Positions 1 through 49,440 of a DNA stretch of 49,440 nucleotides are shown in pieces (position 1 is the stretch's first letter; the number at the start of each line of letters is the position of its first letter). Origin of the DNA: a virus. Where the stretch lies: IMG/VR virus record IMGVR_UViG_3300010371_000044, positions 1-49,440 of that record, one strand, 5' to 3'. The notes below the pieces were generated by a model, which had not been told where the DNA came from, ran no database searches, and was given only the letters and a program-made list of their open reading frames with translations. A program made the translations under genes and the position numbers.

Positions 1-637
1 AGCCGTCGACCGCAAACCCGGCCGTCGTGTGAATGGAGCACTGACCGTCCGTCACATGCGGCCCATGCGGACATGTGCATCGCTTCGTATCGGCGGGTCG
101 TGGTGCGGCCTTGCGCTTGTTCGCGCACGCCTCGATGTGGTCAGTACCCGCGGTCGCAGCCGCGTAGCCGCAGCACCACGGTTTCACCGTCTCGGCCGGC
201 TGCGCCGCGAGGGGAGGCGTCCAGTCGGGCTCATTCTTTGGGCCGTCGCGGAACATTGGGCTTGACGCCGCCTTGGGCTGCATCTCGGCGAAGCACTGCC
301 AGCAATATGACCGCGTTCCCCACCGGCCACATTTGCCATCGTTCCGCGCGCAGAGTTTGTAGCCCTCGGGCGGCCCCGTCCTGTCGGCCGCAATCGGGGC
401 GGCTGCGGGAGCGTCGATCAGAAGTTCGCAGTCCTCAAGGACCACCATAAATTCCCAGCAGCAATCGATGTTTCCTCTGTGGACATAGCCATCGCCGGGA
501 TCGACCATTCCTGCTCGACACGTAATCGCCATTGGACCTTCGATCGCATAGATCGTGAATGTCCCTGTCCCTGACCTGCGACGTTGGCCCACTTCCACCG
601 CGCGCCGCTCCGGATGTTTCACCGCTTCATTCATCAT
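1..637 (-). CDS. Cys-rich hypothetical protein, C-terminus beyond the left window edge
   Basis: This leftward reading frame starts at ATG 637, behind an AAGGGG ribosome site, and stays open to base 1, so it is partial. The 212 readable residues hold many Cys pairs (CARNDGKC, CWQC, CCG, CTCPHG) and Pro/Ala-rich linkers, which suggests several small zinc-binding segments. I recognise no family. The gene belongs to the leftward block that occupies the other end of the window, and its probable continuation is the open frame at 49183-49440. A second in-frame ATG at 634 is an equally good start. Confidence 0.7.
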   Translation of the reverse strand, partial: MMNEAVKHPERRAVEVGQRRRSGTGTFTIYAIEGPMAITCRAGMVDPGDGYVHRGNIDCCWEFMVVLEDCELLIDAPAAAPIAADRTGPPEGYKLCARNDGKCGRWGTRSYCWQCFAEMQPKAASSPMFRDGPKNEPDWTPPLAAQPAETVKPWCCGYAAATAGTDHIEACANKRKAAPRPADTKRCTCPHGPHVTDGQCSIHTTAGFAVDG

Positions 638-657
638 CGTTTCCCCTTTCGTTGAGC

Positions 658-686
658 TTGCATTCTGGCCCGATCTGTCCCAGGAT
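658..686 (+). promoter_or_regulatory. candidate early promoter
   Basis: TTGCAT at 658-663 is followed after 17 nt by CAGGAT at 681-686. The same arrangement, with a shared GTCCCAGGATG string, recurs at 963-991. It lies in the short gap between divergent genes. The -10 match is poor, so this is a weak call. Confidence 0.3.
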
Positions 687-696
687 GTCAAGTCAC

Positions 697-945
697 ATGA
701 TCAAAGATTCTCGCGCACTCAAAATCGCTCGCACATTGACGAAAGGACGCCGGCAGCCCCGTGAGGTTCGCGCGCTTTATGCCGCGGGCTTGACGCCGGG
801 GTCGGCTGCCGCGCTGTGTGGTACGACACGTGACGTCTTGAAGCAGTCGTGGGCTAAAGGTGCGCAGTTTCGAGAGATACGCGGCTTATGGATGATGATG
901 CTCGCGAACCGCGGCGTGCCCCTGACGGTTTGGCGTCATCGATAA
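697..945 (+). CDS. small helix-turn-helix-like protein
   Basis: This 82-residue basic protein is the first gene of the rightward early block. Residues about 20-50 (REVRALYAAGLTPGSAAALC and following) have the spacing of a helix-turn-helix, which suggests DNA binding and perhaps early regulation. The start is uncertain: ATG 697 and ATG 685 are both in frame and neither has a strong ribosome site. The HTH reading is an inference from the pattern only. Confidence 0.6.
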   Translation: MIKDSRALKIARTLTKGRRQPREVRALYAAGLTPGSAAALCGTTRDVLKQSWAKGAQFREIRGLWMMMLANRGVPLTVWRHR

Positions 946-962
946 TCGTGGGACGATTTTTC

Positions 963-991
963 TTGCATCCGTCCCAGGATGACGATAGAGT
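963..991 (+). promoter_or_regulatory. candidate promoter with little or no 5' leader
   Basis: TTGCAT (963-968), a 17-nt spacer and TAGAGT (986-991) sit just before the ATG at 999. If used, transcription would start about at the A of the ATG. It shares TTGCAT and GTCCCAGGATG with the element at 658-686. Confidence 0.35.
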
Positions 992-998
992 CAATCTC

Positions 999-1196
999 AT
1001 GGAAAACAACGATGGATCGATAATCATTCAGGCCGCCGCCGCCCGTGCGATTGTCCGCGCGCTTGGGCTGCTGGCTGACAGCCTCGTGCCTTATACCAGT
1101 CGCAGGCATGAGTACCCACAGGCGGCCGACTTCGAGAGGATCATTGAGGACGAAGGAATCGGACATAACGACGTAATGTGGACGATGGGGCGATGA
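999..1196 (+). CDS. small hypothetical protein
   Basis: A 65-residue protein of unknown function. The N-terminal half is Ala- and Ile-rich (IIIQAAAARAIVRALG) and may form an amphipathic helix, and the C-terminus is acidic. The ATG at 999 follows a candidate -10 box by only 7 nt and has no convincing ribosome site. Its stop overlaps the next start (ATGA at 1193-1196), which ties it to the following chain of small genes. Confidence 0.6.
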   Translation: MENNDGSIIIQAAAARAIVRALGLLADSLVPYTSRRHEYPQAADFERIIEDEGIGHNDVMWTMGR

Positions 1197-1504
1197 CTAT
1201 GGAAACCAGCCCTTGCCACTCCGCTCCATTCTGCGCGCGCTGCAGCTACACCAAGCTGATGCACGGTCGTCTCGGCGGCGCGTGCAGCAACTTCATCGCG
1301 CCGGGCTCGAAGGAAGCGCGCGAGCTGACCAAGGTCATCAACACGTCCGACTTGAATAGCGCTCGCATCGAGCAAGCGCCGTTGTGGGCCGCGATCAGGC
1401 TGGCGAAGGCGCGGCTGATTCAAGCGCTCGAAGCGGAGCCGGCGATGAAGCAGTTTCACATCACGGTGGCGCTCGCGGCGCTGAAAGGGATCGGTGATTC
1501 GTGA
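1193..1504 (+). CDS. small Cys-containing hypothetical protein
   Basis: A 103-residue protein. The first 40 residues hold four Cys (CHSAPFCARC, then a later C) in a spacing that could bind zinc. The rest is helical and charged. The start at 1193 is set by the ATGA overlap with the gene before, and its stop overlaps a GTG start (GTGA at 1501-1504). I recognise no family. It is one of a run of translationally coupled tiny early proteins. Confidence 0.65.
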   Translation: MTMETSPCHSAPFCARCSYTKLMHGRLGGACSNFIAPGSKEARELTKVINTSDLNSARIEQAPLWAAIRLAKARLIQALEAEPAMKQFHITVALAALKGIGDS

Positions 1505-1698
1505 ACACGCGTTGCATTTGCAGCCCCGAATGGCGCAACCCCAATTGCGACCTGCACGGCAACGCACAGCAGGACTGTGTCCACACGCCGTGCGTGCGCG
1601 CGAAGCAGACGCTCGGCTGCGGCCGGATCGCTGCCGCCGCTGGGCGCTGGTGGTACTGCTCGCCGGAATGCGCATCCGCGAACAAGGATCGCAAGTGA
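1501..1698 (+). CDS. Cys-rich small protein, probable zinc binder
   Basis: A 65-residue protein with nine Cys (CIC, C, C, C, CG, CSPEC), which is a high density for a small protein and suggests a structural zinc site. The GTG start at 1501 overlaps the previous stop, and the end overlaps the next GTG start at 1695. Function unknown; phage early zinc proteins often bind host factors, but nothing here shows that. Confidence 0.65.
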   Translation: MNTRCICSPEWRNPNCDLHGNAQQDCVHTPCVRAKQTLGCGRIAAAAGRWWYCSPECASANKDRK

Positions 1699-1892
1699 AC
1701 AACCTCGAATCATCCCTGCGTGAGCTGCATCGCTCGCCTGTCGGCCAAGTCGGCAAGTCACCCGGCAAAACGCTCGCCGTGTGCCCACGGTGCAGGCGCG
1801 AGCGATGGGTCACGGCCGACGGTCTGTTCGCGTACCACAACGATGACAACGACGCGTGGTGCAACGGGTCGCGAGAGGCGGTGCGAACGTGA
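1695..1892 (+). CDS. small zinc-ribbon-like protein
   Basis: A 65-residue protein with a CPRCRRERW zinc-knuckle followed by a histidine and another Cys about 20 residues on (AYHNDDNDAWC). The GTG start at 1695 overlaps the stop of the gene before (GTGA). The pattern resembles small zinc ribbons that contact nucleic acid, but no family is recognised. Confidence 0.65.
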   Translation: MNNLESSLRELHRSPVGQVGKSPGKTLAVCPRCRRERWVTADGLFAYHNDDNDAWCNGSREAVRT

Positions 1893-2155
1893 AATTCGAG
1901 AAAATCGCAGCCGGCGATGTCCTGTACGACGTCCATTCCTATCGAATGGGGAACACCACATTGCGATCGGTCGGCGTGTGGGATGTGAGGATAAAGGCGC
2001 TTAGGGAAGACGGAGCAATCGTGTCATGGAACGGTAACCGCGACGAGTTCTGGCCACGAACCAAGCTCAGTAAATTGAGGGCTAAAATGCCGATTACCGT
2101 TGATACATGGCTGGGAGGAAAGAGACTTGCGAAACGCGGCGAGACGGGCAAATGA
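1889..2155 (+). CDS. small hypothetical protein, beta-rich
   Basis: An 88-residue protein starting at GTG 1889, coupled by GTGA to the gene before and by ATGA to the gene after. The pattern VKFEKIAAGDVLYD, then VRIKALREDGAIVSW and a Trp-rich end, looks like a small beta-barrel (SH3-like) fold. This is an impression from the sequence, not a family match. Confidence 0.65.
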   Translation: MKFEKIAAGDVLYDVHSYRMGNTTLRSVGVWDVRIKALREDGAIVSWNGNRDEFWPRTKLSKLRAKMPITVDTWLGGKRLAKRGETGK

Positions 2156-2343
2156 CTTGCGGCGTCTGCCTCGGTCGTCGCGCCTTCGCGATCCAATTCT
2201 ACCCGCGACGTCGACCTCTGTTCGTCGAGTGCCATAGCTGCAAGATGAAGCGTCGAGCGCGCTGGAACGACGTCAAGGCAGTCGCGACGGTGGTCATCAG
2301 CGCGGCGTTTGCGATCGGCGTGGTCGCGTGGATGGGACGATGA
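2152..2343 (+). CDS. zinc-ribbon protein with one membrane helix
   Basis: A 63-residue protein. The N-terminal half carries CGVC and CHSC knuckles 20 or so residues apart, a standard zinc-ribbon layout. The C-terminal 20 residues (ATVVISAAFAIGVVAWMG) form a clear membrane helix. A membrane-tethered zinc ribbon is an unusual arrangement for an early phage protein. It is coupled by ATGA overlaps on both sides. Confidence 0.65.
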   Translation: MTCGVCLGRRAFAIQFYPRRRPLFVECHSCKMKRRARWNDVKAVATVVISAAFAIGVVAWMGR

Positions 2344-2489
2344 GACGCGCCAAGGTCGTCATTCGCAATCGCGACCCACGTCCGATGAAATTCGAGCGGT
2401 GCGCGAACTGCCCCGCGCTAGTACCATGGTGGCGCACCTTCTGTTGGGCCTGTCAGACCGAGATGTGGAAAGGATGGCCTGAGGCATGA
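2340..2489 (+). CDS. very small zinc-ribbon protein
   Basis: A 49-residue reading frame between two ATGA overlaps (2340 and 2486). It has a CANC and a CWAC pair 15 or so residues apart, with a Trp-rich core between them (VPWWRTFCWAC). The Cys spacing and perfect coupling support a real gene despite its size. Function unknown. Confidence 0.6.
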   Translation: MRRAKVVIRNRDPRPMKFERCANCPALVPWWRTFCWACQTEMWKGWPEA

Positions 2490-2632
2490 GCGACGACAAA
2501 CCTGATCAAGCCGTCATGTCATCGCGCGACCCTTGGCGCGAAGCTATTGCGTTTCTTCTCAAGTCGCGTAAACCACTGAACGAAGTCGACGATAAGCACA
2601 AGGCTCGCACTGAATTGTATCAGCCTGAATAA
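2486..2632 (+). CDS. very small hypothetical protein
   Basis: A 48-residue charged protein starting in the ATGA overlap at 2486 and ending at TAA 2632, just before the AAAGGAGA ribosome site of the next gene. It has no Cys and no membrane helix. It closes the chain of small early genes. No family recognised. Confidence 0.55.
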   Translation: MSDDKPDQAVMSSRDPWREAIAFLLKSRKPLNEVDDKHKARTELYQPE

Positions 2633-2643
2633 AGGAGACGACC

Positions 2644-3075
2644 ATGGATACGAAAGAGAAAGCAGCAAAGAAGATGCTCGCCGACATTCGCAAGACGGTG
2701 AAGCGACTCAAGATCAAACTGACGTCGATGGAATTCGTCAGAATCAAATCTCCGCGGCATGCGCCGCAATGCTGCGCGCTGGGAGCGGCGCTGGCGCTGA
2801 AGGCGAAGACCAAGAACGAACTGAAGAAGCTGCTTGGAACAAATTGGCACGAAGGGGACCATGTTGCCTATTGCGCGGACAGACCGGCGTTGGTGGCAAA
2901 GATTCTCAACGGCGCCACTACGGAAGAAGACATGCTCCAGCTTGAAAGCGGTTTTGAGAACTGGCATCTATATGACTGGATTGCCGATAACCGCGGAATA
3001 GAAACCGACGAAAATCACCCGTTCTACAAAATCGGCGCAGCATTGCGCAAGGATGCCGACAAGGCGAAACGATGA
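2644..3075 (+). CDS. hypothetical early protein
   Basis: A 143-residue protein with a strong ribosome site (AAAGGAGACGACC before ATG 2644). The first 60 residues are Lys-rich and helical, followed by a Cys pair and a Trp/Tyr-containing C-terminal half (WHLYDWIADN). It overlaps the start of the nuclease-RecT fusion by ATGA, so it is expressed with the recombination genes. Function unknown. Confidence 0.7.
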   Translation: MDTKEKAAKKMLADIRKTVKRLKIKLTSMEFVRIKSPRHAPQCCALGAALALKAKTKNELKKLLGTNWHEGDHVAYCADRPALVAKILNGATTEEDMLQLESGFENWHLYDWIADNRGIETDENHPFYKIGAALRKDADKAKR

Positions 3076-4664
3076 ACGATAAGCGCGAAGTTCTGTTGGT
3101 GGACCTGTCTGGTCTGCTTCACCCGGCGTGGCGAGTCGCGGAGAACCAACCGATCGGCGTGATTTTTGATGCTACCGTCGGCGGCGTGCATCGGTGCGTG
3201 GCGAAGTTCCCGGGGGCATTGGTCGCGATCTGCCTAGACTCAAAGAAGAACTGGCGCAAAGAACTTGACCCGAACTACAAGTCGAGCCGCGACAAGATGC
3301 CGAATGCGTTCTATGACTGCGCAAGGCGGGTCGAAGAACGACTGACGGCTGATGGGTTTTTGCTTTGGCGCGCTGAAGGCTTCGAGGCTGACGACGTCAT
3401 TGCGACCGCGACGCTTGCGGCAGTGGCGGCCGGACATGATGTTACCGTGTGTTCGACCGACAAAGACCTTGCGGCGCTGCTTCGCACTGGTCCGCCGTCG
3501 GTGCGCCAAATGAAGTTGTCGACGTTCGAATTCGTGACGGCCGAAAGCTTCACAGCGAAGTCTGGTCTGCGGCCCGATCAGGTTGGCGACTTCCTTGCGC
3601 TGACCGGCGACAAGTCGGACGACGTCAAAGGCGTCGAAGGCGTCGGCGCGACGCATGCCGCCGATGCGCTGAAACAGTGGGATAACCTCATCGCTCTCGG
3701 CGCGGCGCTAGAGTCAGATCCCGGTGCCTGCGGGCGAAAGAAGGCAACGAAGAAGGGCGAGGTCGGCGAACCGTTCGAATGGACGAAGGGCATTTTGTCA
3801 TCGTGGGCGCAGCTAGAAAATTCGCGCAAACTGGTGGAATTGCGCTACGATGTTCCGCTCAAGTTCGATGAGATCTATCAGGACAGAGTCGTGCAGAAAC
3901 TCGTGAAAGTGGAGGATGAACCGATGCCGGAAGAATCGATCAGCGCGGGGCCGGGAAATGTCACGAAGGCACAGGAGGTATTCAACGTCGAGGCGAAGAC
4001 GGACCAGACGCCGGACGTGATGCCGACGGTTGGATTGCCGTTTTTGCTGTCCGAGCCGACGGCCACGAAGGCGACAGAGATGCAGACCGGAGATTCGGCG
4101 CTCGCGGGGTTACTGCAAAAGGAATTCGTACCGCGTGAATACGAACTTGCGCTTGAACCGCGCGATCCGAGCGGAGCTGTCAGGCTTTCGCTTCGATTGT
4201 TGAATTCGCGCTTGTTCATGCAGTACGGAAACGAAGATGCGATCCTGGCAGTCATCACACGGGCGCGAGCGATGGGTATCCCAGCCGTGGCGGCGCTGAA
4301 CTGTTTTCATGTAGTCGATGGCCCCGCTGGCAAGATGCTCACGCCATATGCCTATCTCATGGTCCACCTGGCCAGCAAGGATCCCTCGTGTGAGTACATC
4401 CTCCCGGTCGAAGCGTCGCCTACTTCGGCAACGTGGGAGACGAAACACCGCAAGTTTCCGAAGCCTTTTCGGTTGACTTACACGATCGAACAGGCTGAAA
4501 TTGCCGGCTTGAACAAGCCAACCGCCAACGGAAAGCCGTCGAACTGGATGAAAAACCCCGAAGATATGCTGGTGGCGCGTTGCGGGGCGAAGATGTCTCG
4601 GCGTTACTATTCGGGCGCCGTAATGGGATTAGTCGCGTTCGAAGAGATGGGAGGAGACGAGTAA
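3072..4664 (+). CDS. 5'-3' exonuclease (FEN/PIN type) fused to RecT-like annealing protein
   Basis: This 530-residue protein appears to join two recombination activities. Residues about 8-270 look like a FEN-family 5'-3' exonuclease: LLVDLSGLLH, EGFEADDVIA, STDKDLAALL and GDKSDDVKGVEGVG carry the metal-binding acidic residues and the helix-hairpin-helix. After a linker of about 70 residues, residues about 345-528 resemble RecT-type single-strand annealing proteins: RARAMGIPAVAAL, the TPYAYLMVHL segment, AEIAGL, then WMKNPEDMLVARCGAKMSRR and VMGLVAFEEM. A resected 3' strand could be bound by the annealing half of the same chain. SSB is the next gene. RecT partners are usually separate RecE- or YqaJ-type nucleases, so the fusion is notable. 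Confidence 0.82.
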   Translation: MNDKREVLLVDLSGLLHPAWRVAENQPIGVIFDATVGGVHRCVAKFPGALVAICLDSKKNWRKELDPNYKSSRDKMPNAFYDCARRVEERLTADGFLLWRAEGFEADDVIATATLAAVAAGHDVTVCSTDKDLAALLRTGPPSVRQMKLSTFEFVTAESFTAKSGLRPDQVGDFLALTGDKSDDVKGVEGVGATHAADALKQWDNLIALGAALESDPGACGRKKATKKGEVGEPFEWTKGILSSWAQLENSRKLVELRYDVPLKFDEIYQDRVVQKLVKVEDEPMPEESISAGPGNVTKAQEVFNVEAKTDQTPDVMPTVGLPFLLSEPTATKATEMQTGDSALAGLLQKEFVPREYELALEPRDPSGAVRLSLRLLNSRLFMQYGNEDAILAVITRARAMGIPAVAALNCFHVVDGPAGKMLTPYAYLMVHLASKDPSCEYILPVEASPTSATWETKHRKFPKPFRLTYTIEQAEIAGLNKPTANGKPSNWMKNPEDMLVARCGAKMSRRYYSGAVMGLVAFEEMGGDE

Positions 4665-5026
4665 TGGCATTTGAGCAAGGCAGTGGGTTTCGTATTTCAG
4701 GTTCCGTGGTGCGCAAGTACGTCAATCCGCAAGGCACGTTCGGCGCGCTGACCGTCGAGGTATTCGTCGATGGTCGCAAGAAACTTCTCGAGATCCGCGC
4801 GTTCAAAGACACTACCGCGGCGTTCAGCGATCTCGTTCAGGGCGCGTTGGTGACTGTCACGGGATCGGTCGACAGCGAGAAACTGACGTCGAAAGACAAG
4901 TCGCCGGTCGTTATCGACGGGCGCGAGAAGTGGGTCAGCGCTTTGACCGCGCGGAAGATCGTCGTCGCGGAGGTCAGCAAGGCGCCTCCGAAACCAGCGG
5001 CGGCAGACGACGATATTCCTTGGTGA
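4664..5026 (+). CDS. single-stranded DNA-binding protein (OB fold, acidic tip)
   Basis: A 120-residue protein with an N-terminal beta-rich region (FRISGSVVRKYVNPQGTFGA, then LTVEVFV and IRAF) typical of OB folds. Its C-terminal tip is DDDIPW, nearly identical to the DDDIPF tip by which bacterial SSB recruits partner proteins. The start is fixed by TAATG at 4662-4666, with GGAGGAGA just upstream. It directly follows the nuclease-RecT fusion, so the two probably act together in annealing and replication. Confidence 0.85.
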   Translation: MAFEQGSGFRISGSVVRKYVNPQGTFGALTVEVFVDGRKKLLEIRAFKDTTAAFSDLVQGALVTVTGSVDSEKLTSKDKSPVVIDGREKWVSALTARKIVVAEVSKAPPKPAAADDDIPW

Positions 5027-5051
5027 CAGAACGCCGGCATCGGCCGGCTTT

Positions 5052-5118
5052 GCCCCTGATTGGTTCATTGCCTGGAGACGTCCAGGAGATGAGCCGGGTT
5101 CGATTCCCGGCTGGGGCG
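5052..5118 (+). ncRNA. tRNA-like RNA without an anticodon arm
   Basis: A canonical T arm is present: stem CCGGG (5094-5098), loop TTCGATT, stem CCCGG (5106-5110). GCCCCTG (5052-5058) pairs with CTGGGGC (5111-5117) in six of seven positions, as an acceptor stem. Where an anticodon arm should be there is CCTGGA-GACG-TCCAGG (5071-5086), a perfect six-pair stem with a tetraloop, and no D arm can be drawn. So it looks like a tRNA-like domain rather than a decoding tRNA. A decayed tRNA is the main alternative. Confidence 0.5.
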
Positions 5119-5122
5119 CGAT

Positions 5123-5181
5123 GCCTAGAAACAGGTGTGTGGCTAGGCGTAGAACTGCGGCGATTGTGCCGTAAAGCGCAG
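5123..5181 (+). other. structured non-coding stretch with two hairpins
   Basis: GCCTAG (5123-5128) pairs with CTAGGC (5143-5148). CTGCG (5155-5159) pairs with CGCAG (5177-5181), or alternatively CGGC with GCCG inside it. I see no gene here. It bridges the tRNA-like element and the hairpin at 5184, and may form one RNA with them. Confidence 0.4.
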
Positions 5182-5183
5182 CG

Positions 5184-5213
5184 TGCCAGCCGCTGGTTCA
5201 AAGCTGGCATTTT
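5184..5213 (+). terminator. hairpin followed by T tract
   Basis: TGCCAGC and GCTGGCA form a perfect 7-pair stem around a 12-nt loop (CGCTGGTTCAAA), followed by TTTT. It would serve as a modest rho-independent terminator after the SSB gene and tRNA-like RNA. The hairpin at 23906-23935 has the same geometry and a closely similar loop. Confidence 0.45.
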
Positions 5214-5226
5214 CGAGGGTGAGCCC

Positions 5227-5430
5227 ATGAGCAAAGAAGAGAAACCGATGCGTGGCGACTGGATGATGCAGGCGCTTCGCCCGAAGCGATCGCGTGCGAT
5301 GACACTTTGCGGATGTGCGCGATGCTGTCAAGATCGGCCGTACGACAGCGTTCTTGCTGGCGCGCAGTGCGAGAATCGTCGATGCGAATGCAGGAATGGG
5401 ATGCCGCGAGAATTGGACTTCGACCGATGA
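5227..5430 (+). CDS. small Cys-rich hypothetical protein
   Basis: A 67-residue protein starting at ATG 5227 behind GAGGGTGAG. The second half holds seven Cys (CGCARCC, C, CEC), suggesting zinc binding. Its stop overlaps the methyltransferase start (ATGA at 5427). No family recognised. Confidence 0.6.
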   Translation: MSKEEKPMRGDWMMQALRPKRSRAMTLCGCARCCQDRPYDSVLAGAQCENRRCECRNGMPRELDFDR

Positions 5431-6161
5431 GTTACGTGCTGCATTTGGGCGACTGCTTGGACCCGGTTACGGGACTTGCATCGTTGACGGACAAGAGCGT
5501 CGACCACGTCATTACGGATCCGCCGTTTACGCAACGAACGAGCGAGAACATGCGGAGCCGGAAGGATGCCGGCGATGGTGGCGGCTATATCGGAGACAGC
5601 CATCGCCGCCGCATCGACTTCGATGGCATCGACGGCGCAGAGGGACAGATCGTAGCCGAGACCATTAGGGTATCTCGACGTTGGTGCATATGTTTCTGCG
5701 CGCTCGAACAGATCGGCAAATACGAGTCTGCGGCTGGTAAGTCATGGGTTAGAGCCACCGTCTGGCACAGGACGAACAGCGCACCGCAGTTCACCGGAGA
5801 TAGACCGGGACAGTCTTGCGAGGGCATTTCCATCATGCATCGCGCTGGGAGAAAGCGATGGAACTGCGGTGGCCGATGCGCGTTCTACGATGGTCCGACC
5901 ATCAATTCGGTCGGAGACAAGGATCGCGGGATAGATCACCCAACTGTCAAGCCAACCTGGCTGATGGAATCGCTGATACGTGACTTCACCGATCCCGGCG
6001 ACACAATCCTCGACCCTTTCGCCGGCAGCGGCACCACCGGCGTTGCGGCGATTCGACTCGGGCGCAACTTCATCGGCTTCGAAAAGGATCCGAAGTACCA
6101 CGCGATCGCGATGAAGCGGCTCAACGCGGCACGAGAGCAATTGACGATGCCGGGAACGTAA
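5427..6161 (+). CDS. site-specific DNA methyltransferase (N4-cytosine or N6-adenine)
   Basis: A 244-residue S-adenosylmethionine-dependent DNA methyltransferase. The catalytic motif DPPF is at residues 31-34 and the AdoMet-binding motif DPFAGSGTT comes about 170 residues later. This order (catalytic before AdoMet motif) is that of beta-class enzymes. HPTVKP before the AdoMet motif and GFEKDPKYHAIA after it are also typical. The start at 5427 is set by ATGA coupling. No restriction gene is adjacent, so self-protection or regulation of phage DNA is more likely than a complete restriction system. Confidence 0.88.
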   Translation: MSYVLHLGDCLDPVTGLASLTDKSVDHVITDPPFTQRTSENMRSRKDAGDGGGYIGDSHRRRIDFDGIDGAEGQIVAETIRVSRRWCICFCALEQIGKYESAAGKSWVRATVWHRTNSAPQFTGDRPGQSCEGISIMHRAGRKRWNCGGRCAFYDGPTINSVGDKDRGIDHPTVKPTWLMESLIRDFTDPGDTILDPFAGSGTTGVAAIRLGRNFIGFEKDPKYHAIAMKRLNAAREQLTMPGT

Positions 6162-7936
6162 TGACTAACGAAGAACTCCTATCGCATGCGCTCGCGTTGG
6201 GGACGCGTGACTACCAGGCGCGCAAGTGCGTTGACATATTTGACGCATGGAAAGAGCATCGTTCGACAATTGCTGTACTCGCGACGGGGTTAGGCAAGAC
6301 GCATTTGTTTTGTGTGCTGGCTAAGCTTTGGCCAGAATTGGAAGCTTCATTAGGAATTCCAGATCCAACCGGACGCGTATTGATCTTAGCGCATCGTCGC
6401 GAACTGATCATACAAGCATGGCACAAGGTTACCGAGATAACCGGCGAATTGGTTGGCATTGAAAAGGCGCAAGAACGGGCGCTTGGTTCGCGAATCGTCG
6501 TCGGTTCTGTTCAGACACTGAAAGGGAATCGTCTTACCAACTGGATTGGTAAACCACCGACACTGGTAATCATCGACGAGGGTCATCACGCGGCTGCCAA
6601 GTCGTATCGACAAATCATCGCCGCGTTTCCAAACGCCAAGGTTCTACTTGTTACCGCAACTCCCAAGCGTGGCGATGGCGTTGGGTTGCACAATGTCTGC
6701 GAATCAGAGGCTGGCGAACCGCTCGATATGGCGTGGGGGATCGAGAATGGTTGGCTTACCCCGATCCGGTCGATACCGATTCACGCCGAGATCGACATCG
6801 ACAAACTTAAAGTGCATTCGAGCGGGCCGAAGAAAGGCGAAATCGATGAAGCCGAAATGGACGATGCGATCGCTTCGTGCGCCGCCGAGTTGCGCGATGC
6901 CGTCGTGCGGGTATGCGGAGACAAGCGCACCGTCGTATTCGCGCCGGGCGTCAAGACGGCGCACGCCACGGCTCTGGCGCTATGCGAAAAAGAACCCGAG
7001 TCGGCGTTTGCGATCGACGGCAAGACTGAGGACGGCCTACGAGCGCGCATCTTGCGTCGACATCGCGAGGGTGCTTTCCCGCGGCTCTGCAACTGCCAGG
7101 TCCTCACTGAAGGTTACGATGACCCTGAGTTGATCTACGAACTCATCGCCATATTCTGCAAGTCGATTTCTCGCGTGATTCAAATGATGGGCCGCGTGTC
7201 GCGCCTGTGGCCTGGCATCGACAAACTTGCGACAGCCGAAGAACGCAAGTCGGCAATAGCCGCAAGTCCCAAACCCTATGGCATCGTTCTTGACCTTGTC
7301 GGTAATACCAAGCGACACGACTTCGTTTCCCCCCTTGACGTGCTAGGCGGTACAGCAACCGTCGAAGTGCGCAAGCGCGCCAAGAAGAAACTCATCGAGG
7401 TTGGCGGCGACATCGACAAGGCCATCGCGGCAGCAGATGCGGAAATCACCGCCGAAGAGGCAGCCAAGAAGAAAGCGCAAACCGCCAAGGAAAGCGCCGC
7501 TCGCGCCGCCCGCATGCGAGCAAAGTTAACCGTCGAAGAAGCCACCGACCCATTCCGCGCGATGGGCATTCGCAACCCAGAGAAGTCAATTCGCGCCGTG
7601 CGTCCCGACGACATCGCCACATCGTCGATGAAGTGGGTGCTTGAGAATAAGTATGAAATGCCTGCTCCCGATGCGATGACGAAACGCCAGTTCTTCGCGC
7701 TCATCAAGGCTGCTAAGAAACGCGCCGATGCTGGCCTGTGCTCATACAAGACGGTCAAGGGACTAGCGGCGCACGGCATCGACGCCCGCGACATGTCCAA
7801 GGCGACCCGTGACAAGCTCAGAGAAGCGTTTGAAGCAAATGGTAGGGTCATGCCTTCGAAGGATGTGGTTGCAGCGATAGTGAACGTACCGCGAGATTCG
7901 GACAAATTCGCCGCAGAAGGGAAGGCGCCGTTTTGA
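6161..7936 (+). CDS. superfamily 2 DEAD/DEAH-box helicase
   Basis: A 591-residue ATP-dependent helicase. Walker A is ATGLGKT (41-47), with motif Ia near LILAHRREL, motif II DEGH, motif III VTATPKR and motif VI QMMGRVSR. The layout matches phage and UvrB/RecG-like SF2 helicases used at replication forks. The C-terminal 200 residues (Lys/Ala-rich, then SMKWVLENKYEMP) are an extra region of the kind seen in phage helicases. It overlaps the methyltransferase before it by one base and the C5 methyltransferase after it by TTGA. Confidence 0.9.
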   Translation: MTNEELLSHALALGTRDYQARKCVDIFDAWKEHRSTIAVLATGLGKTHLFCVLAKLWPELEASLGIPDPTGRVLILAHRRELIIQAWHKVTEITGELVGIEKAQERALGSRIVVGSVQTLKGNRLTNWIGKPPTLVIIDEGHHAAAKSYRQIIAAFPNAKVLLVTATPKRGDGVGLHNVCESEAGEPLDMAWGIENGWLTPIRSIPIHAEIDIDKLKVHSSGPKKGEIDEAEMDDAIASCAAELRDAVVRVCGDKRTVVFAPGVKTAHATALALCEKEPESAFAIDGKTEDGLRARILRRHREGAFPRLCNCQVLTEGYDDPELIYELIAIFCKSISRVIQMMGRVSRLWPGIDKLATAEERKSAIAASPKPYGIVLDLVGNTKRHDFVSPLDVLGGTATVEVRKRAKKKLIEVGGDIDKAIAAADAEITAEEAAKKKAQTAKESAARAARMRAKLTVEEATDPFRAMGIRNPEKSIRAVRPDDIATSSMKWVLENKYEMPAPDAMTKRQFFALIKAAKKRADAGLCSYKTVKGLAAHGIDARDMSKATRDKLREAFEANGRVMPSKDVVAAIVNVPRDSDKFAAEGKAPF

Positions 7937-8649
7937 AAATTGGCTCCCTATTCAGTGGCATCGGCGGTCTTGAGCTTGGTCTCTGCGCGGCCATCCCGAA
8001 CGCCGAAGTCATGTGGCAAGCCGAGTGCGACCCATATGCGCTCGCGGTACTTGCGCATCATTGGCCATCGGTAAAAAGATACACAGACGTGAGGCAAATT
8101 GATGAAACAGCTGAGCATGTTGACGTTATTTGCGGCGGATTCCCATGTCAACCGCACAGTCTTGCAGGTAAGCGGAAAGGAACCAGCGACGAACGCTGGA
8201 TATGGCCAGAATTTGCGCGCATTATTGAAGCTGTCAAGCCAAGGGTTGTGTTCATTGAAAACGTGCCAGGGCTTAGGACGAGTGGACTGCAAAACGTGTT
8301 GGCCGATCTTACCGAGCTCGGGTTCGATGCGGAATGGGATGTGTTTCGAGCGTCCGAAACGGGTGCCCCGCACATTCGCAAACGCATATTCTTGCTTTCC
8401 TACTCCAACGGCATCTCCGTCTGGAACGAACCGCGGTGGGGCACAGGGAAGGGTGGGCGCTTTTCGCCCATCATTGGGAACAATGGCAACACAAGGCAAA
8501 CTAGGAATCCCTGGGAAATTGAATCCGGCTTTTGTAGAGTGGCTGATGGGATACCAGATCGGTCACACCGCTTGCGACTTCTCGGCAATTCAGTCGTCCC
8601 GCAGCAAGCGGCGTTAGCTTTCCGAGAATTGATGGCGAGGGCATTTTGA
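7933..8649 (+). CDS. C5-cytosine DNA methyltransferase
   Basis: A 238-residue DNA cytosine methyltransferase. Motif I is SLFSGIGGLELGL at residues 5-17, the catalytic motif is GGFPCQPHS with Cys72, ENV follows in motif VI, IRKR in motif VIII, and LLGNSVVPQQAA is the C-terminal motif X-like end. It is short for the family, with a reduced target-recognition region. The TTG start at 7933 overlaps the helicase stop. With the beta-class enzyme upstream the phage carries two distinct DNA modifications, which fits restriction avoidance. Confidence 0.88.
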   Translation: MKIGSLFSGIGGLELGLCAAIPNAEVMWQAECDPYALAVLAHHWPSVKRYTDVRQIDETAEHVDVICGGFPCQPHSLAGKRKGTSDERWIWPEFARIIEAVKPRVVFIENVPGLRTSGLQNVLADLTELGFDAEWDVFRASETGAPHIRKRIFLLSYSNGISVWNEPRWGTGKGGRFSPIIGNNGNTRQTRNPWEIESGFCRVADGIPDRSHRLRLLGNSVVPQQAALAFRELMARAF

Positions 8650-9470
8650 GCGCATACATCCGTGTCCTAGGCGCCCTAGGTTCGCGCGTCAAGCGTAAGC
8701 AGGGCGCCGGTGTTATGGCAAATTGTCCGAGCCATGCCGATGACAAGGTGAGTCTTCACGTCGACAACGCCAACGGCACCGTTCTTTTGAAATGCTTCGC
8801 AGGATGCGAGGCGCAAGCGATCGTCGATGCGCTTGGTCTACGGTTTGGCGATCTGTTCCCTCCCCGTGAGGAACAGTCACGGACCATCGTCGCGACCTAT
8901 CGCTATGTCGACGAAGACGGGAAACTCCTCTATGAAAAGTTGCGCTTCGACCCCAAGGGTTTTACGCAGCGCAAGCCGAACGGGATCGGATGGGACTACA
9001 AACTTAACGGCGTGCGACAAGTTCTCTATCGACTGCCAGAGATCTCTTCGTCTCGGCGGGTCGTGTTCGTCACCGAAGGCGAGAAGGGCGCAGACGCGAT
9101 CGCGGCGCTAGGAATGGTTGCAACGTGCCCAGGTGGCGCCGGGAAGTGGAGGCCAGAATTCAGCGAGATGCTTCGCAATCGGCACGTCATCTTGCTGCCA
9201 GATAACGATCAGCCTGGATTCGATCACTGCGAAAGCGTCTCGCGCGCGCTGCATGATGTCGCAACATCAGTACGTGTCGTCGCATTACCTGGACTGAAAG
9301 ACAAACAAGACGCATTCGACTGGATCGCTGCCGGTGGAACGCGCGCTGATCTCGAAGCACTGGCGAAAGCGACGAAGCCAGACGGTGAACCATTGACGTT
9401 GATCTCGCTCATGCGTAAAATAGAGACACTTCAACGAGAAGTAGAACAACTGAAGGAGAAAGCAAAATGA
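8646..9470 (+). CDS. DNA primase (CHC2 zinc ribbon plus TOPRIM)
   Basis: A 274-residue primase-like protein. The N-terminal zinc ribbon has C27, H30, C50 and C54 (NCPSH, LLKCFAGC). The TOPRIM domain has E144 in VTEGEKGADAI and the DxD-like PDND at 186-188. A C-terminal coiled coil (LQREVEQLKEKAK) may contact the helicase. I see no helicase motor of its own, so it probably pairs with the SF2 helicase two genes upstream. The start is TTG 8646, overlapping the methyltransferase stop, with GAGG six bases upstream. Confidence 0.82.
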   Translation: MSAYIRVLGALGSRVKRKQGAGVMANCPSHADDKVSLHVDNANGTVLLKCFAGCEAQAIVDALGLRFGDLFPPREEQSRTIVATYRYVDEDGKLLYEKLRFDPKGFTQRKPNGIGWDYKLNGVRQVLYRLPEISSSRRVVFVTEGEKGADAIAALGMVATCPGGAGKWRPEFSEMLRNRHVILLPDNDQPGFDHCESVSRALHDVATSVRVVALPGLKDKQDAFDWIAAGGTRADLEALAKATKPDGEPLTLISLMRKIETLQREVEQLKEKAK

Positions 9471-10015
9471 CCAAGGGGCAGCTTCTATTCGACGGCGAAA
9501 TCAGGGTTGTCCAATGGTGCAAGAAAAATGGTATCTCTCCTCCCGTGGTTGAAGTTCACAGTATCGGCAAATGCCCGTTTGGCGTTTGCGCTTATTACCG
9601 AGATGGAAAGATTGATATTTGGCCTGGAATGTGCGCCGCTGTCGGGACCGCCGGACGACAATGGAGCTATCCTGGCTATGTCGTCGACCGCACTCCATTT
9701 GGAGTTCTGGCTCACGAGTTGGGCCATCACGTGGATGGGCAGCATGGAGCGGCAGGCGGCAATTTGTCTCACGAGTGGCGACCGATCGACCCGGAGCCAC
9801 TCACCGGATATTGCCCAAATGACAATGAATGGTTCGCTGAGATTTTTAGGCTATTCGTGACGAATCCAGATCTGCTAGCCTCGGTTCGTCCTCGCGTTTT
9901 CCGCCTTTTCGATAGACAATGGAACTCGGTCGAATCAAGGGACTGGCGCACCGTACTGTATGGTGCGGACAGACAAATCCACGCTGCCGAAAACAAAATC
10001 CGAAAAGTTGCCTGA
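9467..10015 (+). CDS. putative HExxH zinc metallopeptidase
   Basis: A 182-residue protein with HELGHHVD at residues 83-90 (H83, E84, H87), preceded by the hydrophobic FGVLA typical of gluzincins. Downstream, NEWFAEIF (E121, E125) could give the third zinc ligand. There is no signal peptide, so it would act in the host cytoplasm. It sits among replication genes with a good ribosome site (GAAGGAGA). A peptidase that cleaves a host or defence protein is possible, but the target cannot be read from the sequence. Confidence 0.62.
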   Translation: MTKGQLLFDGEIRVVQWCKKNGISPPVVEVHSIGKCPFGVCAYYRDGKIDIWPGMCAAVGTAGRQWSYPGYVVDRTPFGVLAHELGHHVDGQHGAAGGNLSHEWRPIDPEPLTGYCPNDNEWFAEIFRLFVTNPDLLASVRPRVFRLFDRQWNSVESRDWRTVLYGADRQIHAAENKIRKVA

Positions 10016-10028
10016 AGGAGAAATCAAA

Positions 10029-10421
10029 ATGAGCATTTCCGATGCGCAAGACAAGGTTGCCGCGTTTCATCGCAAGTTCGGCGTGAGCGCTCCAGGGGCG
10101 CCACAGCTTCCGCAAACGATGAAATCAGTCTACCAACGCGAGAGATGGATCGCCGACGAACTCGAAGAACTGCACGAGGCTCAGTTTTTCGATGATGATA
10201 ACGAAGCATTGGCCAGCATCGCCGACGCATACATCGACATCATCTATTTCGCCCTCGGTGGCCTGGTGGAGTTGGGCATCGACGCCGGCCCGCTGTTCGA
10301 TGCCGTGCACGAGGCTAACATGCGCAAGATCAAGCTGCCCGGTGTCGCGAAGATCGCGAAGCCCGAGGGATGGACGGCGCCCGATATCGCCGCGCTGATC
10401 GAAGCGCAGAGGAAGCGATGA
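10029..10421 (+). CDS. MazG-like nucleotide pyrophosphohydrolase
   Basis: A 130-residue all-alpha protein. ERWIADELEELHEA followed by ADAYIDIIYFALGGLVELG has the ExxE...D spacing of the MazG/HisE superfamily, which binds Mg2+ and hydrolyses NTPs or dNTPs to monophosphates. DAVHEANMRKI is also characteristic of phage members. It would clean or rebalance nucleotide pools during replication. Start ATG 10029 follows AAGGAG. Confidence 0.78.
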   Translation: MSISDAQDKVAAFHRKFGVSAPGAPQLPQTMKSVYQRERWIADELEELHEAQFFDDDNEALASIADAYIDIIYFALGGLVELGIDAGPLFDAVHEANMRKIKLPGVAKIAKPEGWTAPDIAALIEAQRKR

Positions 10422-10705
10422 CCGAGAAGCGTCCATGGGGCTCAGGTACCGTGTCGCAGTACCGCTTGAAATATGGCGAGTACTGGCGCATTCGGCTCCC
10501 TGGGAGCAGTCGGAAAGAGTACTCGGGCTTCAAGACGCGGGAGGAAGCCGAGCGGGCGCTTGAGCACGCGATAAGCGGAGTCGAAATGCCGCGACCTCGA
10601 AGGCCGCGACTGACGATTCGCGACCTGAACTCACTGCTGAGACGCGCAAGAGAGGTCGCCGCTAAGCTTGGAATCGAACTGGAGATCTCACATGGGCAGA
10701 CGTAA
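10418..10705 (+). CDS. small protein resembling an integrase arm-type DNA-binding domain
   Basis: A 95-residue basic protein. WGSGTVSQYRLKYGEYWRIR, then EYSGFKTREEAERALE, looks like the three-stranded AP2-like N-terminal domain that tyrosine recombinases use to bind arm sites. A Pro/Arg linker and a basic helix follow. There is no catalytic recombinase domain, here or elsewhere in the window. It may be a freestanding DNA-binding protein. The start overlaps the MazG-like stop by ATGA. Confidence 0.6.
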   Translation: MTEKRPWGSGTVSQYRLKYGEYWRIRLPGSSRKEYSGFKTREEAERALEHAISGVEMPRPRRPRLTIRDLNSLLRRAREVAAKLGIELEISHGQT

Positions 10706-10904
10706 GGGCGGCGAGCATCGAATCGACCCATTCACCGGCGAACGAGAGTGGTGGACCGAGCAAGAGATCGCCATGGAGCACAACCCGAGATGCACGTGCG
10801 GATTGATGCCGCCGTGCGGTCGATGCTTGCCGAAGTCGGCGGTCGAGTTTGCTCAACAGCATCGCGAGCCGATCGAAGGCATCATCAGGATCCAGAAACG
10901 ATGA
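10692..10904 (+). CDS. small Cys-rich protein
   Basis: A 70-residue protein with CTCG and CGRC pairs (RCTCGLMPPCGRCLPKS), a compact zinc-knuckle pattern flanked by Pro. The start at 10692 has GGAG eight bases upstream and lies inside the end of the previous gene. Function unknown. Confidence 0.6.
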   Translation: MGRRKGGEHRIDPFTGEREWWTEQEIAMEHNPRCTCGLMPPCGRCLPKSAVEFAQQHREPIEGIIRIQKR

Positions 10905-11053
10905 TTCGAATCTGCCAGCGACCCGATTGTCACACGATCATCGTGATAACGAAAGGGGCGACTCCGACGTTGTTTTGCCACGTGCATGAGTCGCCCCGGT
11001 TGGTTAGAGATTTGCCAGACGATAAGTCGAAGTCTCGCGCACCGCGCGCCTGA
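10901..11053 (+). CDS. very small zinc-finger-like protein
   Basis: A 50-residue protein with CQRPDC and FCHVH about 16 residues apart, a likely CCCH-type zinc site. It starts in an ATGA overlap at 10901. Its 3' end overlaps the leftward gene at 11004-11177 by 50 bases, so this is where rightward and leftward blocks converge. Confidence 0.55.
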   Translation: MIRICQRPDCHTIIVITKGATPTLFCHVHESPRLVRDLPDDKSKSRAPRA

Positions 11054-11177
11054 CATACTCGGCGCGTGTTAGGCCAGCCAACTTTGCCGCAGCATCGACA
11101 GCGGCCAGTTCGGCAACCGTCATCGGCGCAGTGAGTGTCTTTCGTTCGGCGCGGGTTCGGCCTTCATGCTTGCTCAT
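11004..11177 (-). CDS. ribbon-helix-helix-like small protein
   Basis: A 57-residue protein starting at ATG 11177 with AAAGGA seven bases upstream. The sequence KTLTAPMTVAELAAVDAAAK then LAGLTRAEYVRRAVRE matches the strand-helix-helix pattern of CopG/MobC-like ribbon-helix-helix proteins, in which the last helix reads GLTRAEYVRRAV. Such proteins bind DNA as dimers. It is the last gene of the leftward block and may regulate it. Confidence 0.65.
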   Translation of the reverse strand: MSKHEGRTRAERKTLTAPMTVAELAAVDAAAKLAGLTRAEYVRRAVRETSTYRLANL

Positions 11178-11195
11178 GGATTATCCTTTCGAAAC

Positions 11196-11217
11196 GCCCC
11201 GCGTCGCACCGCGGGGC
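11196..11217 (-). terminator. strong hairpin between two leftward genes
   Basis: GCCCCGCG (11196-11203) and CGCGGGGC (11210-11217) form a perfect 8-pair stem with a 6-nt loop. There is no T tract on either side, so it may be an attenuator or mRNA-stabilising hairpin rather than a full terminator. Confidence 0.45.
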
Positions 11218-11234
11218 TCAACGGAAGCGGCGAG

Positions 11235-11585
11235 CTAGCGTGCCGCAATCTGTGAGCAGCGGAATCGTTTGCCGTCGACGGTGCGGATGACGTTGCGGTC
11301 CTCTAGGGTTCCGGCGATCCGGTCGCCGCTGGGAGCGAAACCATAGACCTGCGCGCCGGCCGCCGGCTGCGGACGAGCGGCAAACGTGGCGCGGACGGCC
11401 GGAACCCACGGGCCCGTCTCGACGTGCATTTGGTTGATGTTTTTCTTTCGCTTCGCGCCGCAGTCCAGGCAGTGCACGGTCCGCGTGATGTTGCCGTGCG
11501 CACGGCGATTCTCTTCGCGCACCACGGGTCCGCCGAATACGGTCTCAGTCTCGATCTCGGTACGAGCGTGGGTGCAAGTCGTCAT
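11235..11585 (-). CDS. hypothetical protein with Cys pair
   Basis: A 116-residue protein starting at ATG 11585 behind CCGAGGAGAC. It has an early Cys/His (CTHART) and CLDCGAKRKKN, which could form one zinc site, then a Pro/Ala linker and a small beta-rich end (VYGFAPSGDRIAGTLEDRNV). The leader and first codons (ATGACGACT) are duplicated at the gene starting at 12247. Function unknown. Confidence 0.65.
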   Translation of the reverse strand: MTTCTHARTEIETETVFGGPVVREENRRAHGNITRTVHCLDCGAKRKKNINQMHVETGPWVPAVRATFAARPQPAAGAQVYGFAPSGDRIAGTLEDRNVIRTVDGKRFRCSQIAAR

Positions 11586-11630
11586 CTTAGTCTCCTCGGT
11601 GCGGGGTTGATTTGTCGTGCTCACAGACAG

Positions 11631-11679
11631 AAGGTAACGCCGGTGAGTCTCACGTGCAATAGTTTTTTTCAGCTTTTTT
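11631..11679 (-). promoter_or_regulatory. leftward promoter with A-tract (UP-like) element, copy 1
   Basis: On the minus strand, AAAAAAGCTGAAAAAA (11664-11679) is followed by 4 nt, TTGCAC (11654-11659), a 17-nt spacer and TACCTT (11631-11636). The A tract lies where an UP element would. The same order recurs at 12287-12335. It would drive the gene starting at 11585. Confidence 0.5.
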
Positions 11680-11790
11680 CGCCAACCGCTGTGCCGCCCA
11701 TCGAGCGCGAGCTGCCTTCTGCGCCAAATCCTTCCGTTCCTCGGCCGTAAGCGTCGACATGCGCTTGCGGCCCATCTCGGCAGCGGTCAT
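11650..11790 (-). CDS. very small basic protein
   Basis: A 46-residue protein. It starts in an ATGA overlap at 11787-11790 with the gene upstream. The composition (RKRMSTLTAEERKDLAQKAA, then RARWAAQR) is a short basic helical pattern common in small phage proteins. Its last codons form the A-tract element of the promoter at 11631-11679, so coding and promoter sequence overlap. Confidence 0.6.
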   Translation of the reverse strand: MTAAEMGRKRMSTLTAEERKDLAQKAARARWAAQRLAKKAEKNYCT

Positions 11791-11984
11791 GAGTTTGTCT
11801 GCCAAAATTTAAGGGACGTCCATGCGTCGTTCAGGGCAACCTCGATCGTTTCTCCAGCCCCGATCAGTTCCCCGAAAGAGCCATCGTCGTTGCGCGTCCA
11901 AACCGCGAGCGGCAAGGGCGCCGAAGAATCAAAATCAACCACACATCGGATTCCGAATTCTGCGAACAGTGCGTCAGTGTTCAT
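11787..11984 (-). CDS. small hypothetical protein
   Basis: A 65-residue protein starting at ATG 11984 with GGAGGA eight bases upstream. The order FGIRCVVDFDSSAPLPLAVW, NDDGSFGELIGAG, then an amphipathic helix (VALNDAWTSLKFW) suggests a small alpha/beta domain. An upstream in-frame ATG at 11999 would add five residues but lies in the ribosome site. Function unknown. Confidence 0.65.
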   Translation of the reverse strand: MNTDALFAEFGIRCVVDFDSSAPLPLAVWTRNDDGSFGELIGAGETIEVALNDAWTSLKFWQTNS

Positions 11985-12001
11985 GTTCGTATCCTCCATG
12001 A

Positions 12002-12019
12002 GGCGCCCCGTAAGGCGCC
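12002..12019 (-). other. GGCGCC inverted repeat
   Basis: GGCGCC at 12002-12007 and 12014-12019 are separated by 6 nt and can pair. It lies in the gap between two leftward genes and may be an attenuator. There is no T tract. Confidence 0.35.
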
Positions 12020-12034
12020 CGAGCAAGATAGGAA

Positions 12035-12247
12035 CTAGTGGTTCATCGCGTCTTCGTAGACTTGCTGAAGCCTCTGCGACTCACACACCTCGCATGCGCG
12101 ATACGTCGGATAGCCACATTCGCCATTCTTGAACGCTCCAAGATTTTGAATCGCGACGGCAAGGTGATCAGGGCAGTAGACCACCTCAACCGGCTTGCCA
12201 TTTCCGCCGTGGGTCACAAGCAAAGTGTGGCTTTTCTGAGTCGTCAT
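12035..12247 (-). CDS. small hypothetical protein with Cys pair
   Basis: A 70-residue protein starting at ATG 12247, with CCGAGGAGAC upstream exactly as in the gene at 11585. It contains LLVTHGGNGKPVEVVYCPDH and later YRACEVCESQ, so three Cys and two His could hold one zinc. Function unknown. Its leader duplicates that of the 11585 gene although the proteins differ. Confidence 0.65.
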   Translation of the reverse strand: MTTQKSHTLLVTHGGNGKPVEVVYCPDHLAVAIQNLGAFKNGECGYPTYRACEVCESQRLQQVYEDAMNH

Positions 12248-12286
12248 CGTCGTCTCCTCGGTTCGGGTTGACTTGCTCACAAAATA

Positions 12287-12335
12287 AGAATGCCAGCCCA
12301 TGCCAGCGCTGGCAAGAACTTTTTTCAGCTTTTTT
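12287..12335 (-). promoter_or_regulatory. leftward promoter with A-tract (UP-like) element, copy 2
   Basis: On the minus strand, AAAAAAGCTGAAAAAA (12320-12335) is followed by 4 nt, TTGCCA (12310-12315), 17 nt and CATTCT (12287-12292). The -10 match is weak, and TATTTT slightly downstream is an alternative. The A tract spans the stop codon of the upstream gene. Layout and leader match copy 1. Confidence 0.45.
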
Positions 12336-12744
12336 GCGCGAGCACTTCGACGAACTGTTCCCAGGTCTTCCGACTTGCCGGCTTGACACCCGCGCTGCGG
12401 CAATATTGGTCGCGCTCCGTTTGGTGTAGGCCGCTGAAAAACCCTGCGGCAAACTGCTCCTCCCCCGGCCGCACAAGCGATGGGACGTGCGCTAGGAGCT
12501 TGCCGACCTTGGCGTCGCGGCTACGACCGTCCAGAACGTTTCGGCGCCGCCTACGGGGCGCTGCTTGCGTCTGAGGCGATGGATAGATACGGTCTTCGAT
12601 CACCTTGATCTGACCGTCGATGACGGCAAGGGTTATGGTGTGGCGCGGCATGGCCAGCCCGGTTGCCGCTACGAATCGGCGCTCCAGCGCCTTGCGAAGG
12701 TCGCCGTTCTTGCCAACGGTGTCGATGATCTGCTCTGTGGTCAT
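12325..12744 (-). CDS. hypothetical protein
   Basis: A 139-residue protein, taken from ATG 12744 because the frame upstream looks non-coding and an AGAGAG purine tract precedes it. It has a helical N-terminus (TTEQIIDTVGKNGDLRKAL), a beta segment (HTITLAVIDGQIKVI), a patch of five Arg and a helical C-terminus. The Arg patch suggests nucleic-acid contact. No family recognised. It is the promoter-proximal gene of the leftward block. Confidence 0.65.
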   Translation of the reverse strand: MTTEQIIDTVGKNGDLRKALERRFVAATGLAMPRHTITLAVIDGQIKVIEDRIYPSPQTQAAPRRRRRNVLDGRSRDAKVGKLLAHVPSLVRPGEEQFAAGFFSGLHQTERDQYCRSAGVKPASRKTWEQFVEVLAQKS

Positions 12745-12784
12745 GTGGTCTCTCTTTCGATTCAGGCTTGATTGCCTTGGAGGG

Positions 12785-12813
12785 ATATTTGACAACGCCA
12801 CAGGAAAGTGCAA
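12785..12813 (-). promoter_or_regulatory. leftward promoter candidate
   Basis: On the minus strand, TTGCAC (12808-12813), a 17-nt spacer and AAATAT (12785-12790) lie about 40 nt upstream of ATG 12744. The -35 hexamer is the same as in the promoter at 11631-11679. Confidence 0.45.
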
Positions 12814-12889
12814 GCGGGAGCATGCAGAAAGGTAGCCTTTTGCGTAGATGGCCCTATGTGTCATATGTCCAGTATCTTGGAGAAGTGTC

Positions 12890-12918
12890 TTGAAAGAAAA
12901 TCGCATCGGCTGTGTTAT
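12890..12918 (+). promoter_or_regulatory. rightward promoter candidate
   Basis: TTGAAA (12890-12895), a 17-nt spacer and TGTTAT (12913-12918) match a sigma-70 promoter in five and four of six bases. It faces away from the leftward promoter at 12785-12813 and would drive the gene at 12989. Confidence 0.5.
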
Positions 12919-12988
12919 TCCCTTGTGGAAGACCCGTGGATTTGGCATATTCATATTCATGAACAACACGATGACTGAGGGGGCAAAA

Positions 12989-13183
12989 ATGAACTTCCAG
13001 AGCGGGAAATACTTCTCAAAACTGGGTGGAACCGTCTATGTCGTTGTTGCTCGCGGTAACCTTCAGGGGGTATTCAAGACCATCATGGCGGCCAAGAAGT
13101 TGAAGGCAAGAATCCCGGCAGACCAGTCTCCCGAGGTGCGGATTGGGCACTTTGAGAACGATGGTTCGATCACGACAATCTAA
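12989..13183 (+). CDS. small hypothetical protein, stand-alone transcription unit
   Basis: A 64-residue protein. The start at 12989 is chosen for GAGGGGG six bases upstream; ATGs at 12959 and 12971 lack one. It is mixed alpha/beta (GGTVYVVVARGNLQGVF, then a Lys-rich helix). It lies between its own promoter (12890-12918) and a strong terminator (13197-13226), a separate unit of one gene. That isolation, rare in this genome, suggests independent timing or level. Confidence 0.65.
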   Translation: MNFQSGKYFSKLGGTVYVVVARGNLQGVFKTIMAAKKLKARIPADQSPEVRIGHFENDGSITTI

Positions 13184-13196
13184 CCTCCATTCAACC

Positions 13197-13226
13197 AAGC
13201 CGGCCCACAAAGCCGGCTTTCTTTTT
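13197..13226 (+). terminator. rho-independent terminator
   Basis: AAGCCGGC (13197-13204) and GCCGGCTT (13212-13219) form an 8-pair stem with a 7-nt loop, followed by TTTCTTTTT. It ends the one-gene unit at 12989-13183 and is the clearest terminator in the window. Confidence 0.85.
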
Positions 13227-13556
13227 GCCCGCAGACACTGAACGCCTGGTCAGGTTAGTAAAGCGCCTTAACTAACACACGGAATAGCCGATCTACCCGT
13301 GTCCTATATCCGGATCCGGGTAGTTACGTTGCGTCTAGTTCGAAGACGTGGTGCTCGTGGCTACGGTGCTACCGTCTGTTCGCGACAATCGGAATGGGCC
13401 TGGAAACGTCCAAGACATCGCCTCCACCCGTCGCGCAGCACAGCAAACACTTCATCGGCCAACAGCCGGGAACCAGAGTTGAGGTACTGCGCTTGGTTCG
13501 CGCCTCCCACGTCTTCTATTTCGATTCGAGACAAAAGTGGTGATACAATACATGGC
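13227..13556. other. intergenic region with small dyads
   Basis: I see no convincing gene in these 330 bases. GTTAGT (13254-13259) and ACTAAC (13271-13276) form a 6-bp inverted repeat that could be an operator, and CCGGATCCGG near 13309 is a perfect palindrome. The right end holds the promoter at 13542-13549. Open frames on both strands here lack ribosome sites. Confidence 0.4.
13542..13549 (+). promoter_or_regulatory. extended -10 promoter, apparently leaderless
   Basis: TGATACAAT carries an extended -10 (TGnTACAAT, five of six to consensus) ending at 13549, with no good -35. The ATG of the next gene is at 13557, so a transcript would start at or next to the start codon. Confidence 0.45.
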
Positions 13557-13784
13557 ATGACGATGGTCTACAAGCGAACGCGATATGGGGTTTGGCGAGT
13601 CAACGACGATGGACGGCGCGAGCTTTGGTGCAGTGCGGCTAACTACAACAACGCCGCGTTACTGGCTAGCGCATTTCGCGATGAGTCAACCGAGGACGAG
13701 ATAGCGCAAGGCTGGAACTATCTCCCGATGTCGAGTAAAATCGACACGAAATCGAGCGATTCACGAACACGAAATAAGGAGTAA
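13557..13784 (+). CDS. small hypothetical protein, probably leaderless mRNA
   Basis: A 75-residue protein. The first part (VYKRTRYGVWRVNDDGRREL) is beta-rich, like a small DNA- or RNA-binding sheet, and the C-terminus is Ser/Lys-rich and disordered. There is no ribosome site before ATG 13557; a TACAAT -10 box ends seven bases before it. ATG 13563 is the alternative start. It precedes a DUF5681-like gene by a short gap with AAGGAG. Confidence 0.6.
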   Translation: MTMVYKRTRYGVWRVNDDGRRELWCSAANYNNAALLASAFRDESTEDEIAQGWNYLPMSSKIDTKSSDSRTRNKE

Positions 13785-13789
13785 GCAAC

Positions 13790-14155
13790 ATGACAGAAAC
13801 GCCAGTTTCGCAAACCGATGGAAGAGCGAGGTCACTTGCCAACCTGCGACCGAACCCGAATTGGGTACCTGGTTGTCCTGCGCCGAACCCGCGAGGTGGC
13901 AAATCGCCGTATCAAGCCAGCCTCGACAAGGCCATCGAGGCGCAGGAAACGCCCGACCGAGTGTGCGAGGTGATCGCGGCAATGCGCGAAATGGCGCTGA
14001 GCGGCAATGCCAAGGCAGCGCCGGCTGCAGCCAAGGTTTACCTCGGCGCTGTCGGTGTCGATATGAACAAGGCGCCGTCGAAACTGGATCTCACTGGAGC
14101 GCCCGAGGATCTGGTCAACGGCTTGACCGAGTGGTTGGCGGCTAACCCATCATGA
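13790..14155 (+). CDS. DUF5681-like protein, candidate small terminase-type protein
   Basis: A 121-residue protein. The N-terminus (ARSLANLRPNPNWVPG, then PNPRGGKSPYQ) resembles the short DUF5681 motif that starts many phage DNA-packaging-associated proteins. A helical C-terminal part follows (VCEVIAAMREMALSG, AAPAAAKVYL), ending with a region that could oligomerise. terL is 5 kb downstream, so a small terminase role is possible but unproven. ATG 13790 has AAGGAG upstream, and the stop overlaps the next start. Confidence 0.6.
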   Translation: MTETPVSQTDGRARSLANLRPNPNWVPGCPAPNPRGGKSPYQASLDKAIEAQETPDRVCEVIAAMREMALSGNAKAAPAAAKVYLGAVGVDMNKAPSKLDLTGAPEDLVNGLTEWLAANPS

Positions 14156-14340
14156 ACGACTTCATCTTTCGTGTTGGCGACACATCGCCGGTCGCGATGT
14201 CAGTAGCTGGACGCGTGGAATTCTTGATGGAGTTGCTCCAAGGGATTCCGCTGCGCGACAGCGACGGCTTTTTGACTGGTGAACGCTCGGAACCGCTGAT
14301 AACCAAAGAAGACTTCGCGAGGGTAATGGGAAATGAGTAG
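14152..14340 (+). CDS. small hypothetical protein
   Basis: A 62-residue acidic protein coupled by ATGA (14152) to the DUF5681-like gene. A helix (AGRVEFLMELLQGIP) is followed by a short acidic tail with EDFARVMG. No family recognised. Confidence 0.6.
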   Translation: MNDFIFRVGDTSPVAMSVAGRVEFLMELLQGIPLRDSDGFLTGERSEPLITKEDFARVMGNE

Positions 14341-14473
14341 CGTCGAGCACGAATCGGTATCGGTCATCAGCGCGCCATATTGCGAGCACAAGGAATGTTG
14401 CACGCGATGCAAGCGGCGCCGTTCTCGGTCCAAGCGACGCGGCAAAGTCAAGACGCTGAGATCGCATCGTTAG
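14333..14473 (+). CDS. very small Cys/Arg-rich protein
   Basis: A 46-residue protein overlapping the end of the gene before. CEHKECCTRCKRRRSRSKRR combines a Cys cluster with a strongly basic tail, as in a minimal zinc-containing nucleic-acid binder. GGG lies seven bases before ATG 14333. Small size keeps the call tentative. Confidence 0.5.
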   Translation: MSSVEHESVSVISAPYCEHKECCTRCKRRRSRSKRRGKVKTLRSHR

Positions 14474-14490
14474 TTTTGTAGAAATACTTT

Positions 14491-14520
14491 TTGACATCGC
14501 GCCATTGCTCGCGCTATCGT
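14491..14520 (+). promoter_or_regulatory. promoter candidate for the Ala/Asp-repeat genes
   Basis: A perfect TTGACA (14491-14496) is followed after 18 nt by TATCGT (14515-14520). The ATG at 14563 lies about 40 nt downstream with GAAGGAGA in between. Confidence 0.5.
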
Positions 14521-14562
14521 CACTTGTCCCGATGAGAAACCAAACGACCGAAGGAGACGAAC

Positions 14563-15273
14563 ATGCTGAGCTTCCACGGAGACCAGGCAATCAAGGACAA
14601 ATTCACCGCCCGCGTCGAGGCACACAAGGCCGCCGACGAAATTATCCAGGGCGCCGGCTGGGAGAATGGCAAGGGCTGCGCCATCGGCTGCATGTTCGAC
14701 CGATACAGCCACGAGGCCTTTGTCGTCGAGCTCGGCGGTACGCTTCCGGTCGCGCGCCTGATCGATCGTATCCATGAGGGACTGACGCCCGTCGAGTCCA
14801 AGGAATGGCCCGGGCGCGTGATTTCGGCCATGCCGGTCGGGCGCGACCTCGCGCTGGTCTGGCCGCGCTTCGCGCTGTGGATGCTGTGCGATCTGGTAGC
14901 GAAGTTCGCGGCGCGCGCTCCGAAAACGGCCAAGGCGTGCGCTGGTGTGGCGGCGCTGTACGACCGTTGGATCGCTGGCGACAAGCCGAGCACCGAGGAT
15001 TGGGGGAAGGCGCGATCCGTCGCCGACGCCGCCGACGCCGCCGCCGCCGACGCCGCCGACGACGACGACGCCGCCTACGCCGACGCCTACGCCGCCGCCG
15101 ACGCCGCCTACGCCGCCGCCTACGCCTACGTCGTCGCCGACGCCGCCGACGCCGCCGCCGCCGTCGCCGCCGACGACGACGACGCCGCCTACGCCGCCGC
15201 CCGGAGGGACGCTCGCCAGAAGTTCTGGACGGACGCCGCTGCCAAACTCGAAGAGCTGCTGATGTCCGCATGA
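14563..15273 (+). CDS. Ala/Asp/Tyr-repeat protein, copy A
   Basis: A 236-residue protein. Residues 1-150 form a globular domain (LSFHGDQAIKDKFTARVEA, GKGCAIGCMFDRYSH, LVWPRFALWML, WIAGDKPSTEDWGK). About 60 residues of near-pure Ala/Asp/Tyr repeats follow, then a conserved tail (DARQKFWTDAAAKLEELL). The gene after it is a paralogue with the same plan. The repeat is encoded by GCC/GAC/TAC triplets and is open in all three frames, so its length could change in steps without breaking the gene. Function unknown; perhaps a surface-like or helical spacer. Confidence 0.75.
   Translation: MLSFHGDQAIKDKFTARVEAHKAADEIIQGAGWENGKGCAIGCMFDRYSHEAFVVELGGTLPVARLIDRIHEGLTPVESKEWPGRVISAMPVGRDLALVWPRFALWMLCDLVAKFAARAPKTAKACAGVAALYDRWIAGDKPSTEDWGKARSVADAADAAAADAADDDDAAYADAYAAADAAYAAAYAYVVADAADAAAAVAADDDDAAYAAARRDARQKFWTDAAAKLEELLMSA
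15020..15201 (+). repeat. GCC/GAC/TAC triplet repeat, tract A
   Basis: Almost uninterrupted GCC, GAC and TAC codons encode runs of Ala, Asp and Tyr in copy A. Such triplet runs are prone to in-frame slippage. The repeat creates long false open frames on both strands. Confidence 0.85.
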
Positions 15274-15314
15274 CCGGAAAGCAAACGTCACCCAAACGAC
15301 CGAAGGAGATGAAC

Positions 15315-16088
15315 ATGCTGAGCTTCCACGGAGACCAGGGAATCAAGTCCAAGTACCTCGCCCGCGTTGCCGCCCATCGTGCGGCTGATGAGCTTGTCCA
15401 GGGCACCACATGGTCCAATGGCAAAGGCTGCGCGATCGGCTGCACGCTGGAGACGTACGACCACTCTCTCTACCCCATCGAGCTCGGCGTGCCCATGGAG
15501 CTGGCCCGGCTCGAGGATCGAATCTTCGAAGCTCTGACCCCGGAAGAGGCGCAGGGCTGGCCCGAGCGCTTCCTGTCGGCCATCGACGTCGGGCGCGACC
15601 TCGCGCTGGTCTGGCCGCGTTTCGCGATTTGGATATTGCGCGACCTCGAAACGAAGTTCGCGGCGCGCGCTCCGAAGTCGTCTAAGGCGTGCGGCGACGT
15701 TGCGGCTCTTTGCGACCGTTGGGTCTCTGGCGACAAGCCGAGCACCGAGGAGTGGGGGAAGGCGCGATCCGCCGCCGACGCCGCCGACGCCGCCGCCGCC
15801 GACGCCGCCGCCGCCGCCGCCGCCGACGCCGCCGGCGCCGCCGTCGCCGCCGCCGGCGCCGTCGCCGCCGCCTACGTCGCCGCCTACGTCGCCGCCTCCT
15901 GCGCCTACGCCTACGCCGCCTCCTGCGCCTACGCCTACGCCGCCTACGTCTACGACTCAGCCTACGCCTACGCCTACGCCGCTGCCGGCGACGCCGACGG
16001 CGCCGGCGACGCCGACCGGAGGGACGCTCGCCAGAAGTTCTGGACGAACGCCGCTGCCAAACTCGAAGAGCTGCTCAAGGCAGCATAA
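15315..16088 (+). CDS. Ala/Asp/Tyr-repeat protein, copy B
   Basis: A 257-residue paralogue of copy A. The leader and first codons (from AAACGACCGAAGGAGA through the first 12 or so codons) are nearly identical, so the pair arose by a tandem duplication. The globular domain has diverged more (GKGCAIGCTLETYDH, LVWPRFAIWILRD, SGDKPSTEEWGK). The repeat tract is longer than in A and contains CAYAYA units, and the tail (DARQKFWTNAAAKLEELL) is kept. ATG 15315 is chosen to match copy A; ATG 15309 is also in frame. Confidence 0.75.
   Translation: MLSFHGDQGIKSKYLARVAAHRAADELVQGTTWSNGKGCAIGCTLETYDHSLYPIELGVPMELARLEDRIFEALTPEEAQGWPERFLSAIDVGRDLALVWPRFAIWILRDLETKFAARAPKSSKACGDVAALCDRWVSGDKPSTEEWGKARSAADAADAAAADAAAAAAADAAGAAVAAAGAVAAAYVAAYVAASCAYAYAASCAYAYAAYVYDSAYAYAYAAAGDADGAGDADRRDARQKFWTNAAAKLEELLKAA
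15771..16017 (+). repeat. GCC/GAC/TAC triplet repeat, tract B
   Basis: The same codon repeat as tract A but longer, with TCC-TGC-GCC-TAC units inserted. Different lengths in the two copies show that the tract has changed since duplication. Confidence 0.85.
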
Positions 16089-16098
16089 GGAGACGACC

Positions 16099-16359
16099 AT
16101 GAAAACGACAAAACGAGGCTGCACGCATTCCGAGGGTATCTGCCACAGCGACGTGCACGCGACTGAGTGCAAGGTGCGCGACAATGACCAGCACGACTGC
16201 GCTTACGTCGACGCGCGCAACAAGCTGATCCCGGTTGCTGAACGTGCGGCGCATCAGTACCTATCGGACCACCAAATCCCGCACACGCCGGGCGCCTATG
16301 CGCATCAGTTTACCGTCTCGATGGAGACGCTCGTGCGCGAGAGAGGGGTGGTGCGCTAA
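16099..16359 (+). CDS. small Cys/His-containing protein
   Basis: An 86-residue protein with a strong ribosome site (AAGGAGACGACC before ATG 16099). The N-terminal half holds C/H pairs (CTHSEGICHSDVHATEC, then HDC), possibly one or two zinc sites. The C-terminal half is helical (LIPVAERAAHQYLSDH). It ends in TAATG with the next gene. No family recognised. Confidence 0.65.
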   Translation: MKTTKRGCTHSEGICHSDVHATECKVRDNDQHDCAYVDARNKLIPVAERAAHQYLSDHQIPHTPGAYAHQFTVSMETLVRERGVVR

Positions 16360-16595
16360 TGCACCCATCGAACGATCCGAAAGCGCGCTTCACCTACAAC
16401 GACAAGCGCTATATCGCGGCAGCGTTCGTCTTGCGCGAGCAGCGCGAGGCATACTTCAGCAACCCGCACAACGACACAGAATACGAAGCGGCGCTCGCAG
16501 CGGTTCGAGCCGAAGAGGACCGCATCTTGACGGCGCTCGCAGTGCCGCTGGCGTCCGCTGTACCGGTTCGATTTGCACCGCGAGGTTCGGCATGA
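16359..16595 (+). CDS. small hypothetical protein
   Basis: A 78-residue, mostly helical protein with a charged core (VLREQREAYFSNP, EYEAALAAVRAEEDRIL). It is coupled on both sides by overlapping start and stop codons. Function unknown. Confidence 0.65.
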   Translation: MHPSNDPKARFTYNDKRYIAAAFVLREQREAYFSNPHNDTEYEAALAAVRAEEDRILTALAVPLASAVPVRFAPRGSA

Positions 16596-16921
16596 AGACG
16601 TCGGAGGTGCTTCGCAAGGCCGGCGACGTGCTGCGCGAGCGGGGGCACTGCAAAGGCGCCCTAGAAAACGAGTCAGGATCCGTATGTTTCAATGGCGCGA
16701 TCAATGTGGCCTTACACGGGAGGCCACAGTTTGCGATTGGTATTGACGGCGGAATCATAGGTATTTTTGAATTCGCGTCAACTCCATTCGGGAGTAACAT
16801 AGAGGCTGTTGATTGGAACAACGACTGCCGAACGACCGCTGCCGAGGTGATGCACGCCCTCGACGCGGCATTTGTTCTGGCCCTCCAGGAAGAAGGCGTC
16901 GAGCCCGAGGACGTCCTGTGA
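16592..16921 (+). CDS. DUF6197-like protein
   Basis: A 109-residue protein. VLRKAGDVLRERGHCKGALE, a Cys/Asn-Gly-Ala segment (SVCFNGAINVAL) and the end VDWNNDCRTTAAEVMHALD follow the pattern of DUF6197, a small phage and actinobacterial family of unknown role in which a WND..RT motif precedes a last helix. It starts in an ATGA overlap at 16592. Confidence 0.6.
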   Translation: MKTSEVLRKAGDVLRERGHCKGALENESGSVCFNGAINVALHGRPQFAIGIDGGIIGIFEFASTPFGSNIEAVDWNNDCRTTAAEVMHALDAAFVLALQEEGVEPEDVL

Positions 16922-17034
16922 CGTTCGCCGATCCGCACCGTCTCGCCACGCTGTGGCGAACGACCATCGTCGATGAGAGAATCAAGCAACTCGAAGCCAA
17001 GAGAGAAAAAACAAACCAAGGAGAAATCACATGA
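16918..17034 (+). CDS. very small hypothetical protein
   Basis: A 38-residue protein from GTG 16918 (GTGA overlap) to 17034, overlapping the next ATG at 17031. Its C-terminal half is a charged helix (ERIKQLEAKREKTNQ) that could be a short coiled coil. Perfect coupling at both ends is the main support. Confidence 0.5.
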   Translation: MTFADPHRLATLWRTTIVDERIKQLEAKREKTNQGEIT

Positions 17035-17339
17035 ATCCGTTTAAGAAAATCAAGGCTATCCTCCGTGACGCACGCGACGCCGACAGACTGCGTGTTCAAC
17101 TGGTTGGAGTCAGCATTGCGGCGCTTGGCGGCACCGATCCGGGCCAGGTCGCCACGCCAGGCCAGTTTGGGTGGTCGGTCGCATATGATGACGTGCTGAA
17201 ATTGCGGCGGCGCTGTGATCGCGCCGAGTTTCTCATCAGACGGGCCGCGAAGGACGTGCACAAGCTGATTCAGCCAAGCAGCTTCGAGATCGCTTGCACT
17301 GAGTATTGCGACGACTACGGGATCGGAGAGCTGTCATGA
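17031..17339 (+). CDS. hypothetical protein
   Basis: A 102-residue protein with a CAAGGAGA ribosome site. The N-terminus is Lys/Arg-rich (MNPFKKIKAILRDARDADRL), and the middle has a helix of basic residues (LKLRRRCDRAEFLIRRAA). Cys residues are present but unpaired. No family recognised. Confidence 0.65.
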   Translation: MNPFKKIKAILRDARDADRLRVQLVGVSIAALGGTDPGQVATPGQFGWSVAYDDVLKLRRRCDRAEFLIRRAAKDVHKLIQPSSFEIACTEYCDDYGIGELS

Positions 17340-17362
17340 AGGCGGTAAGGAACCGCAAATGA
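17336..17362 (+). CDS. 8-codon coupling peptide (MKAVRNRK)
   Basis: Between two genes a start-stop chain exists: ATG 17336 overlaps the stop of the gene before, reads eight codons, and its TGA overlaps ATG 17359 of the next gene. The peptide itself is unlikely to matter, but reading through it would carry ribosomes to the next gene. No ribosome site lies near 17359 apart from GTAAGGAA. Confidence 0.3.
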   Translation: MKAVRNRK

Positions 17363-17745
17363 GCGCCGCCAAGTCAAACCCTCTGTCGCGCCAGTATCGC
17401 GGCAGCTACCCCGAAGAAGTCGACACGGCGGCGATTGAAATGCGCCGTGGTGCCTCGCCCGAATGGGCCGCAGCGCACCCCGATGCAGCGATCACCGGCG
17501 AGGTTCCAGACGACGAAGACATCGTCGTCTATGCTATGCTGACGATCAAACGCTTGCGGCCGTCGTCGTTGTTCCCGGGCCAGCCTGACAAGTGGGAGCA
17601 AAGCGACGATGTCGTGCTGGGGCCGGTGCTGTTCTGGCAGAATGACCAAGTGTTCCCGGCGCGGTTTACGCTGAAGAACTACCGCGAGCTGACCCCGATC
17701 AAAGAACCGGGACTGACCGAAAAGAAGGAGATACTCGCATCATGA
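17359..17745 (+). CDS. hypothetical protein
   Basis: A 128-residue protein with an acidic middle (EVPDDEDIVVYAMLTIKRL) and a Trp/Phe-rich second half (VLGPVLFWQNDQVFPARF). No family recognised. It is coupled by ATGA to the gene after. Confidence 0.65.
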   Translation: MSAAKSNPLSRQYRGSYPEEVDTAAIEMRRGASPEWAAAHPDAAITGEVPDDEDIVVYAMLTIKRLRPSSLFPGQPDKWEQSDDVVLGPVLFWQNDQVFPARFTLKNYRELTPIKEPGLTEKKEILAS

Positions 17746-17987
17746 AACTAACTGCCAAGCAGAAAGCGGCGGTCGAACGTTGGTGCTATGCCGAGTTGGC
17801 CGAGTTGGCAGGTAGCGACTTCGGCGACGCGTTCAAAGACCGTTACGAAACGCAACCCGACGAATTCAACATTGATGAAGATGAGTCTATGCGAAGTCAG
17901 GACGTAGCCGACGCCGCAGACGATTACTTCTTTGTCGTGATGAGTCGCTTAGCGAAAGAGTTCCGCAAGAAAGGCAAAGCATCATGA
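17742..17987 (+). CDS. small acidic hypothetical protein
   Basis: An 81-residue, largely helical protein (AKQKAAVERWCYAELAELAG, DVADAADDYFFVVMSRLAKE) with a basic tip. It lies in a chain of ATGA overlaps. Function unknown. Confidence 0.65.
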   Translation: MKLTAKQKAAVERWCYAELAELAGSDFGDAFKDRYETQPDEFNIDEDESMRSQDVADAADDYFFVVMSRLAKEFRKKGKAS

Positions 17988-18424
17988 GCCACATCGTCGT
18001 GCGTCCGCTTGACCGGTCGATCGAGGGCGAGGAACCGTATGTGCTCGCAACCTCGGTCGACGCGATCGTGGCGACGCACGGCGGTCGTTCTGCTAGTCGA
18101 GAGATGTTCCGCGAACTGGTGGTCGAACTGGTGAGCAATTGCAACATCGAAATTGCCACGTTCGATGATGACCCTGAGGTGATTTGGGGGTTCGCGGCGT
18201 GGTCGCATCATCGTGAGTTGGAGCTGTTCTACTTGCGGCAGCGCATGCTGGAGCGAACCGACACGGGGTTCAGCAAGCCCCGCGAGCTTGCCTTCGATGT
18301 GACGCGGGCTCTGCTTGGTGAGGATCGCGCGGTGCTCATGAAGCGCCTGCCCCTCCAGAAATGGGCGTTCGGGGTAATCCACCAATGCAACTACAACCCC
18401 GTCATCACACCGGATTCGATATGA
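17984..18424 (+). CDS. GNAT-like phage protein (tentative)
   Basis: A 146-residue protein. EVIWGFAAWSHHRELELFYLR has the strand order of the AcCoA-binding core of GNAT-type proteins, followed by a helix (LERTDTGFSKPRELAF). Phages often carry such a protein near the packaging genes. The glycine-rich AcCoA loop is not clear, so acetyltransferase activity is doubtful. It overlaps the HNH endonuclease gene. Confidence 0.5.
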   Translation: MSHIVVRPLDRSIEGEEPYVLATSVDAIVATHGGRSASREMFRELVVELVSNCNIEIATFDDDPEVIWGFAAWSHHRELELFYLRQRMLERTDTGFSKPRELAFDVTRALLGEDRAVLMKRLPLQKWAFGVIHQCNYNPVITPDSI

Positions 18425-18915
18425 TTTCCTTGGACGCGATGCCAGTTCCTCTGGTGCGTGAGCGTGGTTTCGCATGGGTCGATCCACAAGACCACGAGTC
18501 GGCGGTAAGCGTTTCTTGGTATATGCATTCCCAGGGATATGCGTATCGACCAAAGCCGACTATCTATCTTCATTCGTTGATTTCCAGAAGAATGGGGATA
18601 TCTGGAGACACGATCGATCATGCCGACAGAAACCGGCTGAATTGCACGCGAGAAAACCTAAGGGCAGCCACTTTCCTTCAGAATATGGCGAATTGTACGC
18701 GCAAGAAATCAAACACCAGCGGCTTCAAGGGAGTATGCAAATACACAGACAAGCGGTGGAATTTCTCGTGTTGGGTTTCGAAAATCAGGGTCGGCGGGAC
18801 CAAGAAGTCCATCGGATATTTCCATGACATTGAGGCAGCCGCCCGCGTCTATGACGAATGGGCATATGCTCTGCATGGAGAGTTTGCCTGTTTGAACTTC
18901 CCGAGGGGATCATGA
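18421..18915 (+). CDS. HNH homing-type endonuclease with AP2 domain
   Basis: A 164-residue protein. An HNH nuclease core (YLHSLISRR, TIDHADRNRLNCTRENLR, NC) is followed by an AP2-type DNA-binding domain (SGFKGVCKYTDKRWNFSCWV, KSIGYFHDIEAAARVYDEWA). This is the classical free-standing phage homing endonuclease, inserted a few hundred bases before terL. A+T-richer codons and the one-base-step overlap with its neighbour suggest a later arrival. ATG 18421 is set by ATGA coupling. Confidence 0.88.
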   Translation: MISLDAMPVPLVRERGFAWVDPQDHESAVSVSWYMHSQGYAYRPKPTIYLHSLISRRMGISGDTIDHADRNRLNCTRENLRAATFLQNMANCTRKKSNTSGFKGVCKYTDKRWNFSCWVSKIRVGGTKKSIGYFHDIEAAARVYDEWAYALHGEFACLNFPRGS

Positions 18916-19082
18916 AACCGCTTCTCATCGCGCTGTGTCTCGTCGCTGATACTCTGCTGTGCGGGTTGAGCCGCCATGCCTACGAAGATGGCCAGCACGG
19001 CAAGTCGTACGCGCTTTGGGCCGTAGCGTTCGTGCTGTCAGTCATCATCGGGTTATTTGTTGCGGCAGAACGAACGCCGTGA
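18912..19082 (+). CDS. small membrane protein with two helices
   Basis: A 56-residue protein. LLIALCLVADTLLCGL and LWAVAFVLSVIIGLFVAA are two membrane helices joined by a short charged loop, in the size range of small class II holin-like proteins. It sits directly before terL and overlaps its GTG start. No lysis genes are close, so holin function is only possible. Confidence 0.6.
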   Translation: MKPLLIALCLVADTLLCGLSRHAYEDGQHGKSYALWAVAFVLSVIIGLFVAAERTP

Positions 19083-20512
19083 ACAATCGCGACCTACTGC
19101 GAGCGGCTCAGCGTGAACAGGCGCGCTTGCGTGGGATAGCGCAACAAAAAGGCATACGCTTCGACGCTGGTCCGCTGTGTCACGACGCGGGCCGCAAGTA
19201 CGTCAAGACGCGCGGCAAGCGCAACGCCGTGCGCACTCCTCGCCGTGTCGGCAAGACCGTGCACGAAGGCTTGCGACTGCTTGATGGCGTGTTCGACCCG
19301 CCGTACGGCAACCAACTTTACGTCACCGACACGCTCAAGAACGCAAAGCGCCGTGTCTGGCCGACGATTCGCAAGCTGAATCAAAAGCTCGGGCTAGGCG
19401 GCGTGTTGAACGAAACCGAAGCATTCATCAAGTTCTCGTCGGTGCCGAATGAGCCGCATATCTTCCTCGGCGGCGCCAAAGACCAGAACGAGATTGACAA
19501 GATCCGCGGGTACGAGGGCGGATTCAAGCGCGTCATCATCGACGAAGCGCAAAGCATCAGGCAGTCAATCATGACTGAGCTTGTCGACGACGTGATCGAA
19601 CCGTCGTTGATGGACTACAACGGCGAGTTGGACGTCGTCGGTACGCCGGGGCCAATCGCGGCTGGGTACTTCTATGACATCGACGTCGGCGATGCAAAAG
19701 ACGGCTGGGAGCACTTCTTTTGGACCATCGCCGATAACCCGTTCCTGGCTGAGAAGTCGGGCGTTTCGACTGAGAAATACCTCTCTGACCTTCGCGCGCG
19801 GCGCAACTGGACAGAGGAAACGCCGGCTTACGTTCGCCAGTACCTTGGACAGTGGGTCACGGACGCCGATGCGCTCGCGTTCCATTACTTGGCTTCGCGC
19901 AACGCTTGTGACTGGCAGTTCAAGCCCGAGCCGGGGTGGCACTACATCCTGTGTTTTGACATCGGCTTCGACGATGCCGACGCGATTGCGGTGCTCGGGT
20001 GGGCGCCGCACGATCGCCGACTGCGCCTCGTGAAAGAGGTCATCACTCGTAAACAAGGCATCACCGAGCTTGGCAATCAGCTCAAGTCAGAATGGATCAC
20101 GTTCAAACCGATGGCGTGCATCGGCGACCTCGGTGCGCTTGGGAAGAAGATCGGCGAAGAGTTGAAACTGCGCTGGCAGATCCCCGTCGAAGCCGCAGAC
20201 AAGCAGCGCAAGGCGGAGCACGTGGCGCTCCTAGATGACGCGCTCATCACGGGACAGTTTCTTGCGCCAGTAAATTCAGTCTTTGCCGAGGACTGCGATC
20301 TGGTACAATGGGATCCTGACGCGAAAGCGAAGGGCATCCTGACGTTCTGTGACGTGCCACACAGCGATATCGCCGATGCGGTGCTCTATGGGTTCAGACA
20401 CTCGTATCACTGGCTGGAGAAGGCGGAACCGCCGCCGAAGACCATCTTCGACTCGCCCATTCTGAAGGCGATGCTTGCCAACCCGAATCCAGACAGGCCA
20501 AAATATGAGTGA
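19079..20512 (+). CDS. terL: terminase large subunit
   Basis: A 477-residue packaging motor. The ATPase has Walker A TPRRVGKT at 53-60 and Walker B RVIIDEAQ with D155 and E156, and a coupling motif near VVGTPGP. The C-terminal nuclease shows acidic metal ligands in CFDIGFDDADA, CIGDLGALGKK and SDIADAVLYGF. It cuts concatemers and pumps DNA into the prohead through the portal. The GTG start 19079 overlaps the membrane gene before it. Confidence 0.92.
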   Translation: MNNRDLLRAAQREQARLRGIAQQKGIRFDAGPLCHDAGRKYVKTRGKRNAVRTPRRVGKTVHEGLRLLDGVFDPPYGNQLYVTDTLKNAKRRVWPTIRKLNQKLGLGGVLNETEAFIKFSSVPNEPHIFLGGAKDQNEIDKIRGYEGGFKRVIIDEAQSIRQSIMTELVDDVIEPSLMDYNGELDVVGTPGPIAAGYFYDIDVGDAKDGWEHFFWTIADNPFLAEKSGVSTEKYLSDLRARRNWTEETPAYVRQYLGQWVTDADALAFHYLASRNACDWQFKPEPGWHYILCFDIGFDDADAIAVLGWAPHDRRLRLVKEVITRKQGITELGNQLKSEWITFKPMACIGDLGALGKKIGEELKLRWQIPVEAADKQRKAEHVALLDDALITGQFLAPVNSVFAEDCDLVQWDPDAKAKGILTFCDVPHSDIADAVLYGFRHSYHWLEKAEPPPKTIFDSPILKAMLANPNPDRPKYE

Positions 20513-20530
20513 TACTTTCAAGGAGACGCC

Positions 20531-20692
20531 ATGCCACTGATCCCCGGTAAGTCAAAGTCAGCGTTCAAACAGAACATCGCGACCGAAGTCAAGTCTGGAC
20601 GCCCGGTCAAGCAAGCAGTTGCCATCGCGTATAGCGAATCGGGCGAGAAGCGAAAGAGAAAGTCGGGACTCGCTAAGGCGTTGAAGCCGTGA
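20531..20692 (+). CDS. small conserved phage protein (DUF6496-like)
   Basis: A 53-residue basic protein. [15 protein letters not shown], then [17 protein letters not shown] and a Lys/Arg tail, match a short phage family known only as a conserved hypothetical. ATG 20531 has AAGGAGA upstream, and its TGA overlaps the next GTG. It accompanies packaging genes in many phages; its role is unknown. Confidence 0.65.
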
Positions 20693-20988
20693 CCAAATTC
20701 CTCGACCCGTCGTTCTCATCGCGGCCAGCGTCTGCGAAGTACCGCGACAATTGGGAGGCGACGTTTCGGCCGACGCCGAAGCGTCCAGGGTTGCGGCAAA
20801 TGAACAATGCGCTTCCGAAGTGTATCAAGTGCGGCGGTGGCTACGACCCATCGGTCGATCCGGTCGGTTACTCGAATCAACTCTGCTTCAACTGCGACCC
20901 GAAGAAGCGAAACGCGCACACGTGCATGATCAACGGGCCCTGCACGATGGGCATTTGGTGCCCGGGCTGTCGAATCGAGATGCGATGA
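20689..20988 (+). CDS. zinc-ribbon hypothetical protein
   Basis: A 99-residue protein from GTG 20689. CIKCGGG and CFNCDPKK form one zinc ribbon, and the C-terminal [10 protein letters not shown] and CPGC add more Cys. The N-terminus is Arg/Pro-rich. Function unknown; coupling to the gene before and after is by GTGA and ATGA. Confidence 0.65.
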
Positions 20989-21167
20989 GCAACTCCGCAA
21001 TGCTCGCCGAGTTGCGCAGCGAAGCCAAGTCGCTGATGGCGCTGTGGGGCAACGTCGCGATGTTCTGGAGCGTCAACGCCGACGCTGGCACGATCCGCGA
21101 CGTTCGCGACGGGACGCTTTACTGCTACTTGTCGCGCGAATGGTTGAAGCTGGATAAGGACGAATGA
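20985..21167 (+). CDS. small hypothetical protein
   Basis: A 60-residue helical protein starting in an ATGA overlap. A helix (AMLAELRSEAKSLMALWGN) is followed by VRDGTLYCYLSREWL. No family recognised. Confidence 0.6.
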   Translation: MSNSAMLAELRSEAKSLMALWGNVAMFWSVNADAGTIRDVRDGTLYCYLSREWLKLDKDE

Positions 21168-21535
21168 GCAAACAAAAACTGTTCACAATCACCACGGCCG
21201 ACCTACGGGAAGAACGCTATCGAGGTAGCGGCGCGGGCGGTCAGAACCGAAACAAACGCGACACTGGCGTGCGATTCACTCACGAGCCATCGGGAGCCGT
21301 CGGCGAATCGGAGGCACAACGCTCGCAATTACAGAATCGTCAGGAAGCGTTCCGAAAGATGGCTAGTTCACTTCGGTTCATCATGTGGGCCAAGGCACAG
21401 GGGCAGGCGCGCATAGAAGGACATGCGTCACTTGATCGCAAGATTGACGAAATGATGGATGAGCGCCATATCGACATCGAACTTGGCGCTGACTGCCACG
21501 GGCGCGAGCATTTCTGCGACACAAAGGACAAATGA
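21164..21535 (+). CDS. peptide chain release factor-like protein (RF-1 domain, GGQ)
   Basis: A 123-residue protein with the catalytic GGQ of class I release factors in RGSGAGGQNRNKRDTGVRFT (GGQ at 25-27), followed by the SQLQNRQEAF helix typical of the RF-1 domain. No codon-recognition domain is present, as in ArfB-type rescue factors, but the C-terminal tail is not the Lys-rich tail that ArfB uses to probe the empty mRNA channel. It could release stalled peptides on phage messages. Start ATG 21164 is coupled. Confidence 0.78.
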   Translation: MSKQKLFTITTADLREERYRGSGAGGQNRNKRDTGVRFTHEPSGAVGESEAQRSQLQNRQEAFRKMASSLRFIMWAKAQGQARIEGHASLDRKIDEMMDERHIDIELGADCHGREHFCDTKDK

Positions 21536-21612
21536 AGCGCTCGTTTATACGCAGGTTACTTGACAGCGCATACTCTTTTTTCGAGGAGTGGCATAGAAAG
21601 ACCGCGCCGTAA
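21532..21612 (+). CDS. 26-residue peptide
   Basis: A short frame starting in the ATGA overlap at 21532. The sequence RSFIRRLLDSAYSFFEEWHR is a plausible amphipathic helix. It may be a coupling frame rather than a functional protein. Confidence 0.4.
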   Translation: MKRSFIRRLLDSAYSFFEEWHRKTAP

Positions 21613-21624
21613 AACAGGAGCAAC

Positions 21625-22368
21625 TTGAGCAAACGGAAATGGCGCTCGCATTTGGTCATCCCTGATGTTCAATCGCGCCCCGGTGTTCAGAACGATCACT
21701 TGCGATGGATCGGTAACTACATCGCAGAAAAGCGTCCAGATGTTCTGATTTGCATTGGCGATTTCAGCGACATGATCAGCCTGAATTCGTATGCTGTCGG
21801 TAAGGCGGAATCTGAAGGAACGCGCTACATCGACGACATGGCGAACGCGAAAGAGTCGATGAACAAACTGTTAGACCCCGTGCGCAAGTGCCGGCAGTAT
21901 CGCCCCGACATGCGCATGACGCTTGGAAATCACGAGGCCAGGATCGAACGCGAAGCGCAAAACAACCCGAAGCTGATTGGCAAGATTTCGCTCGATGATC
22001 TCGGGTATCGCGAAGCCGGTTGGCGCGTGCATCCGTTTCTAGAAGTGGCGACGATCGACGGCGTAGAATTTTCGCACTACTTTACGACGGGCGTTATGGG
22101 CCGTCCGTGTTCAAGCGCCGCCGCGATGCTTCGTCAGCGACATCGATCGTGCGTCATGGGTCACGTTCAAAAAGTCGACATCGCCGTGCATCCCAACACC
22201 CAACAGATGGCCTTGATGTCTGGCATATGTTACCTTCACGACGAGCCATACCTCGGGCCGCAAGGGCAGGCGACGAAGCGCGGCATTTGGGTGTTGCACG
22301 AGGTACGCGAAGGTCGGTTTGACCTGATGAGCGTGAGTCTCGGGTTCCTGAAAAGGAGATATTCATGA
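21625..22368 (+). CDS. calcineurin-like metallophosphoesterase
   Basis: A 247-residue phosphoesterase. Motifs appear in order: VIPDVQS (D14), CIGDFSD (D46), TLGNHEARI (N102, H103) and MGHVQ. The first motif reads DxQ instead of the usual DxH. The substrate is unknown; phage relatives act on nucleotides or nucleic-acid ends. The start is TTG 21625 with AGGAG five bases upstream. Confidence 0.85.
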   Translation: MSKRKWRSHLVIPDVQSRPGVQNDHLRWIGNYIAEKRPDVLICIGDFSDMISLNSYAVGKAESEGTRYIDDMANAKESMNKLLDPVRKCRQYRPDMRMTLGNHEARIEREAQNNPKLIGKISLDDLGYREAGWRVHPFLEVATIDGVEFSHYFTTGVMGRPCSSAAAMLRQRHRSCVMGHVQKVDIAVHPNTQQMALMSGICYLHDEPYLGPQGQATKRGIWVLHEVREGRFDLMSVSLGFLKRRYS

Positions 22369-22775
22369 GCAACGAAAACGAACTGCGTCAAGGAACTTCT
22401 GCCCGAGTTGTTTGGAAAGGAAGCCAAGTGCGCATAATTTACGTGGCGGGCGCCTACAGAAGCCCCACTCACTGGGGCATCGTGCTCAACGTCCGCGCTG
22501 CCGAAGCCGTTGCGCTGCAAGTCTGGCAAACCGGTTGCGTAGCATATTGCCCTCACCTCAATACCGCAAACTTCCAAGGCGCATTGCCCGACGAAGTGTG
22601 GGCCGCCGGTCACATGGCGATGCTCGAACGCTGCGACGCCGTCATCTTGGTTCCAGGCCACGAGCACAGCGCTGGCACGCACGCCGAAATCGTGCGCGCT
22701 CTCGACCTGGGTAAGCTAGTATTTACGTCGATGTACGGGCTGAAGACGTGGCTTGACCGGGAGGAAGAGAAGTGA
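22365..22775 (+). CDS. DUF4406-like nucleoside 2-deoxyribosyltransferase-fold protein
   Basis: A 136-residue protein. IIYVAGAYRSPTHWGIVLN, then ALQVWQTGCVAYCPHLNTA, MAMLERCDAVILVPG and SAGTHAEIVRAL follow the Rossmann-like fold of DUF4406 and nucleoside 2-deoxyribosyltransferases. These act on nucleosides or NAD-like molecules. It neighbours a phosphoesterase and a DUF3310 gene, which suggests a nucleotide-metabolism group. The first 25 residues are extra and the gene could start later. Confidence 0.75.
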   Translation: MSNENELRQGTSARVVWKGSQVRIIYVAGAYRSPTHWGIVLNVRAAEAVALQVWQTGCVAYCPHLNTANFQGALPDEVWAAGHMAMLERCDAVILVPGHEHSAGTHAEIVRALDLGKLVFTSMYGLKTWLDREEEK

Positions 22776-23080
22776 GCACAAAGCATCGCGGAGGCTGCCT
22801 CATGGATACCGATCATCGCGGCGCATGCTGGACGCAAGACGATGCAGTGGCGACGCAGCAGCAGCCACAAAAGCGCGCCACAGACGACCCTGTGACCTCC
22901 CCCGCGCACTACAAAACCGACGCTGGCATGGAGGCCGTGGACGTCATGGAGGCGTTTAACCTCGGCCTGCACCTTGGTAATGCGGTTAAGTACATTCTGC
23001 GCGCAGGTAAGAAAGACGACTACGCGCAAGACTTGCGTAAGGCGATCTGGTGGCTGCAACGGGAGGTAGATCGGCAATGA
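22772..23080 (+). CDS. DUF3310 protein
   Basis: A 102-residue protein. The C-terminal two thirds (SPAHYKTDAGMEAVDVMEAF, GNAVKYILRAGKK, DLRKAIWWLQREVD) is the DUF3310 domain, widespread in phages and often annotated as a nucleotide-kinase-like protein without proof. The N-terminal 40 residues are Gln-rich and disordered. It starts at GTG 22772, and ATG 22802 is an alternative. Confidence 0.8.
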   Translation: MSTKHRGGCLMDTDHRGACWTQDDAVATQQQPQKRATDDPVTSPAHYKTDAGMEAVDVMEAFNLGLHLGNAVKYILRAGKKDDYAQDLRKAIWWLQREVDRQ

Positions 23081-23175
23081 CCTCCGAAGGCATCTTCATG
23101 CTATGCACGGTCGCGGTTTTAGCGTATTCATTGGTCTTGGTTTTCAAGATCGCGTTCGGCGACGAAGACGACTAG
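23077..23175 (+). CDS. single-helix membrane peptide
   Basis: A 32-residue protein: MTSEGIF, one membrane helix (MLCTVAVLAYSLVLVFKIAF) and an acidic tail GDEDD. It starts in an ATGA overlap. Role unknown. Confidence 0.5.
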   Translation: MTSEGIFMLCTVAVLAYSLVLVFKIAFGDEDD

Positions 23176-23184
23176 GAGGCGAGT

Positions 23185-23400
23185 ATGGAATCACACGTAA
23201 CCGCCGGCATCAACGGTTGGCACTTCGCTCGTCACACCGTCGACTGTCGTCAGTGCGATCTGGCCGCTGACGCCGTACCGAATGGATGTGGCGGCTTGGA
23301 GTTGCACGTCGATTCATCTGCCCTATGCGCGAAAGGCGCTGACATTCTTGGCATGCGCGAAGAAGGAGAACCCAATGTCGAAAAAGCCGAAGCGAACTGA
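23185..23400 (+). CDS. small Cys-containing protein
   Basis: A 71-residue protein with TVDCRQCDLAA and later single Cys residues, possibly one zinc site. The ribosome site is AGGAGG. It overlaps the next gene by 26 bases. Function unknown. Confidence 0.6.
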   Translation: MESHVTAGINGWHFARHTVDCRQCDLAADAVPNGCGGLELHVDSSALCAKGADILGMREEGEPNVEKAEAN

Positions 23401-23527
23401 AGTCAAGGTCGTCTATGTGCGCGATCCGAAAGAGTATTCGCCGCCATCGACGCGCGAGCCGTTGCCGCCGCACGTCGAATTGACGCCAGCCGACATCGAG
23501 AAGTGGTATCGCAAGGGAAAGTCTTGA
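23375..23527 (+). CDS. small basic/proline-rich protein
   Basis: A 50-residue protein (KKPKRTEVKVVYVRDPKEYS, then PPxxREPLPPHVELTP). ATG 23375 has GAAGGAGA upstream. Its stop overlaps the TTG of the dual-start membrane gene. Function unknown. Confidence 0.55.
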   Translation: MSKKPKRTEVKVVYVRDPKEYSPPSTREPLPPHVELTPADIEKWYRKGKS

Positions 23528-23787
23528 TTTCTATCGCCATCGCGCTTATCATTCTGGCACTTGCCTCAGCTTGGCATGTCATCGTAATCGCAACCGTTCG
23601 TGAGGAGGTTCACATGGTTTCTGCTCAGGTTCAGGCTGTTCTCGACGCAGCGAACGCGGTCAAGGCCGCCGTCGATGCGAAGCTCGCCACTCCCGTGACT
23701 CTCTCGGCAGATGACGTGAACGCGCTTGGCGTCGCCGTGACGACCCTTCAAGGTGTTGCCGCGTCTCTGGCCACGCCGACGCCGTAA
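23524..23787 (+). CDS. dual-start membrane protein, copy 1
   Basis: The long form (87 residues, TTG 23524) begins with a membrane helix (IAIALIILALASAWHVIVIA). A second start, ATG 23614, follows GAGGAGG by a standard spacing and would give a 57-residue soluble form (MVSAQVQAVLDAANAVKAAV). Copy 2 at 45125-45403 has the same plan and a similar C-terminus (KLATPVTL...LATP against RLAQPGAL...LSTP). Membrane plus soluble forms from one gene recall holin/antiholin pairs. It lies directly before the tRNA cluster. Confidence 0.65.
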   Translation: MISIAIALIILALASAWHVIVIATVREEVHMVSAQVQAVLDAANAVKAAVDAKLATPVTLSADDVNALGVAVTTLQGVAASLATPTP

Positions 23788-23795
23788 CGACGTCA

Positions 23796-23864
23796 GGGCT
23801 GCGCTTTGGGAAGCATTAGCCCCTTGCACGGGCTGAGTTCGGTGTTCGATTCACCGGCGGTCCA
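23796..23864 (+). tRNA. tRNA-Ala(UGC) with reduced D arm
   Basis: Acceptor GGGCTGC (23796-23802) pairs with GCGGTCC (23857-23863) throughout, with G3-U70, the main identity mark of alanine tRNA, and A73. The anticodon arm is AGCCC-CTTGCAC-GGGCT, giving anticodon TGC at 23825-23827. Variable loop GAGTT and T arm CGGTG-TTCGATT-CACCG follow. The D arm is a shortened GCTT-TGGG-AAGC without the usual two linker bases. The 3' CCA is not encoded. Confidence 0.7.
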
Positions 23865-23873
23865 CGAACTTTC

Positions 23874-23935
23874 GGTCCGCAATCTACGGACCATGATCGG
23901 GCCCGTGACTCCCGGGTGTTCAAAGGAGTCGTTTT
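23874..23935 (+). other. two hairpins between the tRNAs, second terminator-like
   Basis: GGTCCG-CAATCTA-CGGACC (23874-23892) is a perfect 6-pair hairpin. TGACTCC (23906-23912) pairs with GGAGTCG (23925-23931) around a 12-nt loop (CGGGTGTTCAAA), followed by TTTT. Geometry and loop resemble the hairpin at 5184-5213. It may end one transcript or be a processing site before tRNA-Met. No gene is seen here. Confidence 0.5.
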
Positions 23936-24007
23936 GTCGGGTTGGAGAAATGGTATCTCGTTTGGCTCATACCCAAAAGACAGCTGGTTCGACTCCAGCA
24001 CCCGCCA
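23936..24007 (+). tRNA. tRNA-Met(CAU), or Ile2-type
   Basis: A complete cloverleaf. Acceptor GTCGGGT pairs with ACCCGCC in six of seven positions, the D arm is GAGA-AATGGTA-TCTC, and the anticodon arm is TTTGG-CTCATAC-CCAAA with CAT at 23968-23970. Variable AGACA, T arm GCTGG-TTCGACT-CCAGC and A73 complete it. The paired first base argues against an initiator tRNA. CAT could also be tRNA-Ile read after lysidine modification. Confidence 0.88.
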
Positions 24008-24029
24008 CTCACAGATCGCAAATTGCACG

Positions 24030-24040
24030 CGTATCATACG
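24030..24040 (+). promoter_or_regulatory. dyad overlapping a -10 box
   Basis: CGTAT-C-ATACG is a perfect 5-bp dyad, and it contains TATCAT (24032-24037), a -10 match of five of six. The next ATG is at 24044, so a transcript would be leaderless. An operator at this site could switch the gene. Confidence 0.35.
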
Positions 24041-24043
24041 TGC

Positions 24044-24232
24044 ATGGACGATCACGACACCGAACCACACGACGTCAGCGAATGGCTTGACGGCTACAAC
24101 CGCGGCGTGCTGGCTGGCCGCCGAGACGTGCTAGACGTCGTCAAGCGGTACCTCGGCGAAGGCGAATTTGCCGCTGGGCTGCTACTGGCGATTACGAAGG
24201 AACTTGACGTGGGGATTGTGGGTAGCGGCTAG
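24044..24232 (+). CDS. small acidic hypothetical protein
   Basis: A 62-residue helical protein (VSEWLDGYNRGVLAGRRDVL, then VVKRYLGEGEFAAGLLLAIT). ATG 24044 has no ribosome site and a -10-like box ends seven bases before it. It converges with the leftward macro-domain gene and overlaps its end by four bases. Confidence 0.55.
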   Translation: MDDHDTEPHDVSEWLDGYNRGVLAGRRDVLDVVKRYLGEGEFAAGLLLAITKELDVGIVGSG

Positions 24233-24567
24233 ACTCCCCATCCGGTCGGCAAGACGCAATTGCTCGGTGCCCCGCGAAACATAGGACCGATCTGGTCATC
24301 GGTGTAGCCAGCCAATCCACACCCGACGCGCGTCACCTGGAACGTCTCGAACGGGCGACAGCGGGCATAGTCCAGGAATCGATCTACCGACGCCTTGATA
24401 TCCACGAGCGCCCTGGTTTTGATGTGCTCGTCTTTTGTCGGTATGGCATAAGCAGACCCCGTCGGACCCTCACCAACGCCGTATTTGGCTCCCCATGCGT
24501 TCCTAGCGTGCAATGCTGCGCCAGCGCCGTGACGACCGGCAAGGTTGGAGCCGAACACAAAAATCAT
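24229..24567 (-). CDS. macro-domain-like phage protein (A1S_2505 type)
   Basis: A 112-residue protein. MIFVFGSNLAGRHGAGAAL, ARNAWGAKYGVGEGPTG, SYAIPTKD-like and VTRVGCGLAGYTDDQI follow the family of phage proteins of the A1S_2505 type, which resemble a macro domain (ADP-ribose binding). Such a domain could remove or read ADP-ribose marks or related signals. ATG 24567 has AAAGGA upstream. It is a leftward gene in the middle of rightward ones, typical of a moron. Confidence 0.75.
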   Translation of the reverse strand: MIFVFGSNLAGRHGAGAALHARNAWGAKYGVGEGPTGSAYAIPTKDEHIKTRALVDIKASVDRFLDYARCRPFETFQVTRVGCGLAGYTDDQIGPMFRGAPSNCVLPTGWGV

Positions 24568-24602
24568 GGTGGGTTTCCTTTGGTTTCGGCGCGGGCCATG
24601 AA

Positions 24603-24667
24603 AGTGCGATCTGACGCCGTAGGGCCATATTCGGAGGCATTGTATCCGCGTGGCGTCAGATCGCACT
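24603..24667. repeat. 16-bp perfect inverted repeat with 33-nt spacer
   Basis: AGTGCGATCTGACGCC at 24603-24618 is exactly reverse-complemented at 24652-24667. It lies about 35 bases upstream of the macro-domain gene. In RNA it would make a long stem in that gene's leader. The spacer holds GATACAAT on the minus strand, a possible -10 box. Confidence 0.85.
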
Positions 24668-24723
24668 AAACCGTTACCACGTGGCGACAGCGTTAGCAAT
24701 GTAGGTAATTTCTTACCACTATA

Positions 24724-24749
24724 GTCAAATTTGTCTATTCAAATTTGAC
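24724..24749. promoter_or_regulatory. A+T-rich 10-bp palindrome
   Basis: GTCAAATTTG (24724-24733) and CAAATTTGAC (24740-24749) are perfect inverted arms with a 6-nt centre, operator-like. GGTAA-TTTC-TTACC lies just to the left. No gene is seen between 24568 and 24848, a stretch richer in A+T than its surroundings. Confidence 0.55.
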
Positions 24750-24838
24750 CAAGTTGCGACGAAAGGCCGATTTACCCATCCGGAGTAGGATCCGAACAAT
24801 GAGTTGTAGACTTACGGCATGTCGAAACGTGGCAGCAT

Positions 24839-24864
24839 GCGACTTGCTTCAAATGGGGGCACTC
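24839..24864. repeat. 26-bp exact match to the portal gene (copy 1)
   Basis: These 26 bases are identical and in the same orientation to 27165-27190 inside the portal gene. Here they form the last codons and stop of the GIY-YIG gene on the other strand. Confidence 0.9.
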
Positions 24865-25196
24865 CATAGGCCGCCCGGGTCGACGTTCAACAGTTCACCG
24901 CGCCTCAAGAACCATGCGATCCAAGCGCGTTCGGCGCGTTGCCATCCGTGGTCTACCGCGATGAGTAGGCGAATAGTTGGCTTAGCGCCAGCGGCCTTCA
25001 GCGCATCTAGCCACTCACGCATTTTGCGGTTCGTAGGCTGCGCCAAGTGACCAGCAAGCCGCGTCTCAAGGCTTTCGCCGGTAACCCCGACGTAGCGAAT
25101 GCAGTCATCGACGGGATCCACAAGCGCGTAAATAAGCCATGGACCTTGAAGGTCGGGCGATGACGCTGGAACCGTCGACCATGGTACGAAAGCCAT
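24849..25196 (-). CDS. GIY-YIG nuclease
   Basis: A 115-residue protein with WLIYALVDP and IRYVGVTG (the GIY and YIG strands, Y23 and Y35), then R47 and H50 in TRLAGH, E in QRAERAWIAWF and N in LLN. It consists of the catalytic domain alone and lacks a long DNA-binding tail, as in small phage or UvrC-type members. Its last codons and stop lie in the 26 bases also found in the portal gene. The ATG at 25196 has only a weak ribosome site. It is a candidate homing endonuclease. Confidence 0.78.
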   Translation of the reverse strand: MAFVPWSTVPASSPDLQGPWLIYALVDPVDDCIRYVGVTGESLETRLAGHLAQPTNRKMREWLDALKAAGAKPTIRLLIAVDHGWQRAERAWIAWFLRRGELLNVDPGGLWSAPI

Positions 25197-25654
25197 GCGT
25201 TGACTCTACGCCCTGACCATCGCGACCTCAACACTTTTCACGTCGAGCGTTTCCCCTCTCCGCTCCACTCGCTTCGCTCGGTCGCTCCTGTCTCGTTACC
25301 ACCCTGGACACACGCCCCTGCGCAAACGATAGGAGTAAGATCGGATCATTCGATATCGGCTGTCAACTTGATAGTTTGCGACCTTGCAATACCACGATTT
25401 TGTTGCTGAAAAGCAATTTGCTATCTGAAAACGCAAGCAATTTGCACCATGAGAATCGGTCGGTTAGAAGCGATGCGTCTAGACAGACTTCCGCTGGAAT
25501 AGACACATATCGTCACATATGGTCACGACGCTACGATACACGTGATGTCACTTGACATAGCCCCGTAACCGCGCTACCACTATCGAAGCGCCAAACGAGC
25601 GATCGGGCGTTTTCACCAAAGCCACCTCTGCGACCCTCCACGACGGAGAGTCCA
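25197..25654. other. control region upstream of the virion genes
   Basis: No convincing gene lies in these 458 bases. AAGCAATTTGC occurs twice (25411-25421, 25435-25445), each preceded by CTGAAAA. CACATATCGTCAC is followed by CATATGGTCAC near 25504-25526. TTGACA is at 25552. A 17-codon frame at 25448 lacks a ribosome site. The region probably holds the late promoter and its operators; a replication origin is another possibility. Confidence 0.5.
25552..25580 (+). promoter_or_regulatory. late promoter candidate
   Basis: TTGACA (25552-25557), 17 nt, then TACCAC (25575-25580). The -35 is perfect and the -10 weak. A start about 25587 would leave a leader of about 70 nt before the portal gene. Confidence 0.35.
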
Positions 25655-27619
25655 CTGTCCGATCAACTTCGCAGTCCTGGCCAGGCCTGGTGGAATCCGC
25701 GCGTCGTTGGCGAGGAACTTCGCCAGGCGGCGCATACGTTCGCGGATGGCCTTTGGCATTCGGAGCGCGAGAATCAGCGGCGCACCGACTTCTTGATCTG
25801 GGCCTCGCAGTACACGGGACGCCCCGTCTATTCGCTTGCGGATTTCGAGGAGCGCGCCGCCGCGCCGATCGGTAGCGCCGGTATCAGCGGACGCACCACG
25901 CGCAACCTGACGCGCACGCTGGTCGATACGGCGATGAGCCGTTACGCCAAGTCGGAGACGCGCGTCCAGTACCTGACGAACGGCGGCAGCGAAGAAGACG
26001 AGGAAAAAGCCGAAACCGGCACCGACGCTGCGAACGCGTTGATCGAACAGACGTCGAGCGAAATCGAGCTGCGCAAGGCAGCGCTGCATTCGTGCGTCTT
26101 CGATCTCGGCATCGTCAAGGAGATCGACGGCATCGATGGCCCTGAGGTGGAGTTCATTCCCTCGTGGGAATTGATGTACGACCCGGCAGACGCGCACCGG
26201 GGCAAGCCGCGCATTCGCGTCCAGCGCGCGACGCTTGACCGCACGGCGCTCGTCGTGAAGTTCCTATCGCCCGTCGAAGGTGAAACACAGCAAGAAACTG
26301 ACGAGCGCGAAGAGAAGATCAACCGACTTTACAACGACCAAGGCACCGCGCTTGTCACGCCGGACCACACGTCGACAGAGTCGCACGTCATCGTATTCGA
26401 GCTGTTCAGCGACCCGATCGGCAAGCGTTCTGGTCGTCACGTCATCCTGACCGAGTCGGTGCTGCTCGAAGACGAGCCGATCGAACCCGGTACGCAGAAG
26501 AACGCGCCTTACGTCATCTTCGGGTATTCGACGCCCGTGACTGGCGCTTATCCCACGTCTATTGCGGCCATCGTTAGCGAGTTGCAGCTTGAGATTGACG
26601 GCATGAAAACACGCCGCTCACAGATCTTGCGACTCTGCGCGGTGCCGCGTTATCTCGCCAGTGGTCCCGACGGCGCGCAAGTCGAGGTGCAGGTTCGCGG
26701 TGGCAGCGACGCCATCGGCGACGTCATTAGCGTGCCGCCTGGTAGCACGTTGACAGCCCTTGACCCTGGTATCGGGCAAGCGCTGTTGGCCCTTCGTCAG
26801 GAAGAGGACGCGGCGTGGGGCAAGGGCTTCGAAATGACGGGGATCAACCCGCAGAATGCAATCGGCACACGCCCCAATGGCCTGAACAGCGCGCCAGCGC
26901 AGCGCGAATGGAATGACATCGCGCAAGACCGCTTGTCGCTGCCGGCGCTCCAGTATCAGCAAGCCCACGTTGATCTCGCGACGTTGCTACTCGATGCCGT
27001 CGCTGAAATTCCCGACTACGAAATCAGCATCAAGTCGCCGAACGGGCGTTTCCTTCGCAAGGTCAAGTCGAGTGAACTGAACCTCGGCGCCAGCGACTAT
27101 GTCATCCAGCGCTTTCCGATCGGTGCGTTGCCGACGTCGCCTACGGGTAAGCTTGCCGCTGCTGGCGACTTGCTTCAAATGGGGGCACTCGACAAAGACC
27201 AGTTCCAACAGATCGTCCAGCTACCCGATCTGAAGGGCCAACTCAATATGAATCTCGCGTCGCAGAATGCGACCGAAGCGATCATCGCGGAGATGCTGAA
27301 GTCTGGCGAGTACATCGCGCCACCTGACTGCTTGGAGCCGAAATACGCGCTGAAATACGCGACGTACAAGTGGCTGACCGGCATCGCGTCCAAGCCGAAG
27401 ATGGATCAGCACCGGCTCGATCTGCTTCAAAACTGGATGGATAACCTAACGGCTAAGGCGAAAGCGTCGGATGCGTCCGCTGCGCCTACCGCTGGGCCTC
27501 CAGGCGCTGGCGGAATGGTCGGCAATCAACCCGCGCCGCTTAATCCAGGTGGCATAGCGCCGCTACAGAATCATGAATTCGCACCGCCGCCGGGCTTCAA
27601 CGGCGCGGCGGTATCGTAA
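25655..27619 (+). CDS. portal protein, probable CTG start
   Basis: A 654-residue portal: a ring of subunits at one head vertex through which DNA passes. Segments such as TLVDTAMSRYAKSETRVQYL and IVSELQLEIDGMKTRRSQIL, with a long helical C-terminus and Pro/Gly tail (PTAGPPGAGG), fit podovirus portals, as do the size and the place before scaffold and capsid. The coding pattern extends upstream of the first ordinary start (TTG 25793, no ribosome site): NPRVVGEELRQAAHTFADGL is in frame. CTG 25655 follows GGAG by six bases, and no ATG, GTG or TTG occurs between the upstream stop (25553) and 25793. Confidence 0.82.
   Translation: MSDQLRSPGQAWWNPRVVGEELRQAAHTFADGLWHSERENQRRTDFLIWASQYTGRPVYSLADFEERAAAPIGSAGISGRTTRNLTRTLVDTAMSRYAKSETRVQYLTNGGSEEDEEKAETGTDAANALIEQTSSEIELRKAALHSCVFDLGIVKEIDGIDGPEVEFIPSWELMYDPADAHRGKPRIRVQRATLDRTALVVKFLSPVEGETQQETDEREEKINRLYNDQGTALVTPDHTSTESHVIVFELFSDPIGKRSGRHVILTESVLLEDEPIEPGTQKNAPYVIFGYSTPVTGAYPTSIAAIVSELQLEIDGMKTRRSQILRLCAVPRYLASGPDGAQVEVQVRGGSDAIGDVISVPPGSTLTALDPGIGQALLALRQEEDAAWGKGFEMTGINPQNAIGTRPNGLNSAPAQREWNDIAQDRLSLPALQYQQAHVDLATLLLDAVAEIPDYEISIKSPNGRFLRKVKSSELNLGASDYVIQRFPIGALPTSPTGKLAAAGDLLQMGALDKDQFQQIVQLPDLKGQLNMNLASQNATEAIIAEMLKSGEYIAPPDCLEPKYALKYATYKWLTGIASKPKMDQHRLDLLQNWMDNLTAKAKASDASAAPTAGPPGAGGMVGNQPAPLNPGGIAPLQNHEFAPPPGFNGAAVS
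27165..27190 (+). repeat. 26-bp exact match to the GIY-YIG gene end (copy 2)
   Basis: This is the portal-gene copy, encoding GDLLQMGAL. It matches 24839-24864 base for base. Confidence 0.9.
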
Positions 27620-27652
27620 ACGAGAAACCAACAAAACCAGGAGAATAGACAT

Positions 27653-28654
27653 ATGAGCGCCGACGGTTCGATCGCAACTCCAGTCACTGACGCACCCGCT
27701 GTTACCGACGGCGTAGCCGACTATGCGCCGCCGAACTTCGGCGACGTGTCCGATATTCACGAGGCACTTGGTTTCGACAATATCGAAGACCTAGCGCCAC
27801 GCATCGACCGCCCCGGCGAAGTCAACGGCAAACCGAAAGATGAAGTCGCCGCAAAGCGCGACGAAAAGGCCAAGGTCGACGCGAAGGCTGCCGATGATGA
27901 CACCGCCGATCTGAAGGCGATCGAAGCACGCGCCAAGGATCGCCGCAAAGCCGCACAGGCCGCGAAGCGCAAGGCCGAGCCGGTCGCCGCAAAGGTCGAA
28001 CCGGTTGTTGCCGCGCCAGCGACCGCCGCGAAGCTCGGGCCCGTCGAGCAAGCCGTCAAAGACACGCTGCTCGCGATCGAAAACCTTTCGAAGCAGGACA
28101 CCGAAGCCGCAACCGCCAACGGTGGCACTCCCGCCGCATCGACTGCCGAGCGCACCGCAGAACTCGCCGCCATCACGAAGAAGATGGACGCGATTCAGGA
28201 AGCGCTCAAGCAGACCGACACAGGCAAAGCACAACTCGACGAGATGAAGGCGCAGTTGAAAGAACTGAACGACGATCGAATCGTTCGCCATTATGTCTCG
28301 AAGACGATCGAAAGTGTCGCCGACGAATTGCCAACGCTCACCGACCCGAAGGCGATTCGCGCTTTCAACAAAGAGCATGGCACGGAGTACACAAGCGCCG
28401 TCGAGATGGTCAAAGAAGCCGCAGAACGCTATTACGGAAAGTTTAAGGTCGCACCGAACATGGCGGACCTCGCCCGCAGAATCGAGCAAAAACTCAAAGG
28501 TACCGACGAGCCAGATACCACCGAGAAACCCAAAAAGACGAGCAAAACGGTCAGTCAAAACGAGACGTCTCCGCCTGCCGCGCGCGTCGGTCATGACGAA
28601 CGAAGTTATGAGGACGCGATCGCCGACTTCAACAAAAGGTTCGGCATCGACTAA
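27653..28654 (+). CDS. scaffold-like protein
   Basis: A 333-residue, very Ala/Lys/Glu-rich, mostly helical protein (LKAIEARAKDRRKAAQAAKR, coiled segments around IQEALKQTDTGKAQLDEMKA) placed between portal and capsid. Scaffolds have this composition and position and a helical C-terminus that contacts the coat (here YEDAIADFNKRFGID). It directs prohead assembly and leaves before packaging. ATG 27653 has AGGAG upstream. Confidence 0.75.
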   Translation: MSADGSIATPVTDAPAVTDGVADYAPPNFGDVSDIHEALGFDNIEDLAPRIDRPGEVNGKPKDEVAAKRDEKAKVDAKAADDDTADLKAIEARAKDRRKAAQAAKRKAEPVAAKVEPVVAAPATAAKLGPVEQAVKDTLLAIENLSKQDTEAATANGGTPAASTAERTAELAAITKKMDAIQEALKQTDTGKAQLDEMKAQLKELNDDRIVRHYVSKTIESVADELPTLTDPKAIRAFNKEHGTEYTSAVEMVKEAAERYYGKFKVAPNMADLARRIEQKLKGTDEPDTTEKPKKTSKTVSQNETSPPAARVGHDERSYEDAIADFNKRFGID

Positions 28655-28691
28655 GGCACCGCGAGGACGCCTCTGAATCTAGGGGTTTCCC

Positions 28692-29945
28692 ATGGCACAG
28701 GTATCTGCTCCCGCACAATTCGCAGACGTCCAGTACGAGCTGATGAGGCTCTATCGGACGAAGTCCGTCATCAACAATCTCGTCTTTCGCTATGACTCGT
28801 TTTTCGGTCAGCTCAAGAAGAAGCTGAAAAAGATTTCGGGTCAGGCCGACGTCATCGCCGTCTCGTACGAAGGCGCTGGCGTGCCGTCCAACGTGGAAGG
28901 CGTCACCGGTATCGCGAACCCGACCAAGGGCGTTCAGTTCCTCGTCACGCCCGTGCAGATGACCAACCTTGCGCAGCTCAGCGGCCTTGCGGCTGCCGGT
29001 GGCGCGAATGGTCCCGGCACGCTCGTGCAGTCAATCAAGCAGGAAATCGACGGCGCTCTCATCAAGGTCGGTCGTCATGCCAGCATTCAGGCGTGGTCGG
29101 ACGGCTTCCCGTCGGTTGGCCAGGTTTCGGCGACTGGTATCGGCACCACGACTCTGACGCTCGTCGATCCCGACGACTCGGCAAAGTACGCCGTCGGTGA
29201 CGTGCTCAACTTCGCGGCGGCCCGCACCACTGGCGCACTCAAGGTCGGTGACATCACCGTTCAGAAGATCCTGTCGTTCAGCGCAGGCACTCTGCTCTGC
29301 GACGTCGTGGTCAACACGATCGCAGCGGCAAACGACTTCATCTTTTTCAAAAATCAACGCAACACGGGCGCCACGAAGATCGCAATGACCGGCGTTCAGG
29401 GCTGGCTCCAGGCGACCCCGGGCACTCTGTTCGGCGTCGATTGCACCGTTGACCCGCGCCTCCAGGGCATCTTCGCGACCGCGTCGCTGTCTGATATCGA
29501 GGGCGCATTCATCGACGGTATTGCGGCCCTGATGCAGTTCAGCGCCAATGGCAGCGAAGGTATCACGTTCTACATGCATCCCAAGATGTGGGCAACGCTG
29601 AGCAAGTCGTTGCAGGCAAAGTCCATCGTCGTTATCCCGTACAAGTCGACTCCCCGCAAGGGCGAGATCTCCTTCCAGGGCTGGCAGGTGTCGACGCCGA
29701 ACGGAACCGCGACGGTTTTCGCGCCGCAGTTCTGCCCGAAGAACCTCATCTTCGGGCTCATCCTGGACGAGTGGAACCTCGTTTCGTGGGGCACCGACTT
29801 CCCGGCGATCGTGCCGACTCAGCTCGGCGCGGCTCCTGGCATCTTCCAGGATCCGACCACGGGCAACATCTCGTGCATGGTCGGCGGGTATCCGCAGGTC
29901 GAGTGCGTGGCTCCCGGCCATCAGCTGACGATCGTCCTGAGCTAA
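28692..29945 (+). CDS. major capsid protein
   Basis: A 417-residue protein with the position and composition of a coat protein: helical N-terminus (FADVQYELMRLYRTKSVINN), a basic patch (QLKKKLKKISG) and a beta-rich middle with an extended loop, ending in ECVAPGHQLTIVLS. Codons are highly uniform, as in strongly expressed genes. It presumably has the HK97 fold, which is an inference from the context. A hairpin at 29954-29983 lies after it. Confidence 0.85.
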   Translation: MAQVSAPAQFADVQYELMRLYRTKSVINNLVFRYDSFFGQLKKKLKKISGQADVIAVSYEGAGVPSNVEGVTGIANPTKGVQFLVTPVQMTNLAQLSGLAAAGGANGPGTLVQSIKQEIDGALIKVGRHASIQAWSDGFPSVGQVSATGIGTTTLTLVDPDDSAKYAVGDVLNFAAARTTGALKVGDITVQKILSFSAGTLLCDVVVNTIAAANDFIFFKNQRNTGATKIAMTGVQGWLQATPGTLFGVDCTVDPRLQGIFATASLSDIEGAFIDGIAALMQFSANGSEGITFYMHPKMWATLSKSLQAKSIVVIPYKSTPRKGEISFQGWQVSTPNGTATVFAPQFCPKNLIFGLILDEWNLVSWGTDFPAIVPTQLGAAPGIFQDPTTGNISCMVGGYPQVECVAPGHQLTIVLS

Positions 29946-29953
29946 TCCAACTT

Positions 29954-29983
29954 CGCTGCCGGGCTCGCAAGGGCTCGGCAGCG
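29954..29983 (+). terminator. hairpin after the capsid gene
   Basis: CGCTGCCG (29954-29961) and CGGCAGCG (29976-29983) form a perfect 8-pair stem with a 14-nt loop. No T tract follows (GTTCAAAAAAGG), so it is probably an attenuator or an RNA end stabiliser that keeps capsid mRNA abundant. Confidence 0.5.
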
Positions 29984-30003
29984 GTTCAAAAAAGGAAAAA
30001 CAA

Positions 30004-30399
30004 ATGGCAGTTGGAAGCATTGTTCAGCGTTGGCCCCGAAAGGGGACGCGAGCGTTTACCGGCGAGTTTACCGGCGCAGCGGGTTCTATCACCGCAGGCA
30101 CCGTGAAGTTCAAGAATGAACTGTCGGTCGTTTATACCGGAACTGGCGTTTACACGTTCCAGTACCTCGAAAATGGCGTGGCATGCCGACCCGGTTCGCC
30201 TTGCCGTATCGCCAGAATTTGGCTTGGCGTCGTCGGTTTGGCGACGGCTGGCCAAGGTGGTTGGGACACGAATATCACCACAGACAACCTCAACGTCAAC
30301 GGCAGCTTCGTGCTGACCACGTTTAGCACGGCTGGCGCCGCCGCCGACGCGCAGGGTGTTTGCAAGGTGGTTGTCGAAATTGAGCAGGAGGCTGCGTAA
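30004..30399 (+). CDS. virion-associated hypothetical, possibly head decoration
   Basis: A 131-residue, beta-rich protein (TGEFTGAAGSITAGTVKFKN, VYTGTGVYTFQYL) directly after the capsid gene. Small beta proteins there are often decoration proteins or head stabilisers. The function is inferred from position only. Stop and next start form TAATG. Confidence 0.6.
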   Translation: MAVGSIVQRWPRKGTRAFTGEFTGAAGSITAGTVKFKNELSVVYTGTGVYTFQYLENGVACRPGSPCRIARIWLGVVGLATAGQGGWDTNITTDNLNVNGSFVLTTFSTAGAAADAQGVCKVVVEIEQEAA

Positions 30400-30626
30400 T
30401 GGCAAAGCCAGATTTTCTGGACGACGTTGTCGGAGGCATGGATCCGCCCGACAAAAAGTACGGCGCCGACATGAGCGAGGACGACGCTGATGGCGGAAGC
30501 GACGACAATGAGGAAATGCAGCAAGACCGGGTCATGGCGGCAAAGTCGATTCTCAAAGCCATGAATACCGGCGATGCAAGCAAGCTCGCGGACGCGCTGA
30601 AATCGTTCGTGGCTGCCTGTTCTTGA
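30399..30626 (+). CDS. small acidic protein
   Basis: A 75-residue protein with an extremely acidic first half (DMSEDDADGGSDDNEEMQQD) and a helical second half (AAKSILKAMNTGDASKLADA). It lies between virion genes and could be a chaperone or assembly factor. No family recognised. Confidence 0.6.
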   Translation: MAKPDFLDDVVGGMDPPDKKYGADMSEDDADGGSDDNEEMQQDRVMAAKSILKAMNTGDASKLADALKSFVAACS

Positions 30627-30627
30627 T

Positions 30628-30792
30628 ATGAACGACTCCGCACCGAACGTGGTAGCATTTCCCATGATCGGTGCGGAGCGTATTGCGAATCATTTGCTTT
30701 GCGCTGGGTGCAACTGCGCAATCGGGTATGCGAAGGAATCTCCTGAAACTCTTATTGCGGCTGCTGCATACATTCGGAGGCATTCGCGATGA
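30628..30792 (+). CDS. very small Cys-containing protein
   Basis: A 54-residue protein with HLLCAGCNCAIGYA (three Cys) in the centre, a possible zinc knuckle, and a helical end whose last codons contain the next gene's ribosome site (CGGAGG). ATG 30628 and TGA 30792 overlap the adaptor start by ATGA. Confidence 0.55.
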   Translation: MNDSAPNVVAFPMIGAERIANHLLCAGCNCAIGYAKESPETLIAAAAYIRRHSR

Positions 30793-31883
30793 GCACCAAG
30801 TTTCGCGACGTAATCCAAGGCGCGCAATACCGCAGCGATCAAAGCGTGAATGGCGTCGGGCCCCACAATGGAGAACGAACTACAGACGGGGAATGGCGTT
30901 TTTTGCTCAATCGTTCGATCAATTCAATGTGGAGACTGGCATCGTCGGCGCGTCCAGATTTTCAGGTTACCTCTGTCGATTTCTCATTGATAAGCGGAGG
31001 GTCAGCGTCGTTTCCACTGCCGAGCAATTTCTTCGGGGAGATCGACGTTTGCTGGTCACCCGACCAGCCAAATGAGTATTCTTTGGGGTCTTTTTCATGG
31101 GCCAATCGTCGCGCTCCCGGTGGTTGGTTTCCCGCCAATTTCGGCGGCACCACAAACTACGGCGGCAATTCAATCCGCATCATGGGCGACACGCTTTTCG
31201 TCGAGCCATCGTTTCGCGCTGCCGGTAACTATCGGCTGTGGTTCTGTCCAAAAGCGAAGAACATTCGCGCCGATCTGACAGTGCGGCTGGCATCAACGGC
31301 AGCCATTCCGCCCCACACATCGTCGGGTATTGGCTTAGGCCATACGCTGTTCGGTACGACCGTCGCTATCCTAACGCTCGATGGTTCGCCTACGATTGCG
31401 GGAGATCTGATCCTCATCAAGAATGAAGTCGACAACAACAATGGCGTCTATGTTGTCAATCAGCCCGGCGATGGCGTGTCGGTACCATTTCTCGTCACGC
31501 GGGCATCGACCGCTGTAACGACCAACGGTCTGGGCACGATGGTCTACGTCTCGGCTGGCGCCACGAACGTCGATCTGTTCTTCGAAACGACTTCGCTTAC
31601 GACCGTGGTTGATTCTACGCCGTGGACGTGGGCCGAAGCGTTCATTGACCCAATTATCGAGCAATTCAGCGAGTTGCTGGAGTTGACGACGGCGATTCCA
31701 GCGATGCTTCGCGATGACGATCTCGACCCGACGAAGCTGATTCTTCGCGCCTACGGTCCCGACGGCATGAGCGGTTTGACTGGCGAGTTGAAGTCATATT
31801 TTCGCCAGGTAAGGATGGGCGGCACTGTGCAGAAAATGACAGATTGCGATGCTCGTGGGCCGAGATCTCCGTGGTCACTGTAA
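30789..31883 (+). CDS. head-tail adaptor-like protein
   Basis: A 364-residue protein. The N-terminus (TTDGEWRFLLNRSINSMWRL) is helical. SFPLPSNFFGEIDVCWSPDQ and IMGDTLFVEPSFRAAGNYRL show the strand pattern of gp11-type podovirus adaptors that dock to the portal. A beta-rich insertion at about 165-270 (VAILTLDGSPTIAGDLILIK) makes it larger than T7 gp11. It lies where an adaptor is expected. The final helix region (LKSYFRQVR) also fits. Confidence 0.6.
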   Translation: MSTKFRDVIQGAQYRSDQSVNGVGPHNGERTTDGEWRFLLNRSINSMWRLASSARPDFQVTSVDFSLISGGSASFPLPSNFFGEIDVCWSPDQPNEYSLGSFSWANRRAPGGWFPANFGGTTNYGGNSIRIMGDTLFVEPSFRAAGNYRLWFCPKAKNIRADLTVRLASTAAIPPHTSSGIGLGHTLFGTTVAILTLDGSPTIAGDLILIKNEVDNNNGVYVVNQPGDGVSVPFLVTRASTAVTTNGLGTMVYVSAGATNVDLFFETTSLTTVVDSTPWTWAEAFIDPIIEQFSELLELTTAIPAMLRDDDLDPTKLILRAYGPDGMSGLTGELKSYFRQVRMGGTVQKMTDCDARGPRSPWSL

Positions 31884-31887
31884 CCCC

Positions 31888-32445
31888 ATGGCGTCTGGTT
31901 TCCGCATCGATTTCACCGCGCCCAACAGCGATGGCTATCCCGGTGGCAGCGAGATCCTCAACCGCCTCGCTTCGAAGATTAACGCGGCATTCTCGAAGAT
32001 CGAACGACTCATGGGCCTCCCGAATGGCATCGCGCCACTTGACGCCGATGGGCTCATCCCAGCGCAGTTCCTCACGAACGGATTTGCCTTGACACCGTCG
32101 AACCTGCACGTCACGGGAACCGCAGCCGCGAACACGGCTGTCACAGTGACGCTGCCGGCCGTCGGTGGGAAGTCGCATTTCATCACGAGTATCCAGCTTG
32201 TGCGCGTCGCTACTGCCGCCGTCGTTGGCGCATCAGCGCTGATCCATACGTCTACGAACCTACCGGGTAACCCCGCGTGGGACGCCGGGAATGCCATCGC
32301 CACTGGACAAGCGATCGTAGACTTGGACTACCGCCCGACGACGCCTCTCCAGTCGCTGGCGTCAGGCGTGGCGACCACTATCACGATGCCTGCCGCAGGC
32401 GCGAATGTCATCAACCGGATCAACGTCAGTTACTACCTCTCGTAG
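31888..32445 (+). CDS. tail-associated hypothetical protein
   Basis: A 185-residue protein with a helical start (GGSEILNRLASKINAAFSKI) and a beta-rich C-terminus (TAVTVTLPAVGGKSHFITSI, ATTITMPAAGANVINRINVS). ATG 31888 comes four bases after the preceding stop. It may be an accessory tail or fibre-adaptor protein. Confidence 0.6.
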   Translation: MASGFRIDFTAPNSDGYPGGSEILNRLASKINAAFSKIERLMGLPNGIAPLDADGLIPAQFLTNGFALTPSNLHVTGTAAANTAVTVTLPAVGGKSHFITSIQLVRVATAAVVGASALIHTSTNLPGNPAWDAGNAIATGQAIVDLDYRPTTPLQSLASGVATTITMPAAGANVINRINVSYYLS

Positions 32446-32522
32446 CTTGCAAAAACTCATGCATGGCCGCATACTTGCCACATCTCCTGGAATCTCCCAG
32501 GGGCCGTCACAAGGAGCACACC

Positions 32523-35500
32523 ATGCGCTGGATTCTCGCACTGATTCTGACATGCACCGCCTGCCAAGATCGAACCGACCTCGAACCCGAGGACACGTCT
32601 GAAATGGGCGGCGGTCGAAGCGATCTGTTCGTTCCGCTCGGCAAGGGCATTCGCACGGACATCGCCGCGGATTTGCTGCCGCTTGGCTTTGACCTCGAAG
32701 TCGAAAACATGCAATTCGACCTGACCGGTTCGCTGGTCAAGCGCTTCGGAACGCTGACGCAGTCGCTGACGGTGCAGCCCGTCGGTGGATCACTGCCGCA
32801 GCCGTGGCAACTCGCGACGCACAAGGGAGCGCGCGTTTCGCTTTCGCAGCCGGGCATCTCGCCGCTCGGTCTGTATTCTCCGGCCGACACGGCTTGGAAC
32901 ATTGCAACGTCCGATCGGCGTGGTCCGATCCAGACAGCACTTAACAAGATCAAGTCTGGCGGCAACAATCCTCGCGTCGCAATGGGGGCAGGGTTCTACT
33001 ATCTGCTTTACGCCGATCTGCAGACGTCTGGGCTCATGCACTTCGACATGGTTGATGCGACCACGGGGCACATGGCAGTTGCGCAAACCTTTCAGGCCGG
33101 TGGCGTTCCCGTGTTTGGTTACGATGTGATTTTCTGCGATGGATTTGCCGTTGCTATCACGGCCGAACCCGGCGTCGGCATCGTGTTCCGACGCATGACA
33201 CCGACGTCCAAGACGTTTACCACGACTACCTTCGCGGCCACATTCGCATCGCAAGCATTTGACGCGATCCAAGCAAACGCAACCACAATCAGTGTCGTGT
33301 ATGCCAACAACACAGCGCAGGCGGCAGGGGTTGATTTCGCTCCCGCATCGCTTGGTACCACTGCCTTTGCGATCAAGGATTCAACTGCCGCGAGCATTTC
33401 CCTAGATCTCGGTAGAGCATCGTGGATGATCGACTATGGAGCAGCTGGAAAGATTGCTCTTATCACCGCGTCGACAACGCAAGGCGTGCGCACGCAATGG
33501 GACCTGAGCGCAGGCGCAACGCGAACGGCGAACGTCACCTTTACGACTGATGCAACCATCACGGCGAACATTGGCCAGATAACTGGATTCACGAGGTCGG
33601 CATCGGCGTCGGGAACATTCATAGTCCTGACAACGGTCACGTCATCGCCGACGACGAATAATCTAACCCGGTGGGGCGGTGCAAACGGCGGAGTTAATGC
33701 TCCTCCGTCGGTGCTTTACCGTTCTCTTACGCTGCTGTCGAAACCGTGGACGAGCGGCGGCGATTTCTTTTGCATGTTCGCTTTTCCGTCTCTAGTCACC
33801 GGTGACGGCAACAGCTACATCATGCGGATACCGGTCCAAGCGATCGGGTCTCAGCCGGGATTGTCTGCGCCGCAGGCAATCTTCGCTGTCGGATCCAGCG
33901 GAAATGTTGATCAGTTTGGTTCACAAAACCTCGGCTTGACGCGTGTGTTGCCGTTGAGCGGAACGCAATTCATCGCGGCGATTTCGTACCTGAATCGCGT
34001 CGGCTTGCAAGCCGATGATTTCTTTTCAGCGACCGTGCTTGGGATCGAGTTGGTGACCGTGACGCATTTGCAGCCAGCCGACGCGCCGATTACTGGCCGT
34101 CCAATCGAGGCAGTTGATTCGCTACTCGTCCCGGGCGGAACGATCGGTCAATTCGATGGCGTGACTTACGCTGAACTTGGATTCGCCTATGCTCCGCAGG
34201 CGCCAACGTTGACGCCGTCGACCGCGGGAGGCGCGCTGTCGACAAATTCGACCTATTGGTATGTGCTCGTCTATTCATGGATGGATGCGCAGGGCCGGCT
34301 TTGGCGCAGTGGCACCAGCGTACCATTGTCGGTCAATCTGACCGGCACACAGAACACTGTCACTGTTTTGTGTCCAACCCTCAGGGTAACCGGCCGACTC
34401 GGCGTGGGCATCGAAATCTATCGCGGCGGCGCGAATAGCGAAGCGCTGTTCCAAAAGCTTGGCCAGGTCTACAACGACATCACGGTAGACACGATCAGCT
34501 TCTCAGACACGTTCAGCGACACACAAATCGCGATTGGCGAGGAACTTTACACCGGAGAAAATGGCAACGCGATCCTGAACAACGACACGATCCCGGGCGC
34601 GTCGTTTCTGTTCACCTACGGCAATCGCGTGTTCTTCTTGTCGGCAGATGAGCCAACCGAGTTGTGGTTTTCGAATGTCATTTCGCCGGGAAACGGCGTG
34701 CGTTTCAACTCGCAGAACATCGTTCGCATCGCCGATGCGCACGGCGCAGCCATCGCCGCCGCATCAATGGAAGACAAGGTCGTCGTCGTCAAAGGCGATG
34801 CGGTCTATACGTTCAACGGCGACGGCCCCGACGATGCCGGCAATGGATCTTTCCCGACTCCAGTTATCGTGGCGCTTGGCATCGGAACCGCGAATCCGCG
34901 CAGCGTCGTCAGCTTCAAAGATGGCGTGTTTTTCAAGTCGACGGCGAACCGTCCCGGCATGCAGATGATCGACCGCGGTCTCTCGATCGCTTCGGCCAGT
35001 GACGGTTCGCCGTTCGGCGCCGCCGTCGAGAAGTACGCCAGCGAAACGATCATGTCAGCGATCCTTGTCCCCGAGCAATCGCAGATTCGCTTCTACTGCC
35101 TCAGTGGTCGCGTGCTCGTCTATGATCTCGTCTCGAAGATGTGGGCAACGTTCCTGCTCACGCTGAGCGGCGACCATGTCGTGTCGGCGGTCGCTACGAA
35201 TGGCGCCGCACTCATCGCCACAGATTCACCTCACATCATATTGGAGGACATCTCTGGCGCGACCTATACGGACGCAGGGCAGACCTACGGCGTGCGCGTG
35301 GCATCGCCATGGGTTCAGGTCGATGGCATCAAGGGTTTCGAGCGCGTGATCCAGTTGATCGGCGTCGGTAGCACAATGGGAGACCACACGCTCGACGTGC
35401 AGATGTTCAAGGATTTCGACGATACCGCGATCGTGAACGAGAAGACGTGGGCCATGACGGTCGCCAATTTCCCGCTGTGGAACTGGGAATGGAATCGCCC

Positions 35501-35642
35501 GCGCGTTGCGAGAATGAGCGCTCAGAAGTTGTTGCTGCTTGAGACGTCTACCGGCGCAGGCTTTCGCGTCGAAGGTGTTAGCGAAACCCTTGGCTTGCGT
35601 AGCGGACTCGCGCGTCAGCCGACTTCAACTAGAGGTCCGTAA
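32523..35642 (+). CDS. tail nozzle-like protein with lipoprotein-like N-terminus
   Basis: A 1039-residue beta-rich protein with phage-nozzle features: FDLTGSLVKRFGTLTQSL near the start, repeated WxxDxxG-like blades, RVSLSQPG and repeated beta segments throughout. It resembles T7 gp12-type nozzles that extend the portal-adaptor stack. The start chosen has AAGGAG six bases upstream of ATG 32523 and adds a short hydrophobic leader ending in Cys (WILALILTCTAC), like a bacterial lipoprotein signal. ATG 32604 would drop it but has a weaker ribosome site. Confidence 0.65.
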   Translation: MRWILALILTCTACQDRTDLEPEDTSEMGGGRSDLFVPLGKGIRTDIAADLLPLGFDLEVENMQFDLTGSLVKRFGTLTQSLTVQPVGGSLPQPWQLATHKGARVSLSQPGISPLGLYSPADTAWNIATSDRRGPIQTALNKIKSGGNNPRVAMGAGFYYLLYADLQTSGLMHFDMVDATTGHMAVAQTFQAGGVPVFGYDVIFCDGFAVAITAEPGVGIVFRRMTPTSKTFTTTTFAATFASQAFDAIQANATTISVVYANNTAQAAGVDFAPASLGTTAFAIKDSTAASISLDLGRASWMIDYGAAGKIALITASTTQGVRTQWDLSAGATRTANVTFTTDATITANIGQITGFTRSASASGTFIVLTTVTSSPTTNNLTRWGGANGGVNAPPSVLYRSLTLLSKPWTSGGDFFCMFAFPSLVTGDGNSYIMRIPVQAIGSQPGLSAPQAIFAVGSSGNVDQFGSQNLGLTRVLPLSGTQFIAAISYLNRVGLQADDFFSATVLGIELVTVTHLQPADAPITGRPIEAVDSLLVPGGTIGQFDGVTYAELGFAYAPQAPTLTPSTAGGALSTNSTYWYVLVYSWMDAQGRLWRSGTSVPLSVNLTGTQNTVTVLCPTLRVTGRLGVGIEIYRGGANSEALFQKLGQVYNDITVDTISFSDTFSDTQIAIGEELYTGENGNAILNNDTIPGASFLFTYGNRVFFLSADEPTELWFSNVISPGNGVRFNSQNIVRIADAHGAAIAAASMEDKVVVVKGDAVYTFNGDGPDDAGNGSFPTPVIVALGIGTANPRSVVSFKDGVFFKSTANRPGMQMIDRGLSIASASDGSPFGAAVEKYASETIMSAILVPEQSQIRFYCLSGRVLVYDLVSKMWATFLLTLSGDHVVSAVATNGAALIATDSPHIILEDISGATYTDAGQTYGVRVASPWVQVDGIKGFERVIQLIGVGSTMGDHTLDVQMFKDFDDTAIVNEKTWAMTVANFPLWNWEWNRPRVARMSAQKLLLLETSTGAGFRVEGVSETLGLRSGLARQPTSTRGP

Positions 35643-35647
35643 ACTAA

Positions 35648-37417
35648 ATGGCAGACATTACGCCGCCGCCCGGCATGTCCCTGGCTGATTATTACGCTGC
35701 GCTTGCTGGGGCCGGTCAGAACGCATCCGCGGCGGCATCGGCCGCGGGAAACGTGGCGGCATCTAATGTTACACCTGAGCAGAGGGCTGCGGACGCGGCA
35801 TCCGCGGCGGCGTTGGCAAGGCCGACCATCAATGTCCCGGGCGTGGGGCAGGCCACGCCACAGGCAGACGGAACCTATAAGGTGATGTCGGGCCCCGGCT
35901 CCGGGCTCATAGTTGGAGCCAACGGGCAACCCGATCCGAAATCTCTTGCTCAAGTCCAAGCGGCGCAGAAGGCACAATCTCTGCCCGGCGGATTGACTTC
36001 TCAGGGTCTCACATATTCTGTCAACCCTGACGGAACGTTGACGATTACTGGCAGAACAGACGGCAAGCCATTGCCCGGAACTGACGCCGGAGGTCTTAAC
36101 GGAGCGACGCTAAGCGCTAACGGAGCATATACCAAGCCCGACGGCACCCCGGTTATGGCCGGAAATCAGCCAATGTTTGCACCTATAACTCCGTCTGGTG
36201 CACCCGCGACCGATAACCCCAACTTCAAGGGCGACAAGTCCTCTCAGCTCATCAACGCCGGTATCAATACCGTAGAAGATGCAGTCACCAAAGACAACCC
36301 GATCGCAGGTCAGGTGCGTGCGGGCGTTGACATTGCAAGCGGCAATACCGACAAGGTCAAGAACGACCTAACACAGGGTTTCAGTGGCGGAACGGCAGGT
36401 GTTGATGCAAACGGAAACCTGACCACAGGAAGCGCCATCAAGGACGCTGGCAGTTTGGCCGATGCGTCTGGGGTTTCGATTCCTGGCCTTCCGACGGGGC
36501 TAGGTTCATTGCTGGCGCCTGGGTCTGCGATTGATTCGTCAGCGGCAAAATCTGACCATGACCGGGCGATGTCGCTTGCCGACACATTGTCCGGACAGGC
36601 GAACGCGGCTGGCGCGGCGGCCGCCGGAGATCGTAGCCAAACCGACCAAACGCGAGCGCAGCAAGAATCGTCTATCCAGGGTCTCACCGATGCCGCCAAC
36701 GGCGCGGTTCCTAGTGCCGCCGAAATCCAGGGTCGAAATCAATCATCTATCGACGCGGCTCGACAGTATGGGCTCGCCGCCGCACTCCAGGGAAACAATC
36801 CTGCCGCCGCGCTTCGCCAGGCATCGCTTGGCAGCGCTGCCGTCGCAGGAACCAACAACGCCAACACAACCGCATTGCGCGCTACCGAACAGGCGAACGC
36901 TCGTAATGCGTTGGCGTCAACGCTTAGCAATGTTCGCGCTGGAGACACTGGTCAGCAGACCACAGACGTCAATCAACAGACCAACCTTAACAACGCATCG
37001 GCAACTCAATCCGGCCAGGGCGTGACGTCAACCGGTCAGCAACTAACGGCACAAACCGAAAAGGAAAAGGCAGACGCGGCTAAGACAGGCGCATTACTCG
37101 GCGCTGGCGGAACCGTGCTTTCGACGATCCTTTCCGACCCGAAGGCAAAGAAGAACATCAAAAAGGTCGGACTTGCCGATGCGCTTGGAAAAGGCGTTAC
37201 CGGCGTAAAATACACTTATATCAGTCCAGAAGATGGCCCCGGTGAACAGTTCGGCGTACTAGCCGATGAACTGGAAAAAGTAATACCGTCGACAGTCAAG
37301 AAGAGAGAAGACGGCATGCGCGTGGTTGATACTGGCAAATTGTCGCTTAGCAATACGGCAATTCTGTCTGAGCTTGCTAAGCGGATTATGGAACTTGAGA
37401 AGGGTAAGCGAAAATGA
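35648..37417 (+). CDS. virion protein with C-terminal S74 (chaperone of endosialidase) domain
   Basis: A 589-residue protein. Residues about 1-480 are Ala/Gly/Asn-rich and low in complexity, with many helical spacer segments. The last 100 residues form an S74 intramolecular chaperone: ILSDPKAKKNIKKV with the Ser-Asp cleavage pair, FGVLADELEKVIP and LSNTAILSELAKRIMELE. These domains trimerise and then cut themselves off. Here the domain sits on a protein next to ejection proteins, rather than on an obvious spike. Confidence 0.75.
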   Translation: MADITPPPGMSLADYYAALAGAGQNASAAASAAGNVAASNVTPEQRAADAASAAALARPTINVPGVGQATPQADGTYKVMSGPGSGLIVGANGQPDPKSLAQVQAAQKAQSLPGGLTSQGLTYSVNPDGTLTITGRTDGKPLPGTDAGGLNGATLSANGAYTKPDGTPVMAGNQPMFAPITPSGAPATDNPNFKGDKSSQLINAGINTVEDAVTKDNPIAGQVRAGVDIASGNTDKVKNDLTQGFSGGTAGVDANGNLTTGSAIKDAGSLADASGVSIPGLPTGLGSLLAPGSAIDSSAAKSDHDRAMSLADTLSGQANAAGAAAAGDRSQTDQTRAQQESSIQGLTDAANGAVPSAAEIQGRNQSSIDAARQYGLAAALQGNNPAAALRQASLGSAAVAGTNNANTTALRATEQANARNALASTLSNVRAGDTGQQTTDVNQQTNLNNASATQSGQGVTSTGQQLTAQTEKEKADAAKTGALLGAGGTVLSTILSDPKAKKNIKKVGLADALGKGVTGVKYTYISPEDGPGEQFGVLADELEKVIPSTVKKREDGMRVVDTGKLSLSNTAILSELAKRIMELEKGKRK

Positions 37418-39261
37418 GCGTTGGAACTGTCGACCCAACGCAACCGCCGGTCTTCGACCCTAACGCGCAAGACCCCGAGAAGGTGCAAGCCATGCTTGCA
37501 GCGCCGCCTCCGCCCGTGGCTATCCCCGACTTGTCTACGGCGATGCCCGCGCCTGCCGCAACTCCTGGCCCGACCGACGTTCCTCAGCCTACCGCGGCAT
37601 TCACACCGCCCGATTCGAGCGCCATCGCCAAGTCGATGACGGCGCCTGCTATCGCATCCAACCTGCCCGGCTCGCCGCCGGTCGTCCCGCCCGCATCTAC
37701 GTCGCCCGCCGCAACGCCAGAAGCGCCTAAGACGCCGTCGCAAACCGATGACCTCAAGAAGGCGCAAGACGAAGAAGCTAAGGCGCGCGAAGCCAGCGAC
37801 AAGGCGCAGTTAGACGTTCAGAAGTCGCAGCAGCCGACCGTCGAGGAACGAAACCAGCTACTTCAGCAGCAAGTTGACCACCTGAAAGCGTCGCAGGTTG
37901 AACAGCAAAAACAGCGCGACCAATTCGACACCGCACAACTCGCCGCGAATACGCAGCTGAAGCAGACGCAAGACATCATTAAGAAGTTCAAATACAAAGA
38001 CTACTTTTCGAACGAAGACGGCTCGACGAACTGGGGTCTCAAGATCGGCTCGGCGCTTGCCGCCGGATTAGGTGCCTATGGTGCCGGGTTGACTCACGGC
38101 CCGAACTACGCGTTGCAGATTCTGAACAAAAACATGGACGACTGGCATCAGAGTCAAGTCGATCACTTGAATCAACTCAAAGACGAAGAGGTTTCGCAGC
38201 GTACCGGCATTCAAGACGCGCAGCTTGCGCGACAGAAGGCCATGTCAGACCTGACGCTTAAAGACGCTGGTTTCGACAAGCTCATCGCTGCGCAACTCGA
38301 TGCAGCGGCGGCACGTCAGTCATCGGCATCATTCGCGCCGAGTCTAACCGCAGCGGCCGCAAAATTGAAGCTTGACGCCGCCGAGAAGGAAACCGCGGCG
38401 AAGAAACTCGCCGTTGAACTAAATCTCAAGCTCGGCGATGAGGAACGCAAGCGGCGCGGCGAAGAGTCGACGATCGCGAAGAACAATGCGGAAGCAGGAT
38501 TGGCCAACGCGAAAGCCGGTCATCTCAAAGGCGGCCACGGTGGCGAACCAGCAATGTCAGGCGCTGTCGCTGCAGTGTCGGATTACATCAAGAAAAACCC
38601 AGATGATCAGCCGGGTCAATACGCGCTGGCAGAAAAGCTTGGCTTCAAAGGCCAGAAGGCGGCGGCACTAGTAGACAAACTGCAAAACGATTTCAAGAAA
38701 ACCGCCGCTGACCGCGCCGAATCAGAAGACACGATTGTGCGCGACGAAAGCGGCACGCCAATCGGCAGAGTGCCCACCGGCCGCGGTGGAGCCCAGGGTT
38801 TCCAAACTCGCGATTCCGACTATGGACGTGCGTTGACGCAGTTGGAAGCACTCAAAAAAGACATCGATGACAACGGTTCGCGTGTGTTCTCTCCTGACGC
38901 GGCAAAGCGGCGCGCGCAGCTGAAAGAGAACGCCGATATCGCAGTGGCGACGGTTTCCCCTCTTGGCAAAACCGATGAAGCCATGAAAAAGGAAGCCGCG
39001 TCGATCGGATCAAGCGGAGCGTACACGGTTACCGGTGCAAGCCCCGATGCCATCGCTCGCAAGATCAATGAACTTAAGGAGCAGCGCTCCAGATATCAAA
39101 AAGAAACCCTCATCCCGCTTCACGAAGGGGAATCCGAGCGGTTGACCAACAATCGAGTTCCAGTTTCTAGTAATTCTCAGGCTAAAGCAGTTCCCGCGAA
39201 GTCGCTCAATATCGGCGGTGTCGTCAGGCATTACGACGAGCATGGAAAGCGCCTGCCTTGA
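37414..39261 (+). CDS. internal virion / ejection protein A
   Basis: A 615-residue protein. The first 120 residues are Pro/Ala-rich and disordered, then Gln/Lys-rich coiled coils (LQQQVDHLKASQVEQQKQRD). A glycine-rich hydrophobic segment (IGSALAAGLGAYGAGLTHGP) could insert in a membrane. This is the composition of podovirus ejection proteins released with DNA. It is coupled by ATGA to the gene before and by TTGA to the gene after. Confidence 0.65.
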   Translation: MSVGTVDPTQPPVFDPNAQDPEKVQAMLAAPPPPVAIPDLSTAMPAPAATPGPTDVPQPTAAFTPPDSSAIAKSMTAPAIASNLPGSPPVVPPASTSPAATPEAPKTPSQTDDLKKAQDEEAKAREASDKAQLDVQKSQQPTVEERNQLLQQQVDHLKASQVEQQKQRDQFDTAQLAANTQLKQTQDIIKKFKYKDYFSNEDGSTNWGLKIGSALAAGLGAYGAGLTHGPNYALQILNKNMDDWHQSQVDHLNQLKDEEVSQRTGIQDAQLARQKAMSDLTLKDAGFDKLIAAQLDAAAARQSSASFAPSLTAAAAKLKLDAAEKETAAKKLAVELNLKLGDEERKRRGEESTIAKNNAEAGLANAKAGHLKGGHGGEPAMSGAVAAVSDYIKKNPDDQPGQYALAEKLGFKGQKAAALVDKLQNDFKKTAADRAESEDTIVRDESGTPIGRVPTGRGGAQGFQTRDSDYGRALTQLEALKKDIDDNGSRVFSPDAAKRRAQLKENADIAVATVSPLGKTDEAMKKEAASIGSSGAYTVTGASPDAIARKINELKEQRSRYQKETLIPLHEGESERLTNNRVPVSSNSQAKAVPAKSLNIGGVVRHYDEHGKRLP

Positions 39262-41522
39262 CAGATTACGAGAAAGATCTGGCCGATGGCGGAAAGCCGG
39301 TCGAGATGACCGACTACGAACGCGATATGGCTGCAGGTGGCCAACCGGTCGCGTCGCCGCTTCCACGTCAGACCGCGAAGAGTTTCATCGCGCCGCCTGA
39401 CGACGAACCTGACACGTCAAGAAAGTTCAATCATGGCCCAACGGCAGACGAACTGAAGGCGGCGCGCGACGCCGTCGAAGGGCCGGCACAAAAGATTCCA
39501 TACAAACCGCTCGGCGATATGCTCGAAAGCCTTTCGAACGCAGGCGGGTTCGTTGGGCACACGATCGAGCACCCGATCGACACCGCAAAACAAATAGCAG
39601 CCAATCCCGGCGCCACCGTGCGAACGGCAGCGCGCGGCGTGCTTTCGAACGTTCCATTCGCGAACGAAATCTCAAATTCAGTCCCTGGCGCATCGCCAAC
39701 GGCGCCCGCGGAAGATGCCGCCGCTGCGCCGGCTGGAATCGGTGACTTCGCTGGCGTTGCGAGCATGCCGGCCGCAAGCAAAGTCGTCAGCGGGTTGGCA
39801 TCCAAGGCCATTGAATCAGCCGCGCCCGTGGTGTCGTCTTTCTTGTCCAAGGTTGGAGGCTCTGCCGAATCGCGCAACGTCGGCCGCGCCATGGAGGATA
39901 TCGAACAAGGCGCATACAAGAAATCTCGCGCTGGCGTTCGAAATGACACCGTGGCCGATGTCGTTCGCGAAAACCCTGAGCTTAGAAAAGCTGCCGGCAA
40001 TGATGCCAAGCTAGCCGCTGCAACCGACACGATGAAGAAGCAGGCTGCAGACGAACTAGATAGCATCTACTCCAACAGCAGGGCTCCTGAAGAGGCCACA
40101 AAAGAAGCCGCCCGTTCGTCGCGTAAGGCCGCAGACGTGGCAAAAGAAAATTTGCACGACGAACGCCCGCTGTCTGAACTGGCGCGGGAGATTGACGCTC
40201 CTCGGGCACGTGAACCGTCTCTGTTCGAATTAACCAGAGCGATAGATGCGCCTGGATCTTCGGAGGCGAAGGAATCCGCCATTGATGATGTTGTTAGCAA
40301 GTCAAAGTCAGACCTGGCGGCAAAGAAAACAGCCGCAATAGATGCCGAAAAATCCGCTACATCAGCGGAGAACGAAGCATCGCGGCCGGTAGATATGTCG
40401 CCGTCAACTACGGCGTCATATATGGACAAAAGAATATCAGATTTGAAAAATGGCACCGTTTCTGACCGGGCCGTAGCTGCAAAGCTGCAGAAGATCAGAG
40501 ATGAATTCGAGTCAAGCATCGGCGACAAAAACGCGGTTAGCCCACAAAGAATGCGCGCTGAGCAAAGCGCTTATCAGAGGAACGGCTATGCCAAGAACCT
40601 AGCCGGCGATCCTGACGTATCTGCAACCATCGCGGCGAACCGAGAGGCGTCCAAGGCTATCGGAGATGCGGTCGTTGAGCACGTTACGGGCATGAAATTC
40701 GCCGAAGCGAAAGCCTACGCCGAAGCGAATCCCGACAGCATTGCTGCTAAGTTGTTTAACGCTAACGACAGAATTTCGGCGGCCAACAGGATCGAAGCCA
40801 CAATCGCCGACAGAGCAAGCAAGCCGCCTGTGCCGACCGGACCAGCCGCCGCGATCAAGCGAATCGCAACGCATGCAGTGGTTCCGGCATTGGTCGGCAC
40901 TACGCATGGTCCGGGAGCTGGCATCGCAGCAGCGGCGATTCAAGAGGCGCTTCACGCTGCCCCTGGAGTTGCTCGGGCGATTGCGAAATCCACCGACGCT
41001 GGACTTTCTGGCCTCGCCAAGCAGTCGTATCAGCAAGCGATCAAACGGCTCGCAGAGGTTGCCGCCAAGACACCAGCCAACCAATTTGTGTCGGCGGCGG
41101 TAGCCGCTGGCTTGCCAAGGTCGGCGGCAGAGAAGATCGCCAGAACCGCGCATGGTTCTCAATCGCTGCAAGGCGATGTTACCGTCGACACGACGAAACT
41201 ATCTCCGTCCGAAGAGTCGAAATATCAGGCATGGAAGAGCACCTTGCCCGATCGGCTCAAGTATGAAGGCGACTACGATTTGCGTGGATTCTGGAAAAAG
41301 AACCCCAACTTTTCTGTTGATACCCCGGGCCAGCACATGACCGACGAGTTCAAATTGCCGAATCACCCGACGTTTTCTGACGAATCGCGCTACTACAACG
41401 AAAAGACAAAGCATTTGGGCGGTCACTGGGAAGGCGATGTCTACATTCCGAATGATACGCGTTTCAAAAAACGCGTTGATGAATCTCCAGGCGCCGCGCA
41501 GGAAGGTGACATCACTCTATGA
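39258..41522 (+). CDS. internal virion / ejection protein B
   Basis: A 754-residue protein from TTG 39258. It starts with a tandem 16-residue repeat (MTDYEKDLADGGKPV, then MTDYERDMAAGGQPV), has long Ala-rich helices and a hydrophobic Gly-rich segment (THGPGAGIAAAAIQEAL). It ends with a compact domain (DYDLRGFWKKNP, PNHPTFSDESRYYN, GGHWEGDVYIP) seen at the ends of large virion proteins. With the protein before it, it probably forms the channel that carries DNA across the cell envelope. Confidence 0.65.
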   Translation: MTDYEKDLADGGKPVEMTDYERDMAAGGQPVASPLPRQTAKSFIAPPDDEPDTSRKFNHGPTADELKAARDAVEGPAQKIPYKPLGDMLESLSNAGGFVGHTIEHPIDTAKQIAANPGATVRTAARGVLSNVPFANEISNSVPGASPTAPAEDAAAAPAGIGDFAGVASMPAASKVVSGLASKAIESAAPVVSSFLSKVGGSAESRNVGRAMEDIEQGAYKKSRAGVRNDTVADVVRENPELRKAAGNDAKLAAATDTMKKQAADELDSIYSNSRAPEEATKEAARSSRKAADVAKENLHDERPLSELAREIDAPRAREPSLFELTRAIDAPGSSEAKESAIDDVVSKSKSDLAAKKTAAIDAEKSATSAENEASRPVDMSPSTTASYMDKRISDLKNGTVSDRAVAAKLQKIRDEFESSIGDKNAVSPQRMRAEQSAYQRNGYAKNLAGDPDVSATIAANREASKAIGDAVVEHVTGMKFAEAKAYAEANPDSIAAKLFNANDRISAANRIEATIADRASKPPVPTGPAAAIKRIATHAVVPALVGTTHGPGAGIAAAAIQEALHAAPGVARAIAKSTDAGLSGLAKQSYQQAIKRLAEVAAKTPANQFVSAAVAAGLPRSAAEKIARTAHGSQSLQGDVTVDTTKLSPSEESKYQAWKSTLPDRLKYEGDYDLRGFWKKNPNFSVDTPGQHMTDEFKLPNHPTFSDESRYYNEKTKHLGGHWEGDVYIPNDTRFKKRVDESPGAAQEGDITL

Positions 41523-42328
41523 GCATTGGCGCCATCCCTGTCACAGCGCCTATCGCAGCGCCGCCGCAACCATCCGGTAATCCCGGACAGTTGCCTATCG
41601 CGGCGCCCATGCCGCGTCAACCGACGGGCGTGGAACTCGAAGTGCTCGCGCGACACAAACTGCTTCGCATGCTCGGCCTGAACATCGAGGTCACGGCCCC
41701 GCACTGGAATCAGATCCTATTTTCGTCGACCAAGATTCGCTTGCGCATCGAGTCGCCGCCACAGTCGTGCATCGATGCCATCGACCAGACGCCACCCGAG
41801 GCGCTACCCGGCGATGCCGTGGCCACTGAGGCAAACGTACTGCTGAAGGGTCTGGCAGCGTCCAAGCCGCGCGGCGTGCCGCCCAAGAGCATCGTGGGAA
41901 GCAAGCCGCTACCGCCGCCCAAGGACGCCGAGGCGAAGTGGCTGCGAAGCGTCTGGCTGATTACCGTCGGCCCTGACGCTACGCGCCTGCTGGTCGCGGC
42001 TGGCTATCTGACACCGTCCGACCTGACCGCGCTCGATACCGCCTATCCCAAGGGCCTAGACGCCGAGAAACAGGCCGCCGTGGGCGCCGCCATGGCCCTG
42101 ACGACCGCCAGCGCGCGAACTGGCGTGGAGCATGACCTTCCGCCGTGGCTTAACGATCAGCTCTTGACTTTACTGGACGAATCGCGTCCGACGCGGTACT
42201 ATGCAGACATCTACGCGGCAGAGCAGGCGCAAGCCAAGCCTGCCGCGGGGCCGAACCCGTCGAGCGCTTCGCCGAATCTGATTTCGCGACAGTCCGCTCC
42301 GAGCGTTGCCCAAGGAGACACGAAGTGA
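41519..42328 (+). CDS. virion-associated hypothetical protein
   Basis: A 269-residue protein with Pro-rich ends and a middle domain (LEVLARHKLLRMLGL, then KWLRSVWLITVGPDATRLLV) of helices. No family is recognised. Its place in the virion operon suggests a structural or assembly part. Confidence 0.6.
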   Translation: MSIGAIPVTAPIAAPPQPSGNPGQLPIAAPMPRQPTGVELEVLARHKLLRMLGLNIEVTAPHWNQILFSSTKIRLRIESPPQSCIDAIDQTPPEALPGDAVATEANVLLKGLAASKPRGVPPKSIVGSKPLPPPKDAEAKWLRSVWLITVGPDATRLLVAAGYLTPSDLTALDTAYPKGLDAEKQAAVGAAMALTTASARTGVEHDLPPWLNDQLLTLLDESRPTRYYADIYAAEQAQAKPAAGPNPSSASPNLISRQSAPSVAQGDTK

Positions 42329-42669
42329 GCAAGTTTACCCGTTTCCAGCCGCCACCTGCGCAGCCGACAGTGATCGTTCCGCGCGAAGCCGCGAAGGAAC
42401 TTTCGACCGAGTCGCGCACGCCAGCGTCGCCTCAAGCTGTGACGATTTCGACGCCATTGCCGAAAGTCGAAGTGCCGCGCGTGATCGTTCACGCTGACCG
42501 ACTCGAATACATCGAGCCGAAGATCGAATTGATGCGCCTGCATATCTTCGTCGGCAAGGTACAAGGAAACAAATTCGAGCCGAAACGCGCGTATGTCGCG
42601 CATGGAATGTTGGTCATCGAAGAGCTTGGTTTTTCGATTCCGGCTAACGAATGCCTGGTGAGATTCTGA
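42325..42669 (+). CDS. virion-associated hypothetical protein
   Basis: A 114-residue protein from GTG 42325. Pro/Ser-rich N-terminus, then a beta-rich part (MRLHIFVGKVQGNKFEPKRA, HGMLVIEELGF). It may be a small adaptor between tail and fibre. No family recognised. Confidence 0.6.
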   Translation: MSKFTRFQPPPAQPTVIVPREAAKELSTESRTPASPQAVTISTPLPKVEVPRVIVHADRLEYIEPKIELMRLHIFVGKVQGNKFEPKRAYVAHGMLVIEELGFSIPANECLVRF

Positions 42670-42679
42670 AAGGGAAAAC

Positions 42680-43093
42680 ATGAGTACCAGCCCTCGATAC
42701 ATTGCAAACGGAGACAGCACAGGAAACGTCGTTGGCCCATGGGTTTCGCTGCTATTTTCTGCGGGCGCAACGGTTGCGTTTCAAGTGAACATGACGGCAA
42801 CCGGTTCGCCGATCGGCGCGTTCATCTTCGAAACGACCGACGATGAAAACCCGAATGTGCCGCAAGGCGTGATTCTCGGTCCCGTCGCCATCGCATTGGG
42901 CGCGACATATGGCGGCGCGACGTTTCAGCCGACCGACGGCACCGCTCGTTCGGTCAACTTCGACTTCGGCCCCGGGCAGCCAGTGCCTGCGCCAACGGCG
43001 AAGTGGATCCGCATGCGGTATGCGCGCACGAGCGGGGGAACCGCAGTCGCTGGAAACTTCAATGTTGGAATGTCGCAGAAAGGGAACCACTGA
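42680..43093 (+). CDS. beta-sandwich virion protein
   Basis: A 137-residue protein of beta strands and Gly/Thr turns (VSLLFSAGATVAFQVNMTAT, RSVNFDFGPG, WIRMRYARTSGGTA). The pattern is like small tail or capsid-accessory domains. It precedes the fibre gene by TGATG overlap. Confidence 0.6.
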   Translation: MSTSPRYIANGDSTGNVVGPWVSLLFSAGATVAFQVNMTATGSPIGAFIFETTDDENPNVPQGVILGPVAIALGATYGGATFQPTDGTARSVNFDFGPGQPVPAPTAKWIRMRYARTSGGTAVAGNFNVGMSQKGNH

Positions 43094-43923
43094 TGGCTGG
43101 CGAGCGCTATGTCGACATTCTGGCTGGACCGATGGTCAAAGGGCCCGGCAATGCTGTTCGCATTGCTGCGGATGTCCAGGGGGTTCTGTGGCAATCGATC
43201 AAAGGCGCACCATTTTCGACTCTCGGCGGCGGCGGCGGCGCCGACTCGCCTGCGATGGCGGCGCTGCTCGCGCGCGGCTACACCCGCCTCGGCTCCGCGA
43301 TCACGCCCGCGCGCACCAAGGCGTTTGCCGAGGACTTCACTGAGGTCGGCTGGGACGACGCCTCGGGGACCAAGGCGTGGACGGTGCCGTCGGGCGTCGT
43401 CGGCGGCGGGTTCCTCCGCGGCGGCGTCGGCACCAACAGTCTCGTCGTTCGCGGCGTAGGCAACGCCACCGCAGGTCTCCAGCGGATCCCTCGCGTCGTC
43501 GCTCTCGACGAGATCACGCCCTGGTGGATGGCGTTCGAGTTTCGAGTCAACACCCCGGGTGCGGGCAACAACTGGTGCCTGTTCGGCATGCGCGATCCTG
43601 GCTCGAACATCGCCGCGAACGTCGGGTATTACAGCCCCGGCCCCGGCGGAAACGCGCACTTCGCCGGCTACCTCTTCAGCACCGCGGAAGACGATGCCGT
43701 CTCGACGGTTGCGGTCGACGGCAACCCCCACAGCGGCGAGATTTGGTTCGACGGGACGTCCTATCGGCTGTCGATCGATCAGGAGTCGCCGGTGGTGTTC
43801 GTGCACTCGCACCCGTTCACCGGCACTCCCGTCGCGCCATGCTGGAACTACAATTTCTCGGCGTCCGGCTCAGCCGACGTGTTCGCGCGCGCTGCGATCT
43901 GGCCGGTGGCCTATACCGCGTAG
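43093..43923 (+). CDS. tail fibre or spike, short anchor plus receptor domain
   Basis: A 276-residue protein. About 45 N-terminal residues (ERYVDILAGPMVKGPG, VRIAADVQGVLWQSI) form an anchor, followed by a five-Gly hinge, and the rest is a beta-rich receptor-binding domain (PWWMAFEFRVNTPGAGNNWC, SGEIWFDGTSYRLSIDQE) with a LamG-like look. After the hinge, codons become more G+C-rich than in the genes before, which suggests that the receptor part was exchanged. It is the likely host-recognition protein. Confidence 0.65.
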   Translation: MAGERYVDILAGPMVKGPGNAVRIAADVQGVLWQSIKGAPFSTLGGGGGADSPAMAALLARGYTRLGSAITPARTKAFAEDFTEVGWDDASGTKAWTVPSGVVGGGFLRGGVGTNSLVVRGVGNATAGLQRIPRVVALDEITPWWMAFEFRVNTPGAGNNWCLFGMRDPGSNIAANVGYYSPGPGGNAHFAGYLFSTAEDDAVSTVAVDGNPHSGEIWFDGTSYRLSIDQESPVVFVHSHPFTGTPVAPCWNYNFSASGSADVFARAAIWPVAYTA

Positions 43924-43929
43924 TTGCCC

Positions 43930-44907
43930 ATGGGCATCTATATCGCCCAGGCCTCCGACTACGCCTACTCGACCCCATCGGAGTCTGAGCAAATCGGCTT
44001 GTCCGTGTGCTCGCGCCCGAGCGTGCACGGAGCGCTCCGCTTCACGTGCACCGGACCGACGGTCAAGGCGCGCGTGATGTGCAGCCTGGCGCCGACCACG
44101 CCGCCGTCGCGAATCGCCGTTCGGGTCGACGGCGCCGCCTCCAGCGTGATCACGCCGGCCACCTCGTACGAGTGGGACACGATTACGATCCCGTCCGGCT
44201 CGCACCTGGTAGAGGTGCAGGCCGGACAGCAGAGCGGCCCCAGCTTCCCGGCTTCCGTTTCAGGCACGTGGGTCGATGCCGTTTCCGCGCCCGACCTGGT
44301 GATGTTGCCGCCGGTCACTGGGCCGAACTGGATCCTCATCGTCGGCGACTCGATCGCCAACGGGCAGCCGACGAATCCAGGGCAAGAAGACTTCATCACG
44401 TTGGTCCGCGCAGCCGTCGCGCCGCTGGGCTGGCTCGTCGCGTGTGACAGCTACGGCTTCCGAACGATGTGGGACATCACCACCGAGGGGCCGGCCGTTT
44501 CGGCCGCGCGCATGGACCGCATTTGCCGTGGTGGCACGCGAATCCGCGTCGTCAACTTCCTCGGCACCAACGATTACGGCCTGCCCAAGCAGAGCGCCCT
44601 GAACTACGGCCTTTCCTGGGACGGCCTGATTGCCGCGCTCAATACGCAGATGGGCGCGCGCCTCGAGCGGATCGTCGCGCTCACGCCGTTCCTGCGCGAG
44701 GTCGAGAGCGCCAACACCTTCGGCAACACGCTCACGGACTACCGTACCGCCGCCGCCGCGCGCGTGGGCGGCAAGGTGACGACCATCAGTGGCCTGGGCG
44801 CCGGCCTCGTCGTGCCGACGAGCTACGACGACTCGCCGGGCCTTCACCCCAACACAATCGGCCACGCGCAGATCGCAACCTGGCTCGCGCCGCTGCTGGT
44901 GGCCTGA
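43930..44907 (+). CDS. SGNH-family esterase in the receptor module
   Basis: A 325-residue protein. Residues about 30-130 form a beta-rich carbohydrate-binding-like domain. The catalytic part is SGNH: VGDSIANG with S141, NFLGTNDYG and a final DDSPGLHPN giving Asp and His. Such phage enzymes usually remove acetyl groups from cell-surface polysaccharide. It belongs to the same G+C-rich cassette as the fibre. ATG 43930 lacks a strong ribosome site; TTG 43924 is also possible. Confidence 0.8.
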   Translation: MGIYIAQASDYAYSTPSESEQIGLSVCSRPSVHGALRFTCTGPTVKARVMCSLAPTTPPSRIAVRVDGAASSVITPATSYEWDTITIPSGSHLVEVQAGQQSGPSFPASVSGTWVDAVSAPDLVMLPPVTGPNWILIVGDSIANGQPTNPGQEDFITLVRAAVAPLGWLVACDSYGFRTMWDITTEGPAVSAARMDRICRGGTRIRVVNFLGTNDYGLPKQSALNYGLSWDGLIAALNTQMGARLERIVALTPFLREVESANTFGNTLTDYRTAAAARVGGKVTTISGLGAGLVVPTSYDDSPGLHPNTIGHAQIATWLAPLLVA

Positions 44908-45128
44908 TGGATCGCGACGATCTCATCAAGACCGTGACGCGGCTTGAGGCGGTAGCCGACCGCTTCGAGGCCATCGTCAAGGACGTCGCCGAGCAGGGCA
45001 GGGACATCGCGAGCCTCAAGCAGTCGCGGGCCTCCTGGTATGCCGCCGGTCGCGTCGTCGGCGCGGCCTTCGGGTCGCTCGTCGTCGGCTTGCTACTGGT
45101 CTATCTCGTCGGAAAGGGACGCCCATGA
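44907..45128 (+). CDS. coiled-coil/membrane protein, XhlA-like holin component
   Basis: A 73-residue protein with a charged coiled coil (LIKTVTRLEAVADRFEAIVK) and a C-terminal membrane helix (AAGRVVGAAFGSLVVGLLLV, then YLVGKGRP). That order is typical of the XhlA family of holin-associated proteins. It starts in TGATG after the esterase and overlaps the dual-start membrane gene, so it opens the lysis block. Confidence 0.65.
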   Translation: MDRDDLIKTVTRLEAVADRFEAIVKDVAEQGRDIASLKQSRASWYAAGRVVGAAFGSLVVGLLLVYLVGKGRP

Positions 45129-45403
45129 GCCCGCTCGTCACCGCCCTCGTTGGAGCTCTAACCACCATTTCCACCGTGGGCGGCTTTCTGCTCGCTCACG
45201 CCGCAACCATCAAAAAGGAGTACGTCATGGTTCGAACCGAAATCGCATCGTTCATCGCGTCCGTCGAAAAGCTCGAAGCCGCCTTTGCCGCGCGGCTGGC
45301 CCAGCCCGGCGCGCTCGCACCCGAGGAAACTGCCGCACTGGCGGACGCGACCGCGAAGGCCGACGCGCTCGCCGCCTCCCTCTCGACCCCGGTGGCGCCG
45401 TGA
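45125..45403 (+). CDS. dual-start membrane protein, copy 2 (holin candidate)
   Basis: The long form (92 residues, ATG 45125) starts with a membrane helix (LVTALVGALTTISTVGGFLL). ATG 45227, with AAGGAG just upstream, gives a 58-residue soluble form (MVRTEIASFIASVEKLEAAF). It is a paralogue of 23524-23787 with the same layout. Placed between an XhlA-like gene and the endolysin region, it may time lysis through the ratio of the two forms. Confidence 0.65.
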   Translation: MSPLVTALVGALTTISTVGGFLLAHAATIKKEYVMVRTEIASFIASVEKLEAAFAARLAQPGALAPEETAALADATAKADALAASLSTPVAP

Positions 45404-45744
45404 AGCCGTCGGTGGGGCGCGTGGTTCACTACGTGCTGAGTGAGCAGGACGCGGGCGAGATCAACCGCAGGCGCACCACGGGGCGCGCAATCGCGGATCG
45501 CATCGCGACTGAGACGTGGCCGCTCGGCGCGCAGGCGCACATCGGTAACGAGGCAAAGGCGGGACAGGTCCGGCCGATGCTCATCGTTCAGGTGTGGGGA
45601 GAGGCCGAAGGATCGTGCGTCAATGGGCAGGTCTTTCTCGACGGGAACGACGTGTTCTGGGCGTGCAGCCGCAATCAAGTCCCAGAGGACATCTCGGACG
45701 ATCAGAAGCTCGGCCGATGGTTCTCGCCACCGAGGGTGCCGTGA
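45400..45744 (+). CDS. hypothetical protein in the lysis block
   Basis: A 114-residue protein from GTG 45400. It is beta-rich (VGRVVHYVLSEQDAGEINRR, PMLIVQVWGEAEGSCVNGQV, FLDGNDVFWACSRNQV) and resembles small phage proteins annotated only as hypothetical. No lysis motif is visible. Overlaps with both neighbours are four bases. Confidence 0.65.
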   Translation: MKPSVGRVVHYVLSEQDAGEINRRRTTGRAIADRIATETWPLGAQAHIGNEAKAGQVRPMLIVQVWGEAEGSCVNGQVFLDGNDVFWACSRNQVPEDISDDQKLGRWFSPPRVP

Positions 45745-46067
45745 AGTTCCTCACGCGCGTCTTCTACGTGCTGACCGTCGCCGTTCTGCTGTTCGGCTGT
45801 GCTACGACGTCAAAGGTCATCCAGACGTGTGAAGCAACGGCAACACAGGCGCAGCAGATTCTAACCGCGTTGGGTAGCAGCGCGGTTCCCGACGTGGCTG
45901 TCGCCGCCGTCGATGCACTCAAGTTCGGCTGTGCCGTTGCCGGCGAAATCGACGCCTACATCCTGGCCCATCAGGATGACGCTGGTGCTCGCGAAATGGC
46001 GGACGTCGATTCTATGGACGCCAGGCGCTTGGCGAACGCTGTGGCATGGAGGAAGGCGCACCCATGA
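45741..46067 (+). CDS. small lipoprotein in the lysis block
   Basis: A 108-residue protein from GTG 45741 with a signal sequence (VKFLTRVFYVLTVAVL) and lipobox LFGC. The mature part is helical (TCEATATQAQQILTALGSSA). A lipoprotein here could act as an Rz1-like or anti-superinfection factor. A partner Rz is not obvious. Confidence 0.65.
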   Translation: MKFLTRVFYVLTVAVLLFGCATTSKVIQTCEATATQAQQILTALGSSAVPDVAVAAVDALKFGCAVAGEIDAYILAHQDDAGAREMADVDSMDARRLANAVAWRKAHP

Positions 46068-46420
46068 GCTATCAGGAGGAGCCGGGGCGCGACTACCGCG
46101 CCGAGCGCGATGCGGCCTATCGGGAGCGCAATCAGGTTGTCGCCGGCTTGGCGGCGATGATTCTCAAGTCAGGCGGGCGCGCGTGGCTCGCCGATCATCA
46201 GAACAAGCCCGGCGAGGATTGGGACCCCGAATGGAAGACGATCGTCTTCATCGAAGGACCCACGGGGCAGATGTCTTGGCACCTCCACGATTCCGATGTG
46301 GCGCTCTTCGACGGACTGCCACGCAGCGCGAACGCCTGGGACGGCCATTCGACCGCCGAGAAATACAGCCGGGTCGCTCGGCTACTGACGGATTCACCGA
46401 CACCAGTGGCGCACCCGTGA
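46064..46420 (+). CDS. conserved phage hypothetical protein
   Basis: A 118-residue protein. ATG 46064 follows GGAGGAAGG and overlaps the lipoprotein stop. A helix (ERDAAYRERNQVVAGLAAMI) leads to GQMSWHLHDSDVALFDGL and a WDGHSTAEKYSRV end, a motif common in uncharacterised phage proteins. It immediately precedes the endolysin. Confidence 0.6.
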   Translation: MSYQEEPGRDYRAERDAAYRERNQVVAGLAAMILKSGGRAWLADHQNKPGEDWDPEWKTIVFIEGPTGQMSWHLHDSDVALFDGLPRSANAWDGHSTAEKYSRVARLLTDSPTPVAHP

Positions 46421-46872
46421 CCGATGGGGAGACATTCCGCCTCACGCAACTCACGCCCGAGACGCGCGAGCGCGTGCAGCAGACAATCGACGGCATGGCC
46501 GCCATCGGGCATGACGTCTACGTGGGGCAGACGCTACGTACGCAGACCGAACAGACAGCTGCCCAGGCGCGCGGCACGACGTCGGCCAACCAGTCCCGTT
46601 CATGGCATCAACTTGGGCGCGCGGCGGACTTGCGTAAGCGCAATGCTGACGGATCGGTTGACGAGTCGACGCACGACGAAGCGTTCTTTCGCGACCTGTT
46701 CGATGTGGCGACCTCTGTTGGTCTGCGCTCGCTGGCGTTCCGCGAGGACGGTTCGAGGTTGCTGATTCATACGACCCATGGCGATGTCTGGGATGCCGGA
46801 CACATTGAATTCAGGGAACCGTTCGGGACGCTCGCGGAAGCATTCGCCGCCGAAGGTCAGAAAGTAGCTTGA
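46417..46872 (+). CDS. endolysin, M15-type (D-Ala/L-Ala-D-Glu) peptidase
   Basis: A 151-residue peptidoglycan endopeptidase. SWHQLGRAADL gives the SxHxxGxAxD zinc motif, and WDAGHIEF gives the third ligand. TLRTQTEQTAAQARG is the typical preceding segment. There is no signal peptide, so it needs a holin to reach the wall. The GTG start 46417 overlaps the gene before (GTGA). Confidence 0.88.
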   Translation: MTDGETFRLTQLTPETRERVQQTIDGMAAIGHDVYVGQTLRTQTEQTAAQARGTTSANQSRSWHQLGRAADLRKRNADGSVDESTHDEAFFRDLFDVATSVGLRSLAFREDGSRLLIHTTHGDVWDAGHIEFREPFGTLAEAFAAEGQKVA

Positions 46873-46906
46873 TTGAACGTAACGAATTGACACAAGGAGC
46901 CCGCAC

Positions 46907-47644
46907 ATGATCCGACCTGTTCTGATTCTCGCCCTTCTCGCCGCCCTGTCGTCCTGCAACGTTGCCCCCGAGGAAGTGGCAACGTTTACACCCGCGCCCC
47001 TCTACGTCGACGTGACGACTGGTCACGGGCCGATGGCCTGCGACGGCGTGACGCCCGGATTCGGCTACCACGACCTGTTCGACGGCGCCGACTACACCGG
47101 CACGTGTGTCCGCTACCGAGGCGATTTTGCCGGTGACTCGGCCTACAGTCATGCCGGCTATATCGTGCATCCGGCCATCACCGTGCGGAGCATGCGCGTC
47201 GGCTCGGCGGGCCTTACCTCGTCGATCGTCTGCCAGCACGACGCGACGGGGCCAGCCTACGCGCCGTGCGGAACGACGCAGGCCAACCCGCACTTCTCGG
47301 CCATCTCGGATCAGCCGACGATGCCCTGGGCGCCGGTCGCGATCGTCATTGGCACCTACGCCCAGTGCCCACCGACGCCCGGCATGACCGTACTGCACAT
47401 GTGCAGCGGGACCAGCACGCCAGAGGATGGCAGCCTGCGCGCGACGATGGTGATCGGGGACGGCGTCGTCTCGCCGGGGCTGCCGTATGGCCACCCGCTG
47501 AATTTGCCGAACGCCAACAGCAACGCCGTGGACTGCATCGCCGACGCCGCGAACTATGGGCTGCAGGCGCAATTCATTCGGCCGCCGGGCTACGTCTACG
47601 GCGCGTATGCGACAGTCGGTGTCGCCGTCTACACCTGCCCCTGA
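46907..47644 (+). CDS. secreted lipoprotein
   Basis: A 245-residue protein with a clear signal (MIRPVLILALLAALSSC) and lipobox, after AAGGAG. The mature part is beta-rich and rich in Cys (about eight, possible disulphides) with YTGTCVRYRG and VVSPGLPYGHP. Leaving the cell and carrying disulphides suggests a surface role, such as blocking superinfection or changing the host surface. No family recognised. Confidence 0.65.
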   Translation: MIRPVLILALLAALSSCNVAPEEVATFTPAPLYVDVTTGHGPMACDGVTPGFGYHDLFDGADYTGTCVRYRGDFAGDSAYSHAGYIVHPAITVRSMRVGSAGLTSSIVCQHDATGPAYAPCGTTQANPHFSAISDQPTMPWAPVAIVIGTYAQCPPTPGMTVLHMCSGTSTPEDGSLRATMVIGDGVVSPGLPYGHPLNLPNANSNAVDCIADAANYGLQAQFIRPPGYVYGAYATVGVAVYTCP

Positions 47645-47669
47645 TCATCTCCCGCGCCAGCAATGCAGA

Positions 47670-47969
47670 TCATCGCCCCCAGCCAGACCTCGGCGGCACG
47701 AACATGTGAGCTTTCTCTACCGCGTCCGCGCCGCTGAACGCGACGATTTTCGGCCCTGGCCAGATGCGGTGAAAGGCCTCTTGGCCCTCGCTCAGTTCGC
47801 CGCCCGGCGCCTTAACCTCGACCAACAGGTTGATGCCGGGCTTGCTCGCGATGATGTCGGGCCAGCTGTCACCGAGCATCGATGTATCGCGCGTCATCCA
47901 GCCATCGCCGCGTAGAGCCGCATCGACCTCGCCGTGGTTCGCGTCGCGCTTGACTCGCCGGTTGCTCAC
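47670..47969 (-). CDS. VRR-NUC-like nuclease
   Basis: A 99-residue protein. DSWPDIIASKPGINLLVEVK followed by APGGELSEGQEAFH has the PD-(D/E)xK core of VRR-NUC nucleases (D in PD, then EVK). It starts at GTG 47969 and belongs to the leftward end block. Such small nucleases cut structured DNA. Confidence 0.75.
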   Translation of the reverse strand: MSNRRVKRDANHGEVDAALRGDGWMTRDTSMLGDSWPDIIASKPGINLLVEVKAPGGELSEGQEAFHRIWPGPKIVAFSGADAVEKAHMFVPPRSGWGR

Positions 47970-47978
47970 CTGCCCGCC

Positions 47979-48317
47979 TCAGTGATGCGCGTCGCCGGAT
48001 GCCTTGCGATGGGCTTCGCGTTCCGTGGCCAGCTCGCTCTTGAGCCTTTGTAAATCCTTGCGCACGAAAAACAGCGTGTTCTCGGTTTCCTTGCGCGTCT
48101 GGCGCTCGGTGTCGATGAGGCTTTCTAGTGCGTCGTTCCTGAACTTAGCTGCGTCCAGCTCGCCCTTGAGCCGGTCCACTTCGGCGCGCAGTGCCACGTT
48201 AGCCAGCGCGTGCTTCTTCGCATCGCCCTTCGCTTCCTCGACGAGCCGGTGCAGTCGTGCTTCCTCTTTCATCGTATCGGCCAGCAGATCGCAGGTTTCT
48301 CGCTGTTCGTCGGTCAT
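47979..48317 (-). CDS. coiled-coil hypothetical protein
   Basis: A 112-residue protein, coiled coil along nearly all its length (HRLVEEAKGDAKKHALANVA, LRAEVDRLKGELDAAKFRND, TLFFVRKDLQRLKSELATER). ATG 48317 directly follows the stop of the gene before. Function unknown. Confidence 0.65.
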   Translation of the reverse strand: MTDEQRETCDLLADTMKEEARLHRLVEEAKGDAKKHALANVALRAEVDRLKGELDAAKFRNDALESLIDTERQTRKETENTLFFVRKDLQRLKSELATEREAHRKASGDAHH

Positions 48318-48554
48318 TTACGTTCCCCTCCCTGCGCGACGGTCATCGACGAATTCCTCGACGGTCACATACTGCGCGTTTCGCGAGCGCGCGACCTGCA
48401 ACCAGTGCGCCCTCTCTTCCCTCGCCCCGAGAACTCGACCACGGGCGATGCCGGCCTTTGCGCAGTTGACGAGGTCCTCCCATGTTATTGGCTCATCGGG
48501 ATCGAACCATGTGCCGGCAATCTCTCGTGCCTCAGAATCATCATTATCGCTCAC
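48318..48554 (-). CDS. small acidic hypothetical protein
   Basis: A 78-residue protein from GTG 48554 (DDSEAREIAGTWFDPDEPIT, then NCAKAGIARGRVLGAREERA). It is coupled by GTGA to the gene upstream. No family recognised. Confidence 0.6.
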   Translation of the reverse strand: MSDNDDSEAREIAGTWFDPDEPITWEDLVNCAKAGIARGRVLGAREERAHWLQVARSRNAQYVTVEEFVDDRRAGRGT

Positions 48555-49186
48555 CGCAGCACCGGTTCCTTGCCGTTGTTCTTAAATACAGACATGTCGA
48601 AGTCGTCCGGCGGCAGCCCCTTGGGCGTCTCAATTCCCGGTCGCATGTTCGTCAGCCCTAGCTTCGCCGCGTGCCAGTTGCAGGCCGCCGCGGCGACCGT
48701 GATGATTCGATGAAGCTGCTTCTCGGGTCCGTCGTCCGTGCGCAGCGCTTTGCCGCCGAGGTAACCCAACAGCCAGAACCAATCGGCGTCAGCCTTGCCG
48801 GCGTCGTGGTCGCTGCCCCAACGCGACCGCTGGTGCGCGGCCTCGAGTTGCACGGCCTTCACGAAGTCGCGAATCTCGGGCGCATTGATAAGCGCTTCGA
48901 GCTGCACAATGCGGTCGCGCAGCATCGCGTTCTCGCGCACCATTCCGCCGGGGTCGCAGTTGGTCTCCAGGTCCGCTACGTATCGGCGCCAGCGCGATGG
49001 TAGCGCATCGAACTCGGCCTTGGTGGGCGGCGGGCAATGCGGAACGCACGTCAGGCACACGCAATCGTTCGCATGCGGCGTCGCGTCGGCTGGCGGTTGG
49101 GGCGCGGGGGCGATGCGATTGCAATGCTGGCAGGGGGCGAACTTGCCACCGCCGACGCTGCCCGCTGCATGCTTGCAGACGCTCAT
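48551..49186 (-). CDS. zinc-containing N-terminus plus helical domain, phage hypothetical
   Basis: A 211-residue protein. The N-terminal 50 residues have CxxC-type clusters (CQHCNR, CVCLTCVPHC). The C-terminal domain (QLEAAHQRSRWGSDHDAG, DADWFWLLGYLGGKAL, then HRIITVAAAACNWHAA) is a helical pattern shared with a widespread phage protein family without known activity. Its stop overlaps the next gene by GTGA, and its start overlaps the gene upstream by ATGA. Confidence 0.65.
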   Translation of the reverse strand: MSVCKHAAGSVGGGKFAPCQHCNRIAPAPQPPADATPHANDCVCLTCVPHCPPPTKAEFDALPSRWRRYVADLETNCDPGGMVRENAMLRDRIVQLEALINAPEIRDFVKAVQLEAAHQRSRWGSDHDAGKADADWFWLLGYLGGKALRTDDGPEKQLHRIITVAAAACNWHAAKLGLTNMRPGIETPKGLPPDDFDMSVFKNNGKEPVLR

Positions 49187-49440
49187 CGCGCACCGCCAAT
49201 CAGGTCGTCGTCGTGCATGCCCGAAACGTGCGCCAGCTTGGGCCGCGCGATTCGGGACGGGCCTGTGTACGGCGTACCTGATGCGGGTGTTGCCCTAGCC
49301 ATGATTGACTCCAGCCGGAACATCCACGACTCGCACATTGGGCCCCCGATGGCGCCCGCAACGCGCTGGATGACCGGGCCTTCGCACGCATGCAGAAGGC
49401 CTACACACACAGGCTTCGCCGGGGCGGGTTGCGGGGCGGG
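49183..49440 (-). CDS. hypothetical protein, open to the right window edge
   Basis: The frame that ends at 49183 stays open to base 49440. It reads a Pro/Ala linker (PAPQPAPAKP), then LHACEGPVIQRVAGAIGGPM and an Arg/Asp tail. It may continue the gene seen at 1-637 if the ends join, but that needs two more bases in the junction. ATG 49302, with GGAG seven bases upstream, would start a separate 39-residue protein instead. Confidence 0.5.
   Translation of the reverse strand, partial: PAPQPAPAKPVCVGLLHACEGPVIQRVAGAIGGPMCESWMFRLESIMARATPASGTPYTGPSRIARPKLAHVSGMHDDDLIGGAR

Follow-up and report, generated by a model that had tools for sequence, protein, structure and literature searches.

One gene of the viral genome described here joins a FEN-type nuclease to a RecT/Red-beta core in a single chain, each half with a predicted activity, and its product is probably a phage exonuclease-plus-annealase recombinase that would resect DNA and then anneal it, the covalent link replacing a docking domain. 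The DNA analyzed (the window) is a complete virus record of 49,440 bases, and its relevant features are collected in Table 1. On re-reading of the sequence, the coordinates, frame and motifs that an earlier note had assigned to this gene were all correct, and the translation runs intact through all 530 residues with zero interruptions. The AlphaFold model, based on a 30-sequence alignment (A2), has a mean pLDDT of 84 and consists of two confident domains flanking a lone disordered stretch, a linker of about 65 residues that is flexible in the model and poorly conserved. A Foldseek search with the single full-chain model returned ExoIX, a plastid exonuclease and the T5 FEN together with Red-beta (7ujl_A).

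Table 1. Positions of the fusion gene, its parts and its neighbors in the window.
Feature	Position	Strand	Basis
Gene of unknown function	2644..3075	+	Sequence; no Pfam or PHROG match; stop overlaps fusion start (ATGA)
FEN-RecT fusion gene, 530 aa	3072..4664	+	Single open frame; AlphaFold model
FEN-type 5' nuclease domain with H3TH, residues 1-285	3072..3926	+	PF02739, PF01367; Taq ligands; Foldseek ExoIX/T5 FEN
Disordered linker, residues 289-352	3936..4127	+	pLDDT <50; dN/dS above that of either domain
RecT/Red-beta annealing core, residues 353-526; lacks the tail that standalone RecTs carry at the C-terminus	4128..4649	+	phrog_4171; PDB profile; Foldseek 7ujl_A
Probable divergent SSB, 120 aa, acidic-aromatic tip DDDIPW	4664..5026	+	Model resembles SSBs; homologue in L037
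DNA methyltransferase, SF2 helicase, C5 methyltransferase, primase-like gene	5307..9470	+	Pfam/PHROG families

The FEN fold that had been proposed for the N-terminal half is borne out by PF02739 (residues 9-163, E=1.2e-21) and PF01367 (residues 167-266, E=1.3e-13), both above the Pfam cut-off, and the AlphaFold and Foldseek results agree with it. Nine acidic residues (D11, D56, E105, D107, D108, D130, D132, D180 and D183) are invariant in A2, and a profile of A2, aligned to the nuclease domain of Taq (E=2.4e-57), places them on Taq D18, D67, E117, D119, D120, D142, D144, D188 and D191, so the active site is conserved; the arch motif residues Y69, K70 and R73 are likewise invariant. The N-domain of Taq Pol I, E. 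coli ExoIX and phage T5 D15 thus share with the fusion the fold, the nine Taq acidic ligands, the YKxxR arch and the H3TH, but these enzymes stand alone or head a polymerase, whereas the FEN of the fusion is joined to an annealing domain. Residues 1-285 are predicted to have 5' nuclease activity. Among solved sequences, this half is nearest to the FEN domains of the Taq and M. smegmatis Pol I enzymes, and such domains trim flaps during replication.

The C-terminal half matches phrog_4171, annotated as a RecT-like ssDNA annealing protein (residues 331-523, E=8.6e-8), and the C-termini of four of five homologues match RecT phrogs (best 1.6e-25). The match to PF03837 anticipated for this half was found above the cut-off in the homologue L002 (27.6 bits against 24), but it falls below threshold for the window protein; the RecT-like character itself is upheld by the phrog_4171 match and by agreement with Red-beta in both profile and fold. 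A profile from 43 fused and standalone RecT-core sequences (alignment A3) had Red-beta (7ujl) as its sole match among all PDB chains (E=1.1e-4), pairing W492 with Red-beta W143 and R510 with R161, and W492 is invariant in all 43 sequences. Foldseek matched 7ujl_A at 8.3e-5 with a probability of 1.00 and a TMt of 0.65, with about 11% of the structurally aligned residues identical. In Red-beta, W143 is nearly universally conserved and touches the template strand, mutation of R161 correlates with a 1000-fold drop in in vivo annealing efficiency, and residues 1-177 suffice for annealing while residues 178-261 bind lambda exo (PMC9512822). The fusion has the same fold, the W143/R161 motif and the domain extent of Red-beta 1-177, to which it adds an N-terminal nuclease, and residues 353-526 are predicted to anneal strands.

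What might have become of the docking part? The fusions stop 0-12 residues past the core, whereas standalone RecT relatives extend 26-213 residues past it (two contig-end fragments left out), with the core limits set by a model built from the fusions and the core ending where the Red-beta 1-177 domain ends. When one neighboring gene was tested at each of ten standalone loci, it was an exonuclease in seven (phrog_69, the RecE-like phrog_434 and phrog_298) and a FEN in none. A Gordonia phage RecT recovered as a similarity match has a RecE-like exonuclease one gene away. These exonuclease neighbors suggest that in the fusion the FEN fills that exonuclease's role. Since the tail, which is the exo-docking part in lambda, is absent and the nuclease is on the same chain, the covalent link plausibly substitutes for docking, and we infer that it took over from the C-terminal docking domain. 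The apparent N-terminal extensions on the standalone RecTs L080, L096 and L104 result from stop-to-stop reading of upstream sequence; the start codon lies just before the core.

Relatives were gathered by two scans, with the window protein and then with a 14-sequence alignment as query, and separate FEN and RecT profiles were mapped onto every ORF of the relatives' contigs. In at least 39 other IMG/VR viral contigs, FEN and RecT occur in one ORF whose product is about 28-38% identical to the window protein; the count takes in L065, clipped by its contig end inside the RecT part, and L057, clipped at the start. The same domain pair is present in many other viral contigs, and the stop or frameshift between the halves that the earlier note had allowed for is absent from their ORFs as it is from that of the window. 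Nei-Gojobori dN/dS for six pairs was 0.07-0.40 in the FEN half and 0.03-0.30 in the RecT half, with the linker above both halves in all six; the two halves alike are under purifying selection. A chance motif match, or a frameshift joining two genes, is ruled out by the 39 other one-ORF fusions and the low dN/dS. In a tree of 26 fused and 17 standalone RecT cores, the fused cores, all 26 of them, form a single clade (100/99) apart from the standalone ones, as expected from one fusion origin. Among the best 80 matches listed from GTDB contigs, the FEN half alone was matched, mostly in long, Pol I-sized ORFs.

RecT is not the only annealing protein found behind this nuclease. In L198 (IMGVR_UViG_3300037193_003130, positions 1-1782) and L027 (IMGVR_UViG_3300048606_000041, positions 3977-5437), a FEN is fused to a phrog_3290 single-strand annealing protein (8.8e-49 and 3.6e-48, respectively). 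The FEN tree places L198 and the RecT fusion L076 as sisters (100/95) and the linkers of the two are visibly similar, which points to replacement of the annealing domain behind a kept FEN and linker; L027 has an uncertain position on a long branch. Judged from these sequences, the annealase of L198 appears to have been swapped for another, so that the pairing of nuclease with annealase would itself have been preserved, and FEN together with varied annealases may be a workable combination. A query with the phrog_3290 half of L027 returned 80 contigs, in two of which it is fused to a FEN (L198 and the L027 contig, which is also L092, L193 and L194) and in one of which, L195, it lies beside a FEN gene. 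The two separate, adjacent genes of L195 (2920-4540) are a possible unfused counterpart of these fusions. With the whole L027 protein as query, only L027 itself was returned.

The fusion gene overlaps its neighbors on both sides: the stop of the preceding gene overlaps its start in ATGA, and its own stop shares one base with the start codon at 4664 (taATG). These overlaps make it probable that the three genes are co-translated. The earlier note had an SSB ending in DDDIPW directly after the fusion, and of this the tip, the adjacency and an SSB-like model stand, but sequence families lend no support, and one contig alone outside the window yielded a homologue. Sequence searches of Pfam (the SSB model included), PHROG and the PDB gave no significant match for the 4664-5026 product. 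Its model is of modest confidence (mean pLDDT 63) and OB-like, with the order beta-beta-beta-alpha-beta, and Foldseek ranks SSBs, both mitochondrial and bacterial, and PriB as its top matches. The C-terminal tip is an acidic stretch ending in an aromatic residue, the feature tested for as that of a bacterial-type SSB; the E. coli SSB tip ends in Phe, and Trp occupies that place here. The sole homologue found ends in GDDKVDW and is encoded 3' of the fusion in L037, the closest relative (L001 is the same contig); two scans for a wider family by sequence gave nothing beyond it, and across the fusion family the gene is not conserved. On the strength of the model, the product is probably a divergent SSB.

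In the fusion-bearing relatives, the examination took in 2-9 genes around each fusion, and those phages may carry separate exonucleases elsewhere, which would weaken the case for the FEN as their recombination exonuclease. In 13 of the 34 loci compared (for example L051:6631-7032, L060:7286-7741 and L073:6506-7210), the fusion has a member of c1, a family of about 134-195 aa, close by on its 3' side. Proteins of c1 and similar neighbors carry the SSB-like tips DEGQIKW, DDSEIPF and TDEIPF, and neither of the two tested matches PHROG. Further downstream in the window, the helicase gene is flanked by methyltransferases, of the N4/N6 type at 5307-6161 and the C5 type at 7933-8649, and in L039 a methyltransferase and then a helicase follow 3' of the fusion in the same order as in the window.

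How might the two halves act together? In the resect-and-anneal mechanism that we consider probable, the FEN domain would act at a nick or an end of the DNA and strip the 5' strand, the exposed 3' single strand would cross the flexible linker to the RecT/Red-beta core, and the core would pair it with a complementary strand, the SSB-like product of the next, overlapping gene probably shielding the single strand meanwhile. FEN enzymes often favor flaps or nicks over blunt ends, which counts against resection, and the low confidence of the SSB model and the lack of conservation of its gene in the family also weaken the mechanism. It is supported by the gene content of the window, among whose predicted ORFs neither a DNA polymerase nor a second recombination exonuclease or annealing protein was found in the families listed, and by the T5 exonuclease, itself of the FEN fold, which produces 3' overhangs on linear DNA and is used in cloning (PMC6974442). 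The kinship of the FEN half with flap-trimming Pol I domains and the position of the fusion gene upstream of helicase and primase-like genes would also suit an enzyme working at the replication fork, where, at a lagging-strand gap, the core would first anneal a strand and the FEN would then cut the 5' flap of the fragment thus displaced, or RNA primers. This is an unlikely reading, though one that deserves to be kept in view: the standalone relatives partner resecting exonucleases and not FENs, and no phage DNA polymerase was found with which the FEN could cooperate. It is similarly doubtful that the FEN-annealase fusions constitute a distinct phage recombinase class with an exchangeable annealase, defined by annealing at replication-fork gaps and 5' flap trimming in one molecule and not by lambda Red-like end resection; if they do, the replacement of RecT by phrog_3290 in L198 relative to L076 would record selection acting on which annealase is used.

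The long, poorly conserved linker could also be taken to mean that a replication FEN and an annealing protein were fused by chance and never share one DNA substrate. Retention of the single chain across a deep, divergent clade, and the joining of FEN to a different annealing protein as well, make this improbable. That the full-length copies all come from metagenomic contigs, with none found in an isolate phage record, might raise the suspicion of an artifact, whether frameshift, chimeric assembly or decayed gene, but 39 other contigs with the same architecture, low dN/dS in both halves and retention of all catalytic residues leave it scarcely credible.

The resect-and-anneal reading places the fusion beside lambda Red (lambda exo and Red-beta) and RecE with RecT (EATR/SynExo), which likewise combine a 5'-3' exonuclease with a RecT/Red-beta core, resection and annealing being predicted for the fusion. 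Those systems comprise two chains against the one of the fusion, their nuclease is lambda exo or RecE and not a FEN, and their annealase has a docking domain that the fusion lacks. We have accordingly filed the fusion as working like an EATR system, and not as a canonical member, because it lacks the C-terminal tail and consists of one chain. This is also reminiscent of phage T7, in which the FEN-family exonuclease gp6 cooperates with the annealing protein gp2.5 in recombination, although the two are separate proteins and gp2.5, an ssDNA-binding protein with an OB fold, is no RecT. How an exonuclease loads the nascent single strand onto its annealase, and how the stoichiometries of the two are matched, are standing questions for lambda Red and RecET, and a natural covalent 1:1 fusion without a docking domain makes them directly testable. 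As a single gene, the fusion may also offer a starting point for recombineering in laboratory bacteria.

The suggestion that such a protein is possibly undescribed holds within the sources searched. No description of a FEN-RecT fusion was found in the literature searched. The single full-length match in the viral structure library, A0A6J5MUB0 from an uncultured Caudovirales phage (462 aa), matches the whole model over 528 alignment columns at 29% identity, and this protein, the one UniProt viral homologue found, is named for the nuclease half alone, as a 'PIN_53EXO domain containing protein'. Queries from three subgroups against 50,697 phage records, and one query against 72,556 plasmid records, gave no full-length match. 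Elsewhere in the window, a short gene at 21164-21532 is the probable source of a match to the RF-1 release-factor domain (PF00472, 1.2e-18), and two neighboring tRNA genes, Ala (tgc) and Met (cat), lie at 23796-24008.
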